Positions 1-64,000 of a stretch of 64,000 bases of DNA are shown here, one piece after another. Both the position numbers and the translations under genes were made by a program. The stretch is from an uncultured Bacteroidota bacterium (GTDB lineage Bacteria > Bacteroidota > Bacteroidia > Bacteroidales > GWA2-32-17): contig CAILUD010000078.1 in the NCBI GenBank assembly GCA_903837285.1, forward strand, positions 1 through 64,000, written 5' to 3'. Every line of letters begins with the position of its first letter. Positions within the stretch are counted from its first letter, which is position 1. The notes beneath the pieces are model-generated. The model was not told the DNA's origin. It made no database searches and saw nothing but the letters and a program-made list of their open reading frames with translations.

Positions 1-199
1 ATGAATACTATCTAACGGAAAATCATCAGGGGGTACTCTTTTGAAAAAACAAAATACTTTAGGTGAAAATCAATAGAATCAATACCTTTGATTTTGATTA
101 ATATTTATTTAGGACGCTATTGTTTTAACACTATTAATATACTTATTAAAATTCTTTTTTGTTTTTTAGATGTCTTATAATAAAAACCCCTTTTGAATT

Positions 200-207
200 T
201 ATCTTTG
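200..207 (+). promoter_or_regulatory. probable -7 promoter box for the TPR gene
   Basis: TATCTTTG matches the Bacteroidota -7 consensus TAnnTTTG and lies 19 bases before the ATG at 227. No clear -33 TTG sits at the usual distance. A second perfect -7 box, TACCTTTG, is present at 83-90 and could drive a longer leader. Nothing else was recognised in bases 1-199. Confidence 0.5.
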
Positions 208-226
208 CAAAAAAAATAATTGGTAA

Positions 227-2086
227 ATGCTTAAACTTATAATTATAATATTAGTTTTCTTTGGTATAGCAAACACCATTCAATCTCAGACTCCCGATGA
301 GCAAAATCAACTTGCTCAACAATATTATAAAAACAAGGAGTTTGAAAAAGCAGCAACTATTTTCTCTGATTTATATAGCAACCAGAAATCTAAAATATAT
401 TTCACATATTATTTGAACTGCCTTATTGAATTAAAAGACTTTGAAACTGCAGAGAAAATTTTAAAAAAAGAAATTCGCAGGAATAATACCGACCTCAGCT
501 TTAAGGTTGATTTAGGTTATTTATACAAAATTCAAAATCTGTTAAAAGAATCAGACGAAGAATATATGCAAGCATTAAAACTGCTTCAGCCAGACAATAA
601 TCAAATTATTACCCTGGCAAATGCTTATCTGTCGAAACGAGAATTTGGTTTTGCCGAGCAAACATATTTAAAAGGCAGAAAAATGCTAAAAGACGTTTAT
701 GGTTTTAATTTCGAATTGGCAAATATATATCAGGCACAACTTCTGTATGATAAAATGATTAACGAGTATTTAGATTTACTTGAAATTAACGATAGCTATT
801 TACAAACCGTTCAAAACAGATTACAGTCTTCGGTTTATGCTGATAAGGAAAATAATTTAATCGGCATTTTAAAATCTCAACTTATTAAAAGAATTCAGAA
901 AAATCCAGACAGAAAAATATTTAGCGAATTGTTAATTTGGTTGTATTTGCAAGATAAAGATTACGAAAATGCATTTATTCAATGTTCTGCGTTAGATAAA
1001 AGACTTAAAGAAGATGGCAGCCGACTGATTGAATTAGCTAACCAGGCAGTAATAAATAAAGATTATGATGTAGCATTAAAAGCATACCAATATGTAATTG
1101 ATAAAGGAAAAAGTAACAGCTGGTATGTTGATGCAAGAAGCGATTACATGAATACGCTTTACAATAAAATAATAGAACAACCAGGAGTTAAAAAATCTGA
1201 TGTAGAAGATTTAGAAAAACTTTTACAAACAACATTAAACGAATTAGGTCGTTCAAAATCAACTTTCTCATTAATTAAAGCTATTGCATTTATTCAAGCA
1301 TTCTATCTAAATAAAGCCGATGAAGCAAGCCTGGATTTAGAAAAAACACTCGCCTCAAATATTTTAGCCCCAACACAAATTGCAGAATGTAAACTATTAA
1401 TGGGCGATATTTTATTATTTAATAATGATATTTGGGGAGCAACCATTTATTATGCTCAGGTTGAAAAAGCAAATGAAAACGAACCTGTTGGGCATGAAGC
1501 TAAGTTTAGAAAAGCAAAATTAGCATATTATTCTGGCGACTTTTTATGGGCACAGGCACAGTTGGATGTTCTAAAAGCTTCAACTTCAAAACTTATAGCT
1601 AACGACGCTTTTACTTTATCATTATTAATTAGCGAAAACATTACAGCCGACTCAACAGGCGAAGCTTTACAAATGTACTCAAGAGCCGAATGGCAAATTT
1701 TTAAACATACTGATAGTTTAGCTATTATAACATTAGACAGTATTCTTAGAAAATACTCTTCTAATGAAATTTTAGACGATTCGTATTTTAAATTAGGAGA
1801 GCTATTTCTTAAAAAAGCAAACTATCAAAAAGCTATTTCTTATTTCGATACAGTATCCACCAAATTTAGTGTTGGAATTTTATCTGACGATGCACTATTT
1901 AAATCAGCAACTATTTATGAAAAATATATGCTCGATAATAAAAAAGCAATGGAATATTACCAGAAAATTTTAACCAACCATCCAGGTAGCATAATAGTAA
2001 ACGAAGCCCGAAAAAAATATCGTTTTTTAAGAGGAGATAAGCTACAAGAAGAAATTCCTGCTATAATAGACGATACCCAATTTTAA
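227..2086 (+). CDS. exported tetratricopeptide-repeat protein
   Basis: The 619-residue protein starts with a signal peptide of about 20 residues (hydrophobic core LIIIILVFFGIA, cleavage near SQT). The rest is almost entirely helical repeats typical of TPR: paired ~34-residue units with the A/Y/F pattern, clear at residues 25-130, 270-330 and again at 480-600, where the spacing resembles the YbgF/BamD-type outer-membrane TPR repeats. TPR proteins are scaffolds, so the partner cannot be read from sequence. The ATG at 227 follows a good -7 box. The next gene starts 4 bases after the stop, so they are probably co-transcribed. The exact role is unknown; a periplasmic envelope-assembly or gliding/T9SS-associated scaffold is one possibility. 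Confidence 0.8.
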   Translation: MLKLIIIILVFFGIANTIQSQTPDEQNQLAQQYYKNKEFEKAATIFSDLYSNQKSKIYFTYYLNCLIELKDFETAEKILKKEIRRNNTDLSFKVDLGYLYKIQNLLKESDEEYMQALKLLQPDNNQIITLANAYLSKREFGFAEQTYLKGRKMLKDVYGFNFELANIYQAQLLYDKMINEYLDLLEINDSYLQTVQNRLQSSVYADKENNLIGILKSQLIKRIQKNPDRKIFSELLIWLYLQDKDYENAFIQCSALDKRLKEDGSRLIELANQAVINKDYDVALKAYQYVIDKGKSNSWYVDARSDYMNTLYNKIIEQPGVKKSDVEDLEKLLQTTLNELGRSKSTFSLIKAIAFIQAFYLNKADEASLDLEKTLASNILAPTQIAECKLLMGDILLFNNDIWGATIYYAQVEKANENEPVGHEAKFRKAKLAYYSGDFLWAQAQLDVLKASTSKLIANDAFTLSLLISENITADSTGEALQMYSRAEWQIFKHTDSLAIITLDSILRKYSSNEILDDSYFKLGELFLKKANYQKAISYFDTVSTKFSVGILSDDALFKSATIYEKYMLDNKKAMEYYQKILTNHPGSIIVNEARKKYRFLRGDKLQEEIPAIIDDTQF

Positions 2087-2090
2087 ATTC

Positions 2091-2975
2091 ATGCAGAATC
2101 AGAAAAAAGCATACTTTTTTGCAATTTCTGCTGTATTGCTATGGTCAACAGTTGCAACTGCGTTTAAAACTGCACTAGCCGGCATGAACTATACCAACCT
2201 GCTTTTTATTAGTACACTAACAAGTTTACTGCTATTTGGTGTTGTTATAATATTAAACAAAGAAATTAATGCCACTTTTAAAATTAGCTTGAAATCCTGG
2301 TTATACTCAGCTTTATTAGGTTTTTTAAATCCTTTTTTATACTACATGGTGTTATTAAAGGCCTATAGCATACTACCTGCACAAATAGCGCAACCGTTAA
2401 ATTACACATGGCCTGTTGTACTTGTAATTTTATCGGCACCATTTTTAAAACAAAAAATATCAATAAAAGCATTAATTGCCCTTTTTATATGCTTTATTGG
2501 TGTTTTGGTAATTTCTTTCCAAGGCAAATGGAATTTAAATATCTCCAATCCATTTGGAGTATTTCTTGCTGCCGGCAGTTCAATTATATGGGCGGTTTTT
2601 TGGCTTATTAATATGAAAGACGAACGAAAAGAAACCCCAAAACTTTTTTTAAATTTTCTTTTTGGTTTTATTTATATCGCGCTATACCATTTATTTTTTG
2701 AGCCCATTAAAATTAGCGGTAACATTTCTCTTTTTGCCGCAATTTATGTCGGTGTTTTTGAAATGGGAATTACATTTGTATTATGGTTAACTGCATTAAA
2801 ATATTCCAAATCACCCGAAAAAATAAGTTCCTTAGTTTTTTTATCCCCTTTTCTTTCAATTTTTTTTATTGCATTTTTTCTTCGCGAAAGCATTCATGTT
2901 TCTACAATTGCAGGTTTATTACTTATTGTTTTCGGAATATTTTTATCAAAAGCTAAACTTAAAAAAAACAGTTAA
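2091..2975 (+). CDS. DMT-superfamily (EamA) membrane transporter
   Basis: This 294-residue protein is made of about ten hydrophobic helices arranged as two EamA repeats (roughly residues 8-140 and 150-288). Helix 1 carries the family-typical pattern AISAVLLWSTVATAFKTAL, and the second repeat starts with AAGSSIIWAVFWL. EamA proteins are inner-membrane permeases exporting amino acids or other small metabolites. The substrate cannot be deduced here. The gene sits 4 bases downstream of the TPR gene, which suggests one transcript, although the functions have no obvious link. Confidence 0.87.
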   Translation: MQNQKKAYFFAISAVLLWSTVATAFKTALAGMNYTNLLFISTLTSLLLFGVVIILNKEINATFKISLKSWLYSALLGFLNPFLYYMVLLKAYSILPAQIAQPLNYTWPVVLVILSAPFLKQKISIKALIALFICFIGVLVISFQGKWNLNISNPFGVFLAAGSSIIWAVFWLINMKDERKETPKLFLNFLFGFIYIALYHLFFEPIKISGNISLFAAIYVGVFEMGITFVLWLTALKYSKSPEKISSLVFLSPFLSIFFIAFFLRESIHVSTIAGLLLIVFGIFLSKAKLKKNS

Positions 2976-2981
2976 ATATTA

Positions 2982-3008
2982 TTGTTTAATTTCTCTATAG
3001 TATCTTTA
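2982..3008 (+). promoter_or_regulatory. probable ruvC promoter (-33 TTG, -7 TATCTTTA)
   Basis: TTG at 2982-2984 and TATCTTTA at 3001-3008 are 16 bases apart and lie just before the ruvC ATG at 3016. The -7 box differs from TAnnTTTG only in its last base. The predicted leader is very short. Confidence 0.45.
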
Positions 3009-3015
3009 TTGCATA

Positions 3016-3570
3016 ATGAGCGCAGATAAAATAATACTTGGTATTGATCCTGGAACAACAATAATGGGTTATGGGATACTTGAAATTAAGCTTAATAAGC
3101 CAATTGTTATAGCTATTGGAGTAATTGAATTACAAAAACTGGACGACCATTTTGTAAGGTTAAAGCATATTTTTGAGCGTGTATCTGGTTTAATAAACGA
3201 ATACAAACCTGATGAACTTTCTATAGAAGCTCCTTTTTTTGGAAAAAACGTTCAATCAATGTTAAAGCTTGGCCGTGCTCAGGGAACGGCTATTGCAGCT
3301 GCAATCTCTCATTCTATTCCTATTTTTGAATATGCTCCAAGAAAAATTAAACAATCTATTACCGGAAACGGGAATGCATCAAAAGAACAAGTAGCTAGTA
3401 TGTTACAAAAAATTCTAAACATAAAAGAAATGCCTAAACACCTGGATGCTACCGATGGTCTGGCTGCTGCGCTTTGTCACTATTATCAAATTCCTGTTGG
3501 CGAGAATAAAAATGCTGCTAAAAGCTGGAAAGAGTTCTTAAGTAAAAATCCCGAGAGATTAAAGAAATAA
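3016..3570 (+). CDS. ruvC: crossover junction endodeoxyribonuclease RuvC
   Basis: RuvC is the Holliday-junction resolvase that, with RuvAB, cuts four-way junctions during recombinational repair. At 184 residues it has normal length. All four acidic catalytic positions of the RNase H-like fold are present: D11 in GIDPGT, E71 in LSIEAPFF, and D144 and D147 in [14 protein letters not shown]. The conserved [15 protein letters not shown] segment precedes the last helix. The ATG gives the expected N-terminus with the first beta strand starting at residue 6. It is the last plus-strand gene before a convergent HIT/greA pair; two tandem hairpins separate them. No ruvA or ruvB is in the window. Confidence 0.97.
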
Positions 3571-3639
3571 CTAACACAAGCGAGGACGCTTGTGTTAGTT
3601 ACAAATAAAAAACTGTACCAAGCGTCTTCGCTTGTTACA
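3569..3639. repeat. inverted pair of REP-like palindromes, probable bidirectional terminator
   Basis: Two hairpins follow ruvC. The first has a perfect 14-bp stem (3569-3582 with 3587-3600) and loop AGGA. The second (3614-3624 with 3629-3639) has 10 of 11 pairs and loop TCTT. Both share the core CAAGCG/CGCTTG, and the second read on the minus strand has loop AAGA, so the two are related copies in opposite orientation, as in REP/BIME units. They lie between convergent ruvC and the HIT gene and may end transcription from both sides, though neither has a strong T tract. Confidence 0.65.
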
Positions 3640-3657
3640 AAATATTAATAAAAAGTT

Positions 3658-4050
3658 CTAATAATTTGCTCTGATTTTTTCAGCTGTTTCTATCATTTGT
3701 TCTTTAGAAAAAACCAACTTTTTTCTTGAGAAATCAATATCCGAAACATTATTAATGGGAATAAGATGTATATGAGCATGAGGAACCTCCAGACCAATAA
3801 CAGCAACTCCAATTCTTTTACATGGAATAGCTTTTTCTATTGCTTTTGCCACTTTTTTAGAAAATAAAGTTAAACCAGATAAAACATTATCTTCAACATT
3901 AAAGATATAATCAATTTCCTTCTTTGGAATTACTAGAGTATGCCCTTCTGCTAAAGGTGACACATCTAAAAATGCCAGAAATTCGTCGGTTTCAGCTATT
4001 TTATAGCAAGGAATTTCGCCGGCTACTATTTTCGAAAAAACAGTTGGCAT
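3658..4050 (-). CDS. HIT-family (histidine triad) nucleotide-binding hydrolase
   Basis: HIT proteins are small homodimeric nucleotide hydrolases or transferases acting on AMP-linked substrates. This one has 130 residues, the usual length. The histidine triad is H91-A-H93-I-H95-L, and the N-terminus has the family signature TVFSKIVAGEIPCYKI with the LDVSPLAEGHTLVIPK strand-helix region. It starts 1 base after the greA stop codon, so both are almost certainly on one transcript. It resembles the HinT/PKCI branch; the physiological substrate is not evident. Confidence 0.94.
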   Translation of the reverse strand: MPTVFSKIVAGEIPCYKIAETDEFLAFLDVSPLAEGHTLVIPKKEIDYIFNVEDNVLSGLTLFSKKVAKAIEKAIPCKRIGVAVIGLEVPHAHIHLIPINNVSDIDFSRKKLVFSKEQMIETAEKIRANY

Positions 4051-4051
4051 A

Positions 4052-4525
4052 TTAACGGGTAATTTCTATTACTTCAAAAGATAATTTTCCGCTTGGAACC
4101 TGAACTTCAATTGAATCGCCAACCTTTTTTCCAAGTAGTCCTTTTGCAATTGGAGTATTAATAGAAATTTTTCCTTCCTTAAAATTAGCTTCGCTTTCTG
4201 AAACTAATGTATATTGCTGAATAGCATTGGTTGCTATGTTCTTAATTTTCACCTTAGATAATATCTGAACTTTAGATTTATCTATGTTAGTATCGTCTAA
4301 AATACGACTGGTTGAGATTAATTCCTGTAGCTTTTTAATTTTCATCTCAAGCATACCTTGCGCTTCTTTAGCTGCGTCATATTCAGCATTTTCCGACAAA
4401 TCACCTTTGTCGCGAGCTTCGGCAATAGCGTTTGAAATAGCAGGACGTTCAACAGTTTTTAACTGAATAAGTTCTGCTTTTAATTTTTCAAAACCTTCTG
4501 GGGTTAGGTACGAAATGTTGCTCAT
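4052..4525 (-). CDS. greA: transcription elongation factor GreA
   Basis: GreA enters the secondary channel of backtracked RNA polymerase and stimulates cleavage of the 3' end of the transcript. The 157-residue length is typical. The N-terminal coiled coil (about residues 8-78) carries the acidic tip DLSENAEYDAAKE with the catalytic D/E pair. The C-terminal FKBP-like domain includes the conserved stretch TPIAKGLLGKKVGDSIEVQVPSG. The ATG is followed by the standard beginning YLTPEGFEKL. The gene leads a two-gene unit with the HIT gene. Its likely -7 box lies upstream of a terminator-like hairpin, so the hairpin may sit in the greA leader. Confidence 0.97.
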   Translation of the reverse strand: MSNISYLTPEGFEKLKAELIQLKTVERPAISNAIAEARDKGDLSENAEYDAAKEAQGMLEMKIKKLQELISTSRILDDTNIDKSKVQILSKVKIKNIATNAIQQYTLVSESEANFKEGKISINTPIAKGLLGKKVGDSIEVQVPSGKLSFEVIEITR

Positions 4526-4549
4526 ACTTCATTAATTTTAAAAACAAAA

Positions 4550-4574
4550 AGAATCCCGAATAGTTCGGGACTCT
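4550..4574 (-). terminator. intrinsic terminator after the porV-like gene, within the putative greA leader
   Basis: An 11-bp stem (4550-4560 with 4564-4574, one G-U pair in the minus-strand RNA) with loop CTA is followed on the minus strand by TTTTTGTTTTT. It lies 28 bases past the porV-like stop codon and 25 bases before the greA start. It is a convincing terminator for the upstream operon. A perfect -7 box for greA is immediately upstream, so initiating greA transcripts would also run through it. Confidence 0.82.
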
Positions 4575-4581
4575 TTAAGTG

Positions 4582-4589
4582 CAAATATA
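4582..4589 (-). promoter_or_regulatory. probable greA -7 box
   Basis: TATATTTG on the minus strand is a perfect TAnnTTTG match. Transcription would begin near 4576, at the base of the hairpin at 4550-4574. No -33 TTG is visible at the usual distance, so the call rests on one box. Confidence 0.42.
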
Positions 4590-4601
4590 ATAAAAATTTT
4601 A

Positions 4602-5711
4602 TTACAGTGTAATTTTAGCTCCTATTGTGTGAACGCCATTAAATGGGTTTGTGTCGCGATATGAATAATCGAGAGAAAAAGTAGAGCCTTTTTCTTTACT
4701 AATAGGAATTTGAACAGAAGCACCTACCGTTGGACCAGTAAAGCATGTTGTACGTGTATCTAATTTTGTAATTCCATTTTCATAAACATAACCACATCTA
4801 ATCATTACAATTTCTTTAAATGAATATTCTAAACCACCGTGATATTGATCTTTTGTAAATGAATTTGATGTAAAGTTTCCAGCAAAACTAATACGGTGAT
4901 CGCTTCTGATTTTGTCTGCTACGGTATCCACTTTCTGAGCTAAATAAAAATCATACATACCGCCTATCATAATTAACGCAGGTAATTCAAACTCTGCCGA
5001 ACGTGACTCAACTGTCATTACAATATCTTTTGGTGGAACTGCTCCGCGAAATGATAGTCCATCGCCTTTAAAACGCATTGTTGGACCAACATTTTTAATA
5101 GAGATTCCAAAATGTAAGTTATCACGGTTTTTCTTTCCTAATTTATTTTTTCCTAAACCAGTAAGATATTGAATACCCGCATCGAAACAAACTCCAGAAG
5201 CAGATAAATCGGCAGTTTTTTCATTAATGATTTTGACTGCTAAACCGCCATAAATACTGTTTGAAAACTCTTTAGCATATGCCAAAGCGATATTTGTATA
5301 ATTAGGTCGATAAGTACCTATACCACCTTCTGGAATTTCTACAGTTGTAATATCTATGTCGCCAAAATTCATATTCATTAATGAAATACTTAACACTCCA
5401 CTTTCACCAACTTTTTGAGAAAGTCCAAAAGAATTAATATTAATTCCAGTACCTCCTAACCAGTTAGTTCTAGCGAAAATAAATTCAGTTTTCTTAGTGA
5501 AAGCAGTTCCGGCAACATTAAGTTGTAATGCTTCTAAACCTCTTATTCCTGCTGAGTTTGCACCACCCCAACCTGTGCTTCTAGCCCAAGGGTTAATAAG
5601 TAGCTCGGTTGCTCCTGCTTGGCCTGCGCGTTGCTCATTGCCCGCGAAACAGAATGTAGTTGCACTTACTAATGCCGCTACTGCCAGAATTTTAATTGAT
5701 CTTTTTTTCAT
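4602..5711 (-). CDS. PorV/PorQ-family outer-membrane barrel protein
   Basis: The 369-residue protein has a signal peptide (MKKRSIKILAVAALVSATTFCFAG) and a predicted beta-barrel with amphipathic strands. The N-terminal segment after cleavage (AGQAGATELLINPWARSTGWGGANSA) matches the PorV/PorQ family, where GATELLINP.AR is the typical opening. PorV is the T9SS shuttle that collects CTD-bearing cargo at the SprA translocon; paralogues of this family occur outside the core T9SS. It is the third gene of the operon, 35 bases after a large CTD-bearing protein and followed by a strong terminator. A role in surface delivery or anchoring of its neighbour is inferred. It is probably not the core PorV, because porU is absent here. 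Confidence 0.82.
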   Translation of the reverse strand: MKKRSIKILAVAALVSATTFCFAGNEQRAGQAGATELLINPWARSTGWGGANSAGIRGLEALQLNVAGTAFTKKTEFIFARTNWLGGTGININSFGLSQKVGESGVLSISLMNMNFGDIDITTVEIPEGGIGTYRPNYTNIALAYAKEFSNSIYGGLAVKIINEKTADLSASGVCFDAGIQYLTGLGKNKLGKKNRDNLHFGISIKNVGPTMRFKGDGLSFRGAVPPKDIVMTVESRSAEFELPALIMIGGMYDFYLAQKVDTVADKIRSDHRISFAGNFTSNSFTKDQYHGGLEYSFKEIVMIRCGYVYENGITKLDTRTTCFTGPTVGASVQIPISKEKGSTFSLDYSYRDTNPFNGVHTIGAKITL

Positions 5712-5746
5712 GATTCTCCAATATTTTGTTCTAAATCATTTAATTT

Positions 5747-8700
5747 TTAAAAATTGTTTAAATCAAGTGGACGTAATGCACCAAACCATTTAACAATTTT
5801 TTCGCCAAGCGCCTTAGCATCTATATGCACAATATAAACACCACTAGCAATGGTAATGCCGTATTCATTCTTTAAATCCCAATCCTGATATGAAAGCGGA
5901 CTGTCTTTTTTAAATCTTCTGATTAAAGTACCACTAACATTGTAAATGCTAATTGTACAAACTTGTGGAAGATTTGTAATTTTAACTTTATAGTCAAGCT
6001 GCGATTTTTCATAAGCACTGTAACCATAATAAGGATTAGGAACAACTCTAATTAAATCTAACGCATTCTTTGCAGTTTGTTCGTCATTTATAGTTGGAAC
6101 CAAATCTTTCAAACTAAAGTTATAATATGGTAAATCACTATTCTCTACTAAAGCTGGATCGCGTTTAAAATTACCTGTTGCTTTAATATAAGGATTAGCA
6201 ATATTAAAATTAAAAGTAGCATCGCACCTTATAAAAGAATAAGGATCGGAAGCACTAACCTGTACATCTCTTGAAAGCATTGGAATAGAAACCCACATTG
6301 CATTCCACCATAAATTACGTTTAGTATTTCCAGAATTACCTGTTATTGTTATAAACTTTTTATACATATTTAAACCAGCATCGTAACGTGGAATTGTATC
6401 TGAACCAGCTTCGTTATGTCCAAAAACATAAATAAAATGTTTTCCGCCTAGGTAAAAATCACCTGCTAAACCACCAGATTGAAAATACAAATCGGATGCA
6501 TAATTTTTGGTTGGATTCCACATCATATCCCTACCATTTTCTCCTGGATATCTTGAATCTTCTCCAAAAACCATATTTAATCTTTCGCCATTCTCAACAT
6601 CAATAGCATAACCAGGGAACCAACCCATACCTCTTCCAGCAATATAATTAGAGTTATTTGGATTAGTACTATCACCAGCTAAAATAGTATTTGAATTTCC
6701 ATCTTTATCTACCGATGCATGCTTACGTAAATTAAATTTATATGCATTTCCTTCATTTAACCCAGGATTAAATACACTTGTAGCTAAATCGTAATCGCAA
6801 GTTTCAATTACAGGACAACGAGTCCATTTTGACTTATCCTTTGTTATAACAACTTTTACGCTTGACAAACGTCTGGAAATAGAACTCATACTTGAATGTA
6901 AAAGTCCGAAAGAAACACCTGTATTAATTGGATCATAAGTTGCCGACCCAGCTTTATCTTCCATTCCAAACATATATGGAGCCCAAGTTCCATCAATTAC
7001 TTTTTCAAAGAATTGTAGTGCATCGCCAGAAGTAGCACTATTAATATCGTTACAGGTAGAATTATCAGTTACTACAGTTGTTCCACATCTTATCCAGTTT
7101 GGAAAACCACAACCATCATAATCCTGAACAAAATCTATCCACCGTTTTGATAGGTCGGCCCATTCCACACTTGATGATATATATCCATTTTGAAATGCAG
7201 CAGGATCGTTTTTTGCCGGCCATGGAACCTGATTAATTGTAATTGAAATTCCCCATTCTGGAATAATTTGCTCATTCAAATATGTAATTGGGGATGTTGA
7301 CCATACTGTATCTTTCGAATCTACAGCATTCTCTTTAAATGCCATCCATGATGCGGTATTAATATAATAACCTGCAGAAGCAATACCAACATTTGCTGAA
7401 CTAGGTATAAATTTAAGGCCAAAATTCTCAGCAGGAACATTTAATGGGTCAATTACTTTAATTTTAATTGGGCCATATCCGTTTTCGTATTCAACGCTAT
7501 CGGCTCTCCATGGAGAACCTGCCATAATTTTATTTATAGTTTTTTGAGTTAATCTTAGCTCATTATTGCCATTACCTAATCCTTCAATTTGAACAATCTT
7601 TGGACCATCACCAAATGTAGAGTTTAAAATAGTTCCAACATTTGCAGGTGCAGTAATATGAGGAATTTTAGAATAAGTTTTAATTCCTGTTCTACTAGGT
7701 AAATAAGGTTGTTTCTGACCATCTAATGCAGCAGGATCTGTTGGGTCATAGGTTTTATAATTATTATATCCATAAGCAATTGCAACATAATAATATGTTT
7801 TATGGTTTACCAATCGTTTATCGCCAATTGCAAAAGCATCATCAGTTAATGTAAAGGCATGTTGAATACCTACATTTGCACCTTCAACTTTAAGCTTAGG
7901 AACAGAAGCGCCTATTTGATTATCGTAATCATAATTTATAATTCTACTAATAGTGTCTTTCACGTCGCATTGGAAAACCAATCTTGCTTTATCTTCATTT
8001 CCAATATCGGTAACTGATGAACTTTCATCTTTTAACTGGAATACCTGATATCCCTGGAATGTGAAATAAGGTACACAACCAGGAAGAGTTGTTGGACATA
8101 CAATAAAAGGATCTTTCTCTGAATAATCCTCCGGAGTATTCATATAATTATTTGTTCCTTTAACATTAACAATATGAAAAATAAACTCTCTATCAAGTTC
8201 TATAATATCAAGAAGAGGAGCAACAGGACCGTCAATTAATTTAAAGCAATTATCAAATAATCTTTGAGCTTTATCATCTGCACGTTTTACTTCAATAATA
8301 GAAGCTCTTCTGCCTCCTGATGTTGCTCTTGCCCAAACCATACCAGTTGTAATATCGTTTGCTGCACCAGGTTTTAAAGTAAATGGACCAGCGGAGTGAA
8401 CAAATCTATAATCAATTGCAGTATTACCTTCAACAGACCAAGGAGCCTGTGGATTACCACCAGTACCCCATCCACTTGGGTCGGTATCTTCTGGGTAAGC
8501 AAAGTCAGCAGGAGTTCCTGATCCAGTCGAAAATCCTGTGCCACCATAAGTCATTCTAACACCATTTTTCCAATAACCAGTTAAGAATCTATAATATTCT
8601 GTAGCAGTTGACGGATCACTTAATGTACTACCATCATTCTGGAAATACATAAATCTGCGCATTCCCCAACGTTCGTTTCCTGGAACACCATCGCCAAAGT

Positions 8701-9907
8701 TAATACCATTAATACATCCATTATTAACATACTGACTGCTAGTATTTAAAACCCCATTTACCCAAGCTGTAGGTCTATCCTGAGCAATTCCGTTTACTTC
8801 GTATGGATCCATATATGGGCCCTCGAAAAAGTCAACACCAATTGCAGGCGGCTGAGTACCATAAGTAGCTCCATTTCCATCACCATCGCTTTCGTCGCCA
8901 TTATACAAAATACCTAAACCACGTTTCACATCGCAAATTACATAATCGTCAGCTGCATCACCTAAGTCAGCATCTGTCCATACTCCAAAATAACAATCCT
9001 GTAAGATATACGTTGAACGATTAATAAGAGTATAGTTACCAAAGGTCATATTATTTAACTCATCATTTGTTGCAAAAGCAAAAGCCTGAGCTCTGATTTC
9101 CATCCCAATTGATGCACCATCGGTTTCGGTATGAATATTACCACGATCGTTATAAACCCACCACATAGTTTTATCACCATATAATAGATGTTCTCTTAAA
9201 TCTTGGGTAGCGGTACATTCAACAATTTTATCTAAATCGAACCAAGGATATTCTCCGGCCGAAGGTTCATATATATCATTCTCGTTTGCATCATAAAATG
9301 GAGCAAGACTTAAGTCATAATCTGCATCAAAGTTATTTCCTGGCCAATTTGTGATAATATCTGGCACTGAATAACCGGTATATAAAGACATATCACCGCC
9401 TGGAATTGCTTCTGCTCTTTTAAAAGCTCTGAATTCCGAAACCTCTTCTCTTGAAATAATAAAATGCTTATCATATTTTAAACAAGCATCAGAAGTTGTA
9501 GTACCCTGTGCAGCGCCGTCTTTAATAAGCGGACCAGTAAAATAATCCTGTCCGTCGCGATATCTTGCACCAGCAACTCTAAGCTGACCATTTACATCGG
9601 TACCACCAATCCAGATAGCACCAGCATATAATGCCATTTTACCAGAATTTTTTGGTATCTCGTAACTTGCCAAGCGGGTTTGAATATCCCACCACATATC
9701 GCCACCGGTATATATTCTAGCCCTAACATTATTTAAATCCAACTCACTTACCGCAGAAGGTGTTATACATCCGGCAGTAATCGATTTTTCATAATTTGCA
9801 GAACTTTTGTTATGATCGCCAATCCATTTTTTTGCAAACAATGGTTGAGCAAAAACAGCAAAAAGCACTGCTATCGCGAAAATCTTCTTTATTTCCCTTG
9901 TTTTCAT
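5747..9907 (-). CDS. very large secreted surface protein with T9SS/FlgD-like C-terminal domain
   Basis: The 1386-residue protein has a signal peptide (about residues 1-25, ending FAQPLFA). The long extracellular region is rich in W, Y, D and G with many short beta strands; no catalytic motif was recognised. An acidic stretch near residues 200-215 (YDANENDIYEPSAGEYPWFD) resembles a calcium-binding loop. Residues from about 1290 to the end form a T9SS/FlgD-like Ig module: VVPNPYYGYSAY, then ISIYNVSGTLIRRF, then GVYIVHIDAKALGEK. Unlike canonical type A tails it continues past the final strand with KWFGALRPLDLNNF. It lies between a TonB-dependent receptor (18 bases upstream) and a PorV-like barrel (35 bases downstream). 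Its function is unknown; it is probably displayed at the surface. Confidence 0.83.
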   Translation of the reverse strand: MKTREIKKIFAIAVLFAVFAQPLFAKKWIGDHNKSSANYEKSITAGCITPSAVSELDLNNVRARIYTGGDMWWDIQTRLASYEIPKNSGKMALYAGAIWIGGTDVNGQLRVAGARYRDGQDYFTGPLIKDGAAQGTTTSDACLKYDKHFIISREEVSEFRAFKRAEAIPGGDMSLYTGYSVPDIITNWPGNNFDADYDLSLAPFYDANENDIYEPSAGEYPWFDLDKIVECTATQDLREHLLYGDKTMWWVYNDRGNIHTETDGASIGMEIRAQAFAFATNDELNNMTFGNYTLINRSTYILQDCYFGVWTDADLGDAADDYVICDVKRGLGILYNGDESDGDGNGATYGTQPPAIGVDFFEGPYMDPYEVNGIAQDRPTAWVNGVLNTSSQYVNNGCINGINFGDGVPGNERWGMRRFMYFQNDGSTLSDPSTATEYYRFLTGYWKNGVRMTYGGTGFSTGSGTPADFAYPEDTDPSGWGTGGNPQAPWSVEGNTAIDYRFVHSAGPFTLKPGAANDITTGMVWARATSGGRRASIIEVKRADDKAQRLFDNCFKLIDGPVAPLLDIIELDREFIFHIVNVKGTNNYMNTPEDYSEKDPFIVCPTTLPGCVPYFTFQGYQVFQLKDESSSVTDIGNEDKARLVFQCDVKDTISRIINYDYDNQIGASVPKLKVEGANVGIQHAFTLTDDAFAIGDKRLVNHKTYYYVAIAYGYNNYKTYDPTDPAALDGQKQPYLPSRTGIKTYSKIPHITAPANVGTILNSTFGDGPKIVQIEGLGNGNNELRLTQKTINKIMAGSPWRADSVEYENGYGPIKIKVIDPLNVPAENFGLKFIPSSANVGIASAGYYINTASWMAFKENAVDSKDTVWSTSPITYLNEQIIPEWGISITINQVPWPAKNDPAAFQNGYISSSVEWADLSKRWIDFVQDYDGCGFPNWIRCGTTVVTDNSTCNDINSATSGDALQFFEKVIDGTWAPYMFGMEDKAGSATYDPINTGVSFGLLHSSMSSISRRLSSVKVVITKDKSKWTRCPVIETCDYDLATSVFNPGLNEGNAYKFNLRKHASVDKDGNSNTILAGDSTNPNNSNYIAGRGMGWFPGYAIDVENGERLNMVFGEDSRYPGENGRDMMWNPTKNYASDLYFQSGGLAGDFYLGGKHFIYVFGHNEAGSDTIPRYDAGLNMYKKFITITGNSGNTKRNLWWNAMWVSIPMLSRDVQVSASDPYSFIRCDATFNFNIANPYIKATGNFKRDPALVENSDLPYYNFSLKDLVPTINDEQTAKNALDLIRVVPNPYYGYSAYEKSQLDYKVKITNLPQVCTISIYNVSGTLIRRFKKDSPLSYQDWDLKNEYGITIASGVYIVHIDAKALGEKIVKWFGALRPLDLNNF

Positions 9908-9925
9908 ATCTTTATATTTTCTTTA

Positions 9926-12900
9926 TTAGAAACTAAGTTGAATTCCCAAATGAATAGTTCTTGCAAAAGAATAATTATATGGGTGATTAATATACATAGT
10001 GTAATAATCTCTATATGATTGAGGATCATTTTGAGCATTAATACCTGCTTGATTTGCGGCATTATTCAAATATCCATCATCATCAGGATTTCCTGTTTTG
10101 CCATAAACACTTAAAATTTCTTTGGAATTTAATAAGTTATTTATTTCTACATAAAAATTAAGGTTAGCGGTTTTCTTATTATCTCCTTCGCCTTTACCAT
10201 AATTAAGTTCAATATCCCTATCGAGACGCATATTAATTGTAAAACGAGATGGGTTGCGTGAACCATTAATAGAACCTATTAAGTTATTATTATTAAGATC
10301 GCGTTTGCTATATGGAGAACCTGTACCATAATTAAAAGTAAAATTTGCACCAGTATTTTGTAAAATATCTTTACCAGCTATTTTTGGTCCGTTATAAGCA
10401 CGACCACTTGCAAAACGATAATCTAAGTTACCTGTAATAGCGTGACGTTGGTCAAAGTCAAGAGGGATAGTCGCTCTTAAATTTGGCTGACCAGTTTGAA
10501 TAAGTGCTTTACTTGTTTCGGCATTTGAACCGGTACCGTTAGCAAATTGTAAGGTATAACTTAATCTGAAAGTTATATTACCAGTACGTCTTAAGTCATA
10601 TGCAAGTGTTAAACCTTTTACTGTACCAAAGTCAATGTTAGTATAAGTCATATATTTAAATGGATAAGCACCATAAATATATTGTACCTGAACCATATCT
10701 CTCATTTCGCGATAGAAAGTTGAGAATTTAATTGAAGAGGTATTATTTAATTTCTGTTGGAAACCAAGTTCATAATCAATAGTTTTTTCTGTTTTCAAAT
10801 CAGGATTATTTAATGGCTCGTCTCCTTGTTTTTGAATATATAGATATTGAATAGGATTCATCCGAACTAAATTACTAGGACGTTTTGTAAGCACATCGTA
10901 ATGAGCAAAGAATAATGCAACGTCAGACACAGGGAATGAAAATGCAATACGTGGCATAACATTTATCTGAGGTTCATAATCTTTAAAAGCATTAACGCTT
11001 AATTCGCTTCCTGGGTTAACTAATACTGGATGCATTTGACTATTATCAGAAATTAAAGTTGGATCGTTAACCTGTGTTCCGTTAAAATCGTACCATTTTG
11101 CATCTGTAGGACTAACACCTTCGCGATAACCTTTAATAGAAGTTCCTGCAACATTTGTATATACAACTGCATCTTCGGAAAGATTAGTTGGATGAATAAA
11201 ATTTGGATTTAACGAAGCAGAAACTTCACCTAATTTTTTTGTTTCATATAATGAATAAGGATCTTTTAATACCATTTGATTTGCATCAAAACGATCAATT
11301 CTAACCCCTACGTTAAAAACTAAATCGTTGAAAGCAAATTTATCCTGAATATAACCAGCACCATAAATAGGCTGAAAAGAAGGAACTTCACGGGTAAATC
11401 TTCCGTTTTCGTCTTTTGCAGTTAAAAAATCGTTAAAACTTGGTTTTGAAGTAAGTTTTTTACCTGTATGATCAAAGCCATAATAACTAACAAGTTCGTT
11501 ATCTAACAACTCTGGAGCAGAAAAGAAATCAATTGAGAAAATCGATGGGTCATATGAATCAAAGTCGATCCAGTTTGTTCCATTAATTGGCATGCCAAGA
11601 GCTTCTCTAAGTTTTTCGTCAAACTGAAATTGTGAAGAAGCATTATACCTACGATTATACCATATTGTATCCTGAAAAATACCATTAGCATCGTAAACAA
11701 AATTAGGATTACTAAAATCTAATTCCTGAATATGGAAATTAGTGAATTTACGACCATAATCCCATAAACCCATTGGTGCAACACCATAATATCTGTCATC
11801 ACGTTGCTCGAATTCAAAACCTAATGAAATTTCGTGATCTTTAATATCTGCTGATCCTGATGCAGATAGTCTGAATTGTGAATTGTCTATTTTATTGTAA
11901 GAACTATAAGGTGTACCAGGACTATTAAATAATCCATAAATATTATCAGGTGCCTGACCATTAAGTAAACCACCACCATTTTGAACTAATTCAGCATTTC
12001 GGTACATTCCGCTATTTGGTCCGTAAAGACTATAATATGAACTTGTATAACTAGCTAAATCGGGATTAATATCCGATGCTTCAAAAGCATAGTTTACATC
12101 GGCATAACCATTATGTTGAAAAACTCCTGTTGCATATCCGGTAATTGTATCGGTATAATCGTAAGAATTAATTTTTGTAGTTCTAAATTTTCCTACATAA
12201 CCATATTTAAACAAATCATCTTTATTATCTCTATCCTGAACTGTTCTGTTAAACTTTTGATAATCGACCTGTATTTGATAATATGCATTTTTAATAAGTG
12301 CAGTTGCATTATCTTTTTCGTTTTCACTTTGAAATTTTTGTGTTAAACGAGCATAACCACGCATAGTTCTGTTTAATACTTCGCCATTATTTTTTGAATT
12401 GAACCAGGAATTAGCATAAATAAAATCTCTGTATTTATTATAATCGAAAGTACCACCAAATGTAAGGTTAATGTTTCGTGAAGGTTTAACATCTATTTTT
12501 CCTGTTATCATCATTTGTGATGCTTCAGCATCATTTCTTGCTTTTATATTATTGAAATCTTCTTTTCTAAGAAACTCAGAATTTAATATAGTACCAAAAC
12601 CAGCATCGTTAGTGCGGTAAGGATTTGCAAGCAACTCTTCTGTTACACCATCTTTAGCTGTCCACCAACCAATTGGCGAAGGAGTACCATCTTTTTCGTA
12701 ATTAACACTTGCCGAAACAAAAAATCCAGCAATTACATTTTTCTTGACTTTTGTTGAATCATATTTATCAACTGTTTTTTTAGAAAAGAGTGGACCAGTT
12801 ACCATTACTTCTGCTAAGTTAAAATCATAAGCATCTAAAAAATGTGATGTTACTAATTCAACAGCGCCATAAATTTCGCGAGAAGGCTCTTTAGTTGTTA

Positions 12901-13570
12901 CACTAATAATACCACCGGTAACATCGCCATATTTTGCAGGCACACCACCTGTAATAACCTCAACCTGAGATGTTGCTGATTTAGGCATACTTTTACTTGC
13001 ACCACCAGAAACCTTAACACCATCAATATAATAAACAGTTGCCTCTGATCGGGAACCACGAATACTTCCTACTTCTCCACGCTCGGAATAAACACCACCA
13101 ACTGTTGTTGCAACAGCTTCGGCACTTCTTCCTGGCATTTTAGAAATTTCTTCTGAAGTTACAGCACCTCCAGTAGAAGTTTGATCCTTACTGATAAGTG
13201 GAACTTTATAATCTTTTACTTCTATTTCCCCTAATTGTTGAACAGAAGATGAAATTTTAAAATCCTGGAAAGTGATTTTTCCAGCCATAATTTTTAAGCC
13301 TTTATATTGTAGAGGATGATACCCTACATATGAAGCCTTAACATCATAAACACCAGCTGGAATAGGTTTAATTACAAACTTTCCATCAAAGTCGGTCATA
13401 CCGCCGGTTATTACCTGTCCGTTTGACTCAACACTTACGTTAGCAAATGCAATAGCCTCGCCATTGCCTGCATCAAGTACTTTTCCTTGTAATGTTCCAG
13501 ATTGTGCAAAAACACCCGAAGAAAAGATAGCAGCAGCTAAAACGAATAAAATCTTTCGCAACATAATCAT
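9926..13570 (-). CDS. TonB-dependent outer-membrane receptor with carboxypeptidase-regulatory-like N-terminus
   Basis: The 1214-residue protein has a signal peptide (cleavage near FAQSG, about residue 23). A CarboxypepD_reg-like beta-sandwich follows (about 25-110: GTLQGKVLDAGNGEAIAFANV). The plug domain runs from about 130 to 235, with VYYIDGVKVSGG and ITGGVPAKYGDVTGGIISVTT. The rest is a 22-strand-type barrel ending in the aromatic FARTIHLGIQLSF. Such receptors import bulky ligands using TonB energy. No SusD partner follows; instead the operon continues with a giant CTD protein and a PorV-like barrel. The start MIML could also be the Met at residue 3. The ligand is unknown. Confidence 0.93.
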   Translation of the reverse strand: MIMLRKILFVLAAAIFSSGVFAQSGTLQGKVLDAGNGEAIAFANVSVESNGQVITGGMTDFDGKFVIKPIPAGVYDVKASYVGYHPLQYKGLKIMAGKITFQDFKISSSVQQLGEIEVKDYKVPLISKDQTSTGGAVTSEEISKMPGRSAEAVATTVGGVYSERGEVGSIRGSRSEATVYYIDGVKVSGGASKSMPKSATSQVEVITGGVPAKYGDVTGGIISVTTKEPSREIYGAVELVTSHFLDAYDFNLAEVMVTGPLFSKKTVDKYDSTKVKKNVIAGFFVSASVNYEKDGTPSPIGWWTAKDGVTEELLANPYRTNDAGFGTILNSEFLRKEDFNNIKARNDAEASQMMITGKIDVKPSRNINLTFGGTFDYNKYRDFIYANSWFNSKNNGEVLNRTMRGYARLTQKFQSENEKDNATALIKNAYYQIQVDYQKFNRTVQDRDNKDDLFKYGYVGKFRTTKINSYDYTDTITGYATGVFQHNGYADVNYAFEASDINPDLASYTSSYYSLYGPNSGMYRNAELVQNGGGLLNGQAPDNIYGLFNSPGTPYSSYNKIDNSQFRLSASGSADIKDHEISLGFEFEQRDDRYYGVAPMGLWDYGRKFTNFHIQELDFSNPNFVYDANGIFQDTIWYNRRYNASSQFQFDEKLREALGMPINGTNWIDFDSYDPSIFSIDFFSAPELLDNELVSYYGFDHTGKKLTSKPSFNDFLTAKDENGRFTREVPSFQPIYGAGYIQDKFAFNDLVFNVGVRIDRFDANQMVLKDPYSLYETKKLGEVSASLNPNFIHPTNLSEDAVVYTNVAGTSIKGYREGVSPTDAKWYDFNGTQVNDPTLISDNSQMHPVLVNPGSELSVNAFKDYEPQINVMPRIAFSFPVSDVALFFAHYDVLTKRPSNLVRMNPIQYLYIQKQGDEPLNNPDLKTEKTIDYELGFQQKLNNTSSIKFSTFYREMRDMVQVQYIYGAYPFKYMTYTNIDFGTVKGLTLAYDLRRTGNITFRLSYTLQFANGTGSNAETSKALIQTGQPNLRATIPLDFDQRHAITGNLDYRFASGRAYNGPKIAGKDILQNTGANFTFNYGTGSPYSKRDLNNNNLIGSINGSRNPSRFTINMRLDRDIELNYGKGEGDNKKTANLNFYVEINNLLNSKEILSVYGKTGNPDDDGYLNNAANQAGINAQNDPQSYRDYYTMYINHPYNYSFARTIHLGIQLSF

Positions 13571-14005
13571 TTGATTATAATTTCGTTAATAACATAAAAT
13601 TTTTATACTTAACACTTTTTAACAGAATCGTAAATATAAATAATGAATTGGAAAAAAAAACATCCTTTTTTAATATTAGTGAAAATTCTCTCATTACCTT
13701 TATTTTTTTGTGTCTTACTATTATATTTTTCTGAACTTCTAACTCGTTAAAATGGTTGATACAACATTTGTTTTTAGGGCCTTATTTGAAAGCATTATAA
13801 ATAATTTCATCAAGCATTACAAAGCAAAACATGTTTTTAATCATAAATTACTTTACTCGGTATAAAGTTACTTTTGGAATTGTTAAAAAACTATAACGAA
13901 CTTCTTAACAAAACAACCAAGGCTCCTAACAACGTGCCTTGTCTGCTTAAGTGTAAATTACTATTTTTTATAATCGGAACTTTAAGGATAAATATAGAAA
14001 TAAAA
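13571..14005. other. 435-base intergenic region with little recognisable content
   Basis: This gap lies upstream of the TonB-receptor gene and downstream of the basic-protein gene, both on the minus strand. A degenerate -7 box (minus-strand TATATTTA at 13631-13638) could serve the receptor operon. A weak terminator-like hairpin is at 13918-13941. The rest is AT-rich and shows no coding signature or repeat that I can defend. Confidence 0.5.
13918..13941 (-). terminator. possible weak terminator of the basic-protein gene
   Basis: CAAGGC (13918-13923) pairs with GCCTTG (13936-13941) around a 12-base loop. On the minus strand it is followed by GTTGTTTTGTT. It lies 65 bases beyond the stop codon of the gene at 14006-14464. 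The stem is short, so support is modest. Confidence 0.35.
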
Positions 14006-14464
14006 CTAATCCGAAACCGCTTTTTTCTTCCATGGCCAACGAATTTTTGTATCGGAGAGCTTAGGTAATTTAATTTTCTTTCGTGAAAGACGTTTAATTT
14101 TTGTTTCGGTATGTTTATGGCGGTTATGTCTTTCGGCAATTCTCAAATTCTTTCTCATTCTTTTAACTACCTTCCTATTAGTGCCTTTTTCTTTGGGTTT
14201 ATCGACCTTTTTCCAATATTTCTTCTGAGTTTTTTTCTCATTTCTAAAAGATTTTTTAGAATCTTTTTTACTTTTTCGAACCGCTTTTTTAGCTGGATTT
14301 TTCTTAAAAAGTCCTTTTAAGTGAATATTCCATTCCAGTTTTTTTTCGGGAGCCCTATCAACTGAATATGGTTGTGCAATGGTAATATTAGACCCAAATA
14401 CTAGTAAAATAGATATAAGAGCTAATAGAAATGAAATTTTATTTACCTTTGTATTACAATTCAT
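14006..14464 (-). CDS. small exported Lys/Arg-rich protein of unknown function
   Basis: The 152-residue protein has a clear signal sequence (hydrophobic ISFLLALISILLVFGSNI, cleavage near IAQP, about residue 30). The mature part of about 122 residues contains roughly 47 lysines and arginines in KK-x(2-4)-KK patterns and many aromatic or His residues, so it is strongly basic. I recognise no family. Basic exported proteins can bind nucleic acid, polyanionic polysaccharide or peptidoglycan; that is only inference. It is divergent from the Rieske-like lipoprotein gene with just 10 bases between start codons. A low-complexity shadow frame is possible, but signal peptide plus promoter favour a real gene. 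Confidence 0.68.
   Translation of the reverse strand: MNCNTKVNKISFLLALISILLVFGSNITIAQPYSVDRAPEKKLEWNIHLKGLFKKNPAKKAVRKSKKDSKKSFRNEKKTQKKYWKKVDKPKEKGTNRKVVKRMRKNLRIAERHNRHKHTETKIKRLSRKKIKLPKLSDTKIRWPWKKKAVSD
14444..14451 (+). promoter_or_regulatory. -7 box for the Rieske-like lipoprotein gene, inside the divergent gene
   Basis: TACCTTTG on the plus strand is a perfect TAnnTTTG match, 23 bases before the ATG at 14475. It lies within the first codons of the minus-strand basic-protein gene. Confidence 0.5.
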
Positions 14465-14474
14465 TTTTTGTTAA

Positions 14475-14906
14475 ATGCGCATCTCAAAAATACATATTTT
14501 TTTATTTGTAATTCTGATAATTACTTTATCGGGTAGTTGTCGCAAGAAAGATGACCTGGTACCTAATGTATATGTGAATTTTACAATTTTTTTAAGCGAT
14601 CCCGAATTTAGCACACTTCAAATAATTGGTAATAGCGTTTTTGTTACAGGTGGAGTTAGCGGTATCATTATTTATAGGCTTTCCCAAACGGAGTTCTCTG
14701 CATATGACAGGTGCTGTACTTTTCAACCAAACGATAGATGTGCAGTTTTGCCAGATACTGCAAACACACTTTTTTTAAACTGTCCGTGCTGTAGTTCAAA
14801 GTTTTCATTTCTTGACGGATCGGTACAATCGGGACAAGCTAAACGAGCTTTAACTACTTATTACACTTCTTTTGATGGCAATAATACATTGCGCGTTTCG
14901 AATTAA
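14475..14906 (+). CDS. lipoprotein with a Rieske-like fold lacking the histidine ligands
   Basis: The 143-residue protein begins with a lipoprotein signal (hydrophobic residues 7-19, lipobox LSGSC, lipidated C22). The C-terminal half aligns by eye with Rieske domains. Box 1 is C81-T-F83 with C89. Box 2 is C103-P-C105-C106-S-S, followed by KFSFLDGSVQSGQAKRALTTY, closely resembling CPCHGSxFD..GxVxxGPAxRPLPTY. In true Rieske proteins C-x-H and C-x-x-H ligate a [2Fe-2S] cluster; here the histidines are F83 and C106. The disulfide cysteines (C89, C105) and cysteine ligands (C81, C103) remain, plus an extra C80. It may hold a cluster by cysteines only, another metal, or none. Confidence 0.75.
   Translation: MRISKIHIFLFVILIITLSGSCRKKDDLVPNVYVNFTIFLSDPEFSTLQIIGNSVFVTGGVSGIIIYRLSQTEFSAYDRCCTFQPNDRCAVLPDTANTLFLNCPCCSSKFSFLDGSVQSGQAKRALTTYYTSFDGNNTLRVSN
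14485..14492 (-). promoter_or_regulatory. -7 box for the basic-protein gene, inside the divergent gene
   Basis: TATTTTTG on the minus strand matches TAnnTTTG and lies 20 bases upstream of the ATG at 14464. It falls inside the first codons of the plus-strand lipoprotein gene, so the two promoters face and cross each other. Confidence 0.42.
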
Positions 14907-15072
14907 ATTTAATTTGATATCATTTATTGATACCTTTAATTTTAAAAATTATTGGACTCAAATGGATATAGTTGTGGCACAAGTTAAAAACATGCGCCAT
15001 TAGCAGTGTTACTGTTTTTAAATTCGTGCAATTAGTGTCAATTGTATTCCTGTCAAACTTTCTTAAACAAAA

Positions 15073-15095
15073 AATGCCCGGCAAAACCGGGCATT
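15073..15095 (-). terminator. intrinsic terminator of the small T9SS cargo gene
   Basis: A 9-bp GC-rich stem (15073-15081 with 15087-15095; ATGCCCGG/CCGGGCAT core) and a 5-base loop are followed on the minus strand by TTTTGTTT. It lies 23 bases past the stop codon at 15118. Confidence 0.85.
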
Positions 15096-15117
15096 AATTT
15101 TATAATAAACGTTGTTA

Positions 15118-16191
15118 TTATTTTACAAGTTTTGTGCTATAAGAATTTCCTTTTGCACTATTAGCAACTATGCTGTAAATTCCATTAGCTAATTCAGAAA
15201 CGTTTAATTTAACTTCTGTTGAGTTATTAAAATCGTATTCCTGTACAATTCTTCCTTGGAAATCAATAATGCTAACATGAGAAATAGCTTCTTTTGCAGC
15301 TATTGTTACCATATTTGTTGCAGGGTTAGGGTATACGTTCATTACGTTAATATCAGAAACTTCGTTAATGCTTGTTGCCAAAGGAGTAACTTCAGCAAAT
15401 GTAGCTCCAACGCGAATTTCATCTATGTCTACATTTGGAGTACCTCCTAAAATAGTTGAAGAGTATCCATTTCTAATAAAAACTGAACCAAAAGCAGCAA
15501 AAGCACTTGTACCTACATTATTTGTTAAAGATCCAGCGGGCTCTGCACCACCAAGTGTTGTTGGGTTAATCCACATTGAAGCAGTTGTAGGAGCAGCACT
15601 TTTATCATATTTTACAACAACTAAATAAGTTGTTCCATAATTTAAATCAATTCCACAATCAGTGAATGAAGTACCGGTAGTGCCACCTGAAGTATTCAAA
15701 ATACCAAGTCTGAAGTTTGCTTTGTTTGCGTTTACAGCTTTAATGCCAAGTCTGCCACCGAATGCGCTAACAGTGTTTGGAATACTACCAGATGTAGCTG
15801 CTAATCCTAAGAAATAATCATATCCTGTTAAAGATAAATCTGTAGAGTCAATAACATTTATTAGAGCAGAATAATATGCAACATTACCAGTAACAGTAAT
15901 TACAGCATTTACATCACGTGTAAGAGCAGCTGTTCCTGTTAAGTGAATTTTATCACCGGTTGAAGCCTGTAAACCAGAATAAGATAAGCTACCTGTTGTA
16001 ATATTAATTGTACCAACGGTTCCACTATGTGTTAACCAACCATTACTTGCGCAATCTGCTGTTGCACCAACTGTTGTACAGTTTCCACCAATATTTCCTG
16101 TTCCTGCAAAGCCATCATAAAACTGACCAAATGATAATTGGCTAATTCCTAAGAATGCCAATAAAAAGAAAGATGTGTAAAGTTTTTTCAT
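15118..16191 (-). CDS. T9SS type A sorting-domain protein of unknown function
   Basis: I place the start at the Met at 16191, giving 357 residues with an immediate signal peptide (MKKLYTSFFLLAFLGIS). An in-frame ATG 54 bases upstream at 16245 coincides with the promoter -33 box and so cannot be translated from that promoter. The body (about residues 20-270) is Gly/Thr/Ser-rich beta structure resembling LamG/concanavalin-like surface modules, with no catalytic motif. The last ~75 residues are a type A CTD: INVMNVYPNPATNMVTI, then VSIIDFQGRIVQEY, then ELANGIYSIVA and a terminal TKLVK. It is a monocistronic gene with its own promoter and terminator. Function beyond a secreted or surface-attached protein is unknown. 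Confidence 0.85.
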   Translation of the reverse strand: MKKLYTSFFLLAFLGISQLSFGQFYDGFAGTGNIGGNCTTVGATADCASNGWLTHSGTVGTINITTGSLSYSGLQASTGDKIHLTGTAALTRDVNAVITVTGNVAYYSALINVIDSTDLSLTGYDYFLGLAATSGSIPNTVSAFGGRLGIKAVNANKANFRLGILNTSGGTTGTSFTDCGIDLNYGTTYLVVVKYDKSAAPTTASMWINPTTLGGAEPAGSLTNNVGTSAFAAFGSVFIRNGYSSTILGGTPNVDIDEIRVGATFAEVTPLATSINEVSDINVMNVYPNPATNMVTIAAKEAISHVSIIDFQGRIVQEYDFNNSTEVKLNVSELANGIYSIVANSAKGNSYSTKLVK

Positions 16192-16218
16192 ATAATTATT
16201 TTTAAAGTTAATTTGTTG

Positions 16219-16245
16219 CAAAGGTATAACATTTATTAATGTCAA
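16219..16245 (-). promoter_or_regulatory. complete Bacteroidota promoter for the T9SS cargo gene
   Basis: On the minus strand TTG (16243-16245) and TACCTTTG (16219-16226) are separated by 16 bases, matching the -33/-7 arrangement. Transcription would begin near 16213, which fixes the translation start at 16191. Confidence 0.75.
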
Positions 16246-16281
16246 TAAATATTTTAGTGTTAATAATAAGCGAATTTGATG

Positions 16282-16593
16282 TTAAATTAAACCTAAATCG
16301 AGTAAGGCGGCATCGCTCATCATATTTTTATTCCAGGGCGGATCAAAAACTATGTTTATTTTCACATCGCTAACTCCCTCTGTTGCTTTAACTTTGTCGT
16401 TAATTTCATTAAGCATATCATCAACCATTGGGCAATTTGGAGAAGTTAAAGTCATTTTGATTTCTACCTTACCGCTTGTGTCGGCAATTACTTCGTAAAT
16501 CAACCCAAGTTCGTAAATATTTACTGGGATCTCAGGATCAAAAATTGTTTTAAGTGTTTCAACAACTTTGCTTTCTATGTCTAAAGGGTTCAT
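16282..16593 (-). CDS. sufT: SufT/MIP18-family (DUF59) iron-sulfur assembly protein
   Basis: The 103-residue protein is the single-domain DUF59 type. It shows the hallmark DPEIPVNIYELGLIYEV, the reactive cysteine C54 in TLTSPNCPM, and the late FDPPW motif of this family. SufT-type proteins help maturation of [4Fe-4S] proteins, and PaaD homologues act on oxygenases. Its position 59 bases after sufE, on the same strand as sufS and sufE, supports the iron-sulfur role. The rest of a SUF system (sufBCD) is not in the window. Confidence 0.88.
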   Translation of the reverse strand: MNPLDIESKVVETLKTIFDPEIPVNIYELGLIYEVIADTSGKVEIKMTLTSPNCPMVDDMLNEINDKVKATEGVSDVKINIVFDPPWNKNMMSDAALLDLGLI

Positions 16594-16652
16594 GATTTTT
16601 ACTTTATTTCTTTAATAACTTTTAACTATTTTAAAGTCAACTATAACTGCCT

Positions 16653-17087
16653 TTAAAGATTATATTTTGCTTTATATGCAAATGCATATAATTTCATTTG
16701 TTTAATCATTGATACTAATCCATTTGATCTTGTAGGAGATAAGTGAGTCTTTAGCCCAATTTTATCAACAAACCAAAGTTCGGCGTTTGCTATTTCATCA
16801 GGCGTTCTATTTGATAATACCCTTACTAACAATGCAATCATTCCTTTAGTAATAATTGCGTCGCTATCAGCATAAAATGTTATTTTTCCGTCTTTGTATT
16901 CATCTTGAAGCCAAACCTGAGATTGACAACCTTTTATTAAATTCTTGCCATCTCGATATTCTTCTTTAAAATCTTTTAATTCTTTACTTAAATCTATTAA
17001 GTAGGTGTATTTTTCCATCCAGTCGGCAAAAACCGAAAATTCTTCAACAATCTGTTCCTGAGCTTGATCAATGGTCATTTTAAGCAA
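16653..17087 (-). CDS. sufE: cysteine desulfuration protein SufE
   Basis: SufE takes the persulfide sulfur from SufS and passes it to the SufBCD scaffold. The 144-residue length is normal. The acceptor cysteine is C54 in the conserved loop NLIKGCQSQVWL. The downstream region contains the family pattern SDAIITKGMIALLVRVLSNRTPDEI and a C-terminal LSPTRSNGLVSMIKQMK helix. The start overlaps the sufS 3' end by 8 bases, implying translational coupling. MTIDQ, three codons in, is an alternative start. Confidence 0.95.
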   Translation of the reverse strand: MLKMTIDQAQEQIVEEFSVFADWMEKYTYLIDLSKELKDFKEEYRDGKNLIKGCQSQVWLQDEYKDGKITFYADSDAIITKGMIALLVRVLSNRTPDEIANAELWFVDKIGLKTHLSPTRSNGLVSMIKQMKLYAFAYKAKYNL

Positions 17088-18303
17088 ATAATTGTTTTAT
17101 TTTTAATAAAGATTCAACTAAATAGTCTATCTCGCTTGTTGTATTATAAAATGATAATGATGCTCTTACAGTACCTTCAATTCCGTAAAATTTCATTATT
17201 GGCTGAGTACAATGATTACCTGTTCTAACGGCAATATCCATTTTATCTAACATCATACCGGTATCGAAGTGGTGAATTTTTCCAACCAAAAATGATATAA
17301 CAGATATTTTATTTTCCGAAGTGCCATAAATTCTAATATCGGGTATCGTTTTAATTTTTTCGGTAGCATATTTCAAAAGCATATCTTCATATTCGAAAAT
17401 ATTCTGTCGGCCAATTTTCTCTATATATTTTATTGCGGCACTTAGGCCAATAGCGCCAATAAAATTTGTGGTTCCTGCTTCGAATTTAAATGGTAAATCG
17501 TTATAAGTTGTTTTTTCAAAAGTTACGGTTTTAATCATATCGCCACCACCTTTATATGGAGGCATTTCGTTAAGCCATTTTTCTTTTCCATAAAGAACTC
17601 CAATTCCAGTTGGGCCATAAATTTTATGACCAGAAAAAGCGTAAAAATCACAGTCAAGTTTTTGAACATCTACAGGTTGATGGTGAATTCCTTGTGCTCC
17701 ATCAATAAAAACGGGAACGTTATGGCAATGAGCAATTTGTATGATTTTTTCAATGTCGTTAATTGTTCCAAGCGAATTTGAAACATGATTTACTGAAACA
17801 ATTTTAGTTTTTTCAGAAAAGAGTCTTTCGTATGCAGATAAATCAAGATCGCCTGTATATGTTGCTGGAATAACTTTAATTTTCGCACCAGTTCTTTCGC
17901 ACATTAATTGCCATGGAACAATATTGCTGTGATGTTCTAGTTGAGAAAGAATAATTTCGTCGTCTTTTTTAATAAACTTTTCACCAAAAGAAAATGCTAC
18001 AAGGTTAACTGCCTCTGTGGTTCCAGAGGTAAAAATAATTTCGTGCTGATGTTGAGCGTTTATAAAAGATTTGACAGTTCTGCGGGCATTTTCATATGAC
18101 TCAGTCATTTTTTCGCTCAATGAGTGAACTCCACGATGAATATTGCTGTTATATTTCTGATAATACTCATTGGTTGTATCAATTACGGTTTGTGGTTTTT
18201 GTGTTGTTGCGGCATTATCAAAATAAACCAATTGTCTGTTGTAAATTTTTTGCTGGAGCAAAGGGAAGTCATTTCTTATGGCATTAACATCAATCATTTG
18301 CAT
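17080..18303 (-). CDS. sufS: cysteine desulfurase SufS
   Basis: SufS is the PLP-dependent group II desulfurase that removes sulfur from cysteine for Fe-S assembly. It has 407 residues. K227 in SGHKIYGPTGIG forms the Schiff base; D201 and Q204 in FIDGAQGIHHQP contact the cofactor; C365 in RTGNHCTQP carries the persulfide. The N-terminus shows YFDNAATTQKP and NIHRGVHSLS. It is the first gene of sufS-sufE-sufT and divergent from nadB. No strong promoter box was seen in the 170-base divergent region on this side. Confidence 0.96.
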   Translation of the reverse strand: MQMIDVNAIRNDFPLLQQKIYNRQLVYFDNAATTQKPQTVIDTTNEYYQKYNSNIHRGVHSLSEKMTESYENARRTVKSFINAQHQHEIIFTSGTTEAVNLVAFSFGEKFIKKDDEIILSQLEHHSNIVPWQLMCERTGAKIKVIPATYTGDLDLSAYERLFSEKTKIVSVNHVSNSLGTINDIEKIIQIAHCHNVPVFIDGAQGIHHQPVDVQKLDCDFYAFSGHKIYGPTGIGVLYGKEKWLNEMPPYKGGGDMIKTVTFEKTTYNDLPFKFEAGTTNFIGAIGLSAAIKYIEKIGRQNIFEYEDMLLKYATEKIKTIPDIRIYGTSENKISVISFLVGKIHHFDTGMMLDKMDIAVRTGNHCTQPIMKFYGIEGTVRASLSFYNTTSEIDYLVESLLKIKQLFA

Positions 18304-18448
18304 TATCTTTTTAAAGAATAAGAGAAAATAATTATACGCTGCTAAGTTAGTGAATTTTCTGCGGAAAATTTAAATACTCAAATACTATAATTGTTAAACA
18401 ATGTTGTAAAATTAGGGAGAGTTTATCATAATAATAGTTTCCAAATAG

Positions 18449-18456
18449 TACTTTTG
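18449..18456 (+). promoter_or_regulatory. probable nadB -7 box
   Basis: TACTTTTG matches TAnnTTTG 17 bases before the nadB ATG at 18474. No -33 TTG is seen at the standard spacing. Confidence 0.45.
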
Positions 18457-18473
18457 TACTGAATATATATACA

Positions 18474-20054
18474 ATGACATTAAGATTTGATTTTTTAATT
18501 ATCGGATCTGGCATTGCCGGATTATCTGTAGCCTTAAAAGCTGCAAAATATGGGAAAGTTTGTGTTGTTACAAAAACATTAATCGACGAAACAAATACCA
18601 GATATGCACAAGGAGGAATAGCAGCGGTTACTCATCAACCAGATTCATTTGAAAAACATGTAAAAGATACAATAATTGCAGGGGCTGGTTTGTGTAATGA
18701 AGAGATTGTTAGAATGGTTGTTAGCGAAGCACCTGAACGAATTTCTGATTTAATTGAATGGGGAATTGACTTTGATAAAAATAATGATGGTAGTTTTAAT
18801 TTAGCTCGCGAAGGCGGACATACCGAGCATAGAATTTTACATCATAAAGACAATACCGGTAACGAAATTCAAAAGGTACTTTCAATTCAGGTTAGGAATA
18901 ATCCCAATATTACTGTATTAGAAAATCATTTTGCAATTGACTTAATGACACAGCACCATCTTGGAAGTTATGTGCGACGAAGTAATACTGATACAGAATG
19001 TTATGGTGCGTATGTGATGGATTTACAAAAGCACCAGATTTTTAGATTGCTTGCCAAAACAACTTTTATTTCATCGGGTGGAGTGGGAAATTTATATTTA
19101 ACCACTACAAATCCAACTATTGCAACCGGTGATGGTATTGCAATGGTTCACAGAGCAAAAGGAATTACCGAAAACATGGAGTTTATTCAGTTTCATCCAA
19201 CTTCACTTTATAATCCAGGCGAACGACCTTCTTTTTTAATTTCTGAAGCATTAAGGGGTTTTGGTGCAGTATTAAAAACAATTTCGGGTCGAGAGTTTAT
19301 GCCCGAATATGATGTTAGAGGATCGCTTGCTCCACGTGATATAGTTGCCCGTGCAATTGATTATGAGATGAAAAGCCATGGCGACGATTATGTATATATT
19401 GATTGTACTCATTTAGATAAAAACGAATTACAGTATCGCTTCCCGAATATATATGCAAAATGTTTAAAAATTGGAATTGATATTACAAGAGACTTAATTC
19501 CAGTTGTTCCGGCAGCTCATTATTTATGTGGCGGAATTAAAGTTGATAAAAATGGCTGCTCACATATTAATCATTTATATGCAGTTGGCGAAGCTGCTTC
19601 AACAGGTTTACATGGTGCAAACAGATTAGCATCAAACTCATTAATTGAAGCCATTGTTTTTGCTCATCGTTCTGCACAGCATGCAATTTCAATGTTGTCA
19701 AACATTAAATTTCAGGAAGATATTCCTGAATGGAACGACAAAGGAACCACCCAACCACGTGAAATGGTATTAATTACGCAAAACACAAAGGAGGTTCACC
19801 AATTAATGACAAATTATGTTGGAATTGTTCGTTCTGACAGTAGACTTGAAAGAGCATTTGCCAGACATGCAATGATATATAATGAAACTGAGGAGCTTTA
19901 TAAAAAATCAAAAATCTCACAAAAACTCTGCGAGTTAAGAAACCTAATAACTGTAGGTTATTTGGTTATTAAAGCAGCCTCAGTTCGTAATGAAAGTATT
20001 GGTTTACATTATAATATTGATCATGCTTCAGAAAAAATAAAAGCAGCTTTATAA
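18474..20054 (+). CDS. nadB: L-aspartate oxidase
   Basis: NadB oxidises L-aspartate to iminoaspartate, the first step of de novo NAD synthesis, using FAD. The 526 residues cover the FAD Rossmann motif (IIGSGIAGLSVALKAA, about residues 7-22), the TRYAQGGIAAV loop, the catalytic FHPTSLYNPGERPSFLISEALRG region near residue 240, AAHYLCGGIKVD, and the GEAASTGLHGANRLASNSL signature. A SdhA-type helical C-terminal domain follows. Lack of a membrane partner and the HPTSLY/GEAASTGLHG motifs separate it from sdhA at 35.9 kb. Divergence from the suf genes fits the need of the next enzyme, NadA (absent here), for a [4Fe-4S] cluster. Confidence 0.95.
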   Translation: MTLRFDFLIIGSGIAGLSVALKAAKYGKVCVVTKTLIDETNTRYAQGGIAAVTHQPDSFEKHVKDTIIAGAGLCNEEIVRMVVSEAPERISDLIEWGIDFDKNNDGSFNLAREGGHTEHRILHHKDNTGNEIQKVLSIQVRNNPNITVLENHFAIDLMTQHHLGSYVRRSNTDTECYGAYVMDLQKHQIFRLLAKTTFISSGGVGNLYLTTTNPTIATGDGIAMVHRAKGITENMEFIQFHPTSLYNPGERPSFLISEALRGFGAVLKTISGREFMPEYDVRGSLAPRDIVARAIDYEMKSHGDDYVYIDCTHLDKNELQYRFPNIYAKCLKIGIDITRDLIPVVPAAHYLCGGIKVDKNGCSHINHLYAVGEAASTGLHGANRLASNSLIEAIVFAHRSAQHAISMLSNIKFQEDIPEWNDKGTTQPREMVLITQNTKEVHQLMTNYVGIVRSDSRLERAFARHAMIYNETEELYKKSKISQKLCELRNLITVGYLVIKAASVRNESIGLHYNIDHASEKIKAAL

Positions 20055-20077
20055 AAACACTGCAACCTTTAGTGTTT
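20055..20077 (+). terminator. possible terminator after nadB
   Basis: AAACACT (20055-20061) pairs with AGTGTTT (20071-20077) around a 9-base loop. The T-tract is poor (ATATTATG), so termination is uncertain. Confidence 0.35.
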
Positions 20078-20137
20078 ATATTATGTCTTGACTTTACGAA
20101 AAAGTATCAATAATTTTTTCTTATTAATTAAAGACCG

Positions 20138-20145
20138 TATATTTG
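20138..20145 (+). promoter_or_regulatory. probable -7 box for the C10 protease gene
   Basis: TATATTTG is a perfect TAnnTTTG match, 26 bases before the ATG at 20172. No clear -33 TTG. Confidence 0.5.
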
Positions 20146-20171
20146 TAGTTAAACGTTAAAAAAAACACAAA

Positions 20172-22313
20172 ATGAAAACAGTTATTTACATGTTTTTTAT
20201 TATCCTTTTTGCAATGCCAGTTTTTGCAAAAAAAGTAGATGTTGAAACAGCAAAATTTGCTGCTAAAAACCTATATTTTTTGAAAGTCAATCAACTTAAA
20301 ACAATAGCATTAAATCAGATAAACTTGTCATTAGTTTATACTGAAACAGTTAATGCAGAGCCCGTATATTATATTTTTAACGTGAACAATACCGAAGGTT
20401 TTGTTATTATTTCTGCGGATGATATTGCAATGCCATGTATTGGTTATAGCTTTGAAGGAGCATTTCAACCAAATAACGTTTCTCCATCGTTTAATTTTAT
20501 GATTGGAGTTTTCCGTGATCAAATTGCAACTGCAGTTACACAAAAAGCATTGCCAAGCGCAGAAGCAACTCAGGAATGGGGAAGAATTCTTACAAATAAT
20601 CCTATTTTAGAAATTAAATCGCTTAGCACAATGCCTTTATTGATAAACACCTGGAATCAGGATTGGCCATATAATGAACTATGTCCAGCTGATGCTGCTG
20701 GCCCTGGAGGTCATGTTTATGTTGGATGCGTTGCTACTGCAATGATACAGTGTATGAAGTTTTATAATTACCCAAGAGTTGGAACAAGTTCACATACTAA
20801 TAGCACACTTACAAATGGTGGTTATGGTAATCAAACTGTAAATTATACTACTCAAAATTATATTTGGGAGAATATGCAAAATACACTTGGTACCTTAAGT
20901 ACAACTTCAACTTTAGAAGTAGCAAAAATAGGTTTTCACGCAAGTGTTGCTGTTAATATGAATTATGGCGCTGATGGGTCTGGTTCACAAACCTCTTTAA
21001 TCCCAGGTGCGTTAGAATCACATTTTAAATATTCTACAGATTGTAATTATGTTCAAAAAACAAGTTATACTCAAATAAACTGGGAAAATCTGCTAAAAAC
21101 ACAAATTGATAATAAACATCCAATGGTATATCAGGGAGCAGATGCAACTGCTGGCCACGCATGGAATTGTGATGGTTATATAACTACTACTACAAATGAA
21201 TTTCACATGAACTGGGGTTGGGGTGGTTCTGCTAACGGTTATTTTTCTGTTGCAGCCGCAATAGTTTCAGGCGGTGGATATACTTTTGATCAGAATTTTG
21301 GTTGTGTATATAACATTTATCCTGCATCTGGTTATCCAGAATGGTGTGCCGGTACAAAGACAATTACTGGTCTTGCTGGCACTTTTAATGATGGCAGTGG
21401 AAATCAAAATTATTTAGACAATCAAGACTGTCTTTATTTAATTCAGCCAGCATGCGGGTCATTTGTTACAGTTTTATTTGATAGATTTGATTTAGGTACA
21501 GGCGATATTGTAAAGCTTTATGACGGAGCAACTACAAGTGCTGCAGTAATTGCAACATATGATGCAACAAATGTTCCTACCTCTATGGTTACATCAACTA
21601 CAGGCGCAATGTTATTAGAGTTTATAACAGATGGCAGTAACAATAAAACGGGTTGGTATGTCAGCTATAATTCTTATCCTTGTTCCGGATCAAAAACACT
21701 AAGTACATCCACTGGTACAATAAGCGATGGAAGTAATTCTTGCGATTATAAACCTTCTTTAATATGTACCTGGAATATTCAACCATCACCAGCTGCAGAT
21801 ACTATCTCACTAACTTTTCCTGATTTTAATTTTGCCGCAGGCGATGCAGGTGATGTTTTAAAGGTATACAAAAACACAACAGGAACCTTAGTTGGTACTT
21901 ATAGTTCAGCAAACTTACCTCCAGCTTCGCTTGATATTGCTGCAGCCAAAGTAATACTTCGTTTCCAAACAAATAGCACAAATCAAGGTGCTGGCTGGAC
22001 AGTTAATTACACTTCTTCTTTATTAACAACAGGAATAGAAAATAATTTAGCAGAATTCAATACTGGAATATTTCCTAATCCATTTACAAATGATGCAAAT
22101 ATTTCTTATTCATTAACTGATGTTACAGATGTTAAAATAACCGTTGTTAATGTTTTAGGTGAAGTTATAGGAACATATAACAAACAAGAAGTATCTGGCA
22201 ATTATATTTTACCTTTAAGTTCATTTACCGATAATATATCACAGGGAATGTACTTTGTAAACCTTTCCTTTAACGGAAAAGAAACGACAGCAAAAATAAT
22301 TTGTACAAAATAA
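20172..22313 (+). CDS. secreted C10-family cysteine protease (streptopain-like) with CUB-like domains and T9SS sorting tail
   Basis: The 713-residue protein has a signal peptide (about 1-19), then a streptopain-type inhibitory propeptide (about 20-130, with PVYYIFNVNNTEGFVIISADD). The C10 catalytic domain is at about 155-390: nucleophile C186 in GHVYVGCVATAMIQCMKFY, catalytic H329 in GHAWNCDGY, and the Trp/Asn-rich HMNWGWGGSANGYF. Two CUB-like beta-sandwich domains follow (about 395-510 and 512-620), each starting with a Cys-containing segment and having a GD(I/V)(V/L)K(L/V)Y(D/K) strand. The last ~85 residues are a type A CTD (GIFPNPFTNDANISYS ... GMYFVNLSFNG). The enzyme is exported by T9SS and probably activated by propeptide removal. 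A strong terminator follows. Confidence 0.92.
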   Translation: MKTVIYMFFIILFAMPVFAKKVDVETAKFAAKNLYFLKVNQLKTIALNQINLSLVYTETVNAEPVYYIFNVNNTEGFVIISADDIAMPCIGYSFEGAFQPNNVSPSFNFMIGVFRDQIATAVTQKALPSAEATQEWGRILTNNPILEIKSLSTMPLLINTWNQDWPYNELCPADAAGPGGHVYVGCVATAMIQCMKFYNYPRVGTSSHTNSTLTNGGYGNQTVNYTTQNYIWENMQNTLGTLSTTSTLEVAKIGFHASVAVNMNYGADGSGSQTSLIPGALESHFKYSTDCNYVQKTSYTQINWENLLKTQIDNKHPMVYQGADATAGHAWNCDGYITTTTNEFHMNWGWGGSANGYFSVAAAIVSGGGYTFDQNFGCVYNIYPASGYPEWCAGTKTITGLAGTFNDGSGNQNYLDNQDCLYLIQPACGSFVTVLFDRFDLGTGDIVKLYDGATTSAAVIATYDATNVPTSMVTSTTGAMLLEFITDGSNNKTGWYVSYNSYPCSGSKTLSTSTGTISDGSNSCDYKPSLICTWNIQPSPAADTISLTFPDFNFAAGDAGDVLKVYKNTTGTLVGTYSSANLPPASLDIAAAKVILRFQTNSTNQGAGWTVNYTSSLLTTGIENNLAEFNTGIFPNPFTNDANISYSLTDVTDVKITVVNVLGEVIGTYNKQEVSGNYILPLSSFTDNISQGMYFVNLSFNGKETTAKIICTK

Positions 22314-22316
22314 TTT

Positions 22317-22342
22317 AAAGGCTCCTCTGGAGCCTTTTTTTA
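22317..22342 (+). terminator. intrinsic terminator after the C10 protease gene
   Basis: A perfect 9-bp stem (AAAGGCTCC 22317-22325, GGAGCCTTT 22329-22337) with a 3-base loop runs into a T tract. The next gene starts only 8 bases later at 22351, so that gene depends on read-through or on a promoter inside the protease gene. Confidence 0.9.
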
Positions 22343-22350
22343 TCTAATCT

Positions 22351-24444
22351 ATGAAAAAAACTTTTATACTAATTGCTTCATTGATATTTGTTATTAATGG
22401 GGTGTTTTCGCAAACAAAATTGTGTTCAGAATACGAAGCAAATAAAAAAGCAGAAGCAGAAAATCCGGAAGCATTGCCTGCTAAAGCCGCCTTAAATAGC
22501 TTTACAAAAGAGTATGTTAGAAATGGAAACAAAACAGAAGAAGTTTATATTATACCTATAGTTTTTCATGTTTTACATAACTATGGTTCAGAAAACATTT
22601 CTGATGCACAAATACTAGATGCATTAAGAATTTTAAACGAAGATTTTAGAAAATTAAATTCAGATACTATTGATATTATTCCTGAATTTACAAGTATTGC
22701 AGCCGATTCAAGAATTGAATTTCGTTTGGCAACAATAGACCCAAATGGGGATTGTACAAATGGCATTGTAAGAGTCGCAACAAGTTACACTTATAATGCC
22801 GATGATGACTCAAAATTACAATCGCCATCATGGGATAGGAGTAAATATTTTAATGTGTGGACATGCAGTTCAATTGGTTCTGGTGCTGCAGGATATTCAT
22901 ATTATCCCTCAAGTGTTTCTGGCTCGTGGGGTGCAAGTAGAGACGGAGTAATAATATTATCAACTTATACAGGAAGTATTGGAACCGGAACTGTATATAC
23001 TTCAAGAGCATTAACTCATGAAATTGGTCATTATTTAAATTTAGCACATACCTGGGGAAGTACAAATGAACCCGGTCTTTTATCTAATTGCGATGTAGAT
23101 GATGATGTTTTAGACACTCCCAATACAATTGGTCATACAAGTTGTGATTTAGATGCAAATACTTGTGGGTTTTTAGATAATGTTCAGAATTATATGGAAT
23201 ATGCATATTGTGATAGAATGTTTACTGCTGGCCAAAAAGACAGAATGCGAGCTACCTTAAATAGTCCAATAAGCGGAAGAAATAACCTTTGGTTACCATC
23301 TAATTTATTATCAACCGGAACAAACGATGGAGCAGTTGCTCAGATTTGTGCACCTCAGGCAGATTTTACATATTCAAAGCAATATGCTTGTAACACATTG
23401 CAATTACAGTATACAAATTTAACATCAAATACAGATACACTTTCAAGCATTGTGTGGTCATTCCCTGGTGGAACACCAGCTATTTCTAATGACATAAATC
23501 CAATTATAACATACAGTAATCCTGGAAATTATAGCGCAACGTTAACTGTCTCTAATCCTGCGGGAACTGATCAAATTACCAAAACAAATATAATTCAGAT
23601 TCAGAATTCATTATTAGGAGAAGGCTTACCATGGATTGAAAGTTTTGAAAACAGTTCTTTTCCAAATAATCCATTAGATTCAAATAAAAACTGGACTGTT
23701 AAAGGTAGTGCGAATGTTCCTTGGCAAAGTATTTCGGGAATTGCCTATGACGGACAGTTTTCTGTTGCTGTGGTAAATGACAATAATAACATTGGTCAGA
23801 CATCAGAAATGTATTCTCCAAATATACTTTTTGCAGGTAACGATCCAAATAATTACTTTACATTTAGATATGCATATGCTCAAAAACAGACCGATAATAC
23901 CGACCAATTACAAGTATTTGTTTCATTTAATTGTGGGCAAACGTGGTATCCACGGTTTGCTAAATCAGGAGTAGCTTTATCAACTAATGGTGGCGTTTTA
24001 GTTTCTTCTTTTATTCCAGATACCGCTAAGTGGCTAAAACAGAGTATTAGCCTTGGTATTTTTATGTCACGACCAAATATTAGAGTTAAATTTATTGTTA
24101 CTTCTGGTGGGGGAAATGAAATTTATTTAGATGATATTAATTTAGAAAAAATAACTACCCTGGGAGAGTTACCACTTTCAATATCAAATAATTTAAGCAT
24201 TTATCCTAATCCGTTAAATGAAGAATCGTTATTAAATTTTGATATAAATATTAGGTCAAAAGTTACATTAGAACTGTTAAATGTTTTGGGACAAAATATT
24301 GCAGATTTTGAGCAGATTTATATGACAGGTCCTTATAGCATTCCTTTAGGTGATTTGTTAAAACAAAATATACATTCAGGAATTTATTTTCTGAAAGTTT
24401 CGATAAACGGAAAAACAGAAACGATAAAATTAATTAAAAATTAA
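22351..24444 (+). CDS. secreted M43-family (pappalysin-like) zinc metalloprotease with PKD domain and T9SS sorting tail
   Basis: The 697-residue protein has a signal peptide (1-20), then the catalytic domain (about 60-310). The zinc site is H223-E224-x-x-H227 with third ligand H233 (HEIGHYLNLAHTWG). The Met-turn is NYMEYAYC, and several cysteines fit M43B cytophagalysin/pappalysin enzymes. A PKD-like domain (about 340-420, with SSIVWSFPGGTP) and a MAM/jellyroll-like region (about 430-600) follow. The final ~85 residues form a type A CTD (LSIYPNPLNEESLLNF ... GIYFLKVSING). It sits in tandem with the C10 protease, suggesting a secreted protease pair. The 3' end abuts a dispersed inverted-repeat element. 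Confidence 0.92.
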   Translation: MKKTFILIASLIFVINGVFSQTKLCSEYEANKKAEAENPEALPAKAALNSFTKEYVRNGNKTEEVYIIPIVFHVLHNYGSENISDAQILDALRILNEDFRKLNSDTIDIIPEFTSIAADSRIEFRLATIDPNGDCTNGIVRVATSYTYNADDDSKLQSPSWDRSKYFNVWTCSSIGSGAAGYSYYPSSVSGSWGASRDGVIILSTYTGSIGTGTVYTSRALTHEIGHYLNLAHTWGSTNEPGLLSNCDVDDDVLDTPNTIGHTSCDLDANTCGFLDNVQNYMEYAYCDRMFTAGQKDRMRATLNSPISGRNNLWLPSNLLSTGTNDGAVAQICAPQADFTYSKQYACNTLQLQYTNLTSNTDTLSSIVWSFPGGTPAISNDINPIITYSNPGNYSATLTVSNPAGTDQITKTNIIQIQNSLLGEGLPWIESFENSSFPNNPLDSNKNWTVKGSANVPWQSISGIAYDGQFSVAVVNDNNNIGQTSEMYSPNILFAGNDPNNYFTFRYAYAQKQTDNTDQLQVFVSFNCGQTWYPRFAKSGVALSTNGGVLVSSFIPDTAKWLKQSISLGIFMSRPNIRVKFIVTSGGGNEIYLDDINLEKITTLGELPLSISNNLSIYPNPLNEESLLNFDINIRSKVTLELLNVLGQNIADFEQIYMTGPYSIPLGDLLKQNIHSGIYFLKVSINGKTETIKLIKN

Positions 24445-24453
24445 TTTTTATTT

Positions 24454-24680
24454 TAACGTAAGTTCGATATAATTTTATTTCTTGCAAAAAGAGTCTTCTG
24501 AAATATTTTCAATGATTTTTACCCTAAATCCCTAAAGGGAAATCATTGAAAATCAATGCTACCTTTATAGTTACCTTCGGTGAAATCGCTTCGCTAAGTA
24601 GGGGCAAACATTTATTTTACGCACTTCGTTTGTGAAAGAGTTCAAAATATGCTTGAAAATCTTATTTCGAACTCACGTTA
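24454..24680. repeat. dispersed MITE-like inverted-repeat element, copy 1
   Basis: This 227-base non-coding element starts TAACGTAAGTTCGATATAA and ends with the imperfect inverted complement TTATTTCGAACTCACGTTA. Inside are a hairpin (perfect 13-bp arms 24506-24518 and 24540-24552, with nested CCCT/AGGG) and a 38-base core (24570-24607) identical to copy 3. The rightmost TTA is the thiL stop codon read on the minus strand. It occupies the whole space between the convergent M43 protease and thiL genes. Confidence 0.82.
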
Positions 24681-25703
24681 TTTTATTGCATTCCAGCCTT
24701 GTGCTGTAATTTGAATAAAACTTCCTTCTGGCGAAATTAAATTTAATCCCTCTGATGCGTTTGTAATATTTCCTATAACACTTATTCCTTTTATTGATTT
24801 TATTTTTTCAAAATCAGAAATTGGTATCGTAAATAATAGCTCATAATCTTCGCCACCATTTAAAGCAGCAGTTTCGGGAGAAAAATTAAATTCATTAGCC
24901 ATTTTGCAGGTTTCCGCATCAATCGGGATTTTTTCGGTATATATTCTGCACCCTGTTTTTGATTGTTTGCAAATATGTAGTAATTCAGAACTTAATCCGT
25001 CTGAAATGTCAATCATTGAAGTGGGTAAAATCTCTTTTTCTTTTAATATTTTTATAATATCAATTCTTGCTTCGGGTTTTAATTGTCGTTCTAAAATGTA
25101 ATCATATCCCGATAAATCTGGTTGAACATGTGAAGTTTCAGAAAACACAGATTTCTCTCTTTCAAGTAATTGTAAACCCATATATGCAGCACCTAAATCA
25201 CCAGAAACGCATATTAAATCAGTTTCTTTTGCTCCGTTTCTATAAACAATATCATTTGCATCGCCAATTGCAGTAACAGAAATTAATAGACCGGTAAGTG
25301 AGCTTGAGGTATCCCCACCAATTAAATCGACATTATATTTTTTGCAGGCGAGGTTAACCCCTTCGTATAATTCTTCGATAGCTTCTACAGAAAATTTTGA
25401 CGAAACAGCTAATGAAAAAGTAATTTGTTTTGGAGTTCCATTCATTGCAACAATATCAGATAAATTTACAACTACAGCTTTATATCCAAGATGTTTTAAG
25501 GGAGTGTACACTAAATTAAAATGAATTCCTTCAACCAGCAGGTCCGTTGTTATTAAAACTTTTTTGTCAACATAATCAAGTACGGCTGCATCATCTCCAA
25601 TACCATAAAGAGTTTCTTTATTTACTTTTTTAAAGTCATTTGTTATATGATCAATTAATCCAAATTCGCCGAATTCTGATAATGGGGTTACTTTTTTTTG
25701 CAT
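24678..25703 (-). CDS. thiL: thiamine-monophosphate kinase
   Basis: ThiL phosphorylates thiamine monophosphate to the active diphosphate cofactor. The 341-residue protein shows the ATP/Mg motif GIGDDAAVLDY near residue 35, the ITTDLLVEGIHFNLVYTPLKHLGYKA region that places substrate, the second metal site DLIGGDTSSS, and DISDGLSSELLHICKQS, all in the order of the PurM-like fold. The C-terminal ALNGGEDYELLFTI is also typical. The stop codon TAA is the terminal trinucleotide of a dispersed inverted-repeat element. Confidence 0.96.
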   Translation of the reverse strand: MQKKVTPLSEFGEFGLIDHITNDFKKVNKETLYGIGDDAAVLDYVDKKVLITTDLLVEGIHFNLVYTPLKHLGYKAVVVNLSDIVAMNGTPKQITFSLAVSSKFSVEAIEELYEGVNLACKKYNVDLIGGDTSSSLTGLLISVTAIGDANDIVYRNGAKETDLICVSGDLGAAYMGLQLLEREKSVFSETSHVQPDLSGYDYILERQLKPEARIDIIKILKEKEILPTSMIDISDGLSSELLHICKQSKTGCRIYTEKIPIDAETCKMANEFNFSPETAALNGGEDYELLFTIPISDFEKIKSIKGISVIGNITNASEGLNLISPEGSFIQITAQGWNAIK

Positions 25704-25721
25704 TTTTTATAAATTAAAGAA

Positions 25722-25729
25722 CAAAGGTA
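25722..25729 (-). promoter_or_regulatory. probable thiL -7 box
   Basis: TACCTTTG on the minus strand is a perfect -7 match, 18 bases upstream of the thiL ATG. No -33 TTG at standard spacing. Confidence 0.5.
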
Positions 25730-25764
25730 AGAATAATTAATTTTTATAGAATATTCGCACTTTA

Positions 25765-25942
25765 ATTACGTGACAAACTCATGTTATTTTCAATCGTTAC
25801 AGTCGCTCAAATGGAGCTAATACCGTTTTCAATTATAGTTGGTATTAGTCTTAGCTAAGAATGGGTAATCATTGCATTTTAAGCAGTTCGTTTGTGAAAG
25901 AGTTCAAAATATGCATGAAAATCTTATATCGAGCTCACATTA
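25765..25942. repeat. dispersed MITE-like inverted-repeat element, copy 2 (degenerate)
   Basis: The right ~60 bases (from CGTTTGTGAAAGAGTTC to the end) match copy 1 with only a few differences, ending CGAGCTCACATTA. The left end is decayed (ATTACGTGACAAACT) and the 38-base core survives only as a related fragment (CTTAGCTAAGAATGGG). Its last TTA forms the stop codon of the acyltransferase gene on the minus strand. The left boundary is approximate. Confidence 0.65.
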
Positions 25943-27058
25943 AGTTAATCTATTTACAACCGGGTTTGCATAAAGACTCAGAAATATTTTTTCTATTTCT
26001 ACTTTGTCACCGTCAATTTCTGAAATAACTTTATTCTTATATTCAATAAACTCTAGTTTCTCTTTATTTGAATATTTATCGGAATGCTCGTCATTTTCAT
26101 TAATTAAATCAAATGCGATATAATTTACTGGCCAAAGATTGAAATTTTTATAAATAATATTATCAATTTGTAAGCAAAGTTCTTTTGCATTTTCAATAGC
26201 GTTTTGTAATTCTAAATTCTTATTGTTTAACACTTTACCAAATGTCAAATGTATTTTTCCTTTATTTTGAGTTAAACCTTTTAAAATACTGGAAATATCT
26301 TCGCCTGGCTTTTTTTCATATTTTTTAAAAGAAGAAATATACATTTCATTTACTTTCTCGGTGCAACATGGCTCTATTTCGTATGAAATAGTAACAGGAA
26401 CAATATTTAATTCGTTATAATTCTCGTTTATCGATTTTGAGCCACTCATGTTTAGCATCTTTAATAATGCTATTTCGGTTTTATCATCACCATCTTTAGT
26501 TCGGCCATTTCTTTGGGCAATCCAAACAGAAGCTTTTTTTTCGGTAATTGTATGTCGGATATATGCTGATAAAATTTTTGAGTTTGTTAAAATTTCTCTT
26601 GGACTTCCACCCCTGTTTACCTTAAACATTCTATTTGCTTTACCAAAATCGACAATTAACGGAAAACTCATTAAATTACTTCCAAATGTTATTTCTGTTG
26701 TTGGAAAATTATTTTTATTTAGTACTGCCTGTAAAATTGCTGAATCTAATATTATATCGCGATGATTTGCAATAAATAAATAAGGTATATCGGGCGACAA
26801 GTTTTCGATACCGCTTACCGAAAAACCTGTTGATGTTTTTTCGACAACATCAAAAACAAGTTTACGCATAAACTTTGATTGCAAGTCGGCAGCGGTATGA
26901 ATATTATTTAATAAGGTAATAATTTTTGAATGCTCTGCTTCGGGATACAAAAACTTAAGCACTGATTTAAACTGAGGATAACTAGTTAATCTGTTTAATG
27001 CAGCATTAATTTCATTATCATTAAAAGGTCTGATATCTTCAAATTCCGGAAGGAACAT
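25940..27058 (-). CDS. lysophospholipid/glycerol acyltransferase family protein
   Basis: The 372-residue protein contains the LPLAT acyltransferase block: FIANHRDIILDSAILQ (residues 96-110), with H99 as the predicted base and D105 one position later than in the standard HX4D. FKVNRGGSPREI follows as block II, and SVWIAQRNGRTKDGDDKTE replaces the usual FPEGTRS. This variant family differs from classical PlsC but keeps the order of blocks. It would acylate a glycerol, sugar or lipid acceptor at the membrane. It is the last gene of a five-gene operon with two flavoproteins, a PlsC fusion and a glycosyltransferase. Its stop codon lies in a dispersed repeat element. Confidence 0.8.
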   Translation of the reverse strand: MFLPEFEDIRPFNDNEINAALNRLTSYPQFKSVLKFLYPEAEHSKIITLLNNIHTAADLQSKFMRKLVFDVVEKTSTGFSVSGIENLSPDIPYLFIANHRDIILDSAILQAVLNKNNFPTTEITFGSNLMSFPLIVDFGKANRMFKVNRGGSPREILTNSKILSAYIRHTITEKKASVWIAQRNGRTKDGDDKTEIALLKMLNMSGSKSINENYNELNIVPVTISYEIEPCCTEKVNEMYISSFKKYEKKPGEDISSILKGLTQNKGKIHLTFGKVLNNKNLELQNAIENAKELCLQIDNIIYKNFNLWPVNYIAFDLINENDEHSDKYSNKEKLEFIEYKNKVISEIDGDKVEIEKIFLSLYANPVVNRLT

Positions 27059-27075
27059 ATTTATATTGTTATTTT

Positions 27076-28581
27076 TTAAGATGTCTCTTTTATTTTATTA
27101 AGCAAATAATCAAAGCCTATAAGTTCGCCACAGGTTAAAAGCGAACCGATGGTAACACCCATAACACCGTGTAGATTTATATTCTGGCCAGTCATTAACA
27201 AATTCGGGACCTTTGTTCTTGGCAGTATAAAGGTTTTTAAAGGATTATTACAATCTTTCATTATGCCATATACCGAACCATTTATTGTGCCAGTATAATC
27301 TCTATAAGTTAATGGTGTTGAAGTATAATATGCTTTAATTTTGTTTTTAATTCCGGGAAATTGCTTTTCAATTTTATCAATAAGTTGATTAGCTTTTTGT
27401 TCTTTCATTTTCTTATATTCATCTCCTCGCTTTTCAACTGTAGTATTTTCCCATTTAGCCAACTCGTCATATTTCATATAGGTTATTGCAATCATGCTTT
27501 CGGCATAAACATCAGACGAGGAAACTGCCGGGGTGTATAACATAAATCCATCTGGCCAATTTAATGGCGAATAAGTTTCAACTCCCCATACATTATCGCT
27601 ATTATAATAATAGCAATTATGATTCATGTATTTAAATTCGTTTTCTTTAAAAACAATATACAATGAAAATATTGAAATAGTTTGTTCTATAGACGAAATA
27701 CGTTTTTTATATACGTTTCTATGCAAATTAGAACCTGTTAATTCTATTGTTTTTTCGGGATTAATATTAGAAATAAAATATTTTGCTTCTATCAAGTCGC
27801 CATTAGTAAGTAGCACATGAGAAATTTCTCCCTTTTCGTTTGCCGAAAACTCTTTAACTTCGGATTTTGTTAAAATTTTACCTCCATTATTTGTTATGCC
27901 TTCAGCAAGAATATCAGAAATCTGAGATCCTCCATCTACCATTCGCCACGAACTCTCGATTAAAGAAAAGTTAATTATACCATGTAAATAAAGCGGGGCA
28001 GAATTAGGGTGTCCGGCATATAAAGGATTTAATGCTGCCAATACATTTTGTAGTTTATAGTTATTTGTTAGCGAAGTTATATACTGGTGTGTGTTTTCGT
28101 AAAAATGCTCAAAACTAGCCATACCGGTTGATCCTGGCTTTGCTTTTCCTGCAAGTAAATTTGTAAGCGATAATCCTATTTCCTGTAATTTGTTAGTATA
28201 TTTGTTTATTGCATCTTTTTCTTTGGGAAAATATGAGGTAATTGTATCAGCAAATCTATCAAAGCCTTGAGCATAATTATATTTTTCGCCAGCAATATCA
28301 ATAACATCAAAAGCATTTAAATCCATTCTTTTCAAATTCAGCTTTTGAGTTAAGCCAAAATATTTGAACAAATAATTTAATGCCTGACCATCTTCCATGC
28401 TTCCGATATAATGCATGCCAGTATCAAAAATACATTTATTTCTAACAAAAGTCTGAAGACAGCCACCCAACTGATGATTTTTTTCTAAAATAGTAACCTC
28501 GTAACCTTCTTTGCTAAGAATATAGCCACAAAGCAAACCTCCTAAACCGCTACCAACAATAACAACTGAATTTTTTTCCAT
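27076..28581 (-). CDS. phytoene desaturase/retinol saturase-like FAD oxidoreductase (A)
   Basis: The 501-residue protein opens with an FAD-binding Rossmann motif (VVIVGSGLGGLLCGYILSKEGYEVTILEKN) followed by QLGGCLQTF, and ends with the flavin-site motif LLMTGQNINLHGVMGVTIGSLLTCGELIG. The family includes CrtI phytoene desaturases and all-trans-retinol 13,14-reductases, which move electrons into or out of conjugated chains. It is a paralogue of the adjacent gene, sharing TYYTSTPLTYRDYTGT-type segments at the same positions. The two are probably a tandem duplication acting on the same or successive substrates. The substrate is unknown; a polyene or fatty-acyl chain is inferred from neighbours. 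Confidence 0.85.
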   Translation of the reverse strand: MEKNSVVIVGSGLGGLLCGYILSKEGYEVTILEKNHQLGGCLQTFVRNKCIFDTGMHYIGSMEDGQALNYLFKYFGLTQKLNLKRMDLNAFDVIDIAGEKYNYAQGFDRFADTITSYFPKEKDAINKYTNKLQEIGLSLTNLLAGKAKPGSTGMASFEHFYENTHQYITSLTNNYKLQNVLAALNPLYAGHPNSAPLYLHGIINFSLIESSWRMVDGGSQISDILAEGITNNGGKILTKSEVKEFSANEKGEISHVLLTNGDLIEAKYFISNINPEKTIELTGSNLHRNVYKKRISSIEQTISIFSLYIVFKENEFKYMNHNCYYYNSDNVWGVETYSPLNWPDGFMLYTPAVSSSDVYAESMIAITYMKYDELAKWENTTVEKRGDEYKKMKEQKANQLIDKIEKQFPGIKNKIKAYYTSTPLTYRDYTGTINGSVYGIMKDCNNPLKTFILPRTKVPNLLMTGQNINLHGVMGVTIGSLLTCGELIGFDYLLNKIKETS

Positions 28582-28584
28582 ATT

Positions 28585-30081
28585 TTAGTCGATGCTTGCT
28601 TTAATTTTTTCAACTAAATAATCACTGCCAATAACTTCGCCACAGGTCATAACAGCTGCTATTGTTACACCCAAAATACCATGCATATTCAAATTTTGTC
28701 CTGTAAGAAACATGTTTTCAATTTTTGTTTTAGGCGAAATAATTGTTTTTAGCAACTGATCACTTTCTTTTAAAATTCCATACGAAGAACCTTCTGGAGT
28801 GCCAGTATAATCGCGATAAGTTAACGGTGTTGAAGTATAATAACTATCTATTTTATTTCTGAATTCGGGGAATTTTTGCTCAACTAAATCAAGTAATTGT
28901 TCCGCTTTATTCTGTTTAAATTCCACATAATCTTCACCTCTTTGCTCAATCCACGTGTTTTCCCATTTCGCAACATCTTGGTAACTCATATAACTCAAAA
29001 CAATTACACTTTCGGCATATTTTAAAGATTTTGAGCTTGCCAGAGTGTAAAACATAAAACCTTGTGGCCATTGTTTTTCGGAATAATTTTCGGCACCCCA
29101 AACCGATATGTCTTTATGATAGTAATTATTATAATTTTGATATTCGAATGAGTTTTCTTTTAACACAATGTACAATGAAAACATTCCAATAGTATTATTC
29201 AGCGACATTATTCTATTCCGATATGCACCATAAACCTGATTACCCTCAATCATTTTAAGTGTGTTTACCGGATGAATGTTAGAGATTACAAAATCTGTTT
29301 CAAATAGTTCGCCATCTTTTGTTTCTACTGCAGAGATCTTTTTGTTTGTAAATCTGAACTTTGTTACTTCTTTATTTCTTAATACTTTTCCACCATTCTC
29401 TTTAATAATATTTGCAAGACTAATAGCAAGATGATGACTGCCATCGACCAGCCTCCAGGCACTATTTACAAAAGAATTATTAATAATTGCATGGATATAG
29501 AATGGCGTTTTATTTGGCAAACCGGCATAAAGCATATTTGTTCCACAAAGAACATTTTTAAGATCGCTGTTATTTGTTAGGGAATCGAAATATTGGGCAA
29601 TACTTTGCTCGTATACTTCCCAATTTGCAATCTGATAACTATCAACATGTAGGTTATACAAAGGAAATTTCTTGCTTATTTGCTCTATGTCTTTTACATA
29701 TTTAATTAAAGTTTGTCTTTCCTTTGGGAATTTTTCGACAAGATTTTCAATAAAAAGTTCCTGCCCTTGTGCAAATTTATATTCTTCATTTTTATAGGTT
29801 ATTCTTTCAAAACCATCCATATCCAATCTGGCAAGGTTAAGTTTATCAAAAACGCCTACATATTTAAAATATTTATTTAAAATTTGCCCATCGGCTAGCC
29901 CTTCTGTATAATTTAAGCCAGTATTAAAAACATGACCTTTACGTGCAAACACCTGAAGACAGCCACCAACCTGGCGGTTCTTTTCCAGAACTGTAACAGA
30001 ATACCCTTCTCTGCTTAAAATACAGCCACATAACAATCCGCCCAAACCTCCTCCAATTATTATTACCTTATCTTTTGCCAC
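28585..30081 (-). CDS. phytoene desaturase/retinol saturase-like FAD oxidoreductase (B)
   Basis: The 498-residue paralogue of the preceding entry has the same layout: IIIGGGLGGLLCGCILSREGYSVTVLEKN at the N-terminus, QVGGCLQVFARKG, and FLTGQNLNMHGILGVTIAAVMTCGEVIG at the C-terminus. It lies 3 bases from its paralogue and directly abuts the PlsC fusion gene, so the operon is tight. Sequence alone does not tell whether it acts as a desaturase, reductase or isomerase. Divergence between the pair suggests different steps or a heterodimer, both speculative. Confidence 0.85.
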   Translation of the reverse strand: MAKDKVIIIGGGLGGLLCGCILSREGYSVTVLEKNRQVGGCLQVFARKGHVFNTGLNYTEGLADGQILNKYFKYVGVFDKLNLARLDMDGFERITYKNEEYKFAQGQELFIENLVEKFPKERQTLIKYVKDIEQISKKFPLYNLHVDSYQIANWEVYEQSIAQYFDSLTNNSDLKNVLCGTNMLYAGLPNKTPFYIHAIINNSFVNSAWRLVDGSHHLAISLANIIKENGGKVLRNKEVTKFRFTNKKISAVETKDGELFETDFVISNIHPVNTLKMIEGNQVYGAYRNRIMSLNNTIGMFSLYIVLKENSFEYQNYNNYYHKDISVWGAENYSEKQWPQGFMFYTLASSKSLKYAESVIVLSYMSYQDVAKWENTWIEQRGEDYVEFKQNKAEQLLDLVEQKFPEFRNKIDSYYTSTPLTYRDYTGTPEGSSYGILKESDQLLKTIISPKTKIENMFLTGQNLNMHGILGVTIAAVMTCGEVIGSDYLVEKIKASID

Positions 30082-32145
30082 CTATTTTCTAATTATTAAC
30101 AAAACATTAGAAGTTAGTTTTGTATTATCAATTATTTCAAACTGCAAATTAAATCGTTTTGCAATATCTACAATAAATTTTTGAGAAGTAAAATGAAGTT
30201 TTTTTCCTTCAAGCTTATTAAAGCCAAAATTTGTTGAAAAGAACTCGGTATATCTTGTTCCTAAATGTCTTTTTTTCATGCTTTTATCGCCATCGCGAAT
30301 TATTATCATGCCATTTTCGTTTAAATGATTTATGCAATTCTCTATTAAGCGGGTTTGCTTTTCCTCATTTATATAATGTAAAATATCGGATAGAATAAAA
30401 ACATCTTTATTTTTAAAATCATAATTTGATACATCTTCATAAAAAAACTGAATGTTTTCATTTTTAGAGATACAGTTTTTTGCTACCTCAATTTTATATT
30501 TATCGTAATCAATTCCCGTAATAATCCTTTTATCGGAGAGAAAACCAAGCATATACGACATAAAACCATAACCACAACCTATATCTAAAATTTCTGCTTT
30601 TTTAGGAAGTATCTGATTAAAATAATTATAATTATCTTCTAATTTAACTTTTATTCTGCCGTACCATTCCAGTAAGGGCCCTTTATAAATATAGTTTTTA
30701 ATTAACTTATCATTTAAATATTTAGGTGTTTCACATTCTGTTTTAAGCATCTCATAATTTAAACGACAAAAAGTCTGCATCGATTTTGTTAATTCGTGAT
30801 AATCTTTGCCATGTAAAGCATTATTTACAAATATTCTATCAAATATTTTTACTGTTATTTTCCCCGACCTTACATAATTCTCGCCTTTTAACATGCAATC
30901 ACCGGCACCATGAATTAATACAGGAACAACATCTAAATTTAGTTGTTTTGCAAGATAAAATGCTCCTTTATGAAAGCGTGTTATATTTTGATCCTTTGTT
31001 CTACTTCCCTCAGGAAAAACCAAAATTGAATAACCTTCTTCAATTTTACTTTTTAATTTGTTTACAAGAATCTCATTTCCTTCTTTTACACTAAAAAAAT
31101 CGATAAACCTAATAACATAGCCAAAAAACGGACTATTCCACACCCAATTATTTGTTATTACAACCATTTTTGGGTGTAAACCAAGTAATAACAAAAGATC
31201 GATATGAGATTGATGATTGCTGATTATTATTGCAGGTTTTTTAAAATTATCTACATTTTGTTTAATAAACTTTTTCTTAATTGGAAACAGGCTGTATACT
31301 AAAATACGACAAGCGTACATCATACAATAATGAACAAATATTTTTTTTTGTTTTAATTTCATTGGTAATAGCAAAGCTATTAGAAGACCAATATTTAACA
31401 ACACACAACCATTTACAAATAATGTAAAAGCAAACATTGTTAATAATAAATTAGCAAAAGTAATTGGTACCGCTCTATTTATTCCGTTTTTTGACACAAG
31501 CACTTTGAAAAGGAAAGGCACTATAATATATGATAAAACAATGATGGATAATAAACCGATTAACAAAATCAGAATTACAGAATAGTCTAACTTATAATAA
31601 AATAAAATTCCTGCAACAATTAACAAAAACAAAAGTGCAACAATAATTTTAGATAAAATATTAAACCCATTTCTTTTGCCAGTTGAGTATAACTTTAGCT
31701 GTTTACTCATAACAACTGAGCTGACACAAACTCCTAACAGGGTTACAATAATGCCAGAAATAACCCCTAATAAATCTAACGGGATATTAAATAATTTGAA
31801 TAAAAAAAACAACCATATCCAACTTAAAAAAGACGGAAAGGCTGTTATAAATCCAATTTCTATTCGTCCATAAATAAAAACTAATATAGCAAATAAAACA
31901 ATCAGACTTAATATAACAATTAACCAAATATTAGCATTAAAGTCGAAAGTATAATTTCCGAAAGTGAAATTTAAGTGAGAAAAAAAACTTTGAATACTAC
32001 TTAAATTAACATTTAATTCTGTAAATAAATTTCTTCTGTCGCCTATACCAAATGTTCTGTTAACATTAAAAATACAAACAAAGAGCAATACAAATTTTAT
32101 TAGGTATTTAAACTTAAAATCATATCTTTTTTTAAACAATAACAT
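30082..32145 (-). CDS. three-part fusion: multispanning membrane region, PlsC acyltransferase, SAM methyltransferase
   Basis: The 687-residue protein has three parts. Residues 1-290 contain about eight hydrophobic helices; the stretch GFITAFPSFLSWIWLFF ... DLLGVISGIIVTLLGVCVSS resembles the C-terminal membrane block of MMPL/RND lipid exporters. Residues about 300-470 are a PlsC-type acyltransferase with block I NHQSHIDL (H near 310), block II FFSVKEGN and block III VFPEGSRTK. Residues about 495-687 form a class I methyltransferase with ILDIGCGYG and a DGD/IIIRDG post-motif. Acylation plus methylation with an export-like membrane part fits a lipid or polyene tailoring enzyme. It is the second gene of the operon, 5 bases after the glycosyltransferase. 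The MMPL resemblance is by eye only. Confidence 0.8.
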   Translation of the reverse strand: MLLFKKRYDFKFKYLIKFVLLFVCIFNVNRTFGIGDRRNLFTELNVNLSSIQSFFSHLNFTFGNYTFDFNANIWLIVILSLIVLFAILVFIYGRIEIGFITAFPSFLSWIWLFFLFKLFNIPLDLLGVISGIIVTLLGVCVSSVVMSKQLKLYSTGKRNGFNILSKIIVALLFLLIVAGILFYYKLDYSVILILLIGLLSIIVLSYIIVPFLFKVLVSKNGINRAVPITFANLLLTMFAFTLFVNGCVLLNIGLLIALLLPMKLKQKKIFVHYCMMYACRILVYSLFPIKKKFIKQNVDNFKKPAIIISNHQSHIDLLLLLGLHPKMVVITNNWVWNSPFFGYVIRFIDFFSVKEGNEILVNKLKSKIEEGYSILVFPEGSRTKDQNITRFHKGAFYLAKQLNLDVVPVLIHGAGDCMLKGENYVRSGKITVKIFDRIFVNNALHGKDYHELTKSMQTFCRLNYEMLKTECETPKYLNDKLIKNYIYKGPLLEWYGRIKVKLEDNYNYFNQILPKKAEILDIGCGYGFMSYMLGFLSDKRIITGIDYDKYKIEVAKNCISKNENIQFFYEDVSNYDFKNKDVFILSDILHYINEEKQTRLIENCINHLNENGMIIIRDGDKSMKKRHLGTRYTEFFSTNFGFNKLEGKKLHFTSQKFIVDIAKRFNLQFEIIDNTKLTSNVLLIIRK

Positions 32146-32150
32146 TATAC

Positions 32151-32948
32151 TTAAAATAGCTTTTTAAATTTTCTGAATAAACTTTTAGTGATATTTAAAG
32201 GTCGATAAATAGCTAAGCCTAAAAAAACCAACCAGGAATTTAACAAGCTAATTCTTAAAAAATCAATAAATGGCCTAAAATGCGTTATTCGTTCATTATT
32301 GGGAGGATAAAAAACCGAAATGGGTATAGATATTATTGGAATATTTCTCCACGAAGCTTTTGCTAAAACCTCTAATTCAAACTCATATCGGCGAGAAACA
32401 AATTTAATATTCTGCATTTTGTTTAAAGGGTATAATCTAAAACCCGACTGAGTGTCAATCAACTTAATTCCCGTAATAATAAAAACCCAAAAATTAGAAA
32501 ACTTATTTGCAAAGCTGTTTTTTCGTGGCACATTTCCATTTATAGTAGTTCTGGCACCAATAATTAATGCATCTTTATGGTTATTGCAAGTTTTTATAAA
32601 TTCTGGTATTTCCGAGGCGCTATGCTGACCATCAGAATCAATTGTAATTGCATAATTATACCCCAATTCAAGTGCTTTTTTAAATCCTTGTTTTAATGCG
32701 TATCCCTTCCCTTTATTTTTTGAATATGAAACAACAACGATTTTTTTAAATTTATCAAGAATTATTTCTGTGTTATCAGTAGTTCCATCGTTAACTACAA
32801 TAATATTTTTAATGTGATTTAATACTCCATTAATTACTTCCTCAATTTTAGAAGCATTATTAAAGGTTGGAATTATAACACAAAACTTCTCCTCGGAATC
32901 AGAATATATTTGTTGGTCAATCAATTTAATCTTCGAAATATTAAACAT
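32151..32948 (-). CDS. family 2 glycosyltransferase (dolichyl-phosphate-mannose-synthase-like)
   Basis: The 265-residue GT-A enzyme has the nucleotide-sugar site VIIPTFNNASKIEEVI and VVNDGTTDNT, followed by NKGKGYALKQGFKKAL and the metal site IDSDGQHS, the usual DPM/DPG-synthase order. A C-terminal amphipathic or membrane-near segment (about 215-250) would hold it at the inner membrane. Such enzymes transfer a sugar from a nucleotide donor to a lipid. It is the first gene of the five-gene lipid-type operon and is preceded by a -7 box only 10 bases from the start codon. Confidence 0.87.
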   Translation of the reverse strand: MFNISKIKLIDQQIYSDSEEKFCVIIPTFNNASKIEEVINGVLNHIKNIIVVNDGTTDNTEIILDKFKKIVVVSYSKNKGKGYALKQGFKKALELGYNYAITIDSDGQHSASEIPEFIKTCNNHKDALIIGARTTINGNVPRKNSFANKFSNFWVFIITGIKLIDTQSGFRLYPLNKMQNIKFVSRRYEFELEVLAKASWRNIPIISIPISVFYPPNNERITHFRPFIDFLRISLLNSWLVFLGLAIYRPLNITKSLFRKFKKLF

Positions 32949-32958
32949 TTACTTAATG

Positions 32959-32966
32959 CAAAATTA
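32959..32966 (-). promoter_or_regulatory. probable promoter -7 box of the lipid-type operon
   Basis: TAATTTTG on the minus strand matches TAnnTTTG and ends 10 bases before the ATG at 32948. Transcription would start about 5 bases before the ATG, giving a nearly leaderless mRNA. No -33 TTG was seen. Confidence 0.4.
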
Positions 32967-33086
32967 CCATTAAATTTGAAAAAAATGACAGTTTACTTAT
33001 TCCCTATTATACAATTAGATAATAGAATTTTAAAAAAACATATTCTAATTAAAAGTCTTTATTTATCTTCGAATTAAAAAAGTTCT

Positions 33087-33746
33087 ATGTTAAACAAACA
33101 ATATTTTGATTTTTTAAATGAGTTAGCGATCAATAACAACAAACTTTGGTTTGCCCAAAACAAATCCAGATTTGATTCGCTAAAACTTGATTTCGAGAAA
33201 ATTGTATCTGAATTTATTAAAGCAATTGCCGAATTTGATTCTGAAATAGGAAACCTTTCATCTAAAGATTGTGTTTTTAGAATTTATAAGGATGTAAGAT
33301 TTTCTAAAGATAAATCGCCTTACAAAACAAATTTTGGAGGCTTTTTCGTAGCCGGCGGAAAAAAAAGTGGAATGGCAGGATATTATATTCATATCGAACC
33401 AGGTGAGTGCTTCATAGGCGGAGGAATTTACATGCCCCCACCTCCAATACTTAAAAAACTTAGAGAAGAAATTCAGAATAATTTATCAGATTTCGTGAAA
33501 GTTATTTCAGCTAAAGATTTTAAAACAAATTTTAAAGAAATATCTGGCTCAAAAACTACATTAATGCCAAAAGGGTTCGACAAAAATTTTGAAGGAGCAG
33601 AATATTTAAAATATAAAGATTTTACAGTAATTAAGCCAGTTAGTGATGATTTTTTGTTGAGTAAAGATGCCTTTAAAAAGATTGTTGATGTTTTTAAATC
33701 AATGAAACCTTTTAATGACTTTTTGAATAAAAGTTTTGGGGTATAA
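33087..33746 (+). CDS. DUF2461 family protein
   Basis: The 219-residue protein matches the DUF2461/TIGR02453 family. It begins with FDFLNELAINNNKLWFAQNK and has the conserved CVFRIYKDVRFSKDKSPYKTNFGGFF and GYYIHIEPGECFIGGGIYMP segments. Members are cytosolic, widespread in Bacteroidota and of no established function. It is alone between divergent and convergent neighbours. A TATCTTCG sequence just upstream resembles a -7 box with one mismatch. Confidence 0.9.
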   Translation: MLNKQYFDFLNELAINNNKLWFAQNKSRFDSLKLDFEKIVSEFIKAIAEFDSEIGNLSSKDCVFRIYKDVRFSKDKSPYKTNFGGFFVAGGKKSGMAGYYIHIEPGECFIGGGIYMPPPPILKKLREEIQNNLSDFVKVISAKDFKTNFKEISGSKTTLMPKGFDKNFEGAEYLKYKDFTVIKPVSDDFLLSKDAFKKIVDVFKSMKPFNDFLNKSFGV

Positions 33747-33754
33747 AATTATTG

Positions 33755-35035
33755 TTATTGCTTCATCAACTCTTCAATTTCGTTTAGTTCTATTGGAATA
33801 TGTTCCATTAAATCAATAGGAGTTTTATCAATCAAAATATCATTTTCTAATCGAATTCCAAAGCCTTCTTCTTTAATATAAATTCCCGGTTCGCAACTAA
33901 GCACCATACCTTTTGCAAATGGAACTTCTCTATTTCCGCAATCGTGCACATCCAAACCTATAAAATGTGAAGTTCCATGCATATAATATTTTTTATACAA
34001 GGGATTTTCTTTGTCTTGCTTTTTAATCTCACTTTTATTCAAGAGCTTTAATTTTACTAATTCCTCCTCCATCATTAATCCAACCGATTCATTTAATTTA
34101 TCAATTGTATTGCCAATTACCATCAACTTTTTTGCTTCTTTCAATATTGATAAAACAGAATTATAAACCTCAGCTTGTCGTTTAGTAAATTTTCCAGAAA
34201 CTGGAATTGTTCTTGAAAGATCAGATGCATATCCCAATTTTTCTGCACCAAAATCCAAAAGAAGTAAATCACCATTAATTAATTCGGCATTATTAAAATT
34301 GTAATGAAGTATTGTTGAATTAATCCCACTTGCTATAATCGGCAAATATGCATGAGGACATTTTTCGGCTTTTATAAACCTCATCGTAATTTCAGCTTCT
34401 ACATCGTATTCATAAATTCCAGGATTAACTAATGGTAATATTTCACTAAATGTTTTTCCAGTTACCTGAATTGCTTCTTTTATAATTTCTATTTCAGTAT
34501 TCTCTTTTATTAATCTTAACTGATTAATTAATGGGACAATTTTTTCAAATTGTTTAGATGGATATTTAGCTTTAATCTCTTCTGAAAATCTGTACGAAGC
34601 AGAAATCGACATGTCATTTGAAGGCCATTCATCTCCCATTTCTAAATAAACATTCGATGCACTTTCAATTACTTGTTGCAAAAAAACAGACAAATCACTG
34701 CTCCACTTAACATTACTTATACCCGAAATTGATTCAGCTTCATGTTTTGTATGTTTATGCCCTTCCCATGTTAATGTTTTATTATCTGTATACCTAATAA
34801 ATAAAACTTCTCTAAACTCCTTTTTAGAATGACTTGGATAAAGTATTAATACAGTTTCTTCCTGCATAACACCAGTCAGATATATCATATTTGAACTCTG
34901 ACGATACTCATTATACAAACTTCTGGTACGCAGCGAATGTGTTGCAGAACATATTATTGCGACAGAATTTGGCTTCAAAAACTTAACTAGTTTAGCTCTG
35001 TTTTTTTTGTAAAGTTCTGGGATTAATTTATTCAT
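33755..35035 (-). CDS. pepP: Xaa-Pro aminopeptidase (aminopeptidase P, M24B)
   Basis: Aminopeptidase P removes an N-terminal residue before proline using two metal ions. The 426-residue protein has the N-terminal creatinase-like domain (about 1-165) and a pita-bread catalytic domain. The ligands are visible in order: D and D in LLLDFGAEKLGYASDLSRT, H in THSFIG-like TSHFIGLDVHD, E in LSCEPGIY, and E in IRLENDILI. Length and motifs fit PepP. It is convergent with the DUF2461 gene, with 8 bases between stop codons, and shows no strong promoter box. Confidence 0.95.
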   Translation of the reverse strand: MNKLIPELYKKNRAKLVKFLKPNSVAIICSATHSLRTRSLYNEYRQSSNMIYLTGVMQEETVLILYPSHSKKEFREVLFIRYTDNKTLTWEGHKHTKHEAESISGISNVKWSSDLSVFLQQVIESASNVYLEMGDEWPSNDMSISASYRFSEEIKAKYPSKQFEKIVPLINQLRLIKENTEIEIIKEAIQVTGKTFSEILPLVNPGIYEYDVEAEITMRFIKAEKCPHAYLPIIASGINSTILHYNFNNAELINGDLLLLDFGAEKLGYASDLSRTIPVSGKFTKRQAEVYNSVLSILKEAKKLMVIGNTIDKLNESVGLMMEEELVKLKLLNKSEIKKQDKENPLYKKYYMHGTSHFIGLDVHDCGNREVPFAKGMVLSCEPGIYIKEEGFGIRLENDILIDKTPIDLMEHIPIELNEIEELMKQ

Positions 35036-35188
35036 GCTGTTAATTTAGATTACATATAAATTACAAAAAAAAATAATATTTGAAAATAATCAATTTAAGA
35101 ACTTACTACTTTCGCATAAAATTATTTTTTAATTTATTTTTAAACTTACAAATTTTCGTATCACGAAATTATTCTAAATATTCTTATT

Positions 35189-35854
35189 ATGAGCGGATTT
35201 TTATCTTCATCCATCGGCAAAAAGGTTATAATGAGTTTAACCGGCTTGTTTTTAGTTGTTTTTTTATGTGTACATCTATTTGTAAATCTGCTTACTCTGG
35301 TTGATGCAGATGGCAGTACATTTAATACAGTTGCTCATTTTATGGGTACCAATATTATAATGTCTGTAATGCAATGGGTGCTTGGAGCTGGCTTTATTCT
35401 TCACATGCTTTGGGCTACAGTATTAACATTAAAAAATCGTGCTGCACGTCCGGTAAAATACGAAGTTAGCACAAACAGCGATACCTCTTGGTCATCGCAA
35501 AATATGTTTATTTCAGGTGCTACAGTATTAGCATTCTTAGTACTTCACTTAGTAAACTATTTCTACAAAATTAAATTTACTGAGTTAATTGAAAGCGGAC
35601 AAATGTCGGAATTTGAATTAGTAACAAGTATTTTTCAACCACAATATTGGTATTTTTCTGTGATTTATATTATTTCATTTATACTTTTAGGATTACATTT
35701 AAATCACTCTTTTCAATCTTCATTTCAAACCCTTGGCTTAAATAACACAAGCTGGTTACCTCGTTTAAAATTTATTGGAACTCTATACGCAATAGTTATT
35801 GCAGTAGGTTTTTCAATTATTCCGATATTCTTTTTAATGAAAGCATTACTTTAA
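35189..35854 (+). CDS. sdhC: succinate dehydrogenase/fumarate reductase cytochrome b subunit
   Basis: This membrane anchor carries heme b and the quinone site of complex II. The 221 residues form five transmembrane helices. The Bacteroidota/epsilon-type single-subunit anchor pattern is seen at FLSSSIGKKVIMSLTGLFLVVFLCVHLFVNL, with histidines H27-like (CVHLF), HMLWA, HLVNYF and GLHLNHSFQSSFQTLGL as heme or quinone ligands. The order sdhC-sdhA-sdhB with 18- and 30-base gaps is a single operon. Direction (succinate oxidation or fumarate reduction) cannot be told from sequence; menaquinone is the likely partner. A weak TACTTTCG box is at 35108-35115. Confidence 0.94.
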   Translation: MSGFLSSSIGKKVIMSLTGLFLVVFLCVHLFVNLLTLVDADGSTFNTVAHFMGTNIIMSVMQWVLGAGFILHMLWATVLTLKNRAARPVKYEVSTNSDTSWSSQNMFISGATVLAFLVLHLVNYFYKIKFTELIESGQMSEFELVTSIFQPQYWYFSVIYIISFILLGLHLNHSFQSSFQTLGLNNTSWLPRLKFIGTLYAIVIAVGFSIIPIFFLMKALL

Positions 35855-35872
35855 TAAATCCCTTTAAAAACT

Positions 35873-37810
35873 ATGGGAACACTTAATTCAAGAAGTCCTG
35901 AAGGACACGTAAGTCAGCAATGGACAAAATTTAAATCAACTTGTCATCTTGTTAATCCGGCAAACAAGCGTAAGCTTGATATTATTGTTGTTGGAACAGG
36001 TTTAGCCGGCGCTTCAGCAGCTGCTGCTCTTGGCGAACAAGGTTATAACGTAAAAATATTTTGCTATCAGGATAGTCCTCGTCGTGCACATAGTATTGCT
36101 GCGCAAGGTGGAATTAATGCTGCAAAAAATTATCAGAATGATGGCGATAGCGTTTACCGTCTTTTTTATGACACTATTAAAGGTGGCGATTATCGTGCTC
36201 GTGAATCAAATGTTCATCGTTTAGCAGAAGTAAGTAACCTAATTATTGACCACAGCGTTGCTACCGGTGTTCCGTTTGCCCGTGATTACGGCGGTTTACT
36301 TGATAACCGTTCATTTGGTGGATCGCAGGTTTCCCGTACATTTTATGCTCGTGGACAAACCGGACAACAATTATTACTTGGCGCATATAATTCGTTAAAT
36401 CGCCAGATTAAAAATAAAACTGTTGAAATGTTTAGCCGTCGTGATGTTTTAGACATTGTTATTATTGATGGAAAAGCTCGTGGAATTATTGCACGCAACT
36501 TAGTTACTGGCGAAATTGAAAAACATTTCGGTCATGCAGTTTGTCTTGCTACTGGTGGATACGGAAATACCTATTTCCTTTCTACAAATGCAATGGGATC
36601 AAACGGTTCAGTTGCATGGCAAGCATATAAAAAAGGTGCATTCTTCGCAAATCCTTGTTTTACACAAATTCACCCAACTTGTATTCCTGTTCACGGCGAC
36701 TATCAATCAAAGCTTACTTTAATGAGTGAAAGTTTACGTAACGATGGTAGAATTTGGGTTCCAAAGAAAATAGAAGATGCAAAACGTTTACAAAAAGGCG
36801 AAATAAAAGGAAGTCAGATTCCTGAAGATGATCGCGATTATTACTTAGAGCGTCGTTATCCAGCTTTTGGAAACTTAGTTCCACGTGATGTTGCATCAAG
36901 AGCTGCAAAAGAACGTTGCGATGCTGGTTTTGGGGTTAACAATACCGGTTTAGCTGTTTTCTTAGATTTTTCTGACGCAATTAACAGATTAGGAAAAGCT
37001 ACCATTGAAGCTCGTTATGGAAACTTATTCCAAATGTACGAAAAAATTGTTGACGAAAATCCATATGAAACTCCAATGATGATTTATCCTGCTGTTCATT
37101 ATACTATGGGCGGTTTATGGGTTGATTATCATTTAATGACAACAGTTCCTGGATTATTTGCACTTGGCGAAGCAAATTTTAGTGATCATGGCGCAAACCG
37201 ACTTGGTGCATCAGCACTGATGCAAGGTTTAGCCGATGGTTATTTTATTTTACCTTATACTATTGGCGATTTTCTTTCAAAAGAAATTGGAACCAAAAGA
37301 ATGTCAACAGAAAGTCCGGAATTTATTGAAGCAGAAAAGAAAGTATCAGATAGAATTCAAAAATTATATGCAATAAAAGGTAACGAACCTGCTGATTATT
37401 TTCATAAAAAACTTGGACAAGTAATGTGGGAATATGTAGGAATGGGACGTACAGAAGAAAGCCTGAAAAAAGCTATTGAACTTATTCCAAAAATAAGAGA
37501 AGAATTCTGGTCAAACCTTAAAATAACAGGAAATCCAACAGAATACAATCCAGAACTTGAAAAAGCCGGAAGAGTTGCAGATTTTCTTGAGTTAGGTGAA
37601 CTAATGGCTCGTGATGCTTTAAACAGACGCGAATCTTGTGGCGGACATTTCCGTGAAGAAATGCAAACAGAAGATGGCGAAGCAAAACGTGACGACGAAA
37701 ACTTTGCATATGTAGCTGCTTGGGAGCATAAAGAAAATGCAGTTCCAGAGTTACACAAAGAGCCTCTTGAATACAAAGAAGTTAAATTAGTTCAACGTAA
37801 TTACAAATAA
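35873..37810 (+). CDS. sdhA: succinate dehydrogenase/fumarate reductase flavoprotein subunit
   Basis: This 645-residue subunit binds FAD covalently and performs succinate/fumarate interconversion. The Rossmann motif is [22 protein letters not shown]. The flavinylation region is [23 protein letters not shown], where the His in HSIAAQGG is the expected covalent site. The substrate segment [25 protein letters not shown], the catalytic [18 protein letters not shown] and [24 protein letters not shown] complete the set. It ends with the helical domain containing [15 protein letters not shown]. It lies between sdhC and sdhB. Confidence 0.97.
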
Positions 37811-37840
37811 CGGTTGCTAAAAATCGAAAAAAGAAATTTT

Positions 37841-38584
37841 ATGGATTTAACTTTAAAAATATGGCGTCAAGCCTCAGCAAAAGCAAAAGGAAAATTTGAA
37901 TCATATCCTATTTCAAATATTTCTGCAGATTGTTCTTTTTTAGAAATGATTGATATTTTAAACGAAAAATTAGTTCGTGATAATATCGATCCTGTTGCTT
38001 TTGATCACGATTGTCGTGAAGGAATTTGTGGAATGTGCAGTTTGTATGTTAACGGTCGCCCACACGGACCAGATGACGATATAACAACATGCCAGTTACA
38101 CATGCGTAAATTTAAAAATGGCGATACAATTACAATAGAACCTTGGCGTGCCGGCCCATTTCCTGTAATTAAAGATTTAATTGTTGATAGAAATGCATTC
38201 GATAAAATCTTGCAGGATGGTGGATTTATTTCTGCTAACACTGGTTCTGCTCCTGATGCAAACGCAATATTAATTCCGAACAGAGAAGCAGAACAATCAA
38301 TGGATGCTGCTGCTTGTATTGGTTGTGGCGCTTGCGTAGCAGCGTGCAAAAACTCATCGGCAATGTTATTTGTTTCTGCAAAAATTTCACATTTAGCTTT
38401 ATTACCACAAGGTAAAGCTGAAGCTGCAATTCGCGCAAAAGCAATGGTTGCTAAAATGGACGAACTTGGATTTGGTGGTTGTACAAATACCGGTGCCTGC
38501 GAAGCAGAATGCCCAAAAGATATTTCTATTTCAAATATTGCAAGATTAAACCGTGAGTTTCTTTGTGCAGTAATTTTAGAATAA
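37841..38584 (+). CDS. sdhB: succinate dehydrogenase/fumarate reductase iron-sulfur subunit
   Basis: I start at the ATG at 37841 (247 residues, [10 protein letters not shown]), because the upstream in-frame TTG at 37814 would add nine residues not seen in the family. The N-terminal ferredoxin domain binds [2Fe-2S] with [15 protein letters not shown] and a further Cys in TTCQLH. The C-terminal helical domain has [15 protein letters not shown] for the [4Fe-4S] cluster and [15 protein letters not shown] for the [3Fe-4S] cluster. It transfers electrons between SdhA and the quinone in SdhC. A 12-bp stem terminator closes the operon. Confidence 0.96.
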
Positions 38585-38608
38585 TTATATTTTGTTATAA
38601 CATGTTTT

Positions 38609-38637
38609 AAAACCCGTTTCGATTTGAAATGGGTTTT
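38609..38637 (+). terminator. intrinsic terminator of sdhCAB
   Basis: A 12-bp stem (38609-38620 with 38626-38637, one G-T pair), 5-base loop and T-rich tail (TTTTCTGTTTTT) start 25 bases after the sdhB stop codon. Confidence 0.85.
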
Positions 38638-38777
38638 CTGTTTTTATAGCTAATTCAAAAACATTAGTTAACTTTATTGATATGTTATTTAACCCATGTT
38701 AAAAAACATTCTGTAAAAAACAAATAACGTGCAACCATTCTAAATAAAACTTCATCTATCAAAAAATACTAACAACT

Positions 38778-40901
38778 ATGAAAAACATATTAATTACTAC
38801 AGTTCTATTATTTGCTTTCTTTCAATTTTCATATGGAGTAAACAGCTTAAGAGTGGGCGATCCCAGATCAACATGGTATACGTATCAAGGAACAATTGAA
38901 GAAGCAACATTATCAATAAAACCGAAAGGTTTGTATATGGAGTATGGGTTATATCTTACTTTTTCAGCAAGAAATACACCTTTATACTATAACACTGATT
39001 CATTAGAGACAGTATTAAAATTTGATTTGCCGGCAAATGCAACAATAGTCGATTCATGGCTTTGGATAGGAGATGATATTATTAAAGCAAAAATTTTAGA
39101 CAAATGGTCTGCCTCGGCAATATATGAAGGAATAGTTCAAAGAAGAATGGACCCATCAATTTTAACAAAAACAAGCAGTACAAGCTATGAATTAAGAGTC
39201 TTTCCAATGTTAGGAAATTCTACCAGAAAAGTAAAAATTACTATCCTTATGCCTACAAACTGGGTAAACAATGAAGTTTTAAGTGCTATTCCATTAAGTA
39301 TTTTAAGCACCTCATTAGTTCCACTTCAAAAACTGAATGTTGTTACATGGGCTGATAACACCTGGACTAACCCACATTTTTTTGGATCGGCTAACCTAAT
39401 GTTTTACCCACAAACCGATACAATCCTTGGGTCGTATTTTTATACAGAGATACCAAACTTTATGTTTTCAACCAGTATTTCTGCTGCTTTCAACTCTCCT
39501 GTAACAAACGGAGCTTATTTAAGCACATACTCAGATGGAACAGATAAATATTACCAACTTGCGATTGATCCAAAAACATTAATAGATACTATTCAAGGTA
39601 CAAATGTTGCTTTTTTAATAGATTTTCATGCAGCCAATACCAACTTAAGTAAAGCAACAGTAATAGACAATGTAAAACAATCTATTTATAGATATTTATC
39701 TGTTAAAGATTCGTTTAATTTAATTTTTTCTAATTTCTCTATTTACCGAGCAAGTAACACCTGGATACCGGCAGATTCTGCATCAATCGAAAATGTTTTC
39801 GCAACTTTTACTACTCCGCTTTCTGATTATTCAAATCTTACTTCTCTTTTATTTAATGGTATCGATTTTATTGTAAGCCACGGAAACAACGGAAAGATTG
39901 TCTTACTTTCATGTTCCAATCAATACTCTACCAGCAATGTTGCAAATTCTTTGGTAAACGATATTGTTAGCAATATGGATCCCGATATTCCTATTCATAT
40001 TTGCGATTACCAAAACCTAAACATGAACTATAACTACATAAACGGAAGATATTATTACGGAAATGAATATTTGTATTCCAATTTATCAATGATTACTCTG
40101 GGTTCTTTTTATAGAGTTTATAACACAAGTTATACGCTTTCTGATATTATTGGAATGAATTTAAACGAAGCTTGCGGTATAATTAACTCGTTTGATTTAT
40201 ATACAACAGCAACCGGAGGATTTTGTCACAGTAGATATTTTTTAAATACAATGTCAACTACTGCTTATATCTCAAATTCAATTATGCAAACCGGAAAATT
40301 TAATGGTAACCTACCTTTCACCGCATTTATCTCAGGAGAATATAAAGGTAATATTTTCTCTAAAGTTGTAACTTTTACATCAACTGATGCTATTGTGGGC
40401 GATACTATGAGCAGAGAAATATGGGCAGGCTTAAACATTAAAGATCTTGAATCGCAATCACAAACAAATAATTTAATTAGCACTATTGTTGCAAAAAGTA
40501 TTAGTGAAAGGGTATTGTCTAAATATTCAGCTTTCTTATGTCTCGAAGATACTAACCAAATATGTAATGATTGCGCTGATGAATCGGAGTTCACAGAAAT
40601 AGAAACCGACACTATAGCTATAGATTTAGAATTAACTGCTTTTCCAAATCCATTTACCGAATCGGTTACAATAAAAATTAATACTACTAACTCAACCGAT
40701 TATTCGAAGGCTACTTTTAAAATATTTAATATTATGGGCGCAGAGGTATCAACTTTTAATTATTCGGATTGCATTAAAAATGGATATCTTGAATTTAATT
40801 GGAATCCGGGTGTAAGCAACGAACTTGCTCCTGCAGGAATATACTTGTTTGTAATGACGACAGAAAATGCAACAAAAAGTATTAAGTTAATAAAACAGTA
40901 A
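38778..40901 (+). CDS. secreted VIT-domain protein with degenerate vWA region and T9SS sorting tail
   Basis: The 707-residue protein has a signal peptide (1-20) and a VIT domain (about 25-165), recognised by SASAIYEGIVQRRMDPSIL followed by YELRVFPMLGNSTRKVKITI. This module starts inter-alpha-trypsin inhibitor heavy chains. A Rossmann-like vWA region follows (about 275-450), but the MIDAS segment reads FLIDFHAAN in place of DxSxS, so metal binding is probably lost. The C-terminal ~85 residues are a type A CTD (LTAFPNPFTESVTIKI ... AGIYLFVMTTENATKSIKLIKQ). A role in surface adhesion is plausible. The gene is followed by a dispersed repeat element and then its terminator. Confidence 0.85.
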   Translation: MKNILITTVLLFAFFQFSYGVNSLRVGDPRSTWYTYQGTIEEATLSIKPKGLYMEYGLYLTFSARNTPLYYNTDSLETVLKFDLPANATIVDSWLWIGDDIIKAKILDKWSASAIYEGIVQRRMDPSILTKTSSTSYELRVFPMLGNSTRKVKITILMPTNWVNNEVLSAIPLSILSTSLVPLQKLNVVTWADNTWTNPHFFGSANLMFYPQTDTILGSYFYTEIPNFMFSTSISAAFNSPVTNGAYLSTYSDGTDKYYQLAIDPKTLIDTIQGTNVAFLIDFHAANTNLSKATVIDNVKQSIYRYLSVKDSFNLIFSNFSIYRASNTWIPADSASIENVFATFTTPLSDYSNLTSLLFNGIDFIVSHGNNGKIVLLSCSNQYSTSNVANSLVNDIVSNMDPDIPIHICDYQNLNMNYNYINGRYYYGNEYLYSNLSMITLGSFYRVYNTSYTLSDIIGMNLNEACGIINSFDLYTTATGGFCHSRYFLNTMSTTAYISNSIMQTGKFNGNLPFTAFISGEYKGNIFSKVVTFTSTDAIVGDTMSREIWAGLNIKDLESQSQTNNLISTIVAKSISERVLSKYSAFLCLEDTNQICNDCADESEFTEIETDTIAIDLELTAFPNPFTESVTIKINTTNSTDYSKATFKIFNIMGAEVSTFNYSDCIKNGYLEFNWNPGVSNELAPAGIYLFVMTTENATKSIKLIKQ

Positions 40902-40907
40902 CTAAGA

Positions 40908-41136
40908 TAACGTGAATTCAATATAATTATATTTTATGTAAAAAATAGTATTTTGAAATCTTTTCAATGATTTTTGCCATAAATCCCTAATGGGAAATCA
41001 TTGAACTATTTCACAAACGAACTGCGTAAAATCAATGCAACCTTTAGGGTTACCTTCGGTGAAATCGCTTCGCTAAGTAGGGGCAATAATTGATTTTCAG
41101 AAAGATGTTTGAAAATTTTATTTCGAACTCACGTTA
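40908..41136. repeat. dispersed MITE-like inverted-repeat element, copy 3
   Basis: This 229-base element starts TAACGTGAATTC and ends TATTTCGAACTCACGTTA. It has the internal hairpin (arms 40964-40973 and 40995-41004) and a 38-base core at 41049-41086 identical to copy 1. A 29-base stretch (41004-41032) is the reverse complement of 24614-24642 in copy 1 with 27 of 29 matches, so that module is inverted. It lies 6 bases after the stop codon of the VIT-protein gene and before that gene's terminator. Confidence 0.82.
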
Positions 41137-41156
41137 ACATAAATTCTATTTCTTCT

Positions 41157-41192
41157 AACCCTCATAAATTCGAAAATTTATGAGGGTTTTTT
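41157..41192 (+). terminator. intrinsic terminator after the VIT-protein gene and repeat copy 3
   Basis: A perfect 14-bp stem (41157-41170 with 41175-41188, loop CGAA) is followed by a T tract to 41192. It is about 255 bases past the stop codon because the repeat element separates them. Confidence 0.9.
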
Positions 41193-41255
41193 ATGCTTTA
41201 AAGCTAATTACTCCATAATAAACTATTATAAAAGATTTTTTTAGATAAATACTTT

Positions 41256-41263
41256 TAAATTTG
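41256..41263 (+). promoter_or_regulatory. probable -7 box for the phosphatase pair
   Basis: TAAATTTG matches TAnnTTTG 31 bases before the ATG at 41295. Confidence 0.5.
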
Positions 41264-41294
41264 TAGTACCCAAAACCAAAACTTTCTTTGCTTT

Positions 41295-44200
41295 ATGATT
41301 TTCCAACAGGCTGCATTAAAAACAGCCATATTCATTATATCAACCTGTTTATCAGTCACTTTATTTTCTCAAGATTTTAGTGAACTAGGCTCTAAAAGGG
41401 TTAAATATTTCTCTGCCGAAGATTATAACGGGCATGCACAAAACTGGTCCGTTTTTCAGGATAAACAAGGTTTGTTATATTTTGCCAATAACGATGGAGT
41501 TATTATTTATGATGGACAAAACTGGAAAACAGTTGGGTCATTTCCTGTAAGATGTTTTAGTCAGGGAAAAGATAAAAGAATTTATGCTGGCGGAGATAAT
41601 GAATTTGGATATATAGAAAAAGATGCATTCGGTAAACAAAAATGGATTTCTTATTCAAAAAAACTTCCAGAAGAATACAAAAATTTCTTATCTATACTTA
41701 GCATTCAACAAATTAATGACGAAACCGTTTTCTTTGGTTTCAGAGGTATTTTAATTTATAAAAACGACTCCTTAATAAAAGTAATTAGGCCCCAAACCGA
41801 TTTTCGTTTTTCATTTAAATATAAAGATCGCATCTTTTTCAGGCAATCAGACGTTGGTATAATGGAATTTAAAAATAACAACATATACAAATTACCGCAT
41901 GGTGATTTTTTTTCTGATAAACCGTTATATATGTTTGAACCATTTGACGAAAATCACGCAATACTTGCTACTAAATTAAATGGTTTATACCTTGTTAATT
42001 TAAAAAATATTGCCCGAAAAGATTTGCCGTTAGATTCAATTTATCAACCATTTAAAACAGAAGCAGACAATTTCTTTAAAACAAACAGTATTTATCACGG
42101 AACCACATTAGAAAATGGCGATTTGGCATTAGGATCAACAGTTGCAGGTATTATTATTATAAACAAAAAAGGTAGTATTAAAAGAGTTTTTAATAAACAA
42201 AACGGACTTCCAGTAAATAATGTGAACTTTGTTTTTTTTGATCGCGAAAAAAATATTTGGTTAGCACTTAACAATGGTGTTGCTAATATTGAGATGAACA
42301 GTCCAATGAATTACTTTGGAGAAACAACCGGTTATCAGGGAATAGTTGTAGGAACAATGTTTTTTAAAAATAAATTTTATATAGGCACATTAGAAGGACT
42401 ATATGTTTTAACACAAAACACAAACTTTACAGCCAGCGGTTCTTCTTTTTACAATTTTAAACGATTAACCAATGAGTATAATAGCTTTATGCAGTTTGAC
42501 ACAATTGCCAATAAACTATACGCAGCTACCCGATATGGATTTTATGAAATAGATAACGAACAAATTAAACCAATTAAACAAATGGAATTTTCTTATTCCA
42601 TTTTACGCTCCAAAAAAGACCCATCATTAGTTTTTGTAAACAATTCAGAAGGACTAGCAGTTTTTAAAAGAATAAATAACGAATTAAAATTTACAACTCA
42701 AATTAAGGGCATTGAACACGAAATTCGATATATATATGAAGACAATGAAGGTGCATTGTGGATAAATGGCAATAATAATGATTTATTAAAGCTTGTATTT
42801 AACAAAAACGATTTTATTAACCCCAAAATAATGGTTTATGACTCAACCAAAGGTCTTCCATCTAGGGGCGCTGTGGTTATTGTTAAAAATTGCGATCACC
42901 TTGCTGTTTTATTATCCGACCAAAGAGTTTACCGTTATACCGCATGCAATTCACCAGTTGGTAAAAAAGATAATTTTTATCTGGACCCCTTATTTCCTAG
43001 CTTTATACCCGGAACAAAAGACTCAATATGGTATAATTTAATTACTAAATTTAACGATTCGGTATGGTATGCCTTAACTGTTCAACAAGGACTTATTAAA
43101 ATAACACCGAACAAAAATGACAATTCTAAAATAACCGTAATTTCATCTTCTTTTGGTAGAACTACAAACACTTATTTTTCGTTATACCCCGACAAAGAAC
43201 ATAATCTTTTATGGTATTCAACTAACAAAGGTTTATTCTCTTATAACTTAGAAAACAAGGTTAAAGAAAACATTAACTTTATAACATTAATAAGCGAAGT
43301 GCTTATTGGCAAAGACTCCATTGTATATAACACAAATAACAATTTACAAAACACCGAAATTCCTTTTGTAAAAAATTCATTAACCATAAATTTTGCTTCA
43401 TTATTTTACCAAGGAAGCGAAAATAATCTTTTTCAGTTTTATTTAGAAGGCATGGATAAAACCTGGCTCAACTGGACAAAAGAAAAATACATAACATATA
43501 ACTTTTTACCCGAAGGCAATTATGTTTTTCATGTTAAAGGCAAAAACATGCACGGTGTTGAGAGCGCCGAAACAACGTTTAAATTTACAATTCTTCCTCC
43601 ATGGTACAGGGCCTGGTGGGCTTATTCGCTATATGGAATTTTACTTATTTTATTTATCATAACCGTTGTTATAATATATGGCAAACGATTAAAATTAAGA
43701 AATATTAAATTAGAAGAGCTTGTGCAAAACCGTACAGCAGAAATAAAAAGACAAAACTCCGAAATTGAAAATAAAAATTCACAATTAAATGATATTAATA
43801 AAGAATTAGAAAAACTCTCTATTGTTGCAAGCGAGACTGATAATACAGTTATAATAATGGATAAAGACACTAATTTTATTTGGATTAACGATAGCTTAAG
43901 GAAAAAATATAATATTGATTACGAAGAATTTGAGGCAATAAAAGGAAAAAAACTACTAGACTCTTCTTATAATCCAAACATTAAAAAAATTGTCTCAAAA
44001 TGCGTTTCCGAAAAGAAAACTGTTATTTACGAATCGGAAGCAAAACTAAATTCGGGTAAAACAATTTGGATGCAAACTACCTTAACACCAATATTTGATG
44101 AACTTGGTGAAATTAAAAATCTTGTAGTTATTGATTCCGACATAACAAAAATGAAAAAGGCTGAAGAAAAAATTAAACTTCAGAGCGAAGAACTGGAACG

Positions 44201-45002
44201 CAGTTTATTTGAACTCGAAAATAAAAACCAGCTTATTACGAACAGTATTGAATATGCAAGAAAAATTCAGGAAGCATTTCTACCATCAATAACTGAAATA
44301 AGAGAAATTTTTCCTAACTCTTTTGTATTCTTCAAACCTCGCGACGTTGTAAGCGGTGATTTTTTCTGGGTACACACCGAAGGCAACTTACAATTTGTTG
44401 CAGCTGCCGATTGTACCGGACACGGTGTTCCCGGAGCATTTATGTCGATTATTGGTAACACACTTTTAAATGAAATTGTTCGAGAAAAGAAAATATTTCA
44501 ACCCTCGCAAATTCTTAATATGTTAAATCAGGGCATTATAACTGCACTTCATCAGGATAAAGACTCGCATAACAGTCAGGATGACGGAATGGATATCGCA
44601 TTTTGCTCATATAACACTTTAACTAAAAAAATTACGATAGCAACAACTAATCATATGGCTATTGTATGCAATAATTCAGGAGTTCAAAAAATAAATTGCG
44701 ATTTATTTTCAATCGGTGGCTCGTTCTCTGCCAGAGATAGTGTTGCATATAAAGAAGTTGAAATTCTAACTGATAATTTCACTCAAATTTTTCTTTATTC
44801 CGACGGCTTTCAAGACCAATTTGGTGGACCAAACAACACCAAACTTATGACAAAGCCTTTTGAGAACTTTCTAATTTCAATTAAAGAACTATCAATTAAT
44901 GAACAAATAAAAGAGGTTGAGCATAAATTCGCCTCCTGGAAAGGAGAAAATAAACAAATTGACGATGTTCTTGTAATTGGATTAAAATTTTCGGATATTT
45001 AA
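41295..45002 (+). CDS. membrane sensor phosphatase: Reg_prop beta-propeller, Y_Y_Y, PAS and SpoIIE (PP2C) domains
   Basis: The 1235-residue protein has an N-terminal signal/anchor (about 8-26). A periplasmic two-component-regulator-type beta-propeller follows (about 30-670; blades with patterns such as DREKNIWLALNNGVANI and DNEGALWINGNNNDLL). Next are a Y_Y_Y-like Ig domain (about 690-770, ENNLFQFYLEGMDKTWLNW), one transmembrane helix (about 776-798), a coiled coil, a PAS domain (about 842-955) and a SpoIIE phosphatase (about 983-1233). Metal-binding acidic motifs are all present: VVSGDFFW, AADCTGHGVPGAF, DDGMDIAF, LYSDGFQDQF and IDDVLVIGL. The propeller is that of hybrid sugar sensors, but the output is serine-phosphate removal, normally from an anti-anti-sigma protein. 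Such partners are not in the window. Confidence 0.92.
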   Translation: MIFQQAALKTAIFIISTCLSVTLFSQDFSELGSKRVKYFSAEDYNGHAQNWSVFQDKQGLLYFANNDGVIIYDGQNWKTVGSFPVRCFSQGKDKRIYAGGDNEFGYIEKDAFGKQKWISYSKKLPEEYKNFLSILSIQQINDETVFFGFRGILIYKNDSLIKVIRPQTDFRFSFKYKDRIFFRQSDVGIMEFKNNNIYKLPHGDFFSDKPLYMFEPFDENHAILATKLNGLYLVNLKNIARKDLPLDSIYQPFKTEADNFFKTNSIYHGTTLENGDLALGSTVAGIIIINKKGSIKRVFNKQNGLPVNNVNFVFFDREKNIWLALNNGVANIEMNSPMNYFGETTGYQGIVVGTMFFKNKFYIGTLEGLYVLTQNTNFTASGSSFYNFKRLTNEYNSFMQFDTIANKLYAATRYGFYEIDNEQIKPIKQMEFSYSILRSKKDPSLVFVNNSEGLAVFKRINNELKFTTQIKGIEHEIRYIYEDNEGALWINGNNNDLLKLVFNKNDFINPKIMVYDSTKGLPSRGAVVIVKNCDHLAVLLSDQRVYRYTACNSPVGKKDNFYLDPLFPSFIPGTKDSIWYNLITKFNDSVWYALTVQQGLIKITPNKNDNSKITVISSSFGRTTNTYFSLYPDKEHNLLWYSTNKGLFSYNLENKVKENINFITLISEVLIGKDSIVYNTNNNLQNTEIPFVKNSLTINFASLFYQGSENNLFQFYLEGMDKTWLNWTKEKYITYNFLPEGNYVFHVKGKNMHGVESAETTFKFTILPPWYRAWWAYSLYGILLILFIITVVIIYGKRLKLRNIKLEELVQNRTAEIKRQNSEIENKNSQLNDINKELEKLSIVASETDNTVIIMDKDTNFIWINDSLRKKYNIDYEEFEAIKGKKLLDSSYNPNIKKIVSKCVSEKKTVIYESEAKLNSGKTIWMQTTLTPIFDELGEIKNLVVIDSDITKMKKAEEKIKLQSEELERSLFELENKNQLITNSIEYARKIQEAFLPSITEIREIFPNSFVFFKPRDVVSGDFFWVHTEGNLQFVAAADCTGHGVPGAFMSIIGNTLLNEIVREKKIFQPSQILNMLNQGIITALHQDKDSHNSQDDGMDIAFCSYNTLTKKITIATTNHMAIVCNNSGVQKINCDLFSIGGSFSARDSVAYKEVEILTDNFTQIFLYSDGFQDQFGGPNNTKLMTKPFENFLISIKELSINEQIKEVEHKFASWKGENKQIDDVLVIGLKFSDI

Positions 45003-45018
45003 TGCCTTAATATATATA

Positions 45019-47028
45019 ATGATAAAATTTAGATTCATATTTATTTTTTTCATTCTTCTAATAACTTCTCAACAAAAAGTTACGGCAGTAGAAATTGTTG
45101 ACTCATTAATTGAAAATTTTCCTAAAGGTGCTTCTGATTCTACAAGAGCTGTATTTTACATTAATGCAGGAAATAGCTCGAAAGGAAATACTCCAAAAGT
45201 AGCTTATGAAATGGCCTTAAAAGCTCTACGTATAAGCGAGTCGGCGAATATGCCAACCATTTTCATAGACGCCCAAAACCTAATTGGATCAATAAAAAAT
45301 GATTTGGGTGAATATACATACGCACTTGAAAGTCATATAAAAGCACTTGAAAAAGCAGAAACTATAAAGGATTATTACAGACTTTCTGCTACTTTTAATT
45401 ATATTGGCACAGTTTACTTAGCGCAAGGTATTCCAAAACAGGCTATAAGTTATTTCGAGCAATCGTTAAAAGTTGCAGAAGACAACCATACCAACAATCA
45501 GATTCTTAATAATCTTTATCGACTAGGTATTATTTACGAGTCGTTGGATAGTCTACAAATTGCATATAAATATTACAAACGAAGTCTTTTAATAGAAGAG
45601 GAATTAAAAAATAAAGAAGGTATTTTTTATAGCCTTCTTGGTATTGGTTCGGTAAGTGTTAAAAGAGAAAACTATTATCAGGCATTTATAATTTATAACA
45701 GAGCATTAAAAATTGCCGAAGACCTTAAGGTTTTAGCATATGTGTCTCTTTGTTACTCTCATTTAGGTGATTTGTTACGAGAACAAAAAGAATACGTAAG
45801 AGCCAGAAATTATTACCTCAAAGCATTAAATATTGCCGACTCTCTTGATTTTAATAAAGACAGGCGCGACTGTTACAAAAACTTGGCTATTACAAATGAA
45901 AATCTTCAGGTTTATAATGATGCATATTATTATTTAGGGCGATATATTGAAATAAACGATACTTTGTTTAATCAGGAAACAATTGCAAATAATTTGCAAA
46001 TGCAAATTCGAGTTGATTTAAGATCTAAAGAAAAGGAAATTGAAGGATTAAAACAAAAAGAGGAACAAGATAAAACTATTAGAATCATTCTGATTGCTTG
46101 TTTAATACTTTTCACGGTTTTAGCTTTTTTACTCTTCTATTTAAATAGGGTAAAACAACATACTAACAAATTGCTTAAAGAGCAAAACACAGAAATAGAA
46201 CAACAAAAAGAAGAAATTAGCACCAACCTTGAACAGCTTGCTATTGTAAACAATCAAATGTCGGCAAAAAACCAGCAAATTACCGATAGTATTATTTATG
46301 CAAGCACAATTCAGGAAACAATACTACCACATACAAATGTTTTTAAAAATTATTTTAAAGATTCTTTTGTCTTCTTTAAACCACGGGATATTGTTAGTGG
46401 CGATTTTTACTGGATAAACTACCGTAAAGGCAAAGTATATATAGCTCTAGCCGATTGCACAGGGCACGGTGTTGCTGGGGCATTTATGAGCATGATTGGC
46501 TACACATTGTTAAACGGGATAATTGAAGAAATATCCGACCCTTCGCCTGCCTCCATTCTCGAAAAACTTAACGAAAAAATACTGGCTTCGCTTCACCAGC
46601 ATGATACTCAGCATGACGACGGAATGGATATCGCAATTTGCGCTTACGATATGAAAAACCATACTATTGAATTTGCTGGTGCAAATCAAAATATTGCTAT
46701 TGCTTTAAATAATTCGGTAATTATTTATCAAGGCGATATATTTTCTATTGGCGGAACTTTTGGTAACAAAGCAAATCATAGTTTCACTAATCATATTATT
46801 AATATCGATAGCTCCACAACTGTTTATTTATATTCAGATGGATATCAAGATCAATTCGGACAAAGCGCAAATCAGAAATTTATGTCTACCCAGTTTATTT
46901 CAATGCTTAAAAATATTTGTATGCATCCTATTTCAGAACAACATGCAACAATTAGCAAAACATTTGAAGAATGGAAAGGCTCGCAAAAACAAACCGATGA
47001 TGTACTTGTTATTGGATTGAGATTTTAA
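45019..47028 (+). CDS. membrane TPR sensor phosphatase with SpoIIE (PP2C) domain
   Basis: The 669-residue protein has a signal peptide (about 1-24), TPR repeats (about 35-340, e.g. LSATFNYIGTVYLAQGIPKQAISYFEQSL), one transmembrane helix (about 354-376), a coiled coil (378-425) and a SpoIIE phosphatase (about 430-669). Catalytic motifs are complete: DIVSGDFYW, ADCTGHGVAGAF, DDGMDIAI, LYSDGYQDQF and TDDVLVIGL. The phosphatase half is clearly paralogous to that of the preceding gene, 16 bases upstream, so both are likely in one operon with different sensing parts. The target protein is unknown; an STAS-domain anti-anti-sigma factor is the usual one. Confidence 0.92.
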   Translation: MIKFRFIFIFFILLITSQQKVTAVEIVDSLIENFPKGASDSTRAVFYINAGNSSKGNTPKVAYEMALKALRISESANMPTIFIDAQNLIGSIKNDLGEYTYALESHIKALEKAETIKDYYRLSATFNYIGTVYLAQGIPKQAISYFEQSLKVAEDNHTNNQILNNLYRLGIIYESLDSLQIAYKYYKRSLLIEEELKNKEGIFYSLLGIGSVSVKRENYYQAFIIYNRALKIAEDLKVLAYVSLCYSHLGDLLREQKEYVRARNYYLKALNIADSLDFNKDRRDCYKNLAITNENLQVYNDAYYYLGRYIEINDTLFNQETIANNLQMQIRVDLRSKEKEIEGLKQKEEQDKTIRIILIACLILFTVLAFLLFYLNRVKQHTNKLLKEQNTEIEQQKEEISTNLEQLAIVNNQMSAKNQQITDSIIYASTIQETILPHTNVFKNYFKDSFVFFKPRDIVSGDFYWINYRKGKVYIALADCTGHGVAGAFMSMIGYTLLNGIIEEISDPSPASILEKLNEKILASLHQHDTQHDDGMDIAICAYDMKNHTIEFAGANQNIAIALNNSVIIYQGDIFSIGGTFGNKANHSFTNHIINIDSSTTVYLYSDGYQDQFGQSANQKFMSTQFISMLKNICMHPISEQHATISKTFEEWKGSQKQTDDVLVIGLRF

Positions 47029-47120
47029 GATTCAATCAATTATCCTTAATTTAGTAAAATTTCTTAATTAACTAAACGTTATAATTATGAAATTTCTTAA
47101 TTTAGCCAAAAATAATAACC

Positions 47121-47687
47121 ATGAAAACTAACAGATCGCAATATTTTGTTCTGGGATTAATACTTTTTCTAAGTATAAATTCATTTGCACAAACTGAAGA
47201 TTATAAAGAACCTGCATTACCTATTGATCAGGAAACAAAATTGATTTCATATTCAAAAATAATTGAAGTCACTGCAAATAAAGATTCTTTGTATAAAAAA
47301 GGGCAAATGTGGTTTCGAAAATTTTACAAAAACCCAACCGGTGTAATTCGTGAAAGTGATACCATTAGTGGTAAAATTTTAGGAAAACATCAAATAAAAA
47401 TTCTTAATCCTACCGATAAAAAAGGCATTCAAACAATGAAAGGCATTACCCAATACTCAGTTAACACATATTATAAAGATAATAAAGTAAGAATTGTGCT
47501 TACCGAAATTAATTTAACTGCAGCATCATATACTCCTATAGAAAAATGGCAAGACAAAACCGCTAAAGACTTTACTACAAAAAACTACTTTTACCTTGAG
47601 CAAATTGATAAGCAAATGAATGAAATACTTGTCGATTTTGAAAAGTTTATGAAAGAACCGGCAAAGGCGAAAAAGGATGAGTGGTAG
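47121..47687 (+). CDS. exported DUF4468-like protein
   Basis: The 188-residue protein has a signal peptide ending FAQT (about residue 24). The mature part resembles the DUF4468/TBP-like secreted family of Bacteroidota: YSKIIEVTANKDSLYKKGQMWFRKFYKN, followed by a strand-rich core with GKILGKHQIKI and TQYSVNTYYKDNKVRIVLTEI, and a final helix. Function unknown. It is convergent with the polymerase-like gene, with one base between stop codons. The 92 bases upstream contain a direct repeat of AAATTTCTTAATT and a 14-codon open frame from 47088 that overlaps this start; neither has clear function. Confidence 0.72.
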   Translation: MKTNRSQYFVLGLILFLSINSFAQTEDYKEPALPIDQETKLISYSKIIEVTANKDSLYKKGQMWFRKFYKNPTGVIRESDTISGKILGKHQIKILNPTDKKGIQTMKGITQYSVNTYYKDNKVRIVLTEINLTAASYTPIEKWQDKTAKDFTTKNYFYLEQIDKQMNEILVDFEKFMKEPAKAKKDEW

Positions 47688-47688
47688 G

Positions 47689-49020
47689 TTACTTTAATTG
47701 CTTTGCAGTTTTTTTCTTCTTTGCAAGAATTTTTGCAGGATCCTCTTTGTTAAACTTATATATAATATAAAACAAACTGCTTAAGAAAAATGGGATAAGC
47801 GGTATTTTATATCTTACAAGAGCACCAAAATTTGCAGTAGTTAGCCCCACCGCAAAGGCAAAAGTAAGCGAAAAAACTAATGAAAAAACAATTAATGAAT
47901 TATCAAAAACCACCTTTAACATATATTTAAATCCTACTTTAAAGACAGCTATTGTACATAATAAAACAACGTACAAGAATAAAAACAATAATATTGAATT
48001 TTCTATACCTGAAATTAACATTACAGGATTTTTTGCCTGCCAAATAAATGGCATAAATAATCCTACTGTTAACGCTATTGGAGTTTTGGCAATCACTCCA
48101 GTCAAAGTTGGTTCAAAGGAACCTATATCATAACTATTACCACCATAATAATCCTGCTTTAAATCAAATTGAGTAATTGAAGCTTTTTTAAGCATCCCAT
48201 CAACAGAAGAATATTGACCTGAGGTACTACCTAATTTAAACATCAATAAAGTACCCCCAACAACAATTATTAAAGCGAATAATGGAAGAATAGTATATTT
48301 TAAAATTATATTTTTATTTCTTTTCAAAGTATAATGAGCATACATTATAACAGTACCAGCAAACGAAGAATAAAATATATATGGTTTCATTGAAAGCAAA
48401 ACATATATGCCTATAATTAAAACAATTACATGAAACTTTATTTGTTGTTTGTAAATAAATGTTTTATAAAAAGAAACTATTAACCAGCATGTTGCACTTA
48501 ATGTATAACTATCTTTTAAAATTCCCGACCCCCAAAAAAACACAGAAGGAATAAATAATACCGAAAAAGCTAATTGATTAGAAATCTCTTTATTTTCTTT
48601 AACAAATAATTCTAATAAACGCCAAATGCCAAAATAAGTAAATGTTGATAAGAGCATTGTTGAAACAATAAAACTTTTACCTGACAATAAAATAAATGGC
48701 ACAGTTAATCTTACTACAGTATAAGAATTTGAGTCACCAAAAAAAATAGGATAACCAGTATTATTATCAAAAGCAGAATAGTTTTCAGAAGACAAATTTC
48801 CGAAAATAATTGAAGAAAAAATATTGAAATCTTTTGAAGCCATATTAATCAAAGCCAAAGAAGATCTATAATAGTTTATTGTATCACCTCCGTCTTTGTA
48901 ATAATAAATATAAATTAAGACTACTGAAATTCCTCCAATAATTTTAACAAATAACCCAGCAGAAAAAAACTTATAAATTGGGTTTTTTTTTTTCCATTTT
49001 CTTTTGATAATTATATGCAA
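47689..49020 (-). CDS. polytopic membrane protein, polymerase/EpsG-like, with frameshifted N-terminus
   Basis: The 443-residue protein has about 10-12 hydrophobic helices and recalls O-antigen/exopolysaccharide polymerases of the EpsG/Wzy type or GT-C enzymes, with periplasmic loop YYKDGGDTINYYRSS after the first helices and FFWGSGILKDSYTL mid-protein. It borders the polysaccharide locus. The predicted start MHIIIKRKWKKK lacks a first helix. In the next reading frame, minus-strand codons from 49090 encode a membrane helix (MYTYLLDIYDIILSPIYFLL...) that joins this frame if the 11-T tract at 48983-48993 is read with one base fewer. The functional protein is therefore probably about 24 residues longer. 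It could be a sequence error, a pseudogene or slippage. Confidence 0.75.
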   Translation of the reverse strand: MHIIIKRKWKKKNPIYKFFSAGLFVKIIGGISVVLIYIYYYKDGGDTINYYRSSLALINMASKDFNIFSSIIFGNLSSENYSAFDNNTGYPIFFGDSNSYTVVRLTVPFILLSGKSFIVSTMLLSTFTYFGIWRLLELFVKENKEISNQLAFSVLFIPSVFFWGSGILKDSYTLSATCWLIVSFYKTFIYKQQIKFHVIVLIIGIYVLLSMKPYIFYSSFAGTVIMYAHYTLKRNKNIILKYTILPLFALIIVVGGTLLMFKLGSTSGQYSSVDGMLKKASITQFDLKQDYYGGNSYDIGSFEPTLTGVIAKTPIALTVGLFMPFIWQAKNPVMLISGIENSILLFLFLYVVLLCTIAVFKVGFKYMLKVVFDNSLIVFSLVFSLTFAFAVGLTTANFGALVRYKIPLIPFFLSSLFYIIYKFNKEDPAKILAKKKKTAKQLK

Positions 49021-49090
49021 GAAGAATAATTAAAAGAAAATATATTGGAGATAATATAATATCATAAATATCTAAGAGATATGTGTACAT
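48983..49090 (-). other. out-of-frame 5' coding segment of the polymerase-like gene with 11-nt homopolymer
   Basis: From the ATG at 49088-49090 the minus strand encodes 32 residues including a hydrophobic helix (SPIYFLLIILLAYNYQKKM). It meets a run of 11 adenines (T at 48983-48993) and stops soon after as EKKKPNL. With 10 adenines it would read EKKNPIYKFF and continue straight into the downstream frame. Confidence 0.7.
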
Positions 49091-49317
49091 TGTTTTAATT
49101 ATTTACAAAACATGACAGTATTATAATTCTAAAATAAGTAATAATAAATCAAAGTTAGTAATAATTCTGAAAAAGTGAATTGTAAAACGTATTTTATTGT
49201 GATTAAAGATTATATGCCCAAACAAGAGAGAACTTTATTTTATCACATCCAATAAGATTAAATTCTTTTTTAAAAATAATTTCCTCATTTTTGTAGCAAT
49301 TATGAAACACTAGAAAA
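49091..49317. other. intergenic region between divergent polysaccharide genes
   Basis: This AT-rich gap lies between the polymerase-like gene (minus) and the GT-A gene (plus). A CATTTTTG at 49288-49295 is one mismatch from a -7 box for the plus-strand gene. A tiny ATG-AAA-CAC-TAG frame precedes the GTG start. Nothing else is recognisable. Confidence 0.4.
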
Positions 49318-50244
49318 GTGCAAAATAAATTCACTCATGCATTAAATTGGAGAATAAAAAAAACTCTTAACCCATTAAATAAATGGAGATGGTTTTTAAT
49401 TGATTACTTTGATTTTTCAAAAAAAGAGTCTGTTGAAAAAATTTCATTAATTGTAGTAGGACGAAATGATAATTATGGGGGTAATTTTTCTAAAAGACTT
49501 GAAACAACACTAGATTGGAATCTGTCTATTATACCAAATTCAGAATTGATTTACGTTGAATGGAATCAAATAAAAGAAAAAGCAAGTGATTGTGACTGGA
49601 TTTCTAAAAGATATAGCAATTCATACTGTTACATAGTTCCGAAAGAAATTCATAATCAAATTACAGTTAATTCTAAAATGCCGGTAATGGAATATTTTGC
49701 TAAAAACATAGGCATTAGAAAATCAAAAACTGATTGGATATTGTTAGTTAATGCAGATGTTTTAATTGGATTAGACGTTGCTAAAAACATCAAAAAACTA
49801 AATACCAACACTATTTACGGAACCCACTATATTAATATAATGTGGAACGAAAATAAAATCGACACAAAATATTTGAAAAATAAAAGAATAATAGAATCTA
49901 AATATGCTTGTGGTGCAAGCTTAAAAGCAAAAGTTGGAAATTTTATTCTTACAAACAAAAAAAACTGGATTAAAGCAACTGGTTACGACGAAACCTTAAT
50001 AAATGAAAGACTTGGCGTTGACGACAATGGCTTGGAACAACTAATGGTTTCAAAATATAAACAACGCGTTATTGGTCATCACTATCATTTAGATCATTCA
50101 GAATCATTTATTCATGGTCTTAACGAAACACACGGAACAAATACATTTAACAATGTCCCTTATAAAAATAAAGATGATTGGGGTCACATTAATTATCCAC
50201 TAAAACAAATTTCAGAGAGAATATGGGAATTAAAACAAATTTAG
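49318..50244 (+). CDS. putative GT-A glycosyltransferase
   Basis: The 308-residue protein has a GT-A-like core: EKISLIVVGRNDNYGGNFSKRLETTL, a nucleotide-sugar region, the DxD-like metal site WILLVNADVLIGL, and a C-terminal acceptor region with WIKATGYDETLINERLGVDDN, as in galactosyltransferase/GT2 enzymes. The start is a GTG; an upstream ATG runs into a stop after three codons, and the next in-frame Met is deep in the domain. It overlaps the next gene by 22 bases. Its place on the plus strand facing the main cluster suggests a side-branch sugar gene of the same surface polysaccharide. Confidence 0.75.
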   Translation: MQNKFTHALNWRIKKTLNPLNKWRWFLIDYFDFSKKESVEKISLIVVGRNDNYGGNFSKRLETTLDWNLSIIPNSELIYVEWNQIKEKASDCDWISKRYSNSYCYIVPKEIHNQITVNSKMPVMEYFAKNIGIRKSKTDWILLVNADVLIGLDVAKNIKKLNTNTIYGTHYINIMWNENKIDTKYLKNKRIIESKYACGASLKAKVGNFILTNKKNWIKATGYDETLINERLGVDDNGLEQLMVSKYKQRVIGHHYHLDHSESFIHGLNETHGTNTFNNVPYKNKDDWGHINYPLKQISERIWELKQI

Positions 50245-51029
50245 TACTTGGCGGATCTGGAACAATTGGTTCAGCGCTTTGTAATCACCTTGAAAAAAAA
50301 GGAGAAAAAGTAGTTAATTTAGATTTAAAAACTGGATTTGACATTAGATTTCATTCACTTGAACCTTTTAAAAAAGTGGATTATGTTTGGTTTTTGGCAT
50401 GGGAAGTTGGCGGTGCTAAATTTTTAACAAAAGACAGTAATTTAATTAACATTATTCACAACAACACCATTTTATGTGAAAAAGTGTTTTCTTTTTTAAA
50501 TGATACCCACATTCCATTCATGTTTACATCTTCTCAACTTGCAACAACTGAAACCCCATATGGAATTACCAAATTACTTGGTGAAAAATGGACTCAGATA
50601 CTTAATGGACAAACTGTTCGTTTCTGGAATGTATATGGATGGGAAGAACCTGGAGAAAGGTCACATGTAATCCCTGACTTAATTTTACAAGCTTTAACAA
50701 AAAAGTCAATCTACTTAATGACAAATGGGCAGGAAGAACGTCAATTTATATATATGGACGATTGTGTTGAAAATATGGTATTAGTTCGTAATAACAATAT
50801 TAAAAAGACAGATATAACAACTGGTATTTGGATTTCAATTGAAAAAATTGCTCAAATTATTGGAAAAGCCTTAAACGTACCCGTTATATTAGGTGAAAAT
50901 AAAGGATATTTTAAAGCAGTTGATCCAATTTATATTAATCCAAATTGCCAATATGAAACCACAATCGAACAAGGTATATTTAAAATAATAGAAAATGCAA
51001 AATTATATTTAAATAAATTAAACAACTAA
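50223..51029 (+). CDS. NAD-dependent sugar epimerase/dehydratase (extended SDR)
   Basis: The 268-residue protein shows the NAD(P) Rossmann motif LVLGGSGTIGSALCNHL. The catalytic Ser is in FTSSQLATTETPYGITKLLGEKW and the Y-x-x-x-K pair in YGITK. The substrate part contains VRFWNVYGWEEPGERSHVIPDL and QFIYMDDCVENMV. These enzymes convert NDP-sugars in the cytosol; the specific product is not readable. It is translationally coupled to the upstream GT by a 22-base overlap. Its stop codon overlaps that of the convergent glycosyltransferase at 51026. Confidence 0.88.
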   Translation: MGIKTNLVLGGSGTIGSALCNHLEKKGEKVVNLDLKTGFDIRFHSLEPFKKVDYVWFLAWEVGGAKFLTKDSNLINIIHNNTILCEKVFSFLNDTHIPFMFTSSQLATTETPYGITKLLGEKWTQILNGQTVRFWNVYGWEEPGERSHVIPDLILQALTKKSIYLMTNGQEERQFIYMDDCVENMVLVRNNNIKKTDITTGIWISIEKIAQIIGKALNVPVILGENKGYFKAVDPIYINPNCQYETTIEQGIFKIIENAKLYLNKLNN

Positions 51030-52261
51030 AGTACATTATTATAAATAATCCTATATACATTTTCGGCAATACTATAATTTCTATATTTCTCGGCAAAAGG
51101 TCTAATTTTAGAATATAATTCATCTCGGGTATTGGTTTTAAGTAATTTCTCAATTTCTAAAATTGAACTCAAATAAGCCGCAGAATTTAACTCTTCTAAA
51201 ACACTTCCTATATTATTTTGCTTAATAATATCAGAATCATCAGAAATATTATTTGTAATAACAATTGGCAAACCGAGCGCCCAATATTCTCCATTCTTAA
51301 TTGGTGTGCCATATCTTCTAGATGGTAATGGTTTCATTGGACAAATAGCAAAATCAGCCAATCCCATATAATCTGCAACTTTATTATGATTTACAAATTT
51401 TAAAATTAAAACATTAATCGGTATACCTTCTTTATTAAAATAGTATTTAATTTCCTCAAAACTATAACTACTTAACAATAAAACTCTAAATTGGTCTCCC
51501 CAAAAATCATATGCTACTTTTAAAAACTGAAAAGTTTCATTTGTAAGATAAAGTCCACCAAATTTACCAGCATAAACACAAACAACTTTATTCTTTAATA
51601 ATAATTCATCTTCTAATATTTTTAATTTTATGTTTTTGTATGAAAATAAATTTAAATCAACACAAGCAGGTTTAACAAAGTATCTAAGTTTTGATACCTT
51701 ATAAATTGATTGTGAGTGAGAGATCATTCCTGAATTTGCACAAACTACTTCTGTCGCTTTCTTTAGCTGTTTTCTTTCTAAACAAAAAAGTAATTTAAAC
51801 GCCATATTTTTTTTCTTCCAAGTTCCTCCCTCTATCATTGGTAATGCATGTGGTTCAAAGCTGTCTAAAATTAATTTCTTACCAGTAATTAAAGATAACA
51901 GATACCCCATACCACCTGCTGGTGTACACCAGGTATGTATTATCTCTATCTTTTTAAAATTGCAAAACCAAATAAGATTTAATATATTAATTAAATAAAA
52001 TATTAAAGCCACAAGTCCAAAAGGCTTATACTTTTTTGTTAAAACATATATATTTTGTTTTTTTAACTCCTTAATCTGAGATTTATTTTCTATAATGTTA
52101 TGAAAGAATGAGGATTTGTTTAATGTGAATAAATAAATTTTACTCTTAACTGATATTTGTTTTTTAATAATTAATAAATATGGTAGTGTATATGTTTGAA
52201 TTAGCGCATCATCAAAACTCCAGCTTGTTAACACTAATATGTTTTTTTTCGTTTTTGACAT
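51026..52261 (-). CDS. family 4-type glycosyltransferase
   Basis: The 411-residue GT-B protein has an N-terminal domain with KIEIIHTWCTPAGGMGYLLS and ANSGMISHSQS. The donor-binding C-terminal domain shows VCVYAGKFGG, ADFAICPMKPLPSRRYGTPIKNGEYWALGLPIV (the E-containing sugar-nucleotide motif) and SRRYGTPIKNGEY. It is the 3'-most gene of the minus-strand polysaccharide cluster. Its stop overlaps that of the convergent epimerase by 3 bases, with no visible terminator between them. Donor and acceptor are unknown. Confidence 0.85.
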   Translation of the reverse strand: MSKTKKNILVLTSWSFDDALIQTYTLPYLLIIKKQISVKSKIYLFTLNKSSFFHNIIENKSQIKELKKQNIYVLTKKYKPFGLVALIFYLINILNLIWFCNFKKIEIIHTWCTPAGGMGYLLSLITGKKLILDSFEPHALPMIEGGTWKKKNMAFKLLFCLERKQLKKATEVVCANSGMISHSQSIYKVSKLRYFVKPACVDLNLFSYKNIKLKILEDELLLKNKVVCVYAGKFGGLYLTNETFQFLKVAYDFWGDQFRVLLLSSYSFEEIKYYFNKEGIPINVLILKFVNHNKVADYMGLADFAICPMKPLPSRRYGTPIKNGEYWALGLPIVITNNISDDSDIIKQNNIGSVLEELNSAAYLSSILEIEKLLKTNTRDELYSKIRPFAEKYRNYSIAENVYRIIYNNVL

Positions 52262-52272
52262 GCTCTAATCAC

Positions 52273-53172
52273 CTATTTATGCACAAATATTAAATGTTTT
52301 ATAGTTGCATAAAATCTTCTTGAACTAAAAACATAAAAAGGTGAAATTAAAAAACCCTTTACTAAATATTTAAAAGACTTAACTTTATGTCTATTACTTA
52401 GTGCTAAATGTAACGAAATATAAGAATTACAACTAGCCTTAAAAACATTCATGTTTTTATAAAAATTCAAAATTTCTTTATTTATTAAAATATATTTTTG
52501 TAAAAGTTCGATTCTTAAAATCAACGCTTCTGCATTTTTTATTAAAACACTTCTATCTTCATGATTTACAATTGTTGAAGTTATCGTGTTAAGATTAATT
52601 ATTTCATATTTTACTGCCAATCTTAGCCATAATTCCCAATCTTCTAATGCAGAAAGTTTTCTATCAGTATTAAAGGGATTTGACAGAATTATTTCTTTCT
52701 TTAAAAACACACCATTACAACTAAAAACATTTCCTTTAATTAACAACTTGCTTAAATCACCGTTTAAATTATCTACTTTTTTGATAATTTTTCCATTTGG
52801 CAACTTAATATCGTAGCCCAAATGAAAGATATTTACTTTATTGTTTTTAACAATAAGGTCATTGGCCGTTTCTAAATGATTTGGATAAAGCAGATCATCA
52901 GAATCTAAAAAATTAACAAATTCTCCATTAGCTATATTAGCACCATAATTTCTTGCTACTGCACGTTCTTCATTTTGTTTTTTAATATATTGAATTCGAG
53001 GGTCTGTTATTGAGGAAATTATTTCTTGAGTATTATCTGTACTTCCATCATCAATAACTAGTAGTTCAAAATTTGCATGCGACTGTCCTAAAACAGAATC
53101 TATTGTTTTTTTAATAAAACTTGCACGGTTATAAGTTGGAATTATTACTGAAAAAAATACTTTATTTTTCAT
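52273..53172 (-). CDS. family 2 glycosyltransferase
   Basis: The 299-residue GT-A enzyme begins VFFSVIIPTYNRASFIKKTIDSVLGQ, with the nucleotide-binding LLVIDDGSTDNTQEI and the DxD-type metal site NFLDSDDLLYPNHL. ALEDWELWLRLA carries the acidic catalytic ED motif of inverting GT2 enzymes. A C-terminal hydrophobic/basic segment may contact the membrane. It overlaps the preceding GT4 gene by 11 bases, so coupled translation is likely. The linkage it makes is unknown. Confidence 0.92.
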   Translation of the reverse strand: MKNKVFFSVIIPTYNRASFIKKTIDSVLGQSHANFELLVIDDGSTDNTQEIISSITDPRIQYIKKQNEERAVARNYGANIANGEFVNFLDSDDLLYPNHLETANDLIVKNNKVNIFHLGYDIKLPNGKIIKKVDNLNGDLSKLLIKGNVFSCNGVFLKKEIILSNPFNTDRKLSALEDWELWLRLAVKYEIINLNTITSTIVNHEDRSVLIKNAEALILRIELLQKYILINKEILNFYKNMNVFKASCNSYISLHLALSNRHKVKSFKYLVKGFLISPFYVFSSRRFYATIKHLIFVHK

Positions 53173-54277
53173 ATAATTCTTCTAATTCATTTATCATCTT
53201 GTCAACCGTAAACAGTTTTTCAACATCAACTAAACCATTCTCTATAATCTTTTTCTGCATATCTTTATTTACCAAAAGACTATATATAGAATTATATATT
53301 TCTTCTGAATTATTATAAGGAACTACTAATGCATTATATTGGTTTTTTATAAATTCATGTGCAATTCCAGACATTGTTACAACTGAAGGAATTTCAGCCG
53401 CCATAGTTTCAATATATATTTGGCCAAAAGCCTCGCTATATTTATCAATCGGAGTATGAACAAAAATGTCAAATAATTTATATAATGCAAAAATGTCATC
53501 TTCAAATAGAATTTCTGTATAGTTCTCGGCAGGTATTTCAGATAATTGTTTTTTTATCTCCATTTCATATGGACCTGCAGCATTTGCCAAAATTAAATGC
53601 GCTTTTGGAAAATCATTAAGAATTTTTATAAATGCAGGGATAATATATTGAATTCCTTTCCAATGAATATATCTAGAAATCACTCCTATTACAGGCCTTT
53701 TTGACTCATTTTGGTGATATTTTTCTTTTAATTTCGCTATCCTTTCTAATGAGATGTGCTGAAAATCGGATTTTTTTATTCCATGATGAATGATTGAAAT
53801 TTTTTTACTATCAGCATTTTCCATATCAATCAAAATATTTTTAACATTTTCACTAATAGCTATAATATCTGTAGACAAATAATTTATTAATTTATCATAC
53901 TTTACTGCATTAGGATGATATTGGTGATGAATGGTAGCGTTATGTCTTGTATGAATCCTTTTTTTTATTCCAATAAATTTTGCTGCTAAAAGGCCTATTA
54001 TGCAAGCATCAAAAAGATGTGCATGAACTATTTCAATCTTTTTATTTCTTAATATTTTTACTGTTGTTATAACAGCTGTTAAAAAATTCTTTTTGCCGGA
54101 ATAATTTATTCTATATGTGTCAATATTGTTTCGCCTTAAGAAATCTTCAAAATAACTATTAGTATTGTTTAATAAAATAAATGTAAGATTAAACTTTTCT
54201 TTATTTAATAATTCAACCGTCCATTCGTAATTTACAGATTTATTAACAAAAGATATTATATATGCGATTCTCTTCAT
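53162..54277 (-). CDS. family 4 glycosyltransferase
   Basis: The 371-residue GT-B enzyme has the N-terminal acceptor half with IEIVHAHLFDACIIGLLAAK and IHTRHNATIHHQYHPN. The donor-binding half has RPVIGVISRYIHWKGIQYIIPAF, the E-x7-E-type motif YSEAFGQIYIETMAAEIPSVVT, and a C-terminal helix crossing back. It overlaps its neighbours by 11 bases and 1 base. Retaining transfer of a hexose to a lipid-linked intermediate is typical; the exact sugar is not evident. Confidence 0.93.
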   Translation of the reverse strand: MKRIAYIISFVNKSVNYEWTVELLNKEKFNLTFILLNNTNSYFEDFLRRNNIDTYRINYSGKKNFLTAVITTVKILRNKKIEIVHAHLFDACIIGLLAAKFIGIKKRIHTRHNATIHHQYHPNAVKYDKLINYLSTDIIAISENVKNILIDMENADSKKISIIHHGIKKSDFQHISLERIAKLKEKYHQNESKRPVIGVISRYIHWKGIQYIIPAFIKILNDFPKAHLILANAAGPYEMEIKKQLSEIPAENYTEILFEDDIFALYKLFDIFVHTPIDKYSEAFGQIYIETMAAEIPSVVTMSGIAHEFIKNQYNALVVPYNNSEEIYNSIYSLLVNKDMQKKIIENGLVDVEKLFTVDKMINELEELYEK

Positions 54278-55140
54278 TAATTATTACTAGCAATAATATC
54301 AAAATGACATAAAGAAAAGTCCATTTTAGAATTTATAATATTTTCTGATTCTGCCTCAACAATTCTTGAATAATATTTTTCAAGAAATAAGATGAGTTTT
54401 TGTGCAGAAGAATTTTGTTGTTTCAAATTATTGTCATCAAGTTCTATAAACAAAACAGGTCTAAATTTTCCTATTGATAATTCTCCACCAATTAATACAT
54501 TATACTCGAATCCCTCAACATCAATTTTAATTAGATCTATTTTTTCTATTTTTTCATTTTCTACATAATTATCTAATCGCTTAATTTCGATATTACTTTC
54601 CTTTTGGCTATTAAGATGAACTTTATTAGCACCTTTATTATTCTTAACATCAGACTCTAAATAAAATTTACCTTCAGTATCCCCTAGTCCAAAATAGTTT
54701 ACCTTGATATTAATAAATTTATTGAGCAAAATATTTTTCTCTAATTTTTTATAGCAATTGTCTGCGGGTTCAAAACTATGAATCATTCCGTTTGAGTTAA
54801 TTCGTTTTGAAAAATTTAATGTTGTTTCGCCAATATTTGCACCAATATCAAAAACGATATTAGCATTATTAGATAATGAAAACAACTTTTCTCTTGGCTC
54901 AACTTGAATTCCAAAATAAATTAGCCATTCCATATAATCGCTAATATCAAGCTCAAAATAAATATTATTTCGATTTACATTTCGAATTGAATTTATAGGA
55001 TATTGGTAATAATTAGCTGGTAATTTTGCTATAAAAGTGTTAAGTTTTCTACCCTGAGTATATTTACAAATAATCTTTTCAAAAAATGGAAATTTTAATA
55101 GCAATCTAAAAAAGTTTAATATTCTTGTTTTTAAAGACAT
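54277..55140 (-). CDS. FkbM-family SAM-dependent methyltransferase (1 of 3)
   Basis: The 287-residue protein has SAM motif I NIVFDIGANIGETTLNFSKR, a post-I acidic IHSFEPADNCYKKLEKN, and the FkbM-specific IEKIDLIKIDVEGFEYNVLIGGE followed by FRPVLFIELDD. FkbM enzymes add O-methyl groups, often to sugars of surface polysaccharides. It is embedded among glycosyltransferases. The final codons overlap the GT4 start by one base. Confidence 0.92.
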   Translation of the reverse strand: MSLKTRILNFFRLLLKFPFFEKIICKYTQGRKLNTFIAKLPANYYQYPINSIRNVNRNNIYFELDISDYMEWLIYFGIQVEPREKLFSLSNNANIVFDIGANIGETTLNFSKRINSNGMIHSFEPADNCYKKLEKNILLNKFINIKVNYFGLGDTEGKFYLESDVKNNKGANKVHLNSQKESNIEIKRLDNYVENEKIEKIDLIKIDVEGFEYNVLIGGELSIGKFRPVLFIELDDNNLKQQNSSAQKLILFLEKYYSRIVEAESENIINSKMDFSLCHFDIIASNN

Positions 55141-55164
55141 TTAATGTAATTTTTAAAATAATCT

Positions 55165-56070
55165 TTATCTGCTATTATTAATTGAATAGGCTGAAATAGT
55201 AAATTGATAGCATTTAAATCTAAACTTCAAAGGTAAAAATTTTAGAAAAATATTCTCATTAATAAAAAAGGGCCCAACTGTATACCTAAAAAGCTTTAAA
55301 ATAAAACATTTTATAGTATTTGTCTTGTTAGGAATTAATTTAGGGAACCATTTTAAATATTCCGGATAATAACTAACAAGATCTGCATTTGCTTTAACAT
55401 ATTGATTATGTCTTTTAATATATTCCTTTAAATTAGGCCAATCATTATGCCAAGAGATAACTGAATTGTCGTAAAAAACTGACATTTCATTAATTAACGC
55501 ACGAACTCCCAAATCGAAGTCTTCAGCATCTTTTAATCTTTCATCAAATTGATTTAATTTTAAGAACAGTTCTTTTGATAATGAAAGATTATTACTTGAA
55601 AAAACAAAATTATTAAAATCAACAACTCTTTTTTCAAAGTGATTTTTTCTCCATTTATTTTCAATAAAAACAAGGTATTTACTAAATCCAGAGTTCGCCA
55701 AAATAGGATTTCTATACCCACCTCCTACAAGAATCTGATCTTTGTTAGTTTCGTGAAAATTTAAATGTTTTTCAATTAAATTAAACTCTGGTATTGCATC
55801 ATCGTCAAGAAATAAAATCATTTCAGAAGAAGCATTTGCAAACCCGGTGTTTCTTGCAGTTGCCCTTCCTCCATTTAAAGTCTCAATTACAACTAGATTA
55901 AAAACTCTTGAACCTAAATAATTACTCAAAATTTCTAGAGATTTATCCGTACTTCCATCAATCACTACAACAACTTCAAAATTTGAAGTTGTTTGTTTAT
56001 TTAATGCATCTAAACAATTTGGCAGTTTATGTTCTCCGTTATAAGAAGGAATAACAACTGATATTTTCAT
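55165..56070 (-). CDS. family 2 glycosyltransferase
   Basis: The 301-residue GT-A enzyme begins MKISVVIPSYNGEHKLPNCLDALNKQ, with VVVIDGSTDKSLEIL and metal site MILFLDDDAIPEFNLI. FDERLKDAEDFDLGVRA is the catalytic acidic motif region. A basic, aromatic C-terminus may be membrane-associated. It overlaps the upstream GT by 4 bases. The substrate is unknown, but a polysaccharide repeat-unit sugar is expected from context. Confidence 0.92.
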   Translation of the reverse strand: MKISVVIPSYNGEHKLPNCLDALNKQTTSNFEVVVVIDGSTDKSLEILSNYLGSRVFNLVVIETLNGGRATARNTGFANASSEMILFLDDDAIPEFNLIEKHLNFHETNKDQILVGGGYRNPILANSGFSKYLVFIENKWRKNHFEKRVVDFNNFVFSSNNLSLSKELFLKLNQFDERLKDAEDFDLGVRALINEMSVFYDNSVISWHNDWPNLKEYIKRHNQYVKANADLVSYYPEYLKWFPKLIPNKTNTIKCFILKLFRYTVGPFFINENIFLKFLPLKFRFKCYQFTISAYSINNSR

Positions 56071-57371
56071 CCTTTGAAAGAATTAACTCTATTTATTATC
56101 TCTATATATAGTTCCCCTCTTATTTTAGAAGTTGCAGTTTGACTATATTTATTTATTACCATTTTATACGCATCATAAATTATTTGTTGTGCTTTATTTG
56201 AGTTTTGGAATAGACTATCTAAAGTACTATAAAACTCATCAGCTGTATTTGCAATTAACAAATGCTTATTATTTTCAATCTCTATTCCAAATGCACCAAT
56301 ACTTGTTGAAACCACTGGTGCGTTATTTCCCATTGCATAAATAATTTTAGTGCGCATTCCCCCACCACCAATTCTTATAGGAACAACCATTATACTGTTT
56401 TTTAATAAAGAAGAATAATTTGGAATAATTCCAACAAATTCAATCATTTTATGAGTTAATAATATTTTCTTCTTTGTTTGGGTATTCCAATTTCCAGTTA
56501 CAACAAGTTTAATATGATACTTTATTGTTATTTTTTCATGAACTTCATCTAAATACCAATTTAACGCATCTAAATTAGGATAATGTTCTTCATTACCTGA
56601 AAAAACAATTTTTGTAGGAATAAAATTATCTTTTAAAGGGGCACTTATTTCTTTATCAAGTATTCCGAATGGTGAAGAAAATGATATTATACCAGGCATC
56701 TTTTTTTTAATATAAAGCAAATCCAATTCATTTAGTGTAAAAACAGCATCGAATTTTCTAATGTAATTATTTTCAATCAATTCAGCGTTTTTAATAAGAT
56801 AATCTGCATAAAAATTTTCAGTTTTTATAGCAGTTGTATAATCTTTTAGAACATCATGTTTAGATTCAATTTGTTCAAAAATTTTTATTGTTTTTTCTGG
56901 TAAAATTGTAACTAGATTTAGATTTTTTGTAAGTTGAACTTGAATAATATCAAATTTTTCAGCAAATACTATTTCCTTTAATTTTGAAATATAATTTTCA
57001 GAATAAGGCTTAAAATAATTTGTATAATCGATAATATTTAAATGATTAACATTTTTTGATTTTTGACATAATTTTATTGCAATTTTTTTTATGCTAAAAT
57101 AAGTCCATTTTTTAATTTTTTGAATGAAAGTTAGCGTTTTGATGTCTTCGTCATATAAATTACTTTTTAAAACATTAACCTCAGGCCATATATTTATTAA
57201 TTCATTTATCTGAGATGATATTTTATTATTGTGAGATGGAATTAGAATAGTAAAATCAAATTTACTTCTTAAAGTATCAATAAAACCATATGTGCAAATA
57301 CTACCACCATTATCTGGAGGGTATGGAGAATAAGCTGGAAGAATTAAAATTTTTATCTTTTTTTCTGTCAT
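56067..57371 (-). CDS. family 4-type glycosyltransferase
   Basis: The 434-residue GT-B protein has the N-terminal segment ILILPAYSPYPPDNGGSICTYGFIDTL, FDIIQVQLTKNLNLV, and the C-terminal donor half with KIVFSGNEEHYPNLDALNWYLDE and MVVPIRIGGGGMRTKIIYAMG, typical of the Glyco_trans_1_4-type proteins. It overlaps the downstream GT2 and the upstream dehydratase-like gene by 4 bases each. Specificity is unknown. Confidence 0.88.
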   Translation of the reverse strand: MTEKKIKILILPAYSPYPPDNGGSICTYGFIDTLRSKFDFTILIPSHNNKISSQINELINIWPEVNVLKSNLYDEDIKTLTFIQKIKKWTYFSIKKIAIKLCQKSKNVNHLNIIDYTNYFKPYSENYISKLKEIVFAEKFDIIQVQLTKNLNLVTILPEKTIKIFEQIESKHDVLKDYTTAIKTENFYADYLIKNAELIENNYIRKFDAVFTLNELDLLYIKKKMPGIISFSSPFGILDKEISAPLKDNFIPTKIVFSGNEEHYPNLDALNWYLDEVHEKITIKYHIKLVVTGNWNTQTKKKILLTHKMIEFVGIIPNYSSLLKNSIMVVPIRIGGGGMRTKIIYAMGNNAPVVSTSIGAFGIEIENNKHLLIANTADEFYSTLDSLFQNSNKAQQIIYDAYKMVINKYSQTATSKIRGELYIEIINRVNSFKG

Positions 57372-58240
57372 TTTTCAAACATCAATTTGGCTAAGGACTC
57401 AATGTCTACCCTTGGCTGCCATCCTAAGTTAAAAATTGTTCTTGGATTTGACACCAAAATATCATAATCTGATTTAAATTCTGGATTTATTACTACATGA
57501 TTTTTCCAACTTAAATTAACATAATTAAAACAAATTGCTAACCAATTCTCTATACTATATGCTTTGCCACTTCCTATTACAGCTTCATAAACAGTATTGT
57601 TGTTAATTAATATCCATATTGCTTCTGCAACATCTCCAGCAAAAGTAAATTCTTTTTTAATGCCAATATTTCCAATCTGAATTTGTTCATTACTTCCTTT
57701 TACAATTCTTTTAACTGCTTTTATAATTTTTTGATTTATATGAATTTCTCTTCTAAGTGGACTATCGTGATTAAAAAAATATCCAATATAAACTTTTATT
57801 CCCATTGTTCTATAATATCGTGCAGCATATACGGATTGAATTCTTGCCATAGAGTATGCGTCTTTTGCAAAAAAAATATCTGTCTCTTTTATTGGTAAGC
57901 CATTATTAATAAATTGAAGACCACTACCAGATATAAAAACCTTTGAGTTTACAGAAAAATTTAAAACATTTTCTAATATGTTCAATGTTCCTGTTGAAAT
58001 AGTATGATAATTTTCAAAAACAACATCATGCTTTGTTGTTGAATTAGCTGCTAAATGAAAAATATAATCGGGTTTATTTTTTTTAATGATCTCCTGAACA
58101 AATAAAAAATCATTAACATCTCCAATAGTCCAGTCGCCTTTACTTCTTGAAACTCCAATAACAGAAATAGAATTATTAACTAAAATATTTTTTAGATAAT
58201 AACCATCTTGACTATTTATTCCAAAAATTATAGCATTCAT
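57368..58240 (-). CDS. GDP-mannose 4,6-dehydratase-like SDR with altered catalytic lysine
   Basis: The 290-residue protein resembles GDP-mannose 4,6-dehydratase: nucleotide site IIFGINSQDGYYLKNIL (usually GITGQDG), YFFNHDSPLRRE (GMD-type FNHESPxRG), KEFTFAGDVAEAIWILI (usually RDW.HA.DYVEAMW), and a C-terminal NLGWQPRV. The active site has the conserved Tyr (Y129 in DAYSMARIQ), but the usual K four residues later is R133. It may therefore bind or modify a GDP-sugar in a different way. It overlaps the neighbouring genes by 1 and 4 bases. It could also be a reductase or epimerase of the same fold. Confidence 0.8.
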   Translation of the reverse strand: MNAIIFGINSQDGYYLKNILVNNSISVIGVSRSKGDWTIGDVNDFLFVQEIIKKNKPDYIFHLAANSTTKHDVVFENYHTISTGTLNILENVLNFSVNSKVFISGSGLQFINNGLPIKETDIFFAKDAYSMARIQSVYAARYYRTMGIKVYIGYFFNHDSPLRREIHINQKIIKAVKRIVKGSNEQIQIGNIGIKKEFTFAGDVAEAIWILINNNTVYEAVIGSGKAYSIENWLAICFNYVNLSWKNHVVINPEFKSDYDILVSNPRTIFNLGWQPRVDIESLAKLMFEK

Positions 58241-60003
58241 TATTTTTTTATAAAAACAAGAGTTGCAAATGTGTAATTAAATCTATTATTTAAAGTAAAA
58301 TCATAAAAATCACAGTCGTAATCTGGTTTATCTATATGTAAACAATTAGGAATAATATTCATTAACCTTTCAGTTAAATCCAGTTTTGTGTAAAATCTAA
58401 AATCTACAGATGGAATATCAAAACCAACCCTATAGTCATTATGAAAATCACAAGTAAGAATTGCAATCCCTTCCTTTTTAAGCAATGTTGATATTCCCAT
58501 TATAAACTTTTCGTCATCTTCAACATGTTCTATAACAGATGTGCTAATTATTATATCATAACTTTCAGGTTTTATACTGGGCTTAGTCAAATATGTATTT
58601 AAATCATAATTTATTACTGGATCTAATTCATCAACACTAAATCCCAATTTTTTTAAAGCTATGCTAGATGTGTCTTCAAAAGCCCCAACTACAAGAATTT
58701 TAATTTGATTCTTTTTTGCAATTGCAAAACGATAAGCTGTATCAAAAACAAAACCTTGTTGTACGTTCGCTTCAGAAATTTTATTTTTCATTATTTCGGG
58801 AGCAATTTTGGTTATCAAATCTATTGCAGGACCATATAGCTCTCTAGCTGAATTATCAAGTATCCTATTTAATTTGCTTTTTGATAAATCAATGGGATTA
58901 TAGTGAATATTTAAAAATCCATTGAATGAAAGATTATCATCTTTTTTTAACCAAGGTGAAACAATAATATTTGGTTTAATTTTACTCTTTATTTTATTTT
59001 TTAGTGTTTGTTTTATCTTGTTAATTTTTTTGGTCTTGGATTTATTTAATACAGTTCTAATAATTCTATTATAATCCCAAATTATGTTTTCTTCAGTCCA
59101 ATCTATTTTTATTTTTTTTAAACAATTAGTTCCTTCATTTATTATATTATTAAAACTATTATCTTCTATACAAATAGATGGAAATACCTCAAATAAATGC
59201 CTAAACATCATGCTTTTATTAATCGCAATAGGTTTATCTACAGCTAATGCCCAATCTGTAGCACTTGATATTCCCCTGTTTTCTTCTTTTTTATAAAAGA
59301 AAACGTTTAAGTCGTTATTGTTTAAAAAATCTAATAATTCAGGCTTACTAAAATGATTATTAGTAATATTTAATTTAACCTTTTCTTTTTTAACCGCTTT
59401 TTGTATTTCCTCAGTAATTTTTAAAGCTTTATTTCCATTTTCATCCCCATACTTCGCAAATGAAATATTGATATTTATTATTGCTTCATCATATTCTTTT
59501 TGAACTTGTTCTACTATTTGAATAAATTGTTTTGCTCCAACCGCAAAACCAAAACTCCCTATAGTTGGTAATAAATTCTTTTTTATGTTTTTATTTAAAT
59601 AAGAAGGTATTAAACGGCCAGTTTTAAAAACAATTGGATTTTTAAGAAGTAATGTTGGATCAGCGCAAACATGATAATCAAAAATCTTATTATCTGCCAC
59701 GTCAGCAAACCTTTGATAAACCTCATGAATTGTTCCAATTTGAATAGATCTAAACTTATAAATAGAATAAATGCCTCTTATTATGGGTTTGCTTATCCAA
59801 GGCATTGTTTGTGGATGATAATTATAAATTATTATATCTGGTTTAAAAACATTGTAAACCTTTTGTAGGTCTTTAAAGCTATCACATTCTTCGTACCTAA
59901 TATTAAATTCACTAGATTTTGTTATTGCATTTCCTATGGCATTTCCAAATTCATAAACCCCACATTTTTGAGCCTTGTGGTTAATATATAGTACTTTTTT
60001 CAT
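58240..60003 (-). CDS. bifunctional GT-B-like glycosyltransferase/class I methyltransferase
   Basis: The 587-residue protein looks fused. Residues 1-325 resemble a GT-B enzyme: N-terminal VLYINHKAQKCGVYEFGNAIGNAI, IIIYNYHPQTMPWISKP, and ENRGISSATDWALAVDKPIAINKS as the donor-site region. Residues about 420-587 form a methyltransferase with ILVVGAFEDTSSIALKKLGF, YDIIISTSVIEHVEDDEKFIMGI and an IAILTCDFH post-motif. It is in the polysaccharide cluster, one base past the C-methyltransferase. Sugar transfer plus methylation of the same unit is inferred. Confidence 0.75.
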   Translation of the reverse strand: MKKVLYINHKAQKCGVYEFGNAIGNAITKSSEFNIRYEECDSFKDLQKVYNVFKPDIIIYNYHPQTMPWISKPIIRGIYSIYKFRSIQIGTIHEVYQRFADVADNKIFDYHVCADPTLLLKNPIVFKTGRLIPSYLNKNIKKNLLPTIGSFGFAVGAKQFIQIVEQVQKEYDEAIININISFAKYGDENGNKALKITEEIQKAVKKEKVKLNITNNHFSKPELLDFLNNNDLNVFFYKKEENRGISSATDWALAVDKPIAINKSMMFRHLFEVFPSICIEDNSFNNIINEGTNCLKKIKIDWTEENIIWDYNRIIRTVLNKSKTKKINKIKQTLKNKIKSKIKPNIIVSPWLKKDDNLSFNGFLNIHYNPIDLSKSKLNRILDNSARELYGPAIDLITKIAPEIMKNKISEANVQQGFVFDTAYRFAIAKKNQIKILVVGAFEDTSSIALKKLGFSVDELDPVINYDLNTYLTKPSIKPESYDIIISTSVIEHVEDDEKFIMGISTLLKKEGIAILTCDFHNDYRVGFDIPSVDFRFYTKLDLTERLMNIIPNCLHIDKPDYDCDFYDFTLNNRFNYTFATLVFIKK

Positions 60004-61242
60004 TTATATTATTTCAATTTCTGGTAATGGAAAAATGAACTTTCCTCCTTGTTCAGTAAATTTTTGTTCTCTTTCTAGTATTGAATTTTTAAAATGCCAT
60101 GGTAGAACTAAAAAATAATCTGGTTTCATTGCATGTGCTTCTTTTTCTGAAATTATCTGAATATTTGTACCTGGTGTAAATGAGCCAAATTTTTGTTCAT
60201 TCACTTCAGCAATATATGGAATTTGTTTATTTGTTAAATTACAAAATTGCAATAACACATTACCCTTTGTTGATGCGCCATAACCAAATATTTTTTTCCC
60301 ATCAGCAACTAAAGCTTCTATTAATTCTGTTAAGTTTTTCTTATGTTTAAAAACTCTCTCTTCAAAATCTCTATATGGCTTAGGTGTATCTAAACCCATA
60401 TCCTCTTCTTGTTTAATCATCCAGTTTATTACTGCTGAATTTGACTTATAATTTGCATTGTTTTTACAAGCTGTTATTGCAAAACTTCCTCCATTTATAG
60501 AATTCATCTGAACATCAATAACCCGAAGATTGTTATTTTCTAATAACTCTTTAACTACTTTAAAAGAATAAAATTCTAAATGTTCATGGCAAATAGTGTC
60601 ATAAGAATTAGTCCTAAGCATTGATGGCATATAACTTTGTTCGAAATGCCAGATACCATAATTATCTAAGCATTCATAAATATCTTTCACAAAAGCAACA
60701 GGATTTTCTAGGTCGTAAAACATTGCTATTGATGTGATTATTTTTGCCTGTTTATTATGAAATGTTTTTTTGAAAGTTTGTGCACTAAAAAAATCTGGAA
60801 TTAAAGTAATTTGATCATTATAATATTCTTTAAATTTTATTCCTGTAGGATCTATTCCAACTTTTTTACAATTACTTTTATATGCTTTTAATGATGTTGC
60901 ATCATTGCTTCCAATATCAATCACTAAATCATCTTCATTTAATGTTGCGATTTTTTCTAGGGCATGTATCTTATTTGTTAAATGCTTAACCATACTTGAG
61001 TTTAAGCCGGACCTGTAGCCATAATTTTCTCCATACATTTCATCTAAATTATACGATTGTCTCATCTGAAGCAAACCACTATCAGGGCACCAAACCAAAT
61101 CTAAAGGACCTTTTGTTATTTTTTCTGTTTTGGATTTTGGAAAAACTCCTGTTAAATACTGTTCCCCGAGTGATAATACGTTTATTAAATTAGAACTTCC
61201 ACTTATTCTACATTTTTTAATTTCTTTATATGGATTCTTCAT
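60004..61242 (-). CDS. NDP-hexose C-methyltransferase-like protein
   Basis: The 412-residue protein has the three-part layout of sugar C-3 methyltransferases such as TylCIII/TcaB9. There is an N-terminal small domain (residues 8-60), a SAM domain with LVIDIGSNDATSLKAYKSN, and a C-terminal domain with KKIFGYGASTKGNVLLQFC and WHFKNSILEREQKF. In this subfamily the zinc-binding cysteine pairs are reduced to C11-R-I-S and C52-P-D-S. HFEQSYMPSM and ICHEHLEFYS are the typical mid-domain motifs with the catalytic His/Glu. It likely makes a branched-chain sugar for the polysaccharide. It lies in line with the GT/methyltransferase fusion and FkbM genes with 0-2 base gaps. Confidence 0.85.
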   Translation of the reverse strand: MKNPYKEIKKCRISGSSNLINVLSLGEQYLTGVFPKSKTEKITKGPLDLVWCPDSGLLQMRQSYNLDEMYGENYGYRSGLNSSMVKHLTNKIHALEKIATLNEDDLVIDIGSNDATSLKAYKSNCKKVGIDPTGIKFKEYYNDQITLIPDFFSAQTFKKTFHNKQAKIITSIAMFYDLENPVAFVKDIYECLDNYGIWHFEQSYMPSMLRTNSYDTICHEHLEFYSFKVVKELLENNNLRVIDVQMNSINGGSFAITACKNNANYKSNSAVINWMIKQEEDMGLDTPKPYRDFEERVFKHKKNLTELIEALVADGKKIFGYGASTKGNVLLQFCNLTNKQIPYIAEVNEQKFGSFTPGTNIQIISEKEAHAMKPDYFLVLPWHFKNSILEREQKFTEQGGKFIFPLPEIEII

Positions 61243-61244
61243 TT

Positions 61245-62027
61245 TTATTTTGGAATTATTAAAAAATTTTGACCATTAACTATTTTTTCAAATTTATAAT
61301 TTATCTCATTAACAAAGTCTACATAATGTTGAAATTTTATTTTTGTATCCTCCTCAAAAAGTGATTCGTATTCAAATAAAATTGGCATTTTATTTCTTTT
61401 TATAGTTTCAACTGCTCCCTGCATAGCATATAAATCACCTCCTTGAACATCCACTTTCATAAAAGAAATTGGTTCTGTTAAATTTAAACTATCAATTGTA
61501 AATGTTTTTACGGGTCGCCCCTTTTTGTTTTTAAAATCAATTCCATAAGACCCATAAGATTCAAAGCGATTAAAATCTTGAATTGGAAAATATAGTGTTA
61601 TATCATTTATATTATGAACAGCACCAAAGTGTGATATTATATTTTCTTTATTATTTGCAATTATATTTTTTTGTAAAATGCTAAAAATAAAGTCATCTGC
61701 ATCAAACGCATGAACTGTTCCTGTTTCTCCAACGGCATTTGAAAAAAGAATCGCCATTTGTCCAAAATTTGAACCTATATCTAAAATTGTTGTTCCTTTT
61801 TTAACATAATCTAACGCAGTACTAACTATTGGCTCATCAAAAATTTGATCCCTTATTATAGATTGAACAACTATATCAGAATGGGCATTTTTAGGTAAAT
61901 AATAATGCCCAGTTTTTGTTTTATAAAATGAAAGATCTTTTGAATAACTTGTTTTTCTTTGATTAGCAGACTCTCTAACAATTCTAAAACCAAGTCTTTT
62001 GAATAAATATTTAATTATTTTTTTCAT
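61245..62027 (-). CDS. FkbM-family SAM-dependent methyltransferase (2 of 3)
   Basis: The 260-residue protein has motif I TILDIGSNFGQMAILFSNAV, VHAFDADDFIFSILQKN and the FkbM signature ISFMKVDVQGGDLYAMQGAVE, then MPILFEYESLF. The second motif is VDVQG rather than the IDVEG of the other two copies, so it is a distinct subtype. It lies directly downstream of the ABC ATPase gene. It probably O-methylates a sugar, possibly as a chain-terminating cap recognised by the ABC transporter's C-terminal domain. Confidence 0.9.
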   Translation of the reverse strand: MKKIIKYLFKRLGFRIVRESANQRKTSYSKDLSFYKTKTGHYYLPKNAHSDIVVQSIIRDQIFDEPIVSTALDYVKKGTTILDIGSNFGQMAILFSNAVGETGTVHAFDADDFIFSILQKNIIANNKENIISHFGAVHNINDITLYFPIQDFNRFESYGSYGIDFKNKKGRPVKTFTIDSLNLTEPISFMKVDVQGGDLYAMQGAVETIKRNKMPILFEYESLFEEDTKIKFQHYVDFVNEINYKFEKIVNGQNFLIIPK

Positions 62028-62028
62028 T

Positions 62029-63240
62029 TTAATAAATTGATTCTATTTCATAATTCACAAAAACACTACCATAACTACCTGCTTGATAATTATAAAACTG
62101 AGAACCATTATCAACGATTATAAATTCACAAATATCATCTTGTATATCCTGAATAATAATACCAGGATGATTAATACACATAAGCCAGGAATAATTACCG
62201 GGAGTTAAAAAATTTGAAGGAAACATAATTTTAACAATAATTTCTTCATTACTCATTTTAAATTTACTCAAAGGTTCATGAATTGTAAAAATTCGATTCT
62301 TACTCCTATCATACAAACTAATAGCAAGCTCCAAAGAAGGATTATATTCAGGTAAATACAATTTAACTTGAACAAAATATTTTTCATTATGTTTAAATTC
62401 ATTAACATAATGACCCTCACTATTAATCATCTGTAATTCAACAAATTGATTTTTGTTTTTCCATTTAGTTAAATGTTTCCTATTTAAGTCTCTTGAGCTT
62501 TTAATATTACTATCTAAGTATTTATCAATTACTTGATGCATGTCTGAGATTATTGAGGTTTTACCTTCAGCCAATAACACTCCTTTTTTACAAAGTTGTG
62601 CTATTGCACCCATATTATGACTAACAAATAATATTGTTCTTCCGCTATTACTTACTTCATCCATTTTCCCCATGCATTTTTTTTGAAACTCAGCATCGCC
62701 AACTGCAAGTACTTCATCAATAATTAATATCTCGTTTTCTAAAAATGCAGCAACAGCAAAGGCTAATCTTAGTTGCATACCACTTGAAAAGTGTTTTAAT
62801 GGGGTGTCAAGAAATTTCTCAACACCTGAAAAATCAACAATCTCATCAAATTTATTTTGAATTTCCCTTCTCTTCATACCCAAAATTGACCCATTTAGAA
62901 AAATATTTTCTCTTCCCGAAAGTTCTGCATGAAAGCCTGTTCCAACTTCTAATAAACTAGCTATTCGCCCTCTGGAAATAATTTTTCCTGAAGTTGGAGG
63001 TGTAATTTTAGATAATATTTTTAAAAGAGTTGATTTTCCTGCTCCGTTTTTTCCAATAATTCCTATACTTTCGCCAGGGAAAACATTAAAAGAAACATGC
63101 TTTAATGCGTAAAATTCTTCATCGGTTGTTTTACTCTTAAACATTGAACAAATAGCATCTCGTATACTTAAATAAGGTTGACTTTCGTGTTTAATACGAA
63201 ATCTTTTTGAGATGTTTTGTATTTCTAGTATAGGTTTCAA
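62029..63240 (-). CDS. wzt: polysaccharide ABC exporter ATPase with C-terminal carbohydrate-binding domain (Wzt-like)
   Basis: The 403-residue protein has a standard ABC ATPase domain (about 1-245): Walker A GIIGKNGAGKSTLLKIL, ABC signature FSSGMQLRLAFAVAAFL, Walker B LIIDEVLAVGD and switch His in FVSHN. The extra ~150 residues form a beta-rich C-terminal domain (KNQFVELQMINSEGHYV ... LELAISLYDRSKNRIFTIHEP) like the Wzt C-terminus that binds the modified non-reducing end of O-antigen. With a Wzm permease it exports undecaprenyl-linked polysaccharide across the inner membrane. No permease gene is in the window; it may be just beyond the right edge. Confidence 0.93.
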   Translation of the reverse strand: MKPILEIQNISKRFRIKHESQPYLSIRDAICSMFKSKTTDEEFYALKHVSFNVFPGESIGIIGKNGAGKSTLLKILSKITPPTSGKIISRGRIASLLEVGTGFHAELSGRENIFLNGSILGMKRREIQNKFDEIVDFSGVEKFLDTPLKHFSSGMQLRLAFAVAAFLENEILIIDEVLAVGDAEFQKKCMGKMDEVSNSGRTILFVSHNMGAIAQLCKKGVLLAEGKTSIISDMHQVIDKYLDSNIKSSRDLNRKHLTKWKNKNQFVELQMINSEGHYVNEFKHNEKYFVQVKLYLPEYNPSLELAISLYDRSKNRIFTIHEPLSKFKMSNEEIIVKIMFPSNFLTPGNYSWLMCINHPGIIIQDIQDDICEFIIVDNGSQFYNYQAGSYGSVFVNYEIESIY

Positions 63241-63330
63241 AAAAGTAATATTACGTGTCTAAAAAACTCTTCTTAACTTTGATTTTAATTTAATACATAT
63301 TTTATTTCCATCTAAAACAATATCAAATTT

Positions 63331-64000
63331 CTATATAAGTCCTATTTCCTTTGCAATTTTAGAACTACACAACAAATAATTAAAATAATCGCTTTTTGTA
63401 ATTTTTTTTACTTGGCTAATAGTTCCTTTTTCGTCAATATTAAAAAACAAATAACCAAGCCCCTCAATAATTTTATTTACCTTACTTCCAATTTCATCTG
63501 TTAATATTTCAATCCATAAAGATGGTTGAAATTGCCCTAAATAATCTGAAAAACCCTCCAATACTTCTGGTTCGTGAGTTTCTACATCTATTTTTATTAA
63601 GTCGATTTTTTTTATATTATTTTGACGAATAAAAGAATTTAAAGTTATAATATTAATTTTTGTTTCAATAACTTTAATTCCAGGTGAAAGCATGTTTTTA
63701 TTAACTGTAACAGAATAAGTATGTTCTGAAAGCGTATCGTAAATAGTAGCTAATCCATCAGAATTGGAAACTGCCTTTTCGATAAGAACAATATCAAATT
63801 TATTTAATAAAATATTTTCCTCTAATTTGTTAAACACTCTTTTTACAGGCTCAAAAGCATATACTTTAGTATTTGGATTTGTTGCTTTGGCAATTAGTGA
63901 GTAGATACCAGTATTAGCTCCAATGTCAAGAACGACTTCCGATTTTTCACATAACTTTATCCAAAGTTTAATAGATTCTTTTTCCCATCCGTTTAATAAC
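63331..64000 (-). CDS. FkbM-family SAM-dependent methyltransferase (3 of 3), 5' end beyond window
   Basis: This frame stays open to the last base, so the gene is truncated by the window. In-frame codons at 63838-64000 encode LLNGWEKESIKLW, the SAM motif VVLDIGANTGIYSLIAK and VYAFEPVKRVFNKLEEN. Downstream come IKKIDLIKIDVETHEPEVLEGF, the FkbM-specific motif, and FQPSLWIEIL. It is 90 bases upstream of the ABC ATPase on the same strand and probably starts the visible part of the cluster. Role as for the other FkbM copies: O-methylation of a surface sugar. Confidence 0.9.
   Translation of the reverse strand, partial: LLNGWEKESIKLWIKLCEKSEVVLDIGANTGIYSLIAKATNPNTKVYAFEPVKRVFNKLEENILLNKFDIVLIEKAVSNSDGLATIYDTLSEHTYSVTVNKNMLSPGIKVIETKINIITLNSFIRQNNIKKIDLIKIDVETHEPEVLEGFSDYLGQFQPSLWIEILTDEIGSKVNKIIEGLGYLFFNIDEKGTISQVKKITKSDYFNYLLCSSKIAKEIGLI

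Follow-up and report, generated by a model that had tools for sequence, protein, structure and literature searches.

T-G-V, a recurrent gene unit of a TonB-dependent receptor, a large secreted protein and a PorV/PorQ-family barrel in Bacteroidota, as a candidate uptake module assembled with T9SS help

Organization of the T-G-V locus

The window, i.e., the whole stretch of 64,000 nucleotides that was analyzed, is part of a 4.29 Mb assembly of an uncultured Bacteroidota bacterium. Its minus strand carries three neighboring genes, T followed by G and then V. T (9926-13570, minus strand; assigned by open reading frame, Pfam and solved-structure profile) encodes a TonB-dependent receptor of 1214 aa with a signal peptide, CarboxypepD_reg and Plug domains. 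G (5747-9907, minus strand; open reading frame and family alignment) encodes a secreted protein of 1386 aa with a type A-like/FlgD-like C-terminal domain (CTD) followed by a C-terminal extension, and V (4602-5711, minus strand; NF033709, 6h3i profile and tree) a PorV/PorQ-family outer-membrane barrel of 369 aa that falls into its own clade. The three-gene layout of the earlier note was confirmed, with all open reading frames at these positions. T and G are separated by 18 bp and G and V by 35 bp, and from this tight spacing the three genes are probably co-transcribed. V is followed by a terminator-like hairpin of 13 pairs with a subsequent T-rich tail (4548-4576, minus strand); as eight terminator-like sites were found in the region compared to 5.8 expected, this hairpin is weak evidence if taken alone. 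Past the hairpin, downstream of the module, greA and a HIT-family gene are located at 3658-4525, and they are conserved at this place in many genomes of the same class. As read from the sequences, T, G and V each appear to start with a Sec signal peptide, and a lipobox is seen in none of them. Upstream of T and on the same strand, a Lys/Arg-rich, secreted-looking small protein of 152 aa that belongs to no Pfam family is encoded at 14006-14464.

The receptor T

T matches PF13620 (55.4 bits), PF13715 (49.9 bits) and the Plug family PF07715 (30.4 bits, cut-off 23.9) above the cut-offs. In its barrel region the TonB-receptor models of NCBIfam are matched below their cut-offs, and solved TonB-dependent receptors are matched by profile. 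With a Plug domain and a receptor barrel, T is classified by its sequence as a TonB-dependent receptor. The best solved-structure match of the T profile is a SusC homologue, while no SusC/RagA model is found among the NCBIfam matches of T at E up to 0.1. A SusD-type family was detected neither in the eight neighboring proteins scanned nor in G or V. The earlier note had described T as a SusC-like receptor without SusD; the absence of SusD holds for the neighbors scanned, and the term SusC-like applies only loosely, by structure match and not by model. T-G-V resembles SusC-SusD in having a TonB receptor with an N-terminal CarboxypepD_reg domain, a co-encoded surface partner and, for some paralogous copies, glycan-degradation genes nearby. 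It differs from SusC-SusD in that a SusC/RagA match and SusD are missing and in that T is partnered with a CTD protein of very large size and a PorV-family barrel instead of a surface lipoprotein.

The barrel V forms a separate clade of the PorV/PorQ family

V passes the PorV/PorQ family model NF033709 with 136.9 bits at a cut-off of 90, which bears out the family assignment made in the earlier note, and all 29 aligned relatives of V match this model as well. V is not a true PorV (NF033710, 60.6 bits vs. 250), not a PorQ (NF033711, 53.7 bits vs. 220) and not a PorV2 (NF052325, 40.1 bits vs. 325). The PorP/SprF model TIGR03519 gave no match for V at E up to 0.1, and four of the 29 relatives match it weakly. 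In the phylogenetic tree core V (support 100/99), true PorV (100/99), PorQ (100/99) and PorV2 (100/96) are all separated from each other, and 36 of the 40 barrels from other modules form one further group with lower support (83/92). The same genome also encodes the true PorV (C167), PorQ (C8) and PorV2 (C39) as well as SprA. A fifth, short PorV/PorQ-like barrel of 283 aa (G000:C203:25651-26385, L013) passes none of the named cut-offs and has a very long branch in the tree.

Among solved structures, the V profile matches Flavobacterium johnsoniae PorV (6h3i) with E 2.3e-20, well ahead of TodX, and no BAM chains are among its matches. In PorV, the main chain of N87 and F115 holds the conserved lysine of the CTD (PMC10994853); in a by-eye reading of the alignment, N87 and F115 align with stretches that are kept in V (DI..N and FGDI). 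TodX and TbuX are also matched by the V profile, weakly (E 6e-4). This is compatible with V being a FadL/TodX-like channel that acts with T on a small or hydrophobic ligand, in which case G would be ordinary T9SS cargo that uses the general PorV and is merely co-regulated. We consider this unlikely, since no other structure is matched nearly as well as PorV, and further evidence on both sides is given below.

The passenger and the C-terminal domain of G

Orthologues of G are present throughout the phylum Bacteroidota. No match to a solved structure was obtained for the large passenger of G outside the CTD, and the G of the window contains no Pfam domain. Its N-terminal region (residues 55-529; 8321-9745, minus strand) is 48% identical to a part of the secreted C228 protein of the same genome, and the C40 protein is related more weakly. 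Both of these proteins end in standard type A CTDs, i.e., in KKVIVVK and TKLVLH, respectively, and the CTD of the C228 protein reaches 44 bits for TIGR04183. The C228 protein (L015:1138-3738) and the C40 protein (L016:574-3675) combine a propeller-like N-terminal part, which is of the Ycf48 type in L015, with a G-like domain and the standard type A CTD. These proteins join a G-like domain to other parts, which marks the domain of G as a mobile module.

The CTD of G comprises the last 105 residues (5750-6064, minus strand) and was assigned as PorZ/PorU/FlgD-like by profile and NCBIfam. It stays below the type A cut-offs, with 14.0 bits vs. 27 for PF18962 and 21.3 bits vs. 23 for TIGR04183, and G was therefore rejected as standard type A cargo. 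It was also rejected as type B cargo, as the G of the window does not match PF13585; three of 29 relatives match this family weakly. The best NCBIfam match is the PorZ C-terminal region (E 3e-6), and the family profile of the CTD shows weak similarity to the solved structures of PorZ (5m11, E 0.002), FlgD (E 0.05) and PorU (6za2, E 0.11). The T9SS/FlgD-like end described in the earlier note is thus a type A-like, sub-threshold CTD that is nearest to those of PorZ and PorU. PorZ and PorU are T9SS proteins in which the CTD is retained and not cleaved, so that they stay on PorQ or PorV (PMC10202324; PMC11285876).

It was reported that type A CTDs are all recognized by PorV (PMC12618676), and in the genome studied here the proteins with a type A CTD number at least 150. 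In comparison to PorV and type A cargo (T9SS translocon, PDB 6H3I; PMC10994853), V is likewise a member of the PorV/PorQ family with a profile nearest to PorV, and in G a signal peptide is combined with a type A-like CTD in which the lysine near the end is kept. In contrast to that system, V fails the PorV equivalog, forms a separate clade and is tied to one neighboring cargo, and the CTD of G does not reach the type A cut-offs and carries nine extra residues. The attachment complexes PorZ-PorQ and PorU-PorV (PMC10202324; PMC11285876) are similar in that we propose for G and V, too, an uncleaved CTD that sits on a PorV-family barrel, and in that the CTDs of PorZ and PorU are the most similar to that of G. 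Unlike PorZ-PorQ, the T-G-V unit includes a TonB receptor, and this genome encodes the true PorQ by a gene of its own.

A nine-residue tail distinguishes core G proteins

The CTD profile of G runs on beyond the end of PorZ. By comparison of orthologues, G has a nine-residue extension, LRPLDLNNF (5750-5776, minus strand), past the PorZ-like CTD end, where PorZ has one and PorU three extra residues. This extension of the end of G by KWFGALRPLDLNNF, which had been pointed out in the earlier note, is no accident, as the tail is exactly nine residues long in 130 of the 131 scored core G orthologues and ends in F in 103 of the 131. The single exception is taken to be a G that is truncated by the contig end (L205).

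The CTDs of the paralogous modules, termed class II (n = 39), lack the nine-residue tail and end in GKFAVIK or similar; two of them score as long only through a loop, and both end in GKFVVIK. In L258, two CTD genes adjoining a core-type V carry the nine-residue tail. As the tail is found with core V, including L258, and is absent from the 39 class II CTDs, the type of tail corresponds to the type of V. A conserved tail of its own that tracks the V type, on a CTD below the type A cut-offs, argues against G being ordinary cargo of the general PorV next to a FadL/TodX-like channel.

Conservation and linkage of the unit

The regions around G were compared in relatives and in genomes of other classes. 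In 46 of the 60 G occurrences, G is preceded by T and followed by V on one strand; nine are cut by a contig end, and the other five include the paralogue regions L110-L112, which were chosen on purpose, and L133, in which V was missed in the picking of open reading frames and is present by a later search. Among named loci, T-G-V was found in 57/80 and G without adjacent T or V in about 11/80; these 80 are the best 80 matches listed from a genome scan, with close relatives over-represented. Many of the named relatives are labeled Bacteroidales or Flavobacteriales. The three-gene order, for which the earlier note had proposed a check of its recurrence, is thus found across Bacteroidota and is not unique to this genome.

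Of 395 genomes sampled from the phylum, 150 contain G and 304 contain SprA, the T9SS translocon; SprA is present in each of the 150 genomes with G (Fisher p 7e-23, not corrected for relatedness). Strong V matches (E <= 1e-80) were obtained in 105 of the 395 genomes and all 105 also have a G match, so V does not co-vary with unrelated genes; 45 G-positive genomes are without V at this threshold. Since the order recurs and every genome with a strong V match also has a G match, there is good support for cargo and barrel forming a dedicated module at the genetic level. The second of these facts also speaks against V as a FadL/TodX-like channel.

It was described that type B CTD cargo has a cognate PorP/SprF barrel, the gene of which is located downstream of the cargo gene as for SprB/SprF (PMC12618676; PMC9143113). 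T-G-V is similar to this system in that an own FadL-like barrel gene directly follows the cargo gene and in that orphan cargo exists too. It is different in that V belongs to the PorV/PorQ family, the CTD of G is not type B, and the third gene encodes a TonB receptor and no PorE-like protein. By analogy to orphan type B cargo, it is possible that G proteins without adjacent T and V are orphan cargo sharing one V. G without adjacent T and V was observed in L153, L155, L175, L176 and others, several of which originate from Crocinitomicaceae, Cryomorphaceae or Fluviicola.

Core V is single-copy in 79 of the 105 V-positive genomes. A core copy that is mostly single, vertically inherited and without metabolic neighbors would also fit an envelope-assembly or T9SS accessory complex that is no importer. 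As precedent, in the Bacteroidota BAM complex the FadL homologue BamG holds the large surface subunit BamH (PMC12578637). T-G-V and BamG-BamH have in common a FadL-homologous barrel that holds, or in the case of V would hold, a large extracellular protein; they differ in that V is nearest to PorV by profile and has no BAM structure match, and in that the unit contains a TonB receptor. However, core V is present in 105 of the 304 T9SS-positive genomes, and since it is missing from most of them, it is not a general part of the T9SS or of BAM. Together with the paralogous copies described next, which reach up to 11 and in part lie beside glycan genes and thus fit uptake better, this makes an accessory complex quite improbable.

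Paralogous modules in other classes

Profiles of V, the CTD and T were searched in 12 genomes of other classes. V is located directly downstream for 43 of the 45 CTDs of at least 70 bits, and up to 11 such pairs occur per genome. In a second arrangement the CTD gene is located 6-9 kb upstream and T adjoins V where this was read (L253, L256). Neighbors of some class II modules are GH53, CBM20, SBP_bac_1, a LacI-type binding protein and a SASA esterase. These neighbors, which were hand-picked from a few class II loci with no statistic attached, are suggestive of a link of the module to glycan degradation. Against a function in uptake, the window's own module has no enzyme neighbors.

Co-divergence of T, G and V

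Co-divergence was analyzed over 36 adjacent modules using the nearest T. For all pairs among V, CTD, passenger and T, the distances are correlated at 0.70-0.84. In partial rank correlations V-CTD amounts to 0.15 and V-T to 0.44, which is the largest value. This shows that T-G-V is inherited together as a cassette, and co-divergence singles out no contact between V and the CTD. That the partial coupling is largest for V and T, and that V stays beside T where the CTD gene lies 6-9 kb upstream, are further points in favor of a FadL/TodX-like channel.

Neighborhood by history alone, with no joint function of T, G and V, has to be considered as well, as the conservation of greA and the HIT-family gene as neighbors in the same class demonstrates that long-term synteny alone does occur here. 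However, the T-G-V unit is kept in classes in which greA and HIT do not adjoin it, its parts diverge together, and its many duplications as a unit largely refute this explanation, which is hardly credible.

Proposed function of T-G-V

From the gene unit, its conservation, the linkage of G and V, the separate V clade and the tail, we infer that V physically carries or anchors G and that the module acts in import. The reading that we favor, and hold to be slightly more probable than not, is that T-G-V acts as a conserved uptake module of the outer membrane and that the T9SS helps to assemble it, with V as the cognate shuttle or anchor that would hold G beside T. Cognate pairs of type B cargo and PorP/SprF, PorZ on PorQ, and BamG with its large surface subunit are precedents for this reading. 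G would cross the outer membrane via the SprA translocon with its type A-like CTD as the putative signal. V, as the cognate shuttle, would then bind the uncleaved CTD and keep G on the surface, in the same way as PorZ is kept by PorQ and PorU by PorV, and the conserved nine-residue tail is a candidate lock on V. Positioned beside T, G may capture a ligand that T would import, as suggested by the gene unit and by the glycan-degradation genes next to some paralogues. The capture subunit would thus be delivered by the T9SS instead of being a SusD lipoprotein. The recurrence of T-G-V suggests that a capture protein can be mounted on an importer in a way not described so far. The earlier note had suggested a specialized surface-delivery or uptake module; its dedicated genetic unit of cargo and barrel stands, and carriage of G by V and import would follow from the sequence-based reading outlined here. 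The earlier note had also placed the module outside the main T9SS picture, and indeed no paper describing T-G-V was found in a literature search without preprints and most subscription papers.

More tentatively, and with somewhat less confidence than we give to the uptake module itself, T-G-V could represent a further class of T9SS cargo across Bacteroidota, in which type A-like CTDs with a nine-residue tail are locked on a dedicated PorV paralogue and, together with the TonB receptor, constitute an importer with a T9SS-delivered capture subunit; related modules, multiplied in some lineages, may stand in for SusCD. If this is true, the notion that all type A cargo uses one general PorV (PMC12618676) would be incomplete, and many Bacteroidota would possess PorV paralogues with one cargo each. 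The T9SS would then build importers besides secreting enzymes and adhesins. Since tailed and tail-less CTDs occur in matched sets of cargo and barrel, they would furthermore allow a natural test of the reason for which certain T9SS domains are cleaved while others are retained.

Further genes next to core V were observed in individual regions. GWxTD-domain proteins are encoded just 3' of core V in two genomes of distant classes (L134:9717-11249 and L131:9773-11131). In family f81, a protein that combines multihaem cytochrome c motifs and TPR repeats in one polypeptide is encoded downstream of core V (L119:2149-4335 and L122:1492-3726).
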